From Protofrankia sp. CiT1 (GTDB lineage: Bacteria > Actinomycetota > Actinomycetes > Frankiales > Frankiaceae): a stretch of DNA of 34,909 nt. Numbering within the stretch: position 1 is the stretch's first letter; the number at the start of each line of letters is the position of its first letter. The stretch spans positions 1 to 34,909 of the forward strand of contig NZ_CAKJTL010000144.1 of NCBI RefSeq assembly GCF_917627385.1, in the 5' to 3' direction. The position numbers were made by a program, and so were the translations under genes. Below are positions 1 through 34,909 of this stretch, one piece after another. Below the pieces are notes generated by a model, which searched no databases, was not told the origin of the DNA, and worked only from the letters and a program-made list of their open reading frames with translations.

Positions 1-3000
1 GGTGAGGCCGTTGCTGGCACCGTCCTGGTTGACGGCGCTGCCCCGGATCACGGCGAGTATCTGGTGGCCGAGGCGCTGGGCCTCCGACAGCCGCTCCAAC
101 AGGACGACTCCCACGCCCTCGGCCCAGGCGGTGCCGTCGGCGGCGGCGGCGAACGGCTTGCACCGGCCGTCGGGGGCCAGCCCACGCTGCCGGCTGAACT
201 CGGTGAACATGCCCGGGGCGGCCATCACCGCGACCCCGCCGGCCAGGGCCAGCGTGCACTCTCCCCGCCGCAACGCCTGGCTGGCCAGGTGGATGGCCAC
301 CAGGGAGGAGGAGCAGGCGGTGTCGACGGTGACGGCCGGCCCTTCCAGCCCCAGGGTGTAGGCGATCCGGCCCGAGGCGACACTGGTGGTGCTGCCGGTC
401 AGGAGGTAGCCCTCGAGGCCCTCGGACGCCTCGTGCAGGCGAGGACCGTATTCCTGCTGCATCGCGCCGATGAACACCCCGGTCCGGCTGCCTGTGAGGG
501 AGGCCGGGTCGATAGCCGCCCGCTCGAGGACCTCCCAGGACGTCTCGAGCAGCAGCCGTTGCTGGGGATCCATCGCCGCCGCCTCGCGGGGGCTGATGCC
601 GAAGAAGGCAGCGTCGAACTGGTCGGCGTCGTAGAGGAATCCACCCTCGCGCGCGTATGACGTGCCCGGCCTGCCTGGTTCGGGGTCATAGATCCTGGCA
701 AGGTCCCAGCCGCGATTGGTGGGGAGCCCCCCGATCGCGTCGGCGCCGGAGAGCACCAGTTGCCACAGCTGTTCGGGGGAGCCCGCACTTCCCGGCCACC
801 GGCCGCTCATGGCCACGATCGCGATCGGTTCGTCGTTCACGGTTGTGGCCGTGGCCGTGGTCTCGACCGCGCCGGAGTGCCGCGTGCCTGTCGCGATGGC
901 CGCCAGGTGGTGCGCAACGGCGTGGGGCGTGGGGTGGTCGAAGGTGAGGGTCGCTGGCAGTCGCAGGCCGGTCGCGGCGGACAGCCGGTCGCGGAACTCC
1001 ACCGCGCCGAGCGAATCGAGCCCGAGGTCCTTGAACGTCCATGTCGCGTCGACAGCGCCTGGCAGGACGTGTCCCAGGACGGCGGCGACGCATCCGCGCA
1101 CGACGTCGACCAGCGCGGCCTGCCGTTCGCCCGCGGACAGCCTGGCCAGGCGTTGTCCCAGCGAGGATGAACTGTCCGCCGCGTCGCCGCGATGCTCCGC
1201 GCCGCTGTCCTGCGCTGGTTTCGGGCCGGCGTGCGTCGCTGGCTCCGAACGAGGCTGCGCAATCCTCCCCGGCGCCCGCGGGGGTTCGGCAGCCGACGTG
1301 TCGATCCAGAACCGCTCGCGCTGGAAAGGATACGTAGGAAGCCTTGTCCGCCGGGCATCCGGCCTGAATGCGGCCGGCCAGTTCACCCAGCCGCCATGGG
1401 TGTGGATCTCGGCGAGTGAGGTGAGGAACCGCCGCATCCCACCGTCGTCACGGCGCAGGGTGCCAACGGCGATGGCACTGCCCAGGCCGCCGGTGCCGTC
1501 GCCGCCAGCATGGCCGCCGCCAGCATGGTCAGCCCTGTCGAGGGTCTGGCGGATTCCCACCGTAAGGACCGGGTGGGGGCTGGTTTCGACAAACATCCGG
1601 TGCCCGTCGGCGAGCGCGTCGCGGATCGCCTGGTCGAGCTGGACCGGCTGGCGGAGGTTGCGGTACCAGTAGTCGGCGGTAAGCGTGGCGGTGTCGAGCA
1701 GGCCGCCGGTGACGGTGGAGTAGAACGCGATGTCCGACGTGTGGGCGGTGATCCCGGACAGGGCGTGCAGCAGCTGTTCCCGGATGCTTTCGACCTGCGC
1801 GGAGTGGGACGCGTAGCTGACGGGGATGGCGCGGGCATCGATGCCGTCGGCCCGGTATCCGGTGAGTAGTTCGTTCAGCGCGCCCGGGTCGCCGGAGACG
1901 ACGGTGGACGCGGGCCCGTTGACGGCGGCGATGCTCAGCCGGTCCGCCCAGTGGGTGAGCCGGGAGCGCACGTCGGTGGCGGGCAGGGGAATGGAGGCCA
2001 TGCCACCAGAGCCACCGGAGCCGCCGAGTTCGGCCAGGGCCCGGCTCCGTAGCGCCACGATTGTGGCGGCGGTCTCCAGCGACAGCGCGCCCGCAATGTG
2101 AGCGGCGGCGATCTCACCCTGGGAATGGCCGATGACCGCGTCCGGGTGGACCCCGAAGGAACTCCAGAGCCGGGCGAGGGAGACCATCACCGCGAACAGC
2201 ACGGGCTGGACGACCTCCACGTGGTCCAGGAACGGCGCGTCCGGCCGGCCGCGGAGCACATCGTCCAGCGACCATTCGACGTGTGGTGCCAGGGCCTCGG
2301 CGCAGGCGCGGAGGTGTTCGGCGAAAACAGGGGACGTCTCGAGCAGGCTCCGGGCCATACCGCTCCATTGCGAGCCCTGGCCGGGGAAGACGAACACGAC
2401 GCCCCTGGCGTCCCGGGCGACTCCGCTCACCAGGCCGGGTGCCACCTTCCCACTGCCCAGCGCCGCGAGCCCGGCCAGGAGCGCCTCGCGGTCACCACCG
2501 AGAAGCACCGCCCGATGGGTGAACGACGTTCGGGTCGTGGCGAGCGAGAATCCGACGTCCGCCGGGCCCATCTCGGGCCGGGCGGAAACGGCCTCGCGCA
2601 GCGCCGCGGCCTGAGCACGCAACCCAGCTTCGCTTTTCGCTGATATCACCCACGGGATCACCGGCGGGCCGGCTACGGCTGTCGTGCCGGGGGCAGCCTC
2701 CTTGCCGGGAGCGCCGTCGCCGTTCGCGGCCGGACGATCGGATACCGGCTTCTCCGCGAGCACCAGATGGCAGTTGGTTCCCCCCACCCCGAAGGAACTG
2801 ACCCCGGCGACGAGCGTCCTGTCCGGTCGCGGCCACGGAGCGAGGGCCTGTTGCACCCGCAGGTTGATCTCATCGAAACGGATCTCGGGATTGGGTGTCT
2901 CGAAGTTCAGGCTCGGTGGGATCTGGCGATGCCGGATACTCAGGATCACCTTGAGAAGGCCGACAATTCCCGACGCGCCTTCCAGGTGGCCCACGTTCGT

Positions 3001-4035
3001 CTTGGCCGAGCCCACCAGGAGCGGGCGCCCGGGGGGACGGGCCGCGCCGAGCGCCGCACCGAGCGCGGCGGCCTCGATCGGGTCGCCGACCTTCGTCCCG
3101 GTGCCGTGGAGCTCCACGTACTGGAGCTCAGCGGCATCCACACCGGACCGTTCGACGGCCAGCCGCACGACCGCTTCCTGCGCTGCCGGGCTCGGGATCG
3201 TGAGCGCGTCGGTGGCGCCGTCGTTGTTGACCGCGCCACCGTTGATCACGCAGTAGATGTCATCGCCGTCGGCCAGCGCTCGGGCGAGCGGCTTGAGCAC
3301 GACGACGCCACCACCCTCCCCGCGCACATAGCCGTTCGCGCGGGCGTCGAAGGTGTAGGAGCGGCCGTCCGGTGACAGGCCACCGAATCGTGCGGCGGTG
3401 ATGGTGCTTTCGGGCGTTATGTTCAGGTTGACGCCGCCGGCGAGGGCGAGCGCGGACTCTCCCTTGCGCAGGCTCTCACAGGCCAGGTGAACGGCTACCA
3501 GGGAGGATGCCTGAGCCGCGTCCACCGTCAGGCTGGGCCCGGCCAGATCGAAGGTGTAGGACACCCGGTTGGCGATGATCCCACGGTTGAGTCCCGTCAG
3601 GGTGTGGCGCGTGATGGTGCGCTCGCCCTGCTGGTGGAGCAGGGCCGCGTAGTCGCTTGCGATGGCTCCCATGAATACGCCGGCTCGGGCTCCCGCGAGG
3701 CTCGCGGGCAGGATGCCCGCATCTTCGACGGCCTCCCAGCTGAGCTCGAGGATCAGCCGCTGCTGCGGGTCCATGGCGATCGCTTCAGCGGGCGAGATGC
3801 CGAAGAAAGCCGGGTCGAACCGGTCGACGTGGTCGAGGAAGCCGCCGGGGTAGGCGTCGGCGGCGGAGTTCCAGCGCTCGGCAGGGGTTTCGGTGATGGC
3901 ACTTTGGCCGTCGGTGAGAAGCCGCCAGAATTTTTCCGGAGTCGGCGCTCCCGGCAGCCGGCAGGCAAGCCCGATGACGGCGACCGCTTCGGCCGCCCCG
4001 GTTCCTGCTCCGGGAACAGTCGGTTTGTCGCTCAT
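1..4035 (-). CDS. Modular type I polyketide synthase, KSQ-AT-ACP loading module and start of module 1 (partial)
   Basis: First 1345 codons of a modular PKS; the frame is open to base 1 and continues outside the window. ATG at 4035 follows AGGAAAGG, with an in-frame stop seven codons upstream. Domains: a ketosynthase (about residues 15-440) whose active-site motif is VDAAQASSL, with Gln175 in place of Cys, while both His (H310 in HGTGT, H350 in NVGHLEG) are present. This makes it a KSQ, a decarboxylase that primes synthesis from an extender on its own ACP. The AT (about 545-860) has GHSQGE (Ser638), the upstream VEVVQP signature and YASH at 741-744, all typical of methylmalonyl-CoA. The ACP has LDSLGAVEF (Ser1008). 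A second KS begins near 1068 with normal VDTACSSSL (Cys1241). No KR, DH or ER occurs before the second KS, as expected for a loading module. By family knowledge the starter should be propionyl. The product is unknown. Confidence 0.95.
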
Positions 4036-4258
4036 ACTGTGACCCTTTCCTGCTCAACGGCAAACAGAACGTGTACCGAATTCAGCGGTGCGGCCGGCCG
4101 GTGCGCCGGAAAATTCCGTCCCAGCGGCCGGACGGGGGTACACCGGAATGCGGCCGCGCACCCGCCGCGGCCGGGAAACCGAATCCCGGGTCATCCTCGG
4201 CCCACGAGGTTCTGACCCGCTTGTCATGCCGGGTCTTGCTTCCCGGAGGCGCGGGGAA

Positions 4259-6160
4259 TCATGGGGGGACCGTCGCATGCTGGCCGACTTCAGCTTCACC
4301 AGCCTTGCCGGGCCGAGGGATCGCGGCGAGGAGCTCCTGCGTGTAGGTATGGACCGGCTGCGAAAACACCTGCCTGACATCTCCGGTCTCGACGACGCGG
4401 CCGTCCTTCATCACGAGGAGCCGGTCGCTGACATGATGGATCACCCCGAGGTCATGGGAGATGAACAACAACGCCACCCCGAGGCCGCGTTGCAGGGCGG
4501 TGAGCAGATCGAGTATCTGGGCTTGGATCGACACGTCGAGCGCGGAGACCGGTTCGTCACAGACGATCACATCAGGTGATGGTGCAAGTGCCCGCGCGAT
4601 CGCGACCCGCTGGCGTTGGCCCCCGGACAGCTCCCGGGGCCGCCGCTGGAGCATGTTCGCGGCCAGGCCTACCTGGTCGAGCAGCTCGATGATCTTCACC
4701 CGTCGATCCCGTCCGCGCCGGGGGCCGGCCACCGCCTCGCCGATGATGCGTTCGACGGTGTAACGCGGGTCGAACGAACCCATCGGGTCCTGGTAGATGG
4801 CCTGGATCCGCCGGCGGTACGCCCTGCGGTCGCGCTCGCGGATCCTGCCGCCTGACTGTCCCGCCGCTCCGGCGCTAGCTCCAGCTCCGTTTGCCGTTCC
4901 GTTCCACGGCGCACCGGCGAGCCGGACGGTGCCTTCGTCCGGCTCAAGCAGGCCGAGCACGATGCGGGCCACCGTCGTCTTGCCCGAGCCCGACTCGCCG
5001 ACCAGGCCGAGCGCCTCACCCGCCCGGAGCTGGAACGACACGTCCCGGGCCGCGTGATGCCAGGTCTGGTCAGGGGAGCGGAACCGTTTGGAGATGCTTT
5101 CAGCCTCGATGAGGAGGCCGCCACGCGGAGCTGGCGGCCGCGCCGTCTCGACGACCGACAGCCGGTGTGGAGTTTCCTCCGGTGCCGCCATGGGGTACCA
5201 GCACAGCGCGCCATGCCCTGGTCCGGCGTCGGCTGGCGCGGGCAGTTCGTCACGGCACCTCTGGTCGGCGAGCCGGCACCGGAGCGCGTACGGGCAACCG
5301 TCCGGGCCGGCTGCGGGCTGCCCGGACGCGGCGTCCGACAGCCGGGCGCCCTTGGCGTGCATGGCGGGTGCGGCCGCGAGCAGCGCCCGGGTGTACGGGT
5401 GTCGTGGGCTGCTCAGCACACGGTCCGTCGGCCCCTGCTCGACGATCAGCCCGCTGTGCATGACCGCGATCGTGTCCGCGAGCCCGGCCACGACGGCGAG
5501 GTCGTGGCTGATGAGCAGGAGCGCCATGCCGCTGTGCTTGAGCCGCCGGAGCAGGTCGAGAACCTGCGCCTGGACGGTGACGTCCAAAGCGGTCGTGGGC
5601 TCGTCCGCGAGCAGCAGCGCTGGACCGGCGGCGATCGCGGATGCGATCAGCGCCCGCTGCCGCAGGCCACCGGAAAGCTGGTGCGGGTACTGGCGCGCAC
5701 GCTGTCGGGGATCGGGAATACCCACGTCCGTCAGCAGGGACAGCACCCGGCCGCGCACCTCGGCCCGGTCGACAACCCGGTGGGTGCGTAACGTCTCGGC
5801 GACCTCCGCGCCCACCGTCCGGAGCGGGTCGAGCGAGACCAGGGCGTCCTGGAGCACCAGGCCGATCCGCCGGCCGCGCACCGCTTGCCACTGAGGCTCG
5901 GTCAGAGTGCTCAGATCCCTGCCGTCGAACACCAGCCGGCGCGCGGTGGCCGCCGCGCGGGCACCGATGAGGCCGACGAGCGTGCGGGCGGTGACGCTCT
6001 TGCCGGAGCCGGACTCGCCCACGAGGGCGAGGCACTCGCCCCGGCCGAGAGTGAACGACACGTCCCGAACCGCCCGGACGGGCCCGGAGCCCGGATGGAA
6101 CGTCACGTCGAGACCGTCGACGACAAGGAGAGGATGATCGGCGGCGCCGGGCATGGTCAT
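4259..6160 (-). CDS. Dipeptide/oligopeptide ABC transporter, fused DppD-DppF ATP-binding protein
   Basis: 633 residues holding two complete ABC ATPase domains, about 10-330 and 345-625, so one chain replaces the usual DppD and DppF pair. Domain 1 has Walker A GESGSGKS (48-55), signature LSGGLRQR and Walker B LLLADEP. Domain 2 has GESGSGKT, LSGGQRQR and VIVCDEP. After domain 1 comes the cysteine-containing tail typical of peptide-importer ATPases (GCPYALRC, then further Cys), which may hold an iron-sulfur cluster. The protein powers the DppBC channel at the inner face of the membrane. Its ATG overlaps the dppC stop by 4 nt, indicating translational coupling. The stop is 223 nt before the PKS start on the same strand. 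Confidence 0.93.
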   Translation of the reverse strand: MTMPGAADHPLLVVDGLDVTFHPGSGPVRAVRDVSFTLGRGECLALVGESGSGKSVTARTLVGLIGARAAATARRLVFDGRDLSTLTEPQWQAVRGRRIGLVLQDALVSLDPLRTVGAEVAETLRTHRVVDRAEVRGRVLSLLTDVGIPDPRQRARQYPHQLSGGLRQRALIASAIAAGPALLLADEPTTALDVTVQAQVLDLLRRLKHSGMALLLISHDLAVVAGLADTIAVMHSGLIVEQGPTDRVLSSPRHPYTRALLAAAPAMHAKGARLSDAASGQPAAGPDGCPYALRCRLADQRCRDELPAPADAGPGHGALCWYPMAAPEETPHRLSVVETARPPAPRGGLLIEAESISKRFRSPDQTWHHAARDVSFQLRAGEALGLVGESGSGKTTVARIVLGLLEPDEGTVRLAGAPWNGTANGAGASAGAAGQSGGRIRERDRRAYRRRIQAIYQDPMGSFDPRYTVERIIGEAVAGPRRGRDRRVKIIELLDQVGLAANMLQRRPRELSGGQRQRVAIARALAPSPDVIVCDEPVSALDVSIQAQILDLLTALQRGLGVALLFISHDLGVIHHVSDRLLVMKDGRVVETGDVRQVFSQPVHTYTQELLAAIPRPGKAGEAEVGQHATVPP

Positions 6161-7029
6161 CGGGTGGTCCTACCGGCGAAGTGGGCCTGCGCATATCGGC
6201 CGGCCACGTTGACGGCGATCACGGTGACGGCGATGGCCGCTCCCGGGAACACCCCGATCCACCAGGCCGTCTGTAGGAAGTCGCGGCCTTCGGACAGCAT
6301 CAGGCCCCACTCCGGGGCCGGTGGCCTCGTCCCGAGGCCGAGGAAGCTCAAGGCGGACGCGTAGATGAGGGCCGTGCCGAAGCCGACCGTGGCAAGCACG
6401 AGCACCGGACCGAGCGCGTTGGGCAGGACATGGCGCGCCACCAGCAGCCCCCGCCGAAGGCCGAGCCCCACGGCGGCCTCGACGTAACCCGAGCGCCGCA
6501 CCACCATCGCCTCGGCGCGGACAAGCCGTCCGTATACCGGGATCAGCGCCGCCGCTATGGCAAGCACGGTATTGGTCGTACCAGCGCCGAGAACGGCGAT
6601 CACCAGCAGCGCCAGGAGCACCGGCGGCATCGCGATCAATATATCCGCCAGGCGCATGAGGACCAGATCGGCGACGCGCCCGCCGAGCGCGGCGGTCAGG
6701 CCGAGCAGCGTGCCTCCGCCGACGGCGAGCGCGATCGCGCCGAGACCGAGCAGGAGCGACGTTCGAGCGCCATAGAGGATCCGGGTGAAAACGTCACGGC
6801 CGATCTGGTCAGTACCGAACCAGTGCGAACCACCCGGAGCCGCGAGCGCGTTCACCGGGTCGGTGTCGGTCGGGGAGGCATCGGTGAACAGTCCCGGCGC
6901 GATCGCCACAACTGTGACCAACAGGAGAACCACGGCCGCGACGACCAGGGCGGGACGGCCTCTCCGGCGGCGCCGGGCACTGGGCACGGCGCCGGCCCCC
7001 AGCGGGACGACGGAGCCGACAGCTGTCAC
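6157..7029 (-). CDS. Dipeptide/oligopeptide ABC transporter permease, DppC-like
   Basis: 290 residues. An N-terminal transmembrane segment (VVAAVVLLLVTVVAIAPGLF, about 30-50) is followed by the usual OppC-N spacer with HWFGTDQIGRDVFTRILYG. About five more membrane helices follow, with the EAA-type loop LGLRRGLLVARHVLPNALGP that contacts the ATPase. Length and motif order match DppC/OppC/NikC permeases. It starts inside the last codons of dppB (4-nt overlap) and ends inside the start of dppDF (4-nt overlap), so the three genes form one coupled operon. Substrate cannot be read from sequence; peptides are most likely, nickel or another chelate possible. Confidence 0.92.
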   Translation of the reverse strand: MTAVGSVVPLGAGAVPSARRRRRGRPALVVAAVVLLLVTVVAIAPGLFTDASPTDTDPVNALAAPGGSHWFGTDQIGRDVFTRILYGARTSLLLGLGAIALAVGGGTLLGLTAALGGRVADLVLMRLADILIAMPPVLLALLVIAVLGAGTTNTVLAIAAALIPVYGRLVRAEAMVVRRSGYVEAAVGLGLRRGLLVARHVLPNALGPVLVLATVGFGTALIYASALSFLGLGTRPPAPEWGLMLSEGRDFLQTAWWIGVFPGAAIAVTVIAVNVAGRYAQAHFAGRTTR

Positions 7030-8009
7030 AGGGCTGCCTCCGTCGTCCGCAGTCTCGGGTCGATGACCAGGTGGAGCAGGTCCACCACGGTGAAAATGAG
7101 GACGACGGCGAAGGCCGACAGCAGGACGACCCCCAGCACGACCGGCAGGTCCCTGCTGGTCACCGCCTGCATGGTCAGCGATCCGATGCCAGGCCGGCTG
7201 AAGACCGTCTCGATCACCACCGTGCCGCCGAGCAGCGTCCCGGTCAGCCAGCCCGCCAGCGTCAGCAAGGGTGTCGCCGCGTGCCGGAAGGCGTGGCGCA
7301 GCCTGACCGCGCTCTGGCTCAGGCCGCGGGAGCGCGCGGTGACCACGAACGGCTGTTCCAGCGCGGCCTCAAGGCCCTCACGCAACACCTGACCCAGCAC
7401 ACCGGCCACTGACAGCGCGAGGGTGACCGCGGGCAGCACAAGCGAGGAGAGGCTCTGCGCGCCGGCCACCGGGAAGATCCGGAGCTGGAACGAGAACACG
7501 GTCAACAGCATGATCCCCAGCCAGTGCGGCGGGGTGGACAACGCCACCAGCTCCCAGGCCGTGGCGGTGGCACGTAGGGCCGGCCGCCGTCCAGCTGTCA
7601 CCACCGCGGACACCACCGCGATGACGACGGCGACGGCGACCGCGGCCACGGTGAGCTGGACCGTAGGCCAGATCTGATCGTTGATCAGTTTCGACACAGG
7701 CTGCTGGAGCTGGTAGGAGCTGCCCAGATCGCCGTGGAGGAGGTTGCCGACGTAACGCGCGTACCGTACCGGTACGGGCTGGTCGAACCCGAATTCGGTC
7801 CTGATCTGCTGCCGAATCTCGGGGGAGGCCGTGGTCGTCGGCCCCAACAGGACCGCTACCGTGTCGCCAGGGACGAGCTGGAGCGCGGCGAAGGCCAGCG
7901 TCGCAGCCCCGAGCATCACCGCCGTCCCCGCGAGCAGGCGTTCGGCAGCCCCTTGTATTATTCCCCGTCTGCTGAACAGGGCACGTCTGGTAGCCAGTGG
8001 TGAACGCAT
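7026..8009 (-). CDS. Dipeptide/oligopeptide ABC transporter permease, DppB-like
   Basis: 327 residues with six predicted membrane helices. N-terminal features include LLAGTAVMLGAATLAFAALQ, then the conserved GDTVAVLLGPTTTASPEI and FGFDQPVPVRYARYVGNLLHGDLGSSYQ blocks of DppB/OppB. The EAA loop is RSRGLSQSAVRLRHAFRHAATPL. It pairs with the DppC-like permease to form the channel. The start codon ATG at 8009 lies 78 nt after the dppA stop, and the 3' end overlaps dppC by 4 nt. Confidence 0.92.
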   Translation of the reverse strand: MRSPLATRRALFSRRGIIQGAAERLLAGTAVMLGAATLAFAALQLVPGDTVAVLLGPTTTASPEIRQQIRTEFGFDQPVPVRYARYVGNLLHGDLGSSYQLQQPVSKLINDQIWPTVQLTVAAVAVAVVIAVVSAVVTAGRRPALRATATAWELVALSTPPHWLGIMLLTVFSFQLRIFPVAGAQSLSSLVLPAVTLALSVAGVLGQVLREGLEAALEQPFVVTARSRGLSQSAVRLRHAFRHAATPLLTLAGWLTGTLLGGTVVIETVFSRPGIGSLTMQAVTSRDLPVVLGVVLLSAFAVVLIFTVVDLLHLVIDPRLRTTEAAL

Positions 8010-8087
8010 CCGGTATCCATGAGCCGATCCGTCGAGGCGAGTCCAGGGCGCGCTGATGGAAAAATATCAGCGCAGCTCGGTGAGGTG

Positions 8088-9800
8088 CTATTTCTTGTTA
8101 CGCCAGGCGTCGTAGAAAAGTGGCCATGAGTTCGCGTCGAAGGCGATTCCCTTTACGTACCCGGCCGCTCCGATGATGGAGCTTGACGTGTACACCGGGA
8201 TCACAACGGCCTTGTTGATGACCGCCTTCTGGGTCTTGGCGTAGACGTCATTGCGGGTCGCTTGGTCCAGCGTGGCCGCGCCTGTGTCGGTCCAGTTGTC
8301 CACCTCGGGGTCGCTGAGCAGCGAGGCGTTCTGGCCGCCAGTGGCCAGGGTGCTGCCGCTGTTGAAGAACAGCCGCAGCACATCCGGCTCGAACCGGCCC
8401 CAGCTGAAGTCCAGCACCTGGAACTGGCCGCCGTAGGCCTTGGTGACGTAGGTGCCGATGTCCACGGCTGGGCGGGTGATCTCGACACCTATCTTTTTGA
8501 GGTCGTCCTGGATCGCCTGGCCCAGGATGTCACGCTGTTCCCGTACGAATGCCGGCACCGTAGGCCATTCGATGGTGAGACGTATGCCGTTCCGGGTGCG
8601 GTACCCAGCGGCGTCACGACCGGTCCAGCCTGCCTGGTCGAGGAGCTGGTTGGACGTTGCCGGCTCGTAGGGCCAGCTTTTCTCCAACGTGGCGTCATAC
8701 GATGGTGTGGTTGCCGAGATGGGGCTCCAGGCTCGCTTGTACTGGCCGAAGTAGACGGTACTGACGTCCTGGTCCAGGTTCACCCCTCGCTGTATGGCGG
8801 TGCGGACGCGCTCGTCGTTGAGCGGAGCCAGGGACGTGTTCAGGTAGAGGCTGTAGGGCGCGCCAGCGATATCCTTGCGCAGTACCTGAAGGTTCTGGTC
8901 GGCCTGGATGGCCTTTACATTCGCCGGTGGAACAGCGCTGATAACATCGATCTGGCCGCTGGTCAGCGAACCGACCCGTGCCGCGTTCTCCTTGAGAATG
9001 CGGATGGTCAGCGTGTCGATATAGGCGGGGCCGGTGTGCTTGCCGGTAGCCGGGGCCCAGGCGTATGCGGGATTTTTCGTCAGTACGATGCGCTGGCCCT
9101 TTGTGTAGCTGGTGAAGGTGAACGGCCCGGTGCCGACGGCGACCGGGCCGCCGCCGCACAGCTTGTCGGCATTGGCCGTCAGTGTCTTCGGCGAGTAGAA
9201 GCCGAGGTAGGCGGTGCTGGCCGCCTGGAGGAACGGGGCGAACGGCTTGGAAAAATTGACCTTGACGGTGTATGGATCGATGACGTCTGTCCCGGTGTAG
9301 GGGCCGAGCAGGCTCGCGGCGTACTGCGATTTTGTCGTCTTTGCGACTATATGGTCAAAATTGATCCGCACGGCATCGGCGTTGAAGTCGGTGCCGTCGG
9401 TGAACGTGACCCCCTGCCGCAGCCGGAAGGTAAAGCTCGTCAGGTCCGGTGCGATGTCCCAGGAAGTGGCCAGCCACGGGTGGAAGGTACCGGCATCGTC
9501 CTCCGTGACAAGGGAGTCGAAGACGTTACGCTGGATCGCCGCGGTGATGTCCTGCTGGCTGACGTGGATGTCGAAGCAGGTCGGTTCGGTGTCGATCCCG
9601 TAGGTCAGGGATCCACCGGGCACCGGTTTGTCCGCGTAGGTAGCGGTGGACCCAGCGTTCGAACCGCAGGCGGCAAGGAAGAGCGTCGCGGTGACGGCTG
9701 CTCCCGCTATGCGAGCGTGTGTGCGGCCGGGCTTTCGATCAGCGAGCCGGAGCGGCGATTTTAAACACGCGCTGCGGTGTACGGGCCTGGTAAAGCGCAT
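8088..9800 (-). CDS. Peptide ABC transporter substrate-binding lipoprotein, DppA-like
   Basis: 570-residue SBP_bac_5 family protein, the extracellular binding component of the Dpp importer. A hydrophobic segment ends in the lipobox LFLAAC with Cys45 as the lipidation site. The mature chain carries family blocks such as DIHVSQQDITAAIQRNVFDSL and TDFNADAVRINFDHI, with the C-terminal domain ending VKGIAFDANSWPLFYDAW. ATG at 9800 has GGAG seven bases upstream. No other ATG, GTG or TTG lies between it and the lipobox. Residues 11-29 of the signal n-region are encoded by a repeat element also found at 19750-19809, making this n-region unusually long. First gene of the dppABC-DF operon; its upstream region holds direct repeats and a palindrome. 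Confidence 0.92.
   Translation of the reverse strand: MRFTRPVHRSACLKSPLRLADRKPGRTHARIAGAAVTATLFLAACGSNAGSTATYADKPVPGGSLTYGIDTEPTCFDIHVSQQDITAAIQRNVFDSLVTEDDAGTFHPWLATSWDIAPDLTSFTFRLRQGVTFTDGTDFNADAVRINFDHIVAKTTKSQYAASLLGPYTGTDVIDPYTVKVNFSKPFAPFLQAASTAYLGFYSPKTLTANADKLCGGGPVAVGTGPFTFTSYTKGQRIVLTKNPAYAWAPATGKHTGPAYIDTLTIRILKENAARVGSLTSGQIDVISAVPPANVKAIQADQNLQVLRKDIAGAPYSLYLNTSLAPLNDERVRTAIQRGVNLDQDVSTVYFGQYKRAWSPISATTPSYDATLEKSWPYEPATSNQLLDQAGWTGRDAAGYRTRNGIRLTIEWPTVPAFVREQRDILGQAIQDDLKKIGVEITRPAVDIGTYVTKAYGGQFQVLDFSWGRFEPDVLRLFFNSGSTLATGGQNASLLSDPEVDNWTDTGAATLDQATRNDVYAKTQKAVINKAVVIPVYTSSSIIGAAGYVKGIAFDANSWPLFYDAWRNKK
9715..9770. repeat. Short inverted-repeat element, copy 1 (inside dppA signal-peptide coding region)
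   Basis: 56 bp bounded by GCGTGT and ACACGC. The core, read on the minus strand, contains CCGCTCCGGCTCGCTGATCG, identical to the core of the second copy at 19750-19809. Flanking parts of the two copies agree in layout (GTGTTT left end, ACAC right end) but diverge in sequence. The copy sits in frame in dppA and encodes the basic stretch with SPLRLADRKPGR. Confidence 0.75.
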
Positions 9801-9857
9801 GCGAGGGCTCCGAGGGGCTCGACGAGAATCAGGAGAGATGCGACGGAAAGCGGCTGG

Positions 9858-9890
9858 ATGCCGATATCAAAATTACCCATGTCGATATCA
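9858..9890. promoter_or_regulatory. Two 12-bp direct repeats at 21-bp period upstream of dppA
   Basis: ATGCCGATATCA at 9858-9869 and ATGTCGATATCA at 9879-9890 match at 11 of 12 positions and start 21 bp apart, two helical turns. They lie 58-90 bp before the dppA start codon in an AT-rich patch. The placement suits binding of a dimeric regulator. No regulator gene is adjacent, so the binding protein is unknown. Confidence 0.4.
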
Positions 9891-10317
9891 GGAGCACGGG
9901 ACAAAGCGGGACAAAAATGAACGCGGGTGAGGTGGGCGCCGGGCGAGCGGAAGCTTCGTCTCCGGTGTTTTGGCTACGGGCACATTTCGGCTGGGCGGGC
10001 ATCCGTCCGTGCCAGCCAGGATGCTTGCAGGACGGATTGGGCCGCCTGGCCAGTGTGCCGAGCTGTCTTCGCGTGTCACCGAGATCCGCGGAGATTTGCG
10101 GCCGGAGTGGTCTGATGCGCTGGAACCCGCCTGGAAACCTGCCGGGAATTCAGGGCAGACAGGCCGCGCTTGATACCCGAAGAAGATCGATATGGCGTCG
10201 CGACGTGAGGAGGTGGCTGGTTGTCGACCACACTATCCAGCGCGGCTGCACAAGCCCTGGCTGGCTCTCATTGGACCTCACGGAAATCATATTAGCTATG
10301 TGCAATGATATGCGGAA

Positions 10318-10342
10318 GTGAAGCGGATGTGATTTGCTTCAC
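10318..10342. promoter_or_regulatory. 25-bp palindrome upstream of dppA
   Basis: Perfect 7-bp arms GTGAAGC and GCTTCAC with an 11-bp spacer. Size and AT-rich surroundings suit an operator for a dimeric regulator. It is about 520 bp upstream of the dppA start, so its target is uncertain. Confidence 0.3.
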
Positions 10343-10599
10343 GTCATCAGCTCAGGGGCTGCTGACGTCGTCTCCGGGTGTGCGTGGGCGCGATGCTCGC
10401 AGGCCGCGGGCAGGGATCTGGCCGGCTGCCTTGGCGCGATCGCGCTGTTCGTCGACGGCGGTGGCGGAAACATCCCTGGGAATATTCATCGGGATCTTCC
10501 GCATCGGTACGGGAATGGCGCCCGGACCGCTGGCGCAGCCGGAGCGGAATGACGATCTTTGCCACCGGCCGACAGGTTGAGTGGCGCCAGCAACAGAAT

Positions 10600-10636
10600 G
10601 TGGATCAAGAAGTGGGGCTGGGGTGCGTGCATCGCG
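10600..10636. repeat. Decayed single arm of the palindromic repeat family (copy E)
   Basis: The 37 bases beginning GTGGATCAAGAAGTGGGGCT and ending GCATCGCG match one arm of the long palindromic repeats at 23682-23841 and 25461-25626. The AATAGG terminus and the second arm are not recognisable, so this is a remnant. Confidence 0.65.
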
Positions 10637-10681
10637 TGAGCGGAATTACTGGTAGGACACATGTCGCATGATTATATTTTC

Positions 10682-10722
10682 GCTTGGCTGAAGGCCCCGG
10701 GGGCTGGGGTCTTCAGCCAAGC
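10682..10722. terminator. Strong hairpin terminator downstream of the MFS gene
   Basis: Perfect 12-bp arms GCTTGGCTGAAG and CTTCAGCCAAGC, extended inward by a G-T pair and CCCC/GGGG to about 17 bp with a 7-base loop. It begins 10 bp after the MFS stop codon. No long U tract follows on either strand; such U-poor hairpins are common at gene ends in high-GC actinobacteria. Confidence 0.75.
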
Positions 10723-10732
10723 AGTCACGGTT

Positions 10733-12208
10733 TTAGAGCGCGTTCGAGATCGTCATTCCGGCGGCGACGCTGTCGGGGCCCTCTGGGGAGACGGCGTCCA
10801 CTGTGGGTGCCACCGGTTGACGTTTGAGGGTGAGCGCGATCAGAGCGCCAGCCGCCGTGGCGGCCGCGGCGACCCATCCCCCCGTGCGAAGCCCGTCGAC
10901 AATGGTTGATGGAGCATCCGTCTGGCCGGTCAGGCCCGCGCGGGCGATCGCCACGATGACGGCCAGCCCTATGGCGCTACCGAGCTGCTGGGATGTGGAA
11001 GCCAGCGCTGAGGCGACGCCCTGCTCGGCGGGCGAGACTCCGGCGGACGCCGCCACGAACAGCGCGCTGAAGGCGATGCCGGCGCCGAGGCCCCAGATGA
11101 TGAGGCCGGGCAGCAACGCGGCGAACGAGCTGTTCGGTGACATACCCATGGCGAGGGCGGCCAGCCCGATCCCCGCGACGAGCATCCCGGTGAAGATGGT
11201 GGGACGGATACCCTGCCGGTTGAGCAGCGTCAGGGAGATCTTCCCGCCGACCATGGAGATCAGAGTGAGCGGCAGGAAGGCCAGACCGGCGGTAAGCGGG
11301 CTGTAACCGAGCACATTCTGCAGGTAGGTGGTGTACAAGAAGTATTCCCCGCCGAGCGTGCCGACCAGGATCAGTATGTCAATCATGGCGACGGCCAGAC
11401 TGCGGTTACCGAAAAGCCGCAGTGGCGCGAGCGGGTTGCGGGTGCCCCGCTCGATGAGGACGAAGGCTGCCACAAGCGCCGCACCGACGAGCAGGGACCC
11501 GACGACCCTGCTCGAGGACCATCCTTCATCCGGTCCGCTGGCCAGGCCGAACACCACCAGGGAGATGCCCGCGGTGGCGACCACCGCGCCCGGTACGTCG
11601 AAGCCCCCGCGCCCGCCCTCGCGTGGCGGATCCGCCGGAAGCAGCCATGGCGCGATGATCGCCGCGCCCAGCGCGAGTGGCACGTTGACGAGGAAGACCG
11701 CGGCCCATCCGAAGCCGTTGGTGAGCAGCCCACCGAGGAGTGCGCCGGCGGCGAGGCCGCCGCTTGCCGCGACGCCCCAGACCGTCAGCGCCTTGTTGCG
11801 TTCTGGTCCCTCCGCATAGCTTTTATTGATCAATGACAGGATTGTCGGGAACAGCAGCGCGCCGCCCAGGCCCTGGACGGTTCGGGCGGTCAGCAGCATC
11901 CACGGCTCGGTTGCAAAGCCCCCTCCCAGCGACGAGATGGCGTAGAGCCCGAGCGCGAGGATGAACATCCGCCGCTCGCCGAGCCGGTCGGCCGCCCGGC
12001 CGCCGAGCAGCAGGAATCCGCCGAACGTCACGGCGTAGGCGCTGACCACCCATTGCAGCGACTGGGCGGTGAATCCGAGCTCACGGCCGATGTCGGGCAG
12101 GGCGATGTAGACGATGTTGTAGTCGATGGCGACGACGAACTGGGCGAACGCCAGCAGGGCGAGTTTGAGCCCGGACCGCTCCTGCGGGCGGGTCACGGAA
12201 GCATCCAC
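10733..12208 (-). CDS. MFS drug exporter, DHA2 (EmrB/QacA) type
   Basis: 491 residues with about 14 membrane helices, the count typical of the DHA2 drug:proton antiporters. Motif blocks visible are AIDYNIVYIALPDIGRELG in helix 1, QWVVSAYAVTFGGFLLLGG, then motif A GRAADRLGERRMF, and the motif C-like helix after it. It would export a drug or secondary metabolite from the cytoplasm by proton antiport. Start taken as GTG at 12208 behind AGGAAG. Divergent from the TetR gene at 12395 with a 17-bp palindrome between them, so repression by that TetR is the likely control. Confidence 0.92.
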   Translation of the reverse strand: MDASVTRPQERSGLKLALLAFAQFVVAIDYNIVYIALPDIGRELGFTAQSLQWVVSAYAVTFGGFLLLGGRAADRLGERRMFILALGLYAISSLGGGFATEPWMLLTARTVQGLGGALLFPTILSLINKSYAEGPERNKALTVWGVAASGGLAAGALLGGLLTNGFGWAAVFLVNVPLALGAAIIAPWLLPADPPREGGRGGFDVPGAVVATAGISLVVFGLASGPDEGWSSSRVVGSLLVGAALVAAFVLIERGTRNPLAPLRLFGNRSLAVAMIDILILVGTLGGEYFLYTTYLQNVLGYSPLTAGLAFLPLTLISMVGGKISLTLLNRQGIRPTIFTGMLVAGIGLAALAMGMSPNSSFAALLPGLIIWGLGAGIAFSALFVAASAGVSPAEQGVASALASTSQQLGSAIGLAVIVAIARAGLTGQTDAPSTIVDGLRTGGWVAAAATAAGALIALTLKRQPVAPTVDAVSPEGPDSVAAGMTISNAL

Positions 12209-12353
12209 GGGTTCGGTTCTTCCTGCGCGGAGTTGTCACCGGCCACGGACGTGGCTGGTGAGGCGGGCGTTGGTCGAGGCAGGCCTGATGCCCTGCGTCG
12301 GCTGTGAGGCGCTTCAACTATGAGGCGTTCGTATCCTACACGGTGTTCAAACT

Positions 12354-12370
12354 TACTACATGGGATAGTA
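12354..12370. promoter_or_regulatory. Candidate TetR operator between MFS and TetR genes
   Basis: TACTA-CATGGGA-TAGTA: 5-bp perfect arms around a 7-bp spacer, 17 bp in all, in an AT-rich patch 25 bp before the TetR start and 146 bp before the MFS start. Size and divergent placement fit a TetR dimer site that would control both genes. Confidence 0.55.
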
Positions 12371-12394
12371 GCTCAGCGCTGTAGAGTGTCAGGC

Positions 12395-13120
12395 GTGGAG
12401 GAGCCGACGCCGCGCCGGCGAGATCGCCTCCGGGCGGAGACCGTCCGGGAGATCAAGATGATTGCGCTCAAGCACATGGCCGCGGGTGGAGCGGCCACTG
12501 TTTCGCTGCGTGCGATCGCCCGCGAGATGGGGATGACCGCGGGTGCGCTCTACAGCTACTACGACACCCGAGACGATCTGGTCATTGCGTTGATCGCCGA
12601 TGTCTACGGCCAGCTCGCGGAACTGCTGGACATGGCGCGTACCACCCGGCCCGCGGACGACCCCGGGGCCCAGCTGCTGGCGGTCGGCCTGGCCTATCGG
12701 CAGTGGGCGATCAACAACACCGGGGAGTTCCAGCTTGTCTACGGCGACCCGCTCCCCGGCTGTCAGGCTCCAGAGGGCGCGGCCGCCCTGGCCGCGGAAT
12801 ACCGCGCGTGCGGGGTGCTTCTGAAGATCGTCGCTGCCGCCTGGCCGGCAGTCGAGCGCAGCCAGGCTATCGACGACTATCGGTGGTCCGATTTCGATCC
12901 GGCCTTCGTCGCCATGGTCGGTGAGTCGTTCCCCGAACTGCCGCCGTCCGCGGTCGCGCTCTCGCTGCGTATCTGGGGCCGGCTGCACGGGCTGATCGCG
13001 CTCGAGGTCTACGGCCACCTGCGGCCCCAGATACTGGACCCCGCCAAGCTCTACCACGCCGAGTTGGTCGACCTGACCAGAACGCTGGGTCACGCGTCGC
13101 CGATCAGGTCGTCAGCGTAG
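12395..13120 (+). CDS. TetR family transcriptional regulator
   Basis: 241 residues from GTG at 12395. This start places the protein at VEEPTPRRRDRLRAE directly before the DNA-binding domain; an earlier in-frame ATG at 12320 would extend across the candidate operator and adds no family sequence. The helix-turn-helix is at about residues 37-58 (TVSLRAIAREMGMTAGALYSY). The C-terminal ligand domain contains YRQWAINNTGEFQLVYGDPLPG, typical of the WHG-type TetR C-terminal domain. It probably represses itself and the divergent MFS exporter. Its 3' end converges with the 13134 gene with only 13 bp between. Confidence 0.88.
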   Translation: MEEPTPRRRDRLRAETVREIKMIALKHMAAGGAATVSLRAIAREMGMTAGALYSYYDTRDDLVIALIADVYGQLAELLDMARTTRPADDPGAQLLAVGLAYRQWAINNTGEFQLVYGDPLPGCQAPEGAAALAAEYRACGVLLKIVAAAWPAVERSQAIDDYRWSDFDPAFVAMVGESFPELPPSAVALSLRIWGRLHGLIALEVYGHLRPQILDPAKLYHAELVDLTRTLGHASPIRSSA

Positions 13121-13133
13121 CCCGTTATCGATC

Positions 13134-13607
13134 TTACTGAATCGGCAGAGGCGCCCGCGCGGGCTTTGGGCGCCATTCGTCGGTGATTGCTGTCGGCCCG
13201 ATGAGACCGTCCACCCGGGGATAGCGGTGCACGGTTCTCCGATAGTTGATCCGCCATCCCCGCGGAGTGCGAGTGACAATGTCGAGGTAGTCACCATTGG
13301 TGATCGACCCGTCGGCCCGAACAGCCAGGTAGCGACTGCGTGCCCGGACAGTTCCGTCATTGTCCACTAAGATTATGGTGTCGACGGTCTGATGGTCCGC
13401 GGTGTCCGCCGGGAGCCGCCGCACATAGTCGCGGAAGGCATCGAGCCCGTGGAGGAGGGTACCCTTTCCCACCCCGATCTCAATCGTGACGTTGTCGGTG
13501 AAAACCAGGCTGAGCGCGTCTGTCTCCTTGTTGTCGACAGCGTGCGCAAACAGGGCCAACGTCTGGTGGATCCCGGTGATATCCGACGTGGACAGTTCCC
13601 GCGTCAT
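13134..13607 (-). CDS. SnoaL/NTF2-fold protein
   Basis: 157 residues. ATG at 13607 has GAAGGAG four bases upstream, preferred over a TTG 24 bases earlier. The NTF2-like cone fold is suggested by an N-terminal helix (DITGIHQTLALFAHAVDNKE), the TDNVTIEIG strand, and the closing pattern RGWRINYRRTVH typical of SnoaL_4-like proteins. Members bind or isomerise small hydrophobic molecules, including polyketide and steroid substrates; the substrate here is unknown. Third gene of the operon with the SDR and the other SnoaL protein, about 100 nt after the second. Confidence 0.75.
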   Translation of the reverse strand: MTRELSTSDITGIHQTLALFAHAVDNKETDALSLVFTDNVTIEIGVGKGTLLHGLDAFRDYVRRLPADTADHQTVDTIILVDNDGTVRARSRYLAVRADGSITNGDYLDIVTRTPRGWRINYRRTVHRYPRVDGLIGPTAITDEWRPKPARAPLPIQ

Positions 13608-13708
13608 GGTGCTCCTTCGGCATGAAGACACACAGCTCAGTGGTCGGCGCCGGCAGGCCCCGAAGGACCTCCAGCGCCGATATGACGAGCAGTCGGGCCG
13701 AACGCCCC

Positions 13709-14143
13709 TCAGACCGGGACACCGCCAATTTGCCGCAGAATGGTGAGGCGGTCCGGAAGCACGTCATAGCTGACGATCCGGCCGTCGTGAAAGGTGATCC
13801 AGCTGATACTGGTGCCGTTGATCGGCCTGCCGGTCGCCGGCACACCGAACACGTCACCTTTGTGGATACCCTCGATTCGCCAGAATACGACCACCCGATC
13901 ATCTTCGGCCACGAGATCCGTGACGGTCGTCTTGAGATCTCCTACGGCCTCCCTCAGCCAGACGACGTGCTGGCGGAAGCCGTCACGGCCTGCTGACCAG
14001 CCTGCGCGGGCCCGGGTTTCATCGTCGGCGTCCGAGTCGATGAGGTCGTCCAGGAGCTCCAGGCGCCCGTTGTTGACGATCTCCTCATACAGACGCCGCG
14101 CCGCGGCCTTGTTGGACTCGGTCCTGGTCGTGTCAGTACTCAT
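13709..14143 (-). CDS. SnoaL-like polyketide cyclase / ester cyclase family protein
   Basis: 144 residues. ATG at 14143 overlaps the SDR stop codon as TGATG and has GAGGAGG six bases upstream. Sequence order (AAARRLYEEIVNNGRLELLDDLID, GRDGFRQHVVWLREAVGDLKTTV, then GTSISWITFHDGRIVSYDVL) is that of the SnoaL-like cyclase family, cone-shaped enzymes acting on aromatic polyketide or terpene-like esters. Whether it is catalytic here cannot be told. Coupled translation with the SDR suggests the two act on the same molecule. Confidence 0.82.
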   Translation of the reverse strand: MSTDTTRTESNKAAARRLYEEIVNNGRLELLDDLIDSDADDETRARAGWSAGRDGFRQHVVWLREAVGDLKTTVTDLVAEDDRVVVFWRIEGIHKGDVFGVPATGRPINGTSISWITFHDGRIVSYDVLPDRLTILRQIGGVPV

Positions 14144-14946
14144 CAACGGCCTCCTCGGGCATGGAGAACTTCATCGGGGTGGTTCGCCGGGCTGGGCGGT
14201 GGGAGCAGGATTCCGGTGTTCGCGTTGAGACCACCGTCGCAGGGCAGCGTGGCACCGGTGATGTACGACGCCGCGGGCGAGGCCAGAAACCAGACGACCT
14301 CCGCCTGTTCTCGGGGGCTCGCCCACCGTTGCATCGGGATTCGTCTGGTGACGTCCGCCGCGAGTTCCGGGTTGGCGAGGGCACCAGCGGTCATCGCGGT
14401 TACCGTGCCGCCGGGCGCGAGAGTGTTGATTCTGATGCCGTGGGCGGCGTAGTCGATCGCGGTTGCGCGAACAAGGTTGATCGCCGCGGCCTTGGACGCG
14501 TTGTAGGCCCAGTTGCCCGGCTCCCCGCGCAGGCCGGCAACGGACGCGGTGACGACGATCGCGCCACCGCCCGCGGCACGCAGGGCCGGTGCGGCGGCGC
14601 GTATTCCCAGCGCCACTCCCCGCACGTTGACGGCTAGTATTCGGTCGAATCGCTCGATGGCACCCGCCGCCTCCAACGGAGGCGTCCCGCCGATTCCGGC
14701 GTTGAGCACGGCCACGTCCAGCCGGCCGAAGTGGTCGGCGGCCAGTCGCACCATCGCCGTGTTGGTCGTCTCGGCGGCTATGTCGCCGGTGAGCGTCACA
14801 ACTCCTGTTATCGCGGCCAGTTCGGCCAGCCCATTCTCGGCCAGGTCGACGGCGACAACCTTGAATCCTCGCTCAGCGAAAAGTTCCACACACGCGCGTC
14901 CGATTCCGGATGCGGCACCGGTGACAACCACCACTGGAGTGACCAT
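14143..14946 (-). CDS. Short-chain dehydrogenase/reductase
   Basis: 267 residues of the classical SDR type. The cofactor motif TGAASGIG is at 9-16, Asp after strand 2 in VVAVDLAE favours NAD, and NAGIGG follows strand 4. The active-site Ser is in VTASVAG and Tyr/Lys in YNASK. The C-terminal PCDGGLNAN block is also present. The cytosolic enzyme would oxidise or reduce an alcohol/ketone. First gene of a three-gene operon with two SnoaL-fold proteins; upstream lie two palindromes that may control it. Confidence 0.92.
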   Translation of the reverse strand: MVTPVVVVTGAASGIGRACVELFAERGFKVVAVDLAENGLAELAAITGVVTLTGDIAAETTNTAMVRLAADHFGRLDVAVLNAGIGGTPPLEAAGAIERFDRILAVNVRGVALGIRAAAPALRAAGGGAIVVTASVAGLRGEPGNWAYNASKAAAINLVRATAIDYAAHGIRINTLAPGGTVTAMTAGALANPELAADVTRRIPMQRWASPREQAEVVWFLASPAASYITGATLPCDGGLNANTGILLPPPSPANHPDEVLHARGGR

Positions 14947-15190
14947 GCTGTCTCCCTGCTGGTCGACATTCAGGATTGCTCGATGTTCTGTTGGCGCCGC
15001 GAGGTGCGGGAAGACGCCCGGAGAAGATGACGCGCAGGACGGACACGGGCTGTGGGTGGAACGCCTAAGCAGCCCGGCGAAGGTGCCAGAGCTGCTCGCC
15101 CACAGGTCATAACCCGACCTGCCGTCACCCGGACCAGCCCGCCGAGGACCGAAACCAAAAAATCTTACCGATAGCGATCATGTTGTTGAA

Positions 15191-15212
15191 CGCTACGCTA
15201 TTACGCGTAGCG
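15191..15212. promoter_or_regulatory. 22-bp palindrome upstream of the SDR operon
   Basis: Perfect 8-bp arms CGCTACGC and GCGTAGCG with spacer TATTAC, about 245 bp upstream of the SDR start. The layout is typical of a TetR-family operator in actinobacteria. The nearby TetR (12395) already has a different candidate site, so the cognate regulator is uncertain. Confidence 0.55.
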
Positions 15213-15225
15213 TAAACTGTCAATT

Positions 15226-15244
15226 GTTCACCGGCGTAGTGAAC
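15226..15244. promoter_or_regulatory. 19-bp palindrome next to the 15191 operator
   Basis: Perfect 6-bp arms GTTCAC and GTGAAC with a 7-bp spacer, starting 13 bp after the preceding palindrome and unrelated to it in sequence. Together they look like a compact control region for the SDR operon. Confidence 0.4.
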
Positions 15245-15318
15245 TTTGTCGCCTTCGGTCCACCGATCGGTGCTCGGCGTCCCGCCTCAGCCCCTCACAC
15301 AGCGTGGGCCAGCAGCTC

Positions 15319-15354
15319 CGCTCCTTGATCCACGCCCCTATTGCCGGGCGCTCT
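15319..15354. repeat. Single arm of the palindromic repeat family (copy A)
   Basis: The stretch holding CTCCTTGATCCAC, then CCTATTGCCGGGCGCTCT, matches the right-hand arm of the repeats at 23682-23841 and 25461-25626. It lies about 50 bp from the sulfatase 3' end. A short segment GCGAGGTGCGTGCCCTG at about 15389-15405 resembles the other arm in reverse, but no full palindrome is preserved. Confidence 0.7.
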
Positions 15355-15403
15355 AGGAGCGCTTGGCGATGGATGGGAGTGACGCGGCGAGGTGCGTGCC
15401 CTG

Positions 15404-17839
15404 TCATTCAAAGGTGGCCGCGGCCTCCCGCAGGGTGCGGATCACCGTTTCTGGATCGTACGGTGCGGGCGGACCGGGGGTGTACGTCACTGAGCGTAGG
15501 GCACCGGTGTAGCGGAAGGTGCGGTGCCGCTCGTACACCGGCCAGGACACCGGGGACTTGCGGTCGACACCGACACTGATGCCCTGCAGCGGCGCCATGC
15601 CGATCAGCTGGTGGACGCCGTCCAGCCGGCCGGTCGCGATGCCGTCGACCGAAATCCGCCAGTCCCAGCGCAGGTCCGGCACGGCCAGGGCGGAGACGAC
15701 GACGGTGTGCCGCCCGGCGGTGAGCGGTCCGGCGTCGGCCTCGAACAGCGTGCCGTACTCGTTGTAGGCGAGGCGCAGACGGCCGTCCTCCACATACACG
15801 CTGTAGCCACCACCCTGGTCGCCGTGTGAGACGAACACCCCTTGGTCGTCGGCGCGGTGCTCCGCCAGCTCGATCGTGATGTCGAAGGAGCGGAAGGCAA
15901 TGAGCTTCGACGACCGGTAGCGTTCCAGCTCCGGCGTGCCAGCCAGCAGAGTCAGCGGCCGTCGCAGTAGTTCCTCCGCCGGGTTGCGGACGGCCAGCGC
16001 GCCGCTGCCGTCCAGCAGCGGGAAGACACCGTTACGCCAGGCTGCGTCCTCCCAGGCGGCGGCAAGCTCTTTGACGATCTTCGGCTGTTCGGCGGACAGG
16101 TCGTCGATCTCGGTTGGGTCCCGGTGGATGTCGTAGAGTGCCCACTCGCCGTCGTCGTACGGGGTGCCGGGCTGGTGCAGCGTGACCAGCTTCCAGCCGC
16201 CGCGGTAGTAGCTGCGGTTGCCGATCATCTCGCAGTACTGCTCATGATGGGTGCTCGGCGCGGTCGGGTCGGCGAGTATGGCGGCGAAGCTGAACCCGTC
16301 GGGTTCCTGGAGTGCCACGCCGTTCCGCATCGTCGGGCGTTCCGCTCCGGCAAGTTCCAGCAGGGTCGGCGCGATGTCGGTGACGTACTGGTAGTGCGGA
16401 CGGATGCCGGTGTCGCCGTCGGGCCGGCGCAGCCCGGCCGGCCAGGAGATGACGAACGGTACCCGCGCCCCGCCGGCGTACGTCTGGCTCTTGTACAACC
16501 GGAACGGTGTGTTGGACGCCATGCCCCAGCCGCGCGGGTAGTGCACCAGGCTGCGTGGGCCGCCGATCAGCTCCGGCTCGCGCTCGACGTCGGGGTTCCA
16601 GTCGGACGGGAGCGCGGGGTGCTGGACGAAACGTTTGAAATAGCTGCGGGTGCCCTGCGCGCCGCCTTCGCCGGTACCGCCGTTGTCCGAGGTGAACACG
16701 ATGACGGTGTTGTCCAGCTCACCGAGGTCCGCCACGGTCGCAAGCAGCCGGCCGAGGTTCTGGTCGATGTTGTCGACCATCGCGGCGTAGACCTCCATGT
16801 ACCGGGCGTACAGCGCCTGCTGGTCCGCTGTGAGCTCGCCCCAGGCGTCGACCTCAAAGCCGGCCTCGAAGTTGCGCCGCGGTAGCCGGGTGCCCGCGGG
16901 GAACAGACTGTCCGCGAGCTGCCTGGCGAAACGGGCGTCGCGCAGTGCGTCCCAGCCGTCGTCGTACCGGCCCCGGTACCGCTCGATGTCGGCGGCCTTC
17001 GCCTGCAGCGGCCCGTGAACGGCGTTGTGCGCGACGTAGAGGAAGAACGGCTTGTCCGCGTCGTGCGCGCGCAGCGCCTTGACCATCGAGATCGCCTGGT
17101 CGGTGATGTCATCGGTGTAGTAGTAGCTGTCGGGCAGCTCGTCGACGTCCAGCGGGCTGTTGTCCCGGACCAGCTGGTGCGGGTGGAACAGACTGGTGAG
17201 GCCTTCCAGCACTCCGTAGTACTGGTCGAAGCCCTTGCTCAGCGGCCAGTTGCGACGGTCGTCAGCCGCGTTGGACGCCGAGTCGCGCGCCAGATGCCAC
17301 TTGCCGACGGCGTAGGTGGCGTACCCGGCGTCGTGCAGCAGCTCTGCCAGGGTGGGGATGTCGTCGGCGATCTCCATGCCGTAGCCGGGGAAGCCGGGGT
17401 CGGCGTTGGCCACCATCGAATACCCCACCCGGTGCGCGTTGAGGCCGGTCAGCAGCGATGCACGGGCGGGTGAGCACAGCGGCATGGTGTGGTAGTTCGT
17501 CAGGCGGAGGCCGCGTTCAGCGAGCAGGTCAAGCGTCGGCGTGGCGATCTCCGAGCCGAACGGGCCGATGTCGCTGTAACCCATGTCGTCGACGAGCAGC
17601 ACGATGATGTTGGGCGCGTTCCTGTCCGCGCGGTGACGGGCTGGCCAGGCAGGCTCCGACGCGGCAAAGGTGCGGCCGACCAGGCCTTCGAATCCCGCGT
17701 ACGGGTCGCGCCGGTGGGCCGTGGACGCGGCGCGTGGGACGGAGTCGTGTTCGCGGGCCACGGGCTTTTCCTCGTCAAAGGTGAAATGCTCAAGGATGGG
17801 GATGGCCGCCGTCAGCTGGCCGCGCTGTTGGTCACTCAT
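15404..17839 (-). CDS. Arylsulfatase, type I formylglycine sulfatase, long actinobacterial form
   Basis: 811 residues. The metal site starts at LLVDDMGYSDIG (about 80-91). The formylglycine motif CSPAR with Cys122 is intact, followed by ASLLTG; VGKWHLA and the FTSDNGG block complete the active site. About 200 C-terminal residues beyond the core form a beta-rich region, as in mycobacterial AtsD-type sulfatases. It hydrolyses sulfate esters to alcohol and sulfate; no signal peptide is visible, so it acts on imported esters in the cytoplasm. It needs a formylglycine-generating enzyme, not seen here. ATG at 17839 lies 56 nt after ssuC, so it is probably the last gene of the ssuABC operon. Confidence 0.93.
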   Translation of the reverse strand: MSDQQRGQLTAAIPILEHFTFDEEKPVAREHDSVPRAASTAHRRDPYAGFEGLVGRTFAASEPAWPARHRADRNAPNIIVLLVDDMGYSDIGPFGSEIATPTLDLLAERGLRLTNYHTMPLCSPARASLLTGLNAHRVGYSMVANADPGFPGYGMEIADDIPTLAELLHDAGYATYAVGKWHLARDSASNAADDRRNWPLSKGFDQYYGVLEGLTSLFHPHQLVRDNSPLDVDELPDSYYYTDDITDQAISMVKALRAHDADKPFFLYVAHNAVHGPLQAKAADIERYRGRYDDGWDALRDARFARQLADSLFPAGTRLPRRNFEAGFEVDAWGELTADQQALYARYMEVYAAMVDNIDQNLGRLLATVADLGELDNTVIVFTSDNGGTGEGGAQGTRSYFKRFVQHPALPSDWNPDVEREPELIGGPRSLVHYPRGWGMASNTPFRLYKSQTYAGGARVPFVISWPAGLRRPDGDTGIRPHYQYVTDIAPTLLELAGAERPTMRNGVALQEPDGFSFAAILADPTAPSTHHEQYCEMIGNRSYYRGGWKLVTLHQPGTPYDDGEWALYDIHRDPTEIDDLSAEQPKIVKELAAAWEDAAWRNGVFPLLDGSGALAVRNPAEELLRRPLTLLAGTPELERYRSSKLIAFRSFDITIELAEHRADDQGVFVSHGDQGGGYSVYVEDGRLRLAYNEYGTLFEADAGPLTAGRHTVVVSALAVPDLRWDWRISVDGIATGRLDGVHQLIGMAPLQGISVGVDRKSPVSWPVYERHRTFRYTGALRSVTYTPGPPAPYDPETVIRTLREAAATFE

Positions 17840-17895
17840 CTGGTCCCGATCATCGGCGGTGCGGTGGCTGGTATTCGGTCGTGGTGTTCGTGGTG

Positions 17896-18807
17896 TCAGG
17901 CGTCAGGCGTGACTCGCCAGCGTGACAACCGCCGTTCAACGGCCAGGAGCAGGTGGTTGATGCCGAGCCCGATCACGGAGATCGTGATGATCCCGGCGTA
18001 CATCTCCTCGATGGCGAAGTTGGACTGCGCATAATTGATCAGATAGCCGAGCCCGGCCTTGGCGCCGACCAGCTCAGCGGCTATCAGCACCACGATCGCG
18101 AAGGACCCGGCGAGGCGGATGCCGGTGAAGACCGTCGGCACGGCGGCGGGAAGGATGACCTTCTGGAACAGCCGCGGTGACGACAGGCCCATCGACCGCG
18201 CAGACTTGATCAATAGCGGGTCGACATTTTGGACACCACTGATGGTGTTCAACAGGATCGGCCAGACGCAGGCGTAGGTGACAATTCCGATCTTTGATGC
18301 CTCGCCCAGGCCGAGAATCAGCACGAACACCGGTAGGAGGGCGAGCGCCGCGGTGTTGCGGAACAGTTCCAGCAATGGGCTCAGGACCTCCGCCACCGTC
18401 CGGAACCAACCGATCAGCAGGCCCAGCGGCAGCGCGATCGCGACGGCGAGTGCGAAACCAGCACCGGTGCGTTGCAGGCTGGCCTGGGTGTGCACCCAGA
18501 GGTCACCGCTGTTGAACAGCGCCCACCATTCTTTGATCACTTCCGAGAACGGCGGTAGGAACACCCGGTCGACAACACCCCAGCGGGGCAGCAGCTCCCA
18601 CGCGGCCAGCAGGGCGATGATTGCCGCGGTGCGGCGCAGAACGGCGGACGCGACCCGCAGCGGCGCGACCCACCATCGCCGACCGCGCTGCCTGGAGAGC
18701 TCATCGGGGTCGATCAAACCGTCGGTCGCGGTCGAGGGCTCGATCGCGGTCACGGTCACGGTCACGGTCACGGTCGAACCGATGGTCTCATCGATGGTTG
18801 CCGACAC
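17896..18807 (-). CDS. ssuC: ABC transporter permease, SsuC-like (sulfonate/sulfate ester)
   Basis: 303 residues with about six membrane helices of the nitrate/sulfonate/taurine permease family (AAIIALLAAWELLPRWG, then LPPFSEVIKEWWALF). The EAA-type loop SARSMGLSSPRLFQKVILPAA and the following VFTGIRLAGSFAIVVLIAAEL contact the ATPase. The N-terminus contains a VTVTVTVT run coded by a hexanucleotide repeat. The start overlaps ssuB by 20 nt. It forms the import channel with SsuB; the sulfatase gene downstream suggests sulfate esters among its cargo. The gene symbol is by family resemblance. Confidence 0.9.
   Translation of the reverse strand: MSATIDETIGSTVTVTVTVTAIEPSTATDGLIDPDELSRQRGRRWWVAPLRVASAVLRRTAAIIALLAAWELLPRWGVVDRVFLPPFSEVIKEWWALFNSGDLWVHTQASLQRTGAGFALAVAIALPLGLLIGWFRTVAEVLSPLLELFRNTAALALLPVFVLILGLGEASKIGIVTYACVWPILLNTISGVQNVDPLLIKSARSMGLSSPRLFQKVILPAAVPTVFTGIRLAGSFAIVVLIAAELVGAKAGLGYLINYAQSNFAIEEMYAGIITISVIGLGINHLLLAVERRLSRWRVTPDA
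18748..18775. repeat. Hexanucleotide tandem repeat in ssuC N-terminus
   Basis: Four full GGTCAC units plus GGTC (plus strand). On the coding strand it reads GTGACC repeated and gives alternating Val-Thr. Copy change would add or remove a Val-Thr pair without shifting frame. Confidence 0.85.
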
Positions 18808-19678
18808 CGGTCACCTCTTTCCGGTCATGCTCGTTCGTCCCAGCCGCTTCGTGATCGCCGTCGACCCGGCGTTCGGCCTGCTGTGCCTTGGCGACCTCGT
18901 CGTGGAGCAGCTCCCAGAGCAGGTGCCGGTAGCGCACGAACTCCGGGTCGGAGCGGGGGTCGCCGCTGTCATCGCTGATGGAAGGGACGTCAACGATCTG
19001 TTTGATCCGGCCGGGTCGCGACGTCATCACGGCGACCCGCTGACCGAGATACACGGCCTCGTCGATCGAGTGCGTAATGAAAAGGATCGTCTTGCGCGTC
19101 TGCGCCCAGATCCGCAGCAGTTCGTCCTGCAGCGTTTCGCGGGTCTGCGCATCGAGCGCGGCGAACGGCTCGTCCATGAGCAGAACCGCCGGATCGTAGG
19201 CGAGGCTGCGTGCGATCGCCACCCGCTGCTTCATGCCGCCGGACAGCTCATGGGGATAGCGGCGTTCGAATCCGGTGAGACCGACCAGGTCCAGATACGA
19301 CTTCGCCCGGACGGAACGTTCGGACCTCGGTACACGCTTGGCCTCAAGGCCGAACTCGATGTTCCCGAGCGCGGTCCGCCACGGGAACAGCGCATACTGT
19401 TGGAAGACGATCCCGCGGTCGAGACCCGGGCCCGAGACCGGAGCCCCGTCGACCAGGATGCGTCCACCGCTGGGTCTGGTCAGTCCACCGAGCAGGTCGA
19501 GCAGGGTGGACTTACCGCAGCCGCTCGGCCCGACCAAAACGAGGAATTCTCCACTGCGGATGTCCAGGTCCACGCCGGAGACCGCGGTGAAGCCAGTGGT
19601 CGTGCCATGCGATCCCGCGTCGGCCCGGACGGTGAACTTCTTCGTGACGTGCTGGAATTCGATCGTAGTCATGTGCAT
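18788..19678 (-). CDS. ssuB: ABC transporter ATP-binding protein, SsuB-like
   Basis: 296 residues, a single ABC ATPase of the nitrate/sulfonate/taurine branch. Walker A is GPSGCGKST (about 52-60), the Q-loop lies in IVFQQYALFPW, the signature is LSGGMKQR, and Walker B is VLLMDEP with FAALDAQTRE. The H-loop is in LFITHSIDEAVYLGQR. It drives uptake through SsuC. Start may be ATG 19678 or ATG 19672; GAGG lies four bases before the first and ten before the second. A large hairpin and a repeat element separate it from ssuA, which may lower its expression relative to the binding protein. Confidence 0.93.
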   Translation of the reverse strand: MHMTTIEFQHVTKKFTVRADAGSHGTTTGFTAVSGVDLDIRSGEFLVLVGPSGCGKSTLLDLLGGLTRPSGGRILVDGAPVSGPGLDRGIVFQQYALFPWRTALGNIEFGLEAKRVPRSERSVRAKSYLDLVGLTGFERRYPHELSGGMKQRVAIARSLAYDPAVLLMDEPFAALDAQTRETLQDELLRIWAQTRKTILFITHSIDEAVYLGQRVAVMTSRPGRIKQIVDVPSISDDSGDPRSDPEFVRYRHLLWELLHDEVAKAQQAERRVDGDHEAAGTNEHDRKEVTGVGNHR

Positions 19679-19694
19679 TCATCCTCACCGCGGT

Positions 19695-19735
19695 GGCAGG
19701 TGGTTCCCGGCCCGGTGTACCGGGAACCACCTGCC
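19695..19735. terminator. Intra-operon hairpin between ssuA and ssuB
   Basis: Perfect 16-bp arms GGCAGGTGGTTCCCGG and CCGGGAACCACCTGCC around a 9-base loop, extendable by about three more pairs including one G-T. It lies 75 bases after the ssuA stop and 17 before the ssuB start, with no U tract. Likely a partial terminator or an mRNA 3' stabiliser. Confidence 0.65.
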
Positions 19736-19749
19736 GCCCGCCGGGGTTG

Positions 19750-19809
19750 GAACGTGTTTGCGAAGGAATGTTCGATCAGCGAGCCGGAGCGGACATCTCA
19801 AACACGTTC
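19750..19809. repeat. Short inverted-repeat element, copy 2 (directly after ssuA stop)
   Basis: 60 bp with perfect 11-bp terminal inverted repeats GAACGTGTTTG and CAAACACGTTC. It abuts the ssuA stop codon (19810-19812) with no gap. The 20-bp core is identical to the copy inside dppA at 9715-9770. No coding capacity. Looks like a miniature palindromic repeat. Confidence 0.8.
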
Positions 19810-20847
19810 TCAGGAGCCGGTGGCAGTTCGGAACGGATTGAACTCGTTGGTGTAGAGATCGGTGAGCACGACGTCTTTCTTCAGCTCGCCGCGCCCCCAC
19901 AGAAAGTCGATCCAGCGGGTGAAGTCCGTGTCCTGGATGAGTCCGCCCTGCCCGGCCACCCCGTAGCTCTTCCAGAACTTGATCGCGGTTTTGTCCTCCT
20001 GGCGGCCCCGTTTGTCGATGATCTGCTCGAATCGGGCGACCACCTCCGCACGGGGTGTCGTCTTCGCCCATTCCAGCGCTCTGGCGACACCATCGACAAA
20101 CTGCTTCGTGGTCCTGGGGTTCTTCGCGATGAAATCCTTCCGCAATACCACGGTGCCCGCGGAGAACGTCCCGTAGAGCGCGAAGTCGCTGAACAGCGGG
20201 TGGATCCCTCCTCGCTCCAGCGCCTTGTCCCGCAGAATTCCGCCGAGTGCGGCGACGTCGATCTGCCCGGCGCGCAGGGCCTGCTCGGTGTTGACCGGCG
20301 GAACCACGGTGGGAACGACCTGTTTGACCTCGTCGGCGCTGAGGCCCTGCTGCTTGAGGTAGGTGTCCAGGACGGCCTCAAGATGCGCGCCGAGCGTGTT
20401 CATGCCGATCTTCTTGCCGATCAGGTCCTTTGCGGAGGTGATCGGGCTTCCGTCACGCACGTAATAGCCGATGTAGGAGTCCTTGTCGACACCGTAGTAG
20501 CTGATCACTGCTTTGATCGGGGCGCCGGCGGCTACCAGCTTGATGACGGCACCGTTGAACGCACCGCCGAAGTCGGTGTCACCCGTGGCGGCGGCCTGGA
20601 TGTCCTGCGGTCCGCTGATGGTGTTGCCGATCCACTTGAGTGTGATCGGGCCGAGGTAGCCGAGGTCCGCGGCAAGTTCGGCGGGGGTGACCTGGCCGAC
20701 CGAGCCCTGGTAGCGCAGTTCGGTCTGCTCACTGCCCGCGCTCGCACCGCTGTTGCCACCGCCGCAGGCCGCTGCCGCCAGGGCCGTCACGGCCAGGAGC
20801 GAGGCGACGCCGACGGTCTTGGATTTCCAGCGGATGGTGCGGAACAT
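19810..20847 (-). CDS. ssuA: ABC transporter substrate-binding lipoprotein, SsuA-like
   Basis: 345 residues. The signal peptide has lipobox LAAAAC (Cys at about 28), so the protein is anchored outside the membrane. The body is the nitrate/sulfonate/taurine binding fold (ELAADLGYLGPITLKWIG, ATGDTDFGGAFNGAVIKLVAAGAPIKAV, the ALRAGQIDVAALG hinge block). ATG at 20847 has GAAGGA six bases upstream. First gene of the ssuABC-sulfatase operon, divergent from the tauD pair. Aliphatic sulfonates or sulfate esters are the probable ligands; exact substrate unknown. Confidence 0.92.
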   Translation of the reverse strand: MFRTIRWKSKTVGVASLLAVTALAAAACGGGNSGASAGSEQTELRYQGSVGQVTPAELAADLGYLGPITLKWIGNTISGPQDIQAAATGDTDFGGAFNGAVIKLVAAGAPIKAVISYYGVDKDSYIGYYVRDGSPITSAKDLIGKKIGMNTLGAHLEAVLDTYLKQQGLSADEVKQVVPTVVPPVNTEQALRAGQIDVAALGGILRDKALERGGIHPLFSDFALYGTFSAGTVVLRKDFIAKNPRTTKQFVDGVARALEWAKTTPRAEVVARFEQIIDKRGRQEDKTAIKFWKSYGVAGQGGLIQDTDFTRWIDFLWGRGELKKDVVLTDLYTNEFNPFRTATGS

Positions 20848-21790
20848 GATGCGTCCTTCAGAAGAGGATGGGCGAATTGTCGGTACGGTTCAGTCAGCTC
20901 GACGGCACGGTCAGCCTGCGCGGTGGGGAATGCGGCGGACGGTGCGGGCCGGGTTGGTTTCCGGGTCGCCGATAGCACGGCGTGCCGCTGTAAGTCAGCT
21001 CGGCCGTGAGTCAGCTACCGCCAGGTTGGTGACGGCGACGCACGAAACAGTCGGCTTGCCGTATGCAGGTGCCGGTGGCTGTGGGACCTGGCGTGGCGTC
21101 AACACTGACGGGCACGCTGAACACAGCGTCAGCCGGTTACAGGTATGTCCACCATGAATGCCCGAGGACGGCAGGACTGGGTCAGGACCGACACAGATCG
21201 CTGGCGACGCGGACGTGGTCCACCGTCCGCCGGATCGAGAATCGCCTGACCTGCATATTGACGACTATGTCGGTCGGGAAGAAGGCTTGTCAAGCGGCTG
21301 GGCGATCTATATCACTGGCGACGCCTCGGCGGACTGCGGGCGCATCCTTGATCGGCACCATGGGTCGTCCGTCCGAGGGCACCGTGCACCAATTATTTTC
21401 ACCGCTCCGCTAAACGTTGACTGGCTCCACAGGGGCACTGACCATGGCCCCATGGCCGCAATGGAGTGCTTGCCGTCCGGGCGCTCACTCCCCGCATGGG
21501 CGCGGGTGAGGTGCTGGCGGCCCGAGAGCGCGGACGAGGCTGGACGCCGTTGTCAGGCAACCTGCCTACCGTCTTGTCCCGTCACCACGCGGGGCTGTTA
21601 GCCGATCCCGTCCCCGCGGCTGTGCGCATCACCGGCTTCCGGGTGATGCCGCCGGGCCGCGGGCGAGAAGCAGCAGACGGCTCCGCCCGGGCGCCGTCGC
21701 GTCCAGACGCCGCATTTTCTTCCCTCCGGGCGCCGCTCGACCTGTTCGGCGCGGTGTCACCGGTCCACCTCGACCCTGGAGTACCTGACG
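20848..21790. other. Divergent control region between ssuA and tauD1
   Basis: About 940 bases with no convincing gene. The open frames here lack family sequence and ribosome sites. I looked for a second cysteine leader peptide ahead of ssuA and tauD1 and did not find one. A 16-bp palindrome is present at 21114-21129. Promoters for both operons must lie here, but I could not place them. Confidence 0.55.
21114..21129. promoter_or_regulatory. 16-bp palindrome in the ssuA/tauD1 divergent region
   Basis: Perfect 6-bp arms ACGCTG and CAGCGT around AACA, about 267 bp upstream of ssuA. A possible regulator site for the sulfur genes; short enough that chance is not excluded. Confidence 0.3.
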
Positions 21791-22726
21791 ATGACGCATG
21801 TCGTACACGAACTGGGGGTCGACGTCCGACCTCTCTCCGGTTACACCGGGGCTGAGATCCACGGCGTCGACCTGAGCCAGGATCTCGACGACCAGACCGT
21901 CGCTGAGATCCGCTCTGCCCTCCTGCGCTGGAAGGTCGTCTTCTTCCGCGGCCAGTCGATCGGCCACGCCGAGCAGATCGCCTTCGCGGCGAAGTTCGGT
22001 GAGCTCACACCCGCCCATCCCTATGAGGACGAGCCGCCGGCCGGCTTCCCGCAGATCCTGCCCATCGACAGCCGACGTTACGAGGCGAAGTTCGGCACGA
22101 GGAAGGTGACGTACGACAACGGCTGGCACACTGACGTCACGGCGCTGGTGAACCCGCCGGCCGGGTCCATCCTGCGTGCCGACATCGTCCCGCCGTACGG
22201 CGGTGACACCGCTTGGACCAACCTCGTCGCGGCCTATGAGGGCCTGCCGGCTCCACTGCGGAGCCTGGCCGACCAGCTGCGCGCCAAGCACAGCTTCGGC
22301 GGGAACCGCCGTCTGTTCGCCGCCGACTCGGCCTATGCGAGGAAGGTCGCAGCCGAACCACTGCTGGCGATCCACCCGGTGGTACGCGTCCATCCGGAGA
22401 GCGGGGAGCGTGCGCTGTTCGTCAGCCCGAGCTTCACCGCGGGCGAGAGCGAGATCATCGGATTTTCGTCCCGCCAGAGCCGCCGGCTGCTCGAACTGTT
22501 CTACGAGGAGGTGTCCCGGCCGGAGTACACGGTGAGGTTCCGGTGGCAGCCGGGAGACGTCGCGTTCTGGGACAACCGGGCCACCGCGCATCTCGGGCCG
22601 TCCGATCTCGGCCATCTCGACTTTGACCGGGTGCTGTACCGGGTCACCCTCGTCGGCGACATTCCTGTCGGCGTTGACGGGCAGCAATCCGAACTCGTCA
22701 CCGGGCAGCCTTTTCTCGCGCACTGA
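21791..22726 (+). CDS. TauD/AtsK-type 2-oxoglutarate dioxygenase, copy 1
   Basis: 311 residues. The iron triad is His113 and Asp115 in WHTDVT and His267 in RATAHLGPSD; the 2-oxoglutarate Arg follows in RVLYRVTL. The N-terminal block SGYTGAEIHGVDLSQDL and VVFFRGQ are family features. Such enzymes hydroxylate taurine, other sulfonates or alkyl sulfate esters at the carbon next to sulfur, releasing sulfite or sulfate plus an aldehyde. GGAG lies nine bases before the ATG. Neighbouring ssuABC and sulfatase genes favour a sulfur role over herbicide-type TfdA activity. Substrate cannot be fixed from sequence. Confidence 0.9.
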   Translation: MTHVVHELGVDVRPLSGYTGAEIHGVDLSQDLDDQTVAEIRSALLRWKVVFFRGQSIGHAEQIAFAAKFGELTPAHPYEDEPPAGFPQILPIDSRRYEAKFGTRKVTYDNGWHTDVTALVNPPAGSILRADIVPPYGGDTAWTNLVAAYEGLPAPLRSLADQLRAKHSFGGNRRLFAADSAYARKVAAEPLLAIHPVVRVHPESGERALFVSPSFTAGESEIIGFSSRQSRRLLELFYEEVSRPEYTVRFRWQPGDVAFWDNRATAHLGPSDLGHLDFDRVLYRVTLVGDIPVGVDGQQSELVTGQPFLAH

Positions 22727-22771
22727 GCACCTGAACGACTGGTCAACCCGAACGATCGATCAAGGAGAACA

Positions 22772-23677
22772 ATGACCGTCATCGGTACTGATTTCGACGT
22801 CCGGAGGGTCGCTGGACGCATCGGCGCCGAGGTGCTCGGCGTGGACCTTCGCGACGATCTCGGCGACGAGACGATCGCTTTGCTCCGGGCGGCGTTGCTG
22901 GAGCACAAGGCACTGTTCTTCCGCGGCCAGACGCTTGCTGACGAGAGCCAGCAGCGTTTCGCCGCGCGTTTCGGCGAGCTCACCACGGCGCATCCGACCG
23001 TTCCGTCCCTGGACGGCAGCCCCAACGTGCTGCGGGTCGATTCGGCTGAGGGCCGGGCCAACAACTGGCACACCGATGTCACGTTCATCGTCAGTCCACC
23101 GTCCGCGAGCACGCTGCGCAGCATCGTAGTCCCGCCCTATGGTGGGGACACCCTCATCGCGAACTCCGCGGCCGCCTACCGGGACCTGCCCGTCGATCTG
23201 CGCGAACTCGCCGACCGGATCTGGGCGGAGCACACCAACGACTATGACTATGCGATACCGCCGGCGAATTCGGAGAAGACGAAGGCCTTGCGGGAGAAAT
23301 TCGTCTCCCGGAAGTACCGGACCGCTCACCCGGTGGTCCGCGTACATCCTGAAACGGGGGAGAGGGGCCTGTTCATCGGCGGTTTCGCGCAGCGTGTCGT
23401 CGGCCTGTCCACAACCGAGTCACGGGATATCCTCCGCCTGTTGCAGACCTATGTGACCCGGCCGGAGAACACCGTTCGCTGGCGGTGGGCGCCAGGCGAC
23501 CTCGCCTTCTTCGACAATCGGATCACCCAGCACTACGCGGTGGACGACTACGGCGACCTCCCACGTCTGTTGCATCGGGTGACCGTGGCCGGTGGTGTGC
23601 CGGTGGGGGTGGACGGCCGGCGTAGCTACGCGATTGACGGTGACGACGCCTCGCATTACACGCCGGTCGCGGTGTAA
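22772..23677 (+). CDS. TauD/AtsK-type 2-oxoglutarate dioxygenase, copy 2
   Basis: 301 residues, paralogous to the preceding gene and 45 nt downstream, with AAGGAG before its ATG. The iron ligands are His100 and Asp102 in WHTDVT and His254 in RITQHYAVDDYG; the cosubstrate Arg is in RLLHRVTV. Both copies share the C-terminal PVGVDG block. The loop between the first Asp and the C-terminal half differs (TNDYDYAIPPANSEKTKALR here), pointing to a different substrate. Co-transcribed with copy 1. A palindromic repeat begins four bases after the stop. Confidence 0.9.
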   Translation: MTVIGTDFDVRRVAGRIGAEVLGVDLRDDLGDETIALLRAALLEHKALFFRGQTLADESQQRFAARFGELTTAHPTVPSLDGSPNVLRVDSAEGRANNWHTDVTFIVSPPSASTLRSIVVPPYGGDTLIANSAAAYRDLPVDLRELADRIWAEHTNDYDYAIPPANSEKTKALREKFVSRKYRTAHPVVRVHPETGERGLFIGGFAQRVVGLSTTESRDILRLLQTYVTRPENTVRWRWAPGDLAFFDNRITQHYAVDDYGDLPRLLHRVTVAGGVPVGVDGRRSYAIDGDDASHYTPVAV

Positions 23678-23681
23678 TGAA

Positions 23682-23841
23682 GAGCGACCGGCAATAGGGG
23701 ACGTGGCGTCGCGGGGCCAGGGCACGCACCTCGCGTCGTTGTCGTCGGCCCCGGTAGAAACACCGCTACCGGGGCCTCCGCCTCGCGACACACGCACCCC
23801 AGCCCCGCTTCTTGATCCATATTCCTATTGCCGGGCGCTCT
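23682..23841. repeat. Long palindromic repeat, copy B
   Basis: About 160 bp. It starts GAGCGACCGGCAATAGG and ends CCTATTGCCGGGCGCTC, so the termini form a near-perfect inverted repeat. Inner arms partly pair (GGGCACGCACCTCGCG on the left, CGCGACACACGCACCCC on the right), and the middle contains a second hairpin, GCCCCGGTAG / CTACCGGGGC. No open frame of note. Sits directly after tauD2. Confidence 0.8.
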
Positions 23842-23886
23842 CCTTCGTTGCTGTCCGATACTCATTGGCTGGGTGCGACTCTCTCG

Positions 23887-23938
23887 ATCCGCCCCGTCAC
23901 CGGTTCATTCCGATGGCGGGGCGGATTTTTCTGTTTTT
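23887..23938 (+). terminator. Intrinsic terminator after the tauD pair
   Basis: Perfect 10-bp arms ATCCGCCCCG (23887-23896) and CGGGGCGGAT (23917-23926), then TTTTTCTGTTTTT. A classic Rho-independent terminator for plus-strand transcripts, ending 12 bp before the -35 of the leader promoter. It separates the tauD operon from the leader-ROK unit. Confidence 0.88.
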
Positions 23939-23950
23939 CCACTGGGCTAG

Positions 23951-23979
23951 TTGACAATCTTCGTCGATCTGCTTACGGT
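23951..23979 (+). promoter_or_regulatory. Sigma-70 type promoter of the leader peptide-ROK unit
   Basis: The -35 is TTGACA (23951-23956), spacer 17 bp, and the -10 is TACGGT (23974-23979). The leader ATG is at 23987, seven bases after the -10, which is where transcription should begin. The transcript is therefore probably leaderless and the first codon is the start of the mRNA. Confidence 0.75.
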
Positions 23980-23986
23980 CAGCGGT

Positions 23987-24067
23987 ATGTGCGGGCACAT
24001 CTTCCTGGTCGGTCGCGCCCACGTCGACCTGCGTCGAGTGGCGAGCGCGCTCTGTTCGTCGGCCTGA
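23987..24067 (+). CDS. Cysteine-containing leader peptide (sulfur-gene type)
   Basis: 26 codons, ATG to TGA. The peptide ends in the pattern HVDLRRVASALCSSA, which matches the short peptides found ahead of sulfur assimilation genes in Streptomyces and relatives (R-x-H-V-D-L-x-R-x-x-S-A-x-C) and commonly annotated as putative leader peptides. Cys codons are TGC at position 2 and TGT at position 23, three residues before the end. The likely job is regulatory: ribosome speed at the late Cys codon reports cysteinyl-tRNA supply and sets the fold of the RNA behind it. A perfect hairpin starts three bases after the stop. The start codon fits a leaderless mRNA. Confidence 0.82.
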   Translation: MCGHIFLVGRAHVDLRRVASALCSSA

Positions 24068-24070
24068 CCG

Positions 24071-24092
24071 GGTCACGCCATCTGGCGTGACC
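24071..24092 (+). promoter_or_regulatory. Attenuator-like hairpin after the leader peptide
   Basis: Perfect 10-bp arms GGTCACGCCA and TGGCGTGACC with only TC between them, beginning three bases after the leader stop. The 3' arm GGCGTGACC (24084-24092) can also pair with GGTCGCGCC inside the leader coding sequence (24011-24019), nine pairs with one G-U, so the two folds exclude each other. There is no U tract, which points to Rho-linked or pausing control rather than simple intrinsic termination. Confidence 0.65.
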
Positions 24093-24263
24093 AATTGTCG
24101 ACATTCACGAAAACTGTCGCCCGTACCGGATGTTTCCACGCCGCATTCCGCCGGTTTCACGACCACGGGCGGAGTGAGGAGTGCGCCCCGACGTCCGCCC
24201 GCGGTGCGGCCCGTGACCGCAGCGCCGTGGCTCCGCGCTACCGCGGTGTATGGAGGGCATTCC

Positions 24264-25553
24264 GTGCCGGTGCACATACAGAGCCAGGTTCCGTCGCGGC
24301 CCACCACCGCGGGTCACCCCGGCACCACTGGTTCCGCCGCGGCTGTCCTGCGCGCCGTGCTCGACCACGGGCCGGTGGCCCGTACCCTCATCGGCCGGGC
24401 GACCGGGCTGAGCCCGGCGGCCGTGTCGAGGCAGACCGCGGATATGATCTCGCTCGGGCTGCTGCGGGAGGCGCCGGTGCCTACCGACCCACCTCGCGCA
24501 GGCCGGCCCTTCGTTCCCCTGGACATCGACACCCGACACCACATCGCCTGCGGTGTGCACATCGCGGTGCCCTTCATCACCTTCAGCCTGGTGGACCTGC
24601 GCGGCCGGGTACTGGCCGAGGAGAACATGCCCCACCACGGCGCGCCCGGCGAGGTGCTCCGCCAGATCGGCGAGCACGTCCCCCGTTTCACCGCGCGCCA
24701 TTGCCGGGGAAGCCGCCCCGTCGGCCTGGGCGTGGTCACCGGCGGCCGGGTGGATCCGCAGCGCGGTGTCATCCTTGAGCACAGCCTGCTGGGCTGGCGC
24801 GACGTGTCGGTGCGTCAGGTACTCGCCGCGGCGACGAGCCTGCCGGTCCACGTGGACGGCCACGCTCGCGCACTCGCCCAGGCTGAGATCCTGTTCGGGG
24901 ATCCACGGGCCCGACGCAGCCTGGTGCACCTGTTCGTCGGCAACGTCGTCGATGCGGCGATTGCCACTGGCGGCACAGTGCACCACGGCCGGCATTGCGG
25001 CGCCGGGGATGTAGCCCACCTGCAGTTGATGGATGTGCCGGTGACCTGCCCCTGTGGCCGCTCCGGCTGCCTGCAGGCAGCGATCTCGGAACAGACCCTG
25101 GTGGACCGGGCCATCCGGGCCGGATTGATCCAAAGCCCGGATATAGCGAGCCTGGTGGAGGTGGCCCGGCGCGGTGACCCCGGGGTGCTGGCGCTCGTGC
25201 GCGATCGTCTTCGCATTGTCGGCCGTGTGGTGGCCATGCTCCTGGACATGATTGACCCCGAGGTGCTCGTGCTCACCGAATGCACTACGATCTTCCTGCC
25301 GGAGCTGCTGGCCGACCTGTACGAAGAGATCGCGGCGCACTCGCGGTTGCGCGACAGCCCTGAGCTCACGGTGCTTCCAAGCAGCTTCGGCCCGCAGGCT
25401 CTCGCCGTCGCGGCGGGCGCGGCGGTGCTCGATGCCGTCCATCGCAGCCCACGAAGCCTAAGAACGCCCGGCAATAGGGGTGCGGATCAAGGAGCGGGGC
25501 TGGGGCACGCATCTCGCGTCGTTGTCGACGGTCGCAGCCCAACACCAGGGTGA
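24264..25553 (+). CDS. ROK family transcriptional regulator
   Basis: 429 residues from GTG 24264, chosen because GGAGGG lies six bases upstream; the frame is open further upstream but without a comparable site. An N-terminal winged helix (about 20-75: AAAVLRAVLDHGPVARTLIGRATGLSPAAVSRQTADMI) is followed by a ROK domain. The ROK zinc motif is intact: GAGDVAHLQ then CPCGRSGCLQ. The kinase DxGxT motif is replaced by GVHIAVPF and the sugar-binding Asn-Asp region reads VDGHARALAQAE, so sugar phosphorylation is unlikely and the ligand may not be a sugar. It lies behind a cysteine leader peptide beside sulfur scavenging genes, so it probably controls them. Residues 400-429 are encoded by palindromic repeat C. 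Confidence 0.88.
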   Translation: MPVHIQSQVPSRPTTAGHPGTTGSAAAVLRAVLDHGPVARTLIGRATGLSPAAVSRQTADMISLGLLREAPVPTDPPRAGRPFVPLDIDTRHHIACGVHIAVPFITFSLVDLRGRVLAEENMPHHGAPGEVLRQIGEHVPRFTARHCRGSRPVGLGVVTGGRVDPQRGVILEHSLLGWRDVSVRQVLAAATSLPVHVDGHARALAQAEILFGDPRARRSLVHLFVGNVVDAAIATGGTVHHGRHCGAGDVAHLQLMDVPVTCPCGRSGCLQAAISEQTLVDRAIRAGLIQSPDIASLVEVARRGDPGVLALVRDRLRIVGRVVAMLLDMIDPEVLVLTECTTIFLPELLADLYEEIAAHSRLRDSPELTVLPSSFGPQALAVAAGAAVLDAVHRSPRSLRTPGNRGADQGAGLGHASRVVVDGRSPTPG

Positions 25554-25626
25554 CTCTCTCCGCCGCCTCGCGATGCACGCACCCCAGCCCCACTCCTTGA
25601 TCCACTTCTCTATTGTCGGGGGCTCT
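25461..25626. repeat. Long palindromic repeat, copy C (overlaps ROK 3' end)
   Basis: About 166 bp with arms of roughly 55 bp. The left arm runs from AGAACGCCCGGCAATAGG through GGATCAAGGAGCGGGGCTGG to CATCTCGCG. The right arm is its inverted counterpart, from CGCGATGCACGCACCCCAGC through CTCCTTGATCCAC to GGGGGCTCT. The first 93 bp are read as the last 30 codons and stop of the ROK gene. Confidence 0.85.
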
Positions 25627-25651
25627 AATTTTCGGTGATAGTGGGACTACA

Positions 25652-25679
25652 AGAAATCAATTGTGAGAAATCAATTGTG
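25652..25679. repeat. 14-bp tandem duplication
   Basis: AGAAATCAATTGTG occurs twice in direct succession (25652-25665, 25666-25679) in an AT-rich spot 26 bp after repeat C. Each unit contains the palindrome CAATTG. It could be a duplicated regulator site or a scar; no gene starts nearby on the plus strand. Confidence 0.6.
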
Positions 25680-25857
25680 ATGAGCGACGAGACCTGGTCA
25701 TGTGAAACCCGCCAGATGCACGCGGGTGCCCAGCCGGACTGGTGAGCGCGGGTCTCCACGGGGCAGGCCCGCCCCCAGGGGCGTAGCCGGCCGCGGCGTC
25801 GTTACCTGCGGTCATGCACCCTTGAGGGCGGCGAACCGCTGTCTGGGTTTGTGCCGG

Positions 25858-27339
25858 TCAGGGCTGTCGGTAGAGATCGTCGAGGCCGACCAGGATGATG
25901 TCGGTGTCCTCCTCGGCGAGTCTCCGGAGTTCCGCGCTGAATCCGGCGCCGCTGTAGCAGGTGAGTTTCGCGGTCTGGGCGCCGAGGCGTCCTTGCCCGA
26001 CGAGCAGGGCGCGGATCCGGCGGAGCCGGGCGAGATGGCCCACACTCATGGTTTCGCCCCACTTCGCCTCGCCGATCGCGATCAGGGGCGTCCGGTTGTC
26101 ATCGTCGAGACCGAAAGCGACGACGTCCAGTTCGTGGCTGGCCTTGTTGGCCGGGTCGTTGACGGTGCCCGCGCCGACACGGTTGGGGTAGTCGCCGAAG
26201 CGCTCGGCCGGTGCCAGATGCCGGGTCCAGTAGCGGCAGATGTGTTCGAAGTGCGGGCCCAGGACATTGCCGACGAACCTGCGTTGGCTGCGTTGCCATA
26301 GTCCGGTGGCGTCGCGGGTGTGTTCAAGGTCGGACCAGATCGGGCGCATCACCGCGTGGTAGAAGGCCAGGAGTGGCTCGGCGATCCGGAAGTTGGTCCG
26401 GTTGTTCCTGAAGACATCGGGTTCACGTGTGATCATTCCGCAGTCCTCGAGGACGGTCAGCGGATGGGCGAGGTCACCGGATTTGCGGCCCAGGTAGGAG
26501 GCGATGCCGCCGCGGTTGTTGTTACCGGCCGCGATCGCCGCGAGCACCGAGTGGTACAGACCGATGTCGTGCAGGTCCGGTTCGTCGGCGAGTAGATACC
26601 GGGCCTCGCGGAACAGCGGGCTGGTGGGGGAGAGCACAGTGCGGGTGACCCAGGGGTCGAAGTCGTCGGGGCCCGCGGGCGTGTCGTCGCGGGCGAATTC
26701 TCGGCGGTAGGCCGGGGTGCCGCCGACGATCGCGTTGACCTTGAGGGCGGTGACCGGGTCGTCGATTTTCCAGAATTCGGCGGCGAGGCGGTGGTCGAGG
26801 GTCGGTACGACGAGCTCGAGGCCGGCGCGTCCGCGCAGTGGCGCGTTGCCCCCGAGCAGCCGGCCCATGAAGGCCATGGCTGATCCGCACAGCAGGAGGC
26901 GGGTGCGGCTGCTGTCCCGTTCCGCGCGCAGTGGGGCGAGTGCGTTCTGGATGACGGACGGCAGGCCCGGATTGGCCTTGGCCAGGTATGGGAACTCGTC
27001 GATGACGACGGGGACGCAGCGATCGCGGCCGAGTGCGAGTAGGGCGTCGACGACCGAGTGCCAGGTGTCGAAGACCAGCGGGGCCGGGGTGCCAAGGTGG
27101 TCGGCGAGGCCGGCGCCGATCCGGCGGAGCGATTCGCCGTCGGTGGCTTCGTCGGCGGCGAAGTAGAACCCGCCGGTCGCCTGGCACAGCGCCCGCAGGA
27201 GGAAGGTCTTGCCCTGGCGGCGGCGTCCGGACACGATACCGAGCGTGACTCCGTCGCCCGGATCGGTGGCGAACGCGGCGAGCGCGGTCCACTCGTACTC
27301 CCGGTCGAACATGTCGCCCGGCCTGCGCGGCAGCTGCAC
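25858..27339 (-). CDS. AAA+ ATPase with C-terminal DUF234 / PD-(D/E)XK-like domain
   Basis: 493 residues. The ATPase part (about 10-240) has Walker A GRRRQGKT, Walker B VPVVIDEFPYL and the sensor region LLLCGSAMAFMGRLL. A winged-helix stretch follows (NRGGIASYLGRKSGDLAHPLTVLEDCGMI). The C-terminal DUF234 region has ELDVVAFG, then LIAIGEAKW, the Asp and Glu-x-Lys pattern of PD-(D/E)XK nucleases. This architecture, known from archaeal-type ATPases, is mobile and linked to conflict systems, but its activity is largely unknown. GTG 27339 follows GGGGGA; ATG 27312 (MFDREYEW) is an alternative. Its 5' end lies against a truncated vapC, so it may have arrived by insertion there. Confidence 0.88.
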   Translation of the reverse strand: MQLPRRPGDMFDREYEWTALAAFATDPGDGVTLGIVSGRRRQGKTFLLRALCQATGGFYFAADEATDGESLRRIGAGLADHLGTPAPLVFDTWHSVVDALLALGRDRCVPVVIDEFPYLAKANPGLPSVIQNALAPLRAERDSSRTRLLLCGSAMAFMGRLLGGNAPLRGRAGLELVVPTLDHRLAAEFWKIDDPVTALKVNAIVGGTPAYRREFARDDTPAGPDDFDPWVTRTVLSPTSPLFREARYLLADEPDLHDIGLYHSVLAAIAAGNNNRGGIASYLGRKSGDLAHPLTVLEDCGMITREPDVFRNNRTNFRIAEPLLAFYHAVMRPIWSDLEHTRDATGLWQRSQRRFVGNVLGPHFEHICRYWTRHLAPAERFGDYPNRVGAGTVNDPANKASHELDVVAFGLDDDNRTPLIAIGEAKWGETMSVGHLARLRRIRALLVGQGRLGAQTAKLTCYSGAGFSAELRRLAEEDTDIILVGLDDLYRQP

Positions 27340-27387
27340 CGCAGTGATCCCCCGTCCGCGCGCCTTGCAGAACTCGACCTATGATAA

Positions 27388-27753
27388 CTGCACTTGTCGT
27401 AGGTGATGAGGTGGTGGAGGTTGTCGCCGGCGAGGAGGGCGATGGCCAGATGGATGGCGTCCAGCGAGCGGAGAACCGCTGGGGGCAAAGCGAGCGCGAG
27501 GTCGAGGACCGTCGCCGTCACCGACACGGCGGGGATGGTGCTGTCGCCGATCTCGATACGGTCCGACCGGCGGACGGCACGGGTCGCGACGTCCGCCGGG
27601 CCGATCGCGGTCAGGGCCCGTGCGGCCTCGACGGTGGTCAGCGCGGACGTGAGAAGCTCGCGGTCGGGGTGTGCGTCGAGATTGTTTGACCAGCGCGTCC
27701 GTTTCCGTCTCACGGCGGAGGAGCTTGACGACCGCACTGGTATCCAGATAGAT
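27388..27753 (-). pseudogene. VapC-type PIN domain toxin, degraded
   Basis: Reading starts at IYLDTSAVVKLLRRETETDA directly after the antitoxin stop, but no ATG, GTG or TTG is available. Near 27681-27687 the frame must shift by one base to continue as LDAHPDRELLTSALTTVEA, then LRSLDAIHLAIALLAG and HHLITYDK. All four acidic PIN positions can be traced across the two frames. After ITYDK the normal C-terminal helix is missing and the sequence runs into the 5' end of the ATPase gene. Missing start, frameshift and lost end make a functional toxin unlikely. Family assignment is firm; the cause of decay is inferred. Confidence 0.8.
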
Positions 27754-27755
27754 CG

Positions 27756-28076
27756 CTAGCGTTCGTCCTCGCGCGTGTCGTGCAGAACGTCTGTGGCGGT
27801 CCTGCCCGCCGGGACCGAGGGCAGGCCTTGTGCGGCGCTCGCCACGGCCGCGGCCGTGGCGTAGCCCGCCGGAGGAGGTTCAGGGATGAGGCCGTCCCGT
27901 ACCCAGCGGGCGAGCAGGCGTTGGGTACGGGCGATAGGGATGATCTCTGCGATCGGTTCCCCGCCGCGCGTCACCACCAGCCGCTCGCCGTGCTCGACGC
28001 GGTCGAGCACGCTCGCCGCGTGACGACTGAGATCGCGAGCGTTGATCGATGCCTGCCCAACTGTCATGCCTGACAT
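27756..28076 (-). CDS. Phd/YefM family antitoxin
   Basis: 106 residues. The N-terminal Phd fold is clear: INARDLSRHAASVLDRVEHGERLVVTRGGEPIAEIIPI, the form that binds operator DNA. The C-terminal tail normally wraps the toxin. It ends two bases before the degraded vapC coding stretch. With its toxin broken it may persist only as a DNA-binding protein. Start ATG 28076, or ATG 28067 three codons later. Divergent from the DprA-like gene. Confidence 0.88.
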   Translation of the reverse strand: MSGMTVGQASINARDLSRHAASVLDRVEHGERLVVTRGGEPIAEIIPIARTQRLLARWVRDGLIPEPPPAGYATAAAVASAAQGLPSVPAGRTATDVLHDTREDER

Positions 28077-28221
28077 GATCGACTTCTGTCAGGCGCAGCG
28101 TCAAGCGTCAACTGGCCGGGGTAGTCCACGAGCGCGATGTCGGTGTATATTCGCACGTATGTTCGGTTGCATTGTGAGGCGACTACGATCCCGCGGTACT
28201 CGCGTCCACTACGCTGGCGGC

Positions 28222-29130
28222 GTGGCGCAGCCGGGCATCGAGGAGCAGGCAGAGCTCGTCGCGCTGCTTCGAGAGCGACCGCGCGGGCTCAACTGGCTCC
28301 AGCTCGCCGGTGTTGTCCTGGAGAACGGGAGCGTCGCGGCGGCGCGGGCACAGCTCGTCGCTGAAAGCCTCTTCGGCGACGACGACCACGCCACACTGCT
28401 CGACGAAGCGCGGGGCGAGGTCCGTGCCTGGCATGCAGCCGGGCTGGAGTTCCTCTCGATCGTCGATGAGTGCTATCCGGCCCGCGTCCGCGACATCCAC
28501 GAGGCTCCCCCGTTTCTGTTTGCCCGCGGTCGCCTGCTTGCCGACGACAAGGCCGTCTCCGTCGTGGGTTCGCGCGAGGCGTCGGAGCGGGGCCTCCAGA
28601 TGGCCAGGTCCATCGCCGACGCACTGGTTTCGATGGAGCTCACCGTGGTTGCCGGTCTCGCGGCGGGGATCGACACCGCTGCCCACGAGACCACCATTGC
28701 CAGCGGTGGACGCACCGTGGCCGTCATCGGTACTGGGATCAACAGGTGCTACCCAGCCGGCAACCGCGGACTTCAGGAGCGCATCGCGGAGACGGGGCTG
28801 GTGCTGTCACAGTTCTGGCCAGATGCGCCGCCTCAGCAGCACAACTTTCCGATGCGTAACGCGGTGATGTCCGGCTACGGCATCACCACGATCGTCGTTG
28901 AGGCGGGGGAGCGTAGCGGCGCCCGCATTCAGGCCCGGATGGCGGTGCATCACGGCCGGCCCGTGATTCTGACCGATCTCGTCGTCAACAGCACCCAGTG
29001 GGGCAGGGAACTCGTCGGTCATCCCGACGTCTACGTCGCATCGTCGATCGCCGAGGTGAGAGCCGTGGTCGAAGAGCTTGCCGAACGTCCGAGCCGACTG
29101 GAAGCGGTTCTCAGTCAGATCACTGTCTGA
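28222..29130 (+). CDS. DprA/Smf-like SLOG-fold protein
   Basis: 302 residues from GTG 28222 (VAQPGIEEQAELVALL), where family sequence begins; earlier in-frame starts add unrelated arginine-rich sequence. The Rossmann-like core has VSVVGSREASERGLQMA, TVVAGLAAGIDTAAHETTI, GRTVAVIGTGINRCYPAGN, FPMRNAVMSGYGITTIVVEAGERSGARIQA. These are the DprA/SMF blocks, with FPMRNAVMSG where housekeeping DprA has FPxRNRxIAG. The winged-helix domain of true DprA is absent, and an extra N-terminal helical region is present. It is followed directly by a phosphoribosyltransferase. SLOG proteins bind nucleotides or ssDNA; a role in a nucleotide-based conflict system is more likely than transformation. Confidence 0.85.
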   Translation: MAQPGIEEQAELVALLRERPRGLNWLQLAGVVLENGSVAAARAQLVAESLFGDDDHATLLDEARGEVRAWHAAGLEFLSIVDECYPARVRDIHEAPPFLFARGRLLADDKAVSVVGSREASERGLQMARSIADALVSMELTVVAGLAAGIDTAAHETTIASGGRTVAVIGTGINRCYPAGNRGLQERIAETGLVLSQFWPDAPPQQHNFPMRNAVMSGYGITTIVVEAGERSGARIQARMAVHHGRPVILTDLVVNSTQWGRELVGHPDVYVASSIAEVRAVVEELAERPSRLEAVLSQITV

Positions 29131-29151
29131 TGGTCACCCGCTCGCCCGCTC

Positions 29152-29901
29152 TTGACACACTCCGCGACCTCGTTGGCAGAACGGGAAGCTTGTTCCTCGC
29201 GCAATGCGCGATGGGTACCCGGAGTTACTTGCAGCACCTGCGCAGGTATCCCAAACCCGGGCTTCCCCACCTGCTATAGGTGTGCCGAGCGAGTAGGTAG
29301 CGTCGGGCTGGCAGATCACCTCGGATTCGTCACCTACGCGTGGCCGAGGGCGCAGTCGGGGCAGACGATGCACGCCTACAAGCGCGGCGGTGCCACGAGC
29401 TATCAGCTAGTTGCGTCTCTTCTGACCTACGCCGTGGTCGCGCACTGGAACTGCATCGCGGACCGCGGCGGCACGCACCCGGACGCCTGGGCCTACGTCC
29501 CGTCGCTGTCTGGCCGACAGGGCCTGCATCCGCTCGCACGGATTGCTTCACAGTTCATGGGTCGAGTCCCGCATGTGCCCGTGCACGTGAGCGAGACGGT
29601 CGGTGATAAACGGTCGTTCAATCCAGCGCACTTCGTCCTGTCTCCCAGCGGCGCCGGCTCTCGCCATGTCCTCCTGCTCGAGGACACCTGGGTCGGCGGA
29701 GGGCGTTTGCAGTCGGCGTCCGCCGTACTCAAGGCTGCGGGTGTCGATCAGGTCACCGGCTCTCGGTGGCGCGATGGCTTGATCCCGGCAGAGAACCGAC
29801 GAAGCTTTTCATCGAAGGTCTCAAGGAGAACTTCGATCCCGACGTATGCCCGTACACGGGCGCGCACTGCTGACGATTCGAGGGCTCCCAGGGCCGGATG
29901 A
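29152..29901 (+). CDS. ComF-like phosphoribosyltransferase, C-terminus frameshifted
   Basis: 249 residues in the open frame. An N-terminal zinc ribbon (CSTCAGIPNPGFPTCYRC) is followed by LADHLGFVTYAWPRAQSG and the PRTase signature VLLLEDTWVGGGRLQSA with two acidic residues for ribose binding. Near 29756-29766 the family sequence leaves this frame. The following frame reads VARWLDPGREPTKLF, then FDPDVCPYTGAHC and a TGA at 29871-29873, 35 codons in all. The open frame instead ends in an arginine-rich non-family tail. Catalytic motifs precede the shift, so activity is possible but doubtful. Start: TTG 29152 is the first start in frame; an ATG overlapping the DprA stop (29129) lies in another frame. 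Partner of the DprA-like gene. Confidence 0.75.
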   Translation: MTHSATSLAEREACSSRNARWVPGVTCSTCAGIPNPGFPTCYRCAERVGSVGLADHLGFVTYAWPRAQSGQTMHAYKRGGATSYQLVASLLTYAVVAHWNCIADRGGTHPDAWAYVPSLSGRQGLHPLARIASQFMGRVPHVPVHVSETVGDKRSFNPAHFVLSPSGAGSRHVLLLEDTWVGGGRLQSASAVLKAAGVDQVTGSRWRDGLIPAENRRSFSSKVSRRTSIPTYARTRARTADDSRAPRAG

Positions 29902-30188
29902 GACGCTGTTGCCAGGAGCCTCTGGCCCTCGTGGTGTCCTCCCGCTTCCACCTGGCTCTGACCGGTGGTGCGCTGGTGAGCGTCCTTCCGCTGACCGCTC
30001 GGGAGCGGCCTGGCTGGGTCCATCGGGTCCGGATCGACATCTCCGGGAAGCCCACCAGCTGGGCCATCACTGAACAGGTCCGTACTGTCTCGGCCAACCG
30101 GCTCACCGGTCGCGGTCCGCTCTACCGGCTGAACGTCGAGCAGATAGCCGAGGTACGCACCGTGCTGGCCCAGATGATCGAATTCTGA
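29898..30188 (+). CDS. PemK/MazF-like toxin, probably 5' truncated
   Basis: 96 residues. LALVVSSRFHLALTGGALVSVLPLT, then HRVRIDI, WAITEQVRTVSANRL and a closing helix EQIAEVRTVLAQMI follow the order of the MazF/PemK endoribonuclease fold. The usual N-terminal strand (IRG-type opening) is not in this frame; a neighbouring frame reads LTIRG at 29868, so a small indel may have cut it off. No antitoxin is visible. It follows the phosphoribosyltransferase by about 24 bases and may be part of the same cassette. Family call is moderate because the N-terminal catalytic region is missing. Confidence 0.5.
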   Translation: MRRCCQEPLALVVSSRFHLALTGGALVSVLPLTARERPGWVHRVRIDISGKPTSWAITEQVRTVSANRLTGRGPLYRLNVEQIAEVRTVLAQMIEF

Positions 30189-30237
30189 ACCGGGCTTTCA
30201 GAACGTGACCCTTCATGGAGGCGATGATCGGCGTTTG

Positions 30238-30288
30238 TTTGTTGTCAGGTACGGTTTTCGGCCGGATCGGCGTACCTGACAACAAACT
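30238..30288. terminator. Long hairpin between convergent genes
   Basis: Perfect 17-bp arms GTTTGTTGTCAGGTACG and CGTACCTGACAACAAAC around a 17-base loop. Outer segments GATCGGCG and CGCCGATC extend it imperfectly to about 75 bp. It lies between the MazF-like stop and the zinc-finger gene stop, so it may end transcription from both sides. The AT-rich arms are unusual for this region. Confidence 0.6.
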
Positions 30289-30321
30289 CGCGCCGATCTT
30301 GTCGACGAACGGCAGCCGCCC

Positions 30322-30675
30322 TCAGCGCAGCTGCTCCTGCCAGTCGGCGGGTACCCGGCCGGCCGGGCCGGGCGTCGGTTGGCCCAGTGGGTGATGCTCG
30401 GGCGGCGCCAGCGGCGGCCCGTCGTAGTACTGCTGGGTCTGATAGTCCCAGAACCAGGTCTCGCCTGGCTCGAAGCTGCGGATCAACCGATGTCCGGTCG
30501 TGGTCGCGTGCGCGCTCGCGTGCTGGGAGGGGGAGGAGTCGCAGCAGCCGATGTGACCACAGCCGGCGCAGCGGCGCAGATGGAACCACCACCCGGGGCC
30601 GTTACCGGCGGTGCATTCGGCGCAGCCCGTCCCGCTCGGTGGCGCAGCCGGGTCGATCGTGCTCACCTCAGCCAT
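30322..30675 (-). CDS. UBP-type zinc finger protein
   Basis: 117 residues. Zinc ligands CAEC, then [10 protein letters not shown], followed by [27 protein letters not shown], is the bacterial UBP (ubiquitin-hydrolase type) zinc finger with Cys and His spacing kept. The last 40 residues are Pro-rich. Bacterial versions are small stand-alone proteins with no known ubiquitin partner; they recur beside redox response regulators. GGGAG precedes the ATG. It lies 35 nt after the histidine kinase gene and is the last gene of the operon. Its molecular role is unknown. Confidence 0.85.
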
Positions 30676-30710
30676 CTGGCTGGCTCCCTTCGGTCATGTG
30701 CCTCGCCCGG

Positions 30711-32177
30711 TCATACGGCCGGTTCATCGGCTGGCTCGGCAGGCAGCCGGACCCGGAACCGGGTGTCACCGGGCACCGACTCCACCGACAGGTCACCGTG
30801 GTGTTTGGTGACCACGATGCGCCAGGAGATGTCCAGGCCAAGACCGGTGCCTGCACCCACCGGTTTGGTGGTGAAGAACGGTTCGAAGATCCGGTCACGG
30901 ATCTCCGGTGCCACGCCCGGCCCGGTGTCGGCGATCTCGACGACCACGTGGTCGACGCCCAGGTGGTCCTGGCTGGGTGCCGTGCGCACGGTCAACGTGC
31001 CGACGCCGTCCATGGCGGCGACCGCGTTGTCGATCAGATTCGTCCAGACCTGGTTGAGCTCGGCGGCATAGGCGGGGATCTTCGGTAGGGCCCGGTCGTA
31101 CTCCCTGACAACGGTGACGCCATCGCCGATCTTGCCGGTGAGCATCACCAGGGTGCTGTCCAGCAGCTCGTGGACGTCGACCCGCTGGTACGGCGCGCGG
31201 TCCAGCTGGGAGTACTGCTTGGCGGCGGCCACCAGGGTGGAAATTCGGGCCGTGGAGTCCTCGATCTCGTTCATGAGCAGCTCGGTTTCGACCGTGTAGT
31301 TCAGCCAGCGGACGGCACCCTCACGTATCGCGTCGGGGACGCTGCCCGCGACCTGCTCCAACCAGGGCAGGTCCAGACCAGCCTGGACGAAGGTCGGGGC
31401 GAGATCCCATCCGCCGGCGATACCGTGATCGTCGAGCCAGTCGGTGACCGCGTCCTCCCGGTCGCCAGCCTCCAGCGGAGTCAGCGCGGGTGCCTTCGCG
31501 ACCCGCTCCACCGCCTCCTCCTGCAGCCGGATCAGGATTCCCAGGGTGGCCCGGTCGTACGGGCCCGAGGCGATCAGAGCGAGTTTGTGCCGCATCCCGG
31601 CGACCCGTTCCCGCAACGCCGAGGCCGCCCGTACCGCGGCGGCGGCCGGGTTGTTCAGCTCGTGGGTGAGCCCGGCGGACAGCGAGCCCAGCGCCAGCAG
31701 CCGCTCCCGCTGACCGATTGCCTGCTGGGTGGTCCGCATGCCGAGGAACAACCCCTCCAGCATGTGTACGGCCATCGGGAACCACTCCCGCATCAGCCGC
31801 GCCAGCGCGTCCGCCGGGAGCACGAAGAAGCGCGACGGCTCACTGACCCGCAGCGAGGCGGTGTAGACCTGCGGGACGCGGTCGCCCAGGTAGGCCTGAA
31901 AGGCACCCGCGTACACACCGCGCTGGGACGTGCGGCTGATCTCCACGTCGTCGGCGCCGACCCGCCGCGACAGCACCAGCGCTCCCTCGATGAGCACATA
32001 GAAGCAGCTGGCAGGCTCGCCTTCGGCGTACACCGGTCCTGATTCGATGAGCTCGACACGTCCGTCCGCGCACAGCCGGGCCAACTGGTCCTCGGTGAGT
32101 TTCTCGAACAGGAACAGCGTGCGGAGCTCGTCTGGGCCGCACGCCGCTGACGGGGCGCTCCGCGCCGGGCCGGTCAT
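30711..32177 (-). CDS. Histidine kinase with N-terminal cyclic nucleotide-binding domain
   Basis: 488 residues without membrane segments. N-terminal cyclic nucleotide-binding (Crp-like sensor) domain, about 15-140 ([36 protein letters not shown]). The phosphoacceptor His172 is in [12 protein letters not shown]. The ATPase domain (about 370-485) has [33 protein letters not shown]. It would sense a ligand in the cytosol and phosphorylate a receiver, most likely the one fused to thioredoxin reductase in the preceding gene. Its start overlaps that gene by 4 nt. Confidence 0.92.
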
Positions 32178-33850
32178 CGCTTGTCCAGATACCGGTGGAC
32201 CAGGGTGACGGCCATGGCACCCTCACCGACCGCGGACGCGACCCGCTTCACCGACTCGGCCCGCGCGTCCCCGGCCACGAAGACGCCCGGAACGCTGGTC
32301 TCGAGGTGGTACGGATCCCGGTCCAGGGACCATCCGCGCGGCCGTTGGCCGTCGACCACGAGGTCAGGGCCGGCAATGACGAATCCGCGGCCATCACGGA
32401 CGATCACACCGTCCAGCCAGTCGGTGCGCGGTGCCGCCCCGATGAAGACGAACAGCCACTGCGCGTCGACCGTCTCCGTGGCACCGGTCGTGTTGTCCCG
32501 GATCGTCAGCTGCTCCAGGTGTTGCGTGCCGTGGCCGGCGAGCACCTCGGTACAGGTCCGTACCGAGATCGTCGGGATGCCGGCGATCTGCTCGATGAGG
32601 TAGTGGGACATGGACGCTTCCAGCGACGGGCCGCGGACCAGCATGACCACCGAGCGGGCATGCCGGGCGAAGTACACCGCGGCCTGCCCGGCGGAGTTCG
32701 CCCCACCGACGATGTAGATATCCTGCCCCGCGCAGCCGGACGCCTCGGTCAGCGCGGAGCCGTAGAAGACGCCGCGCCCGGTCAGCGGCTCCAGGCCGGG
32801 AGCCGCCAGCTGCTGGTAGGACACGCCGGTCGCCAGGATGACGGTGTGGGCGTCGATCTGTCCTCCGTCGGCGAAGCGCACGGTCCGCCCCGAGCCGTTG
32901 ACCTCCAGGCCGACGACGTCACGGGCGGTGAGTATCTCGGCGCCGAATTTAGCTGCCTGTCGGCGGGCGCGGTCGGTGAGCTGTGCCCCGGACACGCCAT
33001 CGGGGAAGCCGAGGTAGTTCTCGATCCGTGAGCTCTGGCCGGCCTGACCACCGGTTGCGGTCCGTTCGACCAGCACGGTCCGCAGCCCTTCGGACGCGCC
33101 GTACACGGCCGCGCCCAGGCCTGCCGGGCCCCCGCCGATGACGATCATGTCGTAGAAGCCGGCGGCGGGCGCGGTGCTGAGGCCGACCCGGCTGGCGAGC
33201 TGCGAGTCGGTGGGCTCCACCAGTGCCTCGCCGTTTTCGGTGATCACGACGGGGAGGGTTGTGCCGTCCGTTCCGGCCGCGGCCAGCAGGCGCTCGCCTT
33301 CCGGTTCGTCGGCGAGGTACCACCGGTAGGGCACCTGGTTGCGGGCGAGGAAGTCCCGGACGTCGTGCGATCGCGCTGACCAGCGGTGGCCGATGACCTT
33401 GGTCTCCGGCACGGGCCGGTGGTCTGTGGTGTGCCAGGCGTCGAGCAGGGCGTCCACGACCGGGTAGAGCTTCTCCTCGGGCGGGTCCCACGGCTTGAGC
33501 AGGTAGTGGTCCAGGTCGACGACGTTGATGGCGTCGATCGCGGCATCGGTGTCGGCGTACGCGGTCAGCAGCACCCGCCGGGCTGTGGGGAACAGGTCCA
33601 TCGCCTGCTCAAGGAATTCGATGCCGTTCATCCGTGGCATGCGGTAGTCGGCCAGGATCACCGCGACATGATCACCGCGCAGCTTGAGCTCACGCATCGC
33701 GTCCAGCGCCTGTTCGCCCGAATCGGCTCGGATGATCCGGTGGTTCTCGCCGTACCGCCGTCGCAGGTCCCGGCTGACCGCGCGGGAGACGCTCTGGTCA
33801 TCGTCTACGGTGATCAGTGCCGTACGTACGGCAGACCGGGGCGCCGTCAT
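32174..33850 (-). CDS. Fused response regulator / thioredoxin reductase-like FAD oxidoreductase
   Basis: 558 residues from ATG 33850; a TTG at 33868 would add six residues. The receiver domain (about 10-135) has acidic DDD near the start, phospho-Asp68 in ILADYRMP, the LLTAY block and Lys in LLKPWD. A linker of about 90 residues with a glutaredoxin-like stretch (FLARNQVPYRWYLADEPEG) follows, then the FAD domain IGGGPAGLGAAVYGASEG, the NADPH region VGGANSAGQAAVYFA, and the C-terminal GVFVAGDARAESVKRVASA. The CxxC redox pair of classical thioredoxin reductase is absent: the site reads GSALTEASGCAGQD with one Cys. This matches the fused family, in which reductase activity on thioredoxin is doubtful. 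First gene of the operon. Confidence 0.92.
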   Translation of the reverse strand: MTAPRSAVRTALITVDDDQSVSRAVSRDLRRRYGENHRIIRADSGEQALDAMRELKLRGDHVAVILADYRMPRMNGIEFLEQAMDLFPTARRVLLTAYADTDAAIDAINVVDLDHYLLKPWDPPEEKLYPVVDALLDAWHTTDHRPVPETKVIGHRWSARSHDVRDFLARNQVPYRWYLADEPEGERLLAAAGTDGTTLPVVITENGEALVEPTDSQLASRVGLSTAPAAGFYDMIVIGGGPAGLGAAVYGASEGLRTVLVERTATGGQAGQSSRIENYLGFPDGVSGAQLTDRARRQAAKFGAEILTARDVVGLEVNGSGRTVRFADGGQIDAHTVILATGVSYQQLAAPGLEPLTGRGVFYGSALTEASGCAGQDIYIVGGANSAGQAAVYFARHARSVVMLVRGPSLEASMSHYLIEQIAGIPTISVRTCTEVLAGHGTQHLEQLTIRDNTTGATETVDAQWLFVFIGAAPRTDWLDGVIVRDGRGFVIAGPDLVVDGQRPRGWSLDRDPYHLETSVPGVFVAGDARAESVKRVASAVGEGAMAVTLVHRYLDKR

Positions 33851-33965
33851 GGATAGCCAGTCAAGCACGGATAGCCTGTCCCTGGCACGTCGTCAGAGCA
33901 TGGCCGCCCGTCGATGACGTGCTCTGGTAACCGGGCCCGCGCCCCTGGCGAAGTACGCTCCAGCA

Positions 33966-34400
33966 ATGGAGCGGCGTGTTAGTTTGATTACAGTGGGTGT
34001 TGTTGACGTGCGGCGCGCTCGGGCGTTTTACGAGCGGCTGGGCTGGCAGGGCCAGGAGGTCGAAGAGACCGTGTTCTTTCAGGCCGGCGGCATCGCGTTC
34101 GTCCTCTGGGGCCGCGACAAACTCGCGCGCGACTGCGGTATTACGGACGGGCCGGCAGGTGGCTTCAGCGGCGTCGCCCTCGCGCACAATGTTCGGTCCG
34201 AGGCGGAGGTCGACGATGTCGTCGCGATGGCGGAGCGGGCAGGGGCCACGGTCACCCGTCCGCCGGCCAAGACGTTTTATGGCGGATATGCGGGGGTTTT
34301 CACCGACCTCGACGGCCACGCCTGGGAGATTGCGTACAACCCGGGCTTCCCGCTCGCGGCGGACGGCTCGATCACCGTCCCCGACTTCGCCGCTGGATGA
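33966..34400 (+). CDS. VOC family (glyoxalase/bleomycin resistance fold) protein
   Basis: 144 residues. The start LITVGVVDVRRARAFYERLGW and the end YAGVFTDLDGHAWEIAYNPGF are the usual VOC opening and closing patterns, with Glu in WEIAYN as a metal ligand candidate. The first repeat has a Val where many members carry a metal-binding His, so catalysis is not certain. A small cytosolic protein, possibly binding or modifying a small molecule. The ATG lies six bases after TACGCT, so the message may be leaderless. Confidence 0.88.
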   Translation: MERRVSLITVGVVDVRRARAFYERLGWQGQEVEETVFFQAGGIAFVLWGRDKLARDCGITDGPAGGFSGVALAHNVRSEAEVDDVVAMAERAGATVTRPPAKTFYGGYAGVFTDLDGHAWEIAYNPGFPLAADGSITVPDFAAG

Positions 34401-34464
34401 CCGGTTCCCCGCCGGATGACCGGTCGGGGCGTCGTCGTATGCGCCGTGCGGTGTGGCTGGCCGG

Positions 34465-34526
34465 TTCGGCAGATCGAAAGGTTATGGTTCGGCAGATCGA
34501 AAGATCGACATTCGGCGGATCGAAGG
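34465..34526. promoter_or_regulatory. Three 16-bp iterons at 23-bp period
   Basis: TTCGGCAGATCGAAAG at 34465-34480 and 34488-34503, and TTCGGCGGATCGAAGG at 34511-34526. Starts are exactly 23 bp apart, with unrelated 7-bp spacers. Each unit contains the dyad TTCG-N6-CGAA. They lie 21 bp before the start of the ATPase remnant, over its likely promoter, and look like an operator array. Confidence 0.7.
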
Positions 34527-34534
34527 GACGCTGC

Positions 34535-34540
34535 TATGAT
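34535..34540 (+). promoter_or_regulatory. -10 element TATGAT of the ATPase remnant, leaderless start
   Basis: TATGAT at 34535-34540 is followed by six bases and the GTG start at 34547, so the transcript would begin at or near the start codon. The -35 region falls within the third iteron, which would make binding there repressive. Confidence 0.55.
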
Positions 34541-34546
34541 CGCTGC

Positions 34547-34800
34547 GTGCGCAGGGCGGCTGACTATGTACCCAGACGAGCCGTAGAGCTGATCATGGAG
34601 GTGTTGTCCGACACGCGGGTCGTGGTCGTCAACGGTGCCCGCCAGGTCGGTAAGAGCACCTGGCCGAGGTTGTGCTGCGGGCGCGGGCCGACGGGGTGGC
34701 ACGGTTTCTCGATGATCCGGCGACCCGGGCCGCCGCTACCGAGGACCCGGTCCTGTTCATTCGCCACGACGGCCTGATGCTCAAGCGCGACCGGCAATAG
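34547..34800 (+). pseudogene. AAA ATPase (AAA_14/DUF4143 type), frameshifted and truncated
   Basis: From GTG 34547 the frame gives a normal family opening with VVVVNGARQVGKST, the Walker A region. At about 34660 one C seems to be missing: with it restored the sequence continues LAEVVLRARADGVARFLDD and DPVLFIRHDGLML. Family members then run for 300 or more further residues with Walker B and DUF4143, but here a TAG follows at 34798, inside palindromic repeat copy D. Only the first 85 or so residues remain. Confidence 0.8.
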
Positions 34801-34909
34801 GGGACGCGGCGTCGCGGGACTGGGGCACGCGCCTCGCGTCATCGCTCCCCGTCCATCGCTGCGCGAGGCACGGGTACCCCGGCTCGTCAGTCGCCACCCC
34901 CAACCGGGT
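34785..34909. repeat. Long palindromic repeat, copy D (runs to window end)
   Basis: Begins AGCGCGACCGGCAATAGGGG and continues GCGTCGCGGG, then GGGGCACGCGCCTCGCGTC, matching the left arm of copy B. After CGCTGCGCGAGGCAC it diverges, and the window ends before a right terminus is seen. It interrupts the AAA ATPase remnant. Confidence 0.7.

Follow-up and report, generated by a model that had tools for sequence, protein, structure and literature searches.

A probable cysteine-responsive leader peptide ahead of a ROK regulator gene in Protofrankia, and the invariant UGU codon of its family

How might a very short ORF, lying directly ahead of a gene for a ROK-family regulator, tie that regulator to the supply of cysteine? 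The question is raised by a locus of Protofrankia sp. CiT1 within a stretch of 34,909 nucleotides, here called the window. A sequence-only reading of this DNA had proposed that expression of the ROK protein is set by cysteine through translation of a leader peptide, and the promoter, ATG, 26-codon ORF, hairpin, GGAGGG and GTG that it named all lie, when read directly, at the positions it gave (Table 1). The reading favoured here, with a probability of roughly 70%, is that a leaderless leader of the NF042934 family ties the expression of a ROK regulator of sulfur scavenging to cysteine. The leader ORF itself probably acts as the sensor of cysteine shortage.

Table 1. Coordinates of the leader, the ROK gene and neighbouring features in the window
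Feature	Coordinates	Strand	Remarks
Ssu/Tau-like ABC importer: binding protein, ATPase, permease	17896-20847	-	NCBIfam matches below cut-off
TauD-like dioxygenase	21791-22726	+	PF02668, 193 bits; orthologue directly after ROK in many relatives
TauD-like dioxygenase	22772-23677	+	PF02668, 220 bits
Intrinsic terminator of the upstream tauD genes	23887-23938	+	Long GC stem and T-rich tail; read directly
Promoter, TAnnnT type	23951-23979	+	TTGACA 23951-23956, 17-nt spacer, TACGGT 23974-23979; read directly
Leader ORF, predicted leaderless	23987-24067	+	ATG at 23987, 7 nt after TACGGT; 26 codons, MCGHIFLVGRAHVDLRRVASALCSSA, then stop; NF042934 match
Cys codon 23 (TGT), conserved motif cysteine, proposed stall codon	24053-24055	+	TGT in 138/138 aligned leaders
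Hairpin	24071-24092	+	GGTCACGCCA (24071-24080), TC, TGGCGTGACC (24083-24092); 10-bp; lineage-specific; z -5.1
Shine-Dalgarno sequence GGAGGG of the ROK gene	24252-24257	+	Read directly
ROK-family regulator gene, MarR-type HTH and ROK domain	24264-25553	+	GTG start at 24264; PF00480, PF12802

The product of the downstream gene matches PF00480 with 95 bits and PF12802 with 34 bits, both over the cut-offs, which gives a ROK domain with an N-terminal HTH. AGGAGG-type Shine-Dalgarno sequences are also found at the Frankiaceae orthologues of this gene. The conserved region of the ORF stops near 25460. A dispersed repeat with inverted ends (GGCAATAG...CTATTG) occupies 25466-25630, where it overlaps the ROK gene at its 3' end, and 23711-23841, just past the second tauD gene, with fragments near 10595-10636, 15313-15355 and 34791-34840. 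This repeat apparently replaces the last ROK residues, and the orthologue at locus L036 has a different C-terminus.

Its profile match makes the window leader one ordinary case of a known and widespread family. It scores 36 bits against the NCBIfam model NF042934 ('putative leader peptide', cis_reg_atten), for which the cut-off is 27, with E = 2.0e-7 over the whole 5.02-Mb genome, where three places exceed that cut-off; motif, length and final Cys are common to the family and the window leader. NF042934 is present in 110 of 148 Actinomycetes genomes, often in several copies, and in none of the 14 control genomes. The family is defined by sequence, and no experiment behind it was found in a literature search; an Rfam search of the window returned no match. 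A second NF042934 leader in the window, at 10150-10233 on the reverse strand (RRHIDLLRVSSAACLP), lies upstream of a dipeptide/oligopeptide-type ABC operon (9800-4259, reverse strand). Its motif Cys is also TGT, and its GTG start is a reading by eye.

Peptide residues are conserved among these leaders while synonymous third bases vary, which indicates that the leader peptide is under selection. It is hardly credible that the ORF encodes a trans-acting small protein or has no function, even though products of such ORFs could be stable: the leader has a fixed position ahead of ROK or SsuA, its C-terminus is variable after the motif Cys, and a single genome may hold up to 11 copies. The Frankiaceae orthologues have TTGACA (TTGAAA once) and a TAnnnT-like -10 element 7-8 nt ahead of the leader ATG. 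In many loci such a -10 element stands about 7-8 nt before the start codon even where the -35 element is unlike TTGACA, and the spacing from -10 element to ATG is retained across families. This kept spacing supports leaderless transcription of the leader. The window promoter itself went unscored in a simple promoter scan, as TACGGT is too distant from TATAAT. Chance does not explain the arrangement, in view of the leader's E-value, the retention of leader and promoter spacing at orthologues, and the behaviour of the hairpin against shuffled sequences.

The ROK orthologues are 51-82% identical to the window protein, and the nearest relatives come from Candidatus Frankia meridionalis (82%), Candidatus Frankia californiensis and Protofrankia coriariae, which puts the window genome among these Frankiaceae. 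Within Frankiaceae, a leader of the NF042934 type was found at every ROK orthologue with enough upstream sequence, a count that leaves out L020 (cut at a contig end) and L035 (a fragment). About half of the 80 named loci from a genome-wide scan have a leader directly ahead of ROK, and such pairs occur in Frankiaceae, Pseudonocardiaceae (Lentzea, Saccharothrix, Pseudonocardia, Umezawaea) and Streptomycetaceae. The earlier reading had suggested seeking HVDLxRxxSALC peptides ahead of ROK genes; leaders of the HxDL type are present there in three actinobacterial families. An HMM scan found the known leaders again and, in addition, L057, L060 and L091. Many related ROK loci, for example in Kitasatospora and Actinoplanes, carry no leader directly ahead of ROK; where it is missing there, a leader often precedes the SsuA operon, as in Kitasatospora and at some Lentzea and Saccharothrix loci. 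Scans of the loci without a leader for leaderless Cys ORFs and for a relaxed motif, run with no positive control, found none.

Profile matches and gene order give the leader a sulfur-gene setting and place ROK in TauD/Ssu clusters. In most relatives the leader, ROK, TauD and/or SsuA, and SsuC/SsuB follow in order, all on one strand, with an FMN monooxygenase gene besides at the Streptomyces locus that was examined. The window carries a sulfatase as well, and sulfonate/taurine ABC families are among the best NCBIfam matches of its importer but remain below their cut-offs. In the window and its closest relative, leader and ROK are preceded by the TauD genes, which in most relatives come after ROK; judged by gene order against L037, L039 and L041, window positions 21791-25553 are a local rearrangement of the TauD genes. 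The tauD terminator, partly caught by a terminator scan, separates these genes from the leader unit. Since the tauD genes come before the leader and behind their own terminator, ROK may be the only gene that the window leader controls. The conservation of the leader-ROK pair and its sulfonate operon setting together make cysteine-responsive leader control the best reading on comparative grounds.

The manner in which the leader would act on ROK had been ascribed to the hairpin and an alternative pairing of its 3' arm. The hairpin, separated from the leader stop by the three bases CCG (read directly), folds as well in only 1 of 200 shuffles, and the claimed pairing of its 3' arm with leader codons 9-11 (GGTCGCGCC, 24011-24019) does exist, with 9 pairs, one of them G-U. 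A strong hairpin (z -5.1) and a real 9-pair alternative are what classical transcription attenuation would require, with the hairpin terminating transcription unless codons 9-11 pair with its 3' arm. Such attenuation is nevertheless quite unlikely here: no U-tract follows the hairpin, where AATTGTCG is found instead, whereas the neighbouring tauD terminator has a T run; the hairpin is absent from the other orthologues, and in the closest relative codons 9-11 are not the same. Over the 45 nt that follow the stop, 43 loci were compared (mean z -0.05), and only the window and this closest relative score below z -2; none of the 43 has more than 3 consecutive T before ROK. As a conserved terminator or attenuator, the hairpin was rejected because it is not conserved beyond the closest relative and has no U-tract.

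A different mechanism is reported for M. smegmatis: RNA structure hides the ribosome-binding site (RBS), which a ribosome stalled at Cys codons then frees. Translational attenuation of ROK along these lines has the closest experimentally studied precedent (M. smegmatis, Canestrari 2020), and the ROK gene has a Shine-Dalgarno sequence of its own, but it looks unlikely at this locus. When a ribosome was masked at the Cys codon in a folding model, the opening energy of the ROK start shifted by 0.3 kcal/mol in the window, and the effect in the other modelled loci (23 loci modelled) ranged from -4.9 to +6.7 with no trend, mostly resembling shuffles. Relief of RBS masking by a ribosome at the Cys codon was therefore set aside, being unsupported in the window and inconsistent over the modelled loci. 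Conservation, the missing U-tract and the folding results thus back neither a classical terminator nor RBS unmasking. The proposal that hairpin and alternative pairing form a switch fails on the same grounds, modelled stalling bringing no opening of the start site; what stands of the earlier account is a cysteine-linked, probably leaderless leader ahead of ROK, in a sulfur locus and conserved across three families.

Candidate leader peptides of cys operons in Actinobacteria were described by Seliverstov et al. (2005, PMC1262725), with no terminator and with a suggested Rho-dependent mode. The window leader resembles these in being a leader peptide with a late Cys codon and no terminator, but the published leaders carry runs of Cys codons and precede biosynthetic operons. 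No run of Cys codons is present in the window leader, whose cysteines are encoded by codons 2 and 23 only; the early one is not conserved, and codon 23 alone is. A Rho-dependent step after the leader, as proposed by Seliverstov et al. (PMC1262725), is favoured with modest confidence. Under cysteine-responsive control, transcription would start at or next to the leader AUG, and ribosomes would translate R-A-H-V-D-L-R-R-V-A-S-A-L-C. With Cys-tRNA scarce, they would stall at the single conserved UGU codon, a stall that the conserved nascent peptide and slow wobble decoding of UGU would favour. A ribosome halted there would alter the fate of the 196-nt stretch from leader to ROK, most likely by preventing termination through Rho or a termination-prone structure, so that ROK would be made and the sulfonate genes could be controlled. 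What the sequences show is the leader itself, its place in the family, its conservation with ROK, the sulfur setting, the spacing expected of a leaderless transcript and the invariant UGU; that the leader is translated, that ribosomes stall on it, which way the response runs and what follows the stall are inferred.

The proposed stall codon is written in one way only. In all 138 aligned NF042934-type leaders the last motif Cys codon is TGT, although shared ancestry means that these are not 138 independent draws. The leaders (L013, L036-L115, L136-L145 and L156-L245) comprise 52 ahead of ROK and 86 from the family search, the latter from about 39 genera; the 86 are 92 non-ROK leaders minus six missed by the regular expression, two of which carry TGT by eye. 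Background use of TGT for Cys is 10.5% across the ROK genes at the 80 loci and 14.9% in long ORFs of high GC3. Other cysteines of the family-search leaders are mostly TGC, in 45 of 47 cases two residues past the motif Asp and in 25 of 32 cases seven residues past it. The Asp codon itself varies (GAC 115, GAT 23), and so do the bases flanking TGT on both sides. The invariance is not a search artefact, since no Cys was required by the peptide pattern that retrieved the 52 ROK-linked leaders, and synonymous change elsewhere in the leader ORFs shows that there was time for drift. A fixed TGT beside other Cys codons that are mostly TGC points to selection on codon identity, beyond cysteine itself, at the final leader Cys.

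This pattern bears on a further alternative, a TnaC-like arrest peptide that would sense a sulfur metabolite directly inside the ribosome and not a shortage of Cys-tRNA. Residue conservation outside the Cys codon is unusually strong, with free synonymous change, and differs from that of leaders keeping the regulatory codons alone, as an arrest peptide would have it. The alternative is still rather improbable, as no element is kept more strictly than the Cys codon, and a sensor relying on the peptide alone leaves the TGT bias unexplained. Both Cys codons are normally decoded by one tRNA, so charging of isoacceptors cannot explain the UGU rule. Within cysteine-responsive control, a tentative proposal, held at somewhat less than even odds, is that the switch reads UGU, never UGC, together with the conserved nascent peptide. 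It would then be a codon-specific cysteine sensor shared by the whole family, for which either wobble decoding by tRNA-Cys or the presence of UGU at the stall site would be essential. No description of the UGU rule was found in a literature search that covered Canestrari 2020 through PMC9031893.

The leader family is known, and ROK as its target is partly precedented. One regulator to consider is Rv0485, presumably a ROK-type protein encoded next to mshA. A conserved Cys-rich leaderless ORF ahead of Rv0485/Msmeg_0932 was shown by Shell et al. (2015; PMC4633059, Fig. 7B), whose text is silent on ROK, and the literature search found no paper naming Rv0485 and ROK together. Polycysteine ORFs stand ahead of ROK genes in Mycobacteriaceae (Mycobacterium and Rhodococcus, judged from the loci), which indirectly supports a ROK identity of Rv0485; a PF00480 match confirmed one of the genes. 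In the same search, g119, a genus with small genomes, gave weak matches only, at about 1e-18 to 1e-26. Such ORFs and that of Shell et al. (PMC4633059) leave the claim that a ROK target was undescribed without support. By synteny, the Rv0485/Msmeg_0932 system resembles the window in having a leaderless small ORF with cysteines before a ROK regulator, but it differs in its polycysteine tract, in its peptide, and in the mycothiol gene mshA, in place of sulfonate genes, after ROK. The ROKs differ too, those of Mycobacteriaceae forming their own clade apart from the HxDL-leader ROK clade. In both Mycobacteriaceae loci with the next gene identified (2/2), mshA follows ROK, with MshA over the cut-off.

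At L246 (608-3206) and L250, a polycysteine leader is followed by ROK and then by MshA of mycothiol synthesis, an order from which a cysteine leader may also touch mycothiol supply. The Rhodococcus-like ROK leaders (L124, L126-L130) have another conserved peptide, VTYVTAALGLRLPLTRELCC, and two that were tested had no NCBIfam match.

According to PMC9031893, which summarises Canestrari 2020, leaderless ORFs with Cys codons control downstream genes by cysteine availability in M. smegmatis. These polycysteine attenuators share with the window leader the leaderless spacing, late cysteine codons and sulfur-related targets, whereas the window has one conserved Cys, a long conserved peptide and nothing that points to masking of the RBS. 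In Corynebacterium glutamicum, the ROK regulators SsuR and CysR activate sulfur acquisition genes; their own genes are leaderless and under McbR control (ssuR under that of CysR too), with no leader peptide reported (PMC2580772). The window ROK is likened to them by family and by its place among sulfur genes.

The link between leader and ROK is old, with the HxDL type in Frankiaceae, Pseudonocardiaceae and Streptomycetaceae and polycysteine leaders before a related ROK clade in Mycobacteriaceae. The invariance of UGU is the single surprising feature of an otherwise common leader family and its broader lead, since a synonymous mutation would be a simple probe of the way in which charging is sensed at an attenuator codon. 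The locus extends the targets of cysteine leader peptides to a sulfur-scavenging regulator. Should ROK act as SsuR does, the leader would put cysteine supply above the whole sulfonate operon.

What the first reader, a model, noticed from the sequence alone, without database searches (positions are those of the whole stretch)
28222..30188. DprA/SLOG-like protein, phosphoribosyltransferase and MazF-like gene in one cassette
The DprA-like protein lacks the C-terminal winged helix of housekeeping DprA and is followed at once by a zinc-ribbon PRTase and a PemK/MazF-like protein. SLOG-fold proteins with linked PRTases have been proposed from comparative genomics as nucleotide-centred conflict systems; neighbours here (AAA+/nuclease-like ATPase, Phd antitoxin) are also conflict genes. 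A working idea is that the PRTase makes or salvages a nucleotide signal which the SLOG protein binds, with the RNase as effector.
Basis: partly seen in the sequence, partly recalled or inferred. Interest (0 to 1): 0.7.

Follow-up and report, generated by a model that had tools for sequence, protein, structure and literature searches.

The report
Broken remnant of ShosTA-like phage-defence pair
Two of the three genes are a decayed copy of a known two-gene bacterial anti-phage toxin-antitoxin pair (a DprA-like protein plus a phosphoribosyltransferase), and the third is an unrelated MazF toxin fragment that happens to lie next to it, so the proposed three-gene system is not real.

Summary
The DprA-like gene (28222-29130) is real and intact. 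It lacks the winged helix and is not the genome's only DprA. The gene behind it was a zinc-ribbon phosphoribosyltransferase (PRTase), but in this copy its reading frame is broken twice (near 29200 and 29760). The annotated 249-aa ORF starts and ends out of frame. The MazF-like ORF is a 5'-truncated fragment: homology starts at 29918, the first ~30 residues are gone, and no cognate antitoxin lies beside it. Intact copies in the same genus sit elsewhere with their own antitoxin-like gene.

DprA->PRTase is a genuinely conserved two-gene operon in Actinomycetota. DprA lies directly upstream in 67 of 73 PRTase loci from named genomes, often with a 4-bp overlap. It also occurs on plasmids and, near the integrase, in two Gordonia phages. 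No third gene is conserved, and MazF is never adjacent. The intact PRTases match the ShosT defence model. A predicted structure is closest to H. pylori ComFC and E. coli ShosT.

Best reading: a decaying member of the ShosTA (DprA + PRTase) toxin-antitoxin/anti-phage family in a Frankiaceae genome. The signal-sensor-RNase model is not supported. Little novelty for this copy; the ComFC/ShosT resemblance is the most interesting by-product.

The parts
28222..29130 (+). DprA-like (ShosA-type) gene, GTG start, 302 aa, intact, no winged helix
   Evidence: Pfam PF02481 E 2.4e-59; PADLOC ShosA 205.6 bits, against 169 bits for the genome's housekeeping DprA; 88% aa identity to the same gene in a congener, dN/dS 0.21; 69% to Frankia sp. 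AgB1.9.
29130..29198 (+). PRTase (ShosT-type) gene, 5' segment; its ATG overlaps the DprA stop
   Evidence: 56% identity to residues 1-23 of the intact Frankia PRTase; same start in congener L140.
29200..29759 (+). PRTase gene, middle segment in a different frame: zinc ribbon C..C-C..C and PRPP loop (LEDTWVGGG)
   Evidence: About 64% identity to the intact Frankia PRTase, E 2.5e-81; key residues kept except D182E and T187G.
29760..29873 (+). PRTase gene, 3' segment, back in the first frame, ending ...CPYTGAHC stop
   Evidence: tblastn match to the C-terminus of intact relatives.
29152..29901 (+). Mechanical ORF reported as the PRTase; its N- and C-terminal ends are out-of-frame sequence
29918..30188 (+). 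3' fragment of a MazF/PemK gene, not part of the pair; N-terminal ~30 aa absent
   Evidence: 82-83% DNA identity begins exactly at 29918 in two congeners whose copies lie elsewhere; Pfam PemK E 1.1e-9.

Best explanation
The locus is a decaying copy of a two-gene DprA-PRTase module of the ShosTA kind. In intact members the PRTase (short, ComFC-sized, zinc ribbon plus a PRPP-binding PRT domain) would be the toxin: it consumes PRPP or disturbs the purine nucleotide pool, leading to DNA damage. The DprA-like protein would be the DNA-binding antitoxin that restrains it or repairs the damage, with release during phage infection. In this genome the PRTase frame is broken twice, so only the antitoxin-like DprA is still encoded intact. 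The MazF-like ORF behind it is an unrelated fragment joined at about 29918. Shown here: gene identities, the broken frames, the conserved two-gene order, the absence of a third gene, and the fold similarity to ComFC and ShosT. Inferred from published work on E. coli ShosTA: toxin/antitoxin roles, chemistry and phage defence. None of these was tested for the actinobacterial proteins.
For: 67 of 73 PRTase loci from named actinobacterial genomes have a DprA directly upstream on the same strand, 22 with the 4-bp overlap. A DprA-centred search of 396 genomes gave 11 other hits, all followed by a zinc-ribbon PRTase or its remnant. 53 of 57 intact PRTases match PADLOC ShosT, best E 9.4e-11. The PRTase model (pLDDT 96) has H. 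pylori ComF (Z 9.9) and E. coli ShosT (Z 9.0 and 8.9) as top VIA-align matches, ahead of ordinary PRTases at Z 8 or less. The DprA model aligns with ShosA 8zva at Z 28.1. The pair lies in the integrase region of Gordonia phages Vasanti and Bosnia and on an actinobacterial plasmid, and is sparse (about 3% of sampled genomes). Broken frames. Congeners carry other remnants of the same pair: one with intact DprA and a PRTase cut after ~28 aa, one with only the DprA 3' end and the PRTase 5' end. ShosTA biology: PMC9122126, PMC12593503.
Against: The window's own PRTase ORF gave no PADLOC or Pfam hit. Sequence similarity of the short PRTases to E. coli ShosT is weak and confined to the PRPP loop, and ComFC ranks level with ShosT in structure. 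Housekeeping DprA also matches the ShosA model (169 bits), so that hit alone is not diagnostic. The frame breaks could in principle be assembly errors, since the remaining PRTase residues are well kept.
Confidence: 0.83

Rival explanations
1. A three-gene nucleotide-signal system: the PRTase makes or salvages a ligand, the SLOG/DprA protein senses it, the MazF RNase executes.
For: The three homologies do lie in this order on one strand in the window.
Against: No MazF adjacent in any of 73 loci; no recurrent downstream gene family except between near-identical neighbourhoods; MazF is truncated and its relatives lie elsewhere with their own upstream antitoxin-like gene; the PRTase is frame-broken.
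Confidence: 0.03
2. A ComFC-DprA-like DNA-handling pair: the zinc-ribbon PRTase and DprA-like protein act on incoming single-stranded DNA (DNA uptake or recombination) rather than as toxin and antitoxin.
For: The top structural match of the PRTase is H. pylori ComFC (Z 9.9); 51 of 57 match NCBIfam comF at E up to 1; ComFC of C. jejuni and S. pneumoniae interacts with DprA (PMC9005727).
Against: Sparse distribution, about 3% of genomes; location on phages and plasmids; the genome has its own separate DprA; ShosT is within one Z unit of ComFC.
Confidence: 0.12
3. The PRTase gene is intact in the organism and the frame breaks are sequencing or assembly errors.
For: Most conserved PRTase residues are still present; the genome is a 191-contig draft.
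Against: Long neighbouring genes (DprA, ATPase, ROK, kinase, reductase) are open, while breaks cluster in accessory genes: VapC at 27.4-27.8 kb is also broken relative to intact copies. The MazF junction is a true truncation. Congeners carry other truncations of the same pair.
Confidence: 0.15
4. The DprA-like gene is the chromosomal DprA needed for transformation.
For: DprA family membership.
Against: A second DprA with a C-terminal wHTH region is on contig C158; the window protein shares only 40% over 126 aa with it but 38-88% over its length with PRTase-linked relatives.
Confidence: 0.03

Closest known systems
ShosTA toxin-antitoxin / anti-phage system (ShosA DprA-like, ShosT PRTase; PDB 8zva, 8zvb-d, 9vzo, 9w2p)
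   Same: Adjacent DprA-like and PRTase genes; PADLOC ShosA and ShosT models match the intact relatives; predicted folds match both solved proteins.
   Different: Order DprA then PRTase with a short 245-290 aa, zinc-ribbon PRTase (crystallised E. coli ShosT is 432 aa); the window copy has a broken PRTase; no function tested.
DprA-PRTase pair of E. coli P2-like prophages (PMC9122126)
   Same: Two genes of the same kinds; also carried by temperate phages.
   Different: Different phylum; sequences not compared here.
ComFC + DprA of natural transformation (PMC9005727)
   Same: Zinc finger plus PRT domain with a PRPP loop; top structural match; ComFC partners DprA.
   Different: Competence genes are, from general knowledge, housekeeping and not a two-gene operon on mobile elements; here the two genes are linked and sporadic.
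MazF/PemK toxins
   Same: C-terminal ~88 residues of the fold.
   Different: N-terminal part and cognate antitoxin missing in the window.

Membership tests
ShosTA (DprA-PRTase) system | DprA-like gene directly adjacent to a PRTase gene, same strand | tested here: met
   Window 29130 overlap; 67/73 and 11/11 relatives.
ShosTA (DprA-PRTase) system | PRTase recognisable as ShosT | tested here: met
   For intact relatives: 53/57 hit PADLOC ShosT, structure Z 9. The window ORF itself gave no hit.
ShosTA (DprA-PRTase) system | Both genes intact in this copy | tested here: not met
   PRTase frame broken twice. The window copy is therefore filed as a remnant of a member, not a working member.
ShosTA (DprA-PRTase) system | Toxin/antitoxin action and phage protection | not testable with these tools
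   Needs experiments.
Housekeeping DprA | C-terminal winged helix / sole chromosomal copy | tested here: not met
   The window protein ends in a single helix; another DprA on C158.
MazF/PemK toxin | Full fold including the N-terminal strand/loop with ..RRP, plus an adjacent antitoxin | tested here: not met
   Homology begins at 29918; intact congener copies have both.
ComFC | 4-Cys zinc finger + PRT domain with PRPP loop | tested here: met
   Four conserved Cys and DDTW.xG in relatives (the DDTW residues were part of the search pattern); ComF 7p0h Z 9.9.
ComFC | Requirement for natural transformation | not testable with these tools
   Needs experiments.

The most novel reading that the evidence does not exclude
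The actinobacterial zinc-ribbon PRTases linked to DprA are an evolutionary bridge between the competence pair ComFC-DprA and the ShosTA defence system, so that a DNA-handling pair was turned into a toxin-antitoxin module.
Probability: 0.3. Interest if true: 0.5.

Novelty: new member of a known kind. Interest (0 to 1): 0.2.

Why it matters
It removes a false three-gene system from consideration and places the genes in a known defence family. It also gives named, intact actinobacterial pairs (Frankia, Nocardioides, Actinomadura, Gordonia phages) with a compact ComFC-like PRTase that would be good subjects for asking how ShosTA arose and what its PRTase does.

Tried and rejected
A genome-contig scan with the window DprA alone found nothing; repeated with the PRTase alignment it worked. 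The PADLOC ShosA hit as proof of membership: rejected, because housekeeping DprA also scores 169 bits. Programmed frameshifting to explain the PRTase frames: rejected, because relatives are open in one frame. A conserved third gene: 68 downstream ORFs scanned, no shared family (only the 25 commonest families are listed) and no recurrent homologues apart from near-identical neighbourhoods. MazF near the pair: only L090, 3 kb away. The ShosTA structure/function paper (Pu et al. 2025) was not held, so its findings are cited through a review.

Full report
Observation. The window is contig C143 of a 5.0-Mb, 191-contig genome. The DprA-like gene at 28222-29130 is intact. Its predicted structure (pLDDT 95.6) matches DprA and ShosA crystal structures (Z 28-31) and ends in a single long helix instead of a winged helix. 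The genome has a second DprA on contig C158 with a C-terminal wHTH region.

The PRTase. Intact relatives show that the native gene begins at the ATG overlapping the DprA stop (29130) and ends at 29873. In the window the homologous sequence is in one frame to about 29198, in another from 29200 to 29759, and back in the first from 29760 to 29873. Two congeners hold remnants of the same pair. One has an intact DprA (88% aa identity, dN/dS 0.21) with the PRTase cut after about 28 residues. The other has only the 3' third of DprA and the first residues of the PRTase. PRTase loss with DprA retained, as in the window and in one congener, is what decay of a toxin-antitoxin pair would look like, but the sample is small.

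The MazF-like gene. DNA homology to two congeners starts sharply at 29918 (82-83% identity). Their copies carry the N-terminal block and an upstream antitoxin-like gene, and lie elsewhere, away from any DprA-PRTase pair. The window copy is a truncated fragment. Upstream of the pair, VapC beside Phd is also frame-broken, with intact copies elsewhere in this genome and in a congener. The segment is a patchwork of accessory-gene pieces: matches to congeners break at 27393/27394, 28138/28145 and 29918.

Survey. A scan of one genome per species with the PRTase alignment gave 73 loci, all Actinomycetota. In 67 a DprA lies directly upstream on the same strand, 22 with a 4-bp overlap. The scan pattern required the PRPP-loop DDTW, so conservation of that motif in this set is partly by construction. 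An independent DprA-centred search of 396 genomes found 11 relatives, each followed by a zinc-ribbon PRTase (three of a more ComF-like type, two broken). About 3% of sampled genomes carry the pair. It also occurs on plasmids and in the integrase region of two integrase-bearing Gordonia phages. No third gene is conserved and MazF is not adjacent anywhere.

What it is. 53 of 57 intact PRTases match the PADLOC ShosT model, with weak matches to the solved ShosT sequences. The AlphaFold model (pLDDT 96) has ComF of H. pylori (Z 9.9) and ShosT (Z 9.0, 8.9) as best structural matches, above ordinary PRTases at about 7-8. The margin over that background is modest. The ShosA match by itself is not diagnostic, because the housekeeping DprA also scores. 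The pairing plus the PRTase identity is what places it with ShosTA. An earlier survey already lists ShosTA in Actinobacteria, often on plasmids (PMC10482375).

Mechanism. For E. coli ShosTA, a review reports that ShosT is a phosphoribosyltransferase and pyrophosphatase that disturbs purine metabolism and causes DNA duplications and death, while ShosA binds DNA and counteracts this through recombination; phage T7 Gp0.7 is a trigger (PMC12593503). A DprA-PRTase pair from P2-like phages protects against T7 and lambda (PMC9122126). I infer the same division of labour for intact actinobacterial pairs. In this genome the pair should be inactive, because no intact PRTase is encoded at this locus and no second copy was found in the genome.

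Verdict. Interest is low for this copy; the joint resemblance of these PRTases to ComFC and ShosT is a modest lead.

Noticed in passing
25459-25629 and 23680-23841: A ~165-bp element with inverted ends (~47 bp), more than 35 copies at 82-86% identity in the same genome in both orientations; MITE-like or palindromic interspersed repeat.
   Followed up: no
30220-30300: A ~78-bp inverted-repeat element (CAGGTACG...CGTACCTGACAACAAAC) with many copies across the genus.
   Followed up: no
27394-28138: Phd-VapC pair with VapC frame-broken near its 5' end; intact copies at 92-93% DNA identity on another contig of the same genome (L143) and in a congener (L142).
   Followed up: yes
34397-34909: ATPase with a GARQVGKST P-loop motif appears frame-broken just after the motif.
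   Followed up: partly
L014:6063-10098 (Frankia sp. AgB1.9): Two different intact DprA-PRTase pairs lie back to back, divergently oriented, about 430 bp apart.
   Followed up: partly
L020, L025, L043: A second PRTase relative lies next to the DprA-PRTase pair, on the opposite strand or upstream.
   Followed up: no
L157, L158: Gordonia phages Vasanti and Bosnia carry an intact DprA-PRTase pair in the integrase region, annotated but not described as defence.
   Followed up: partly
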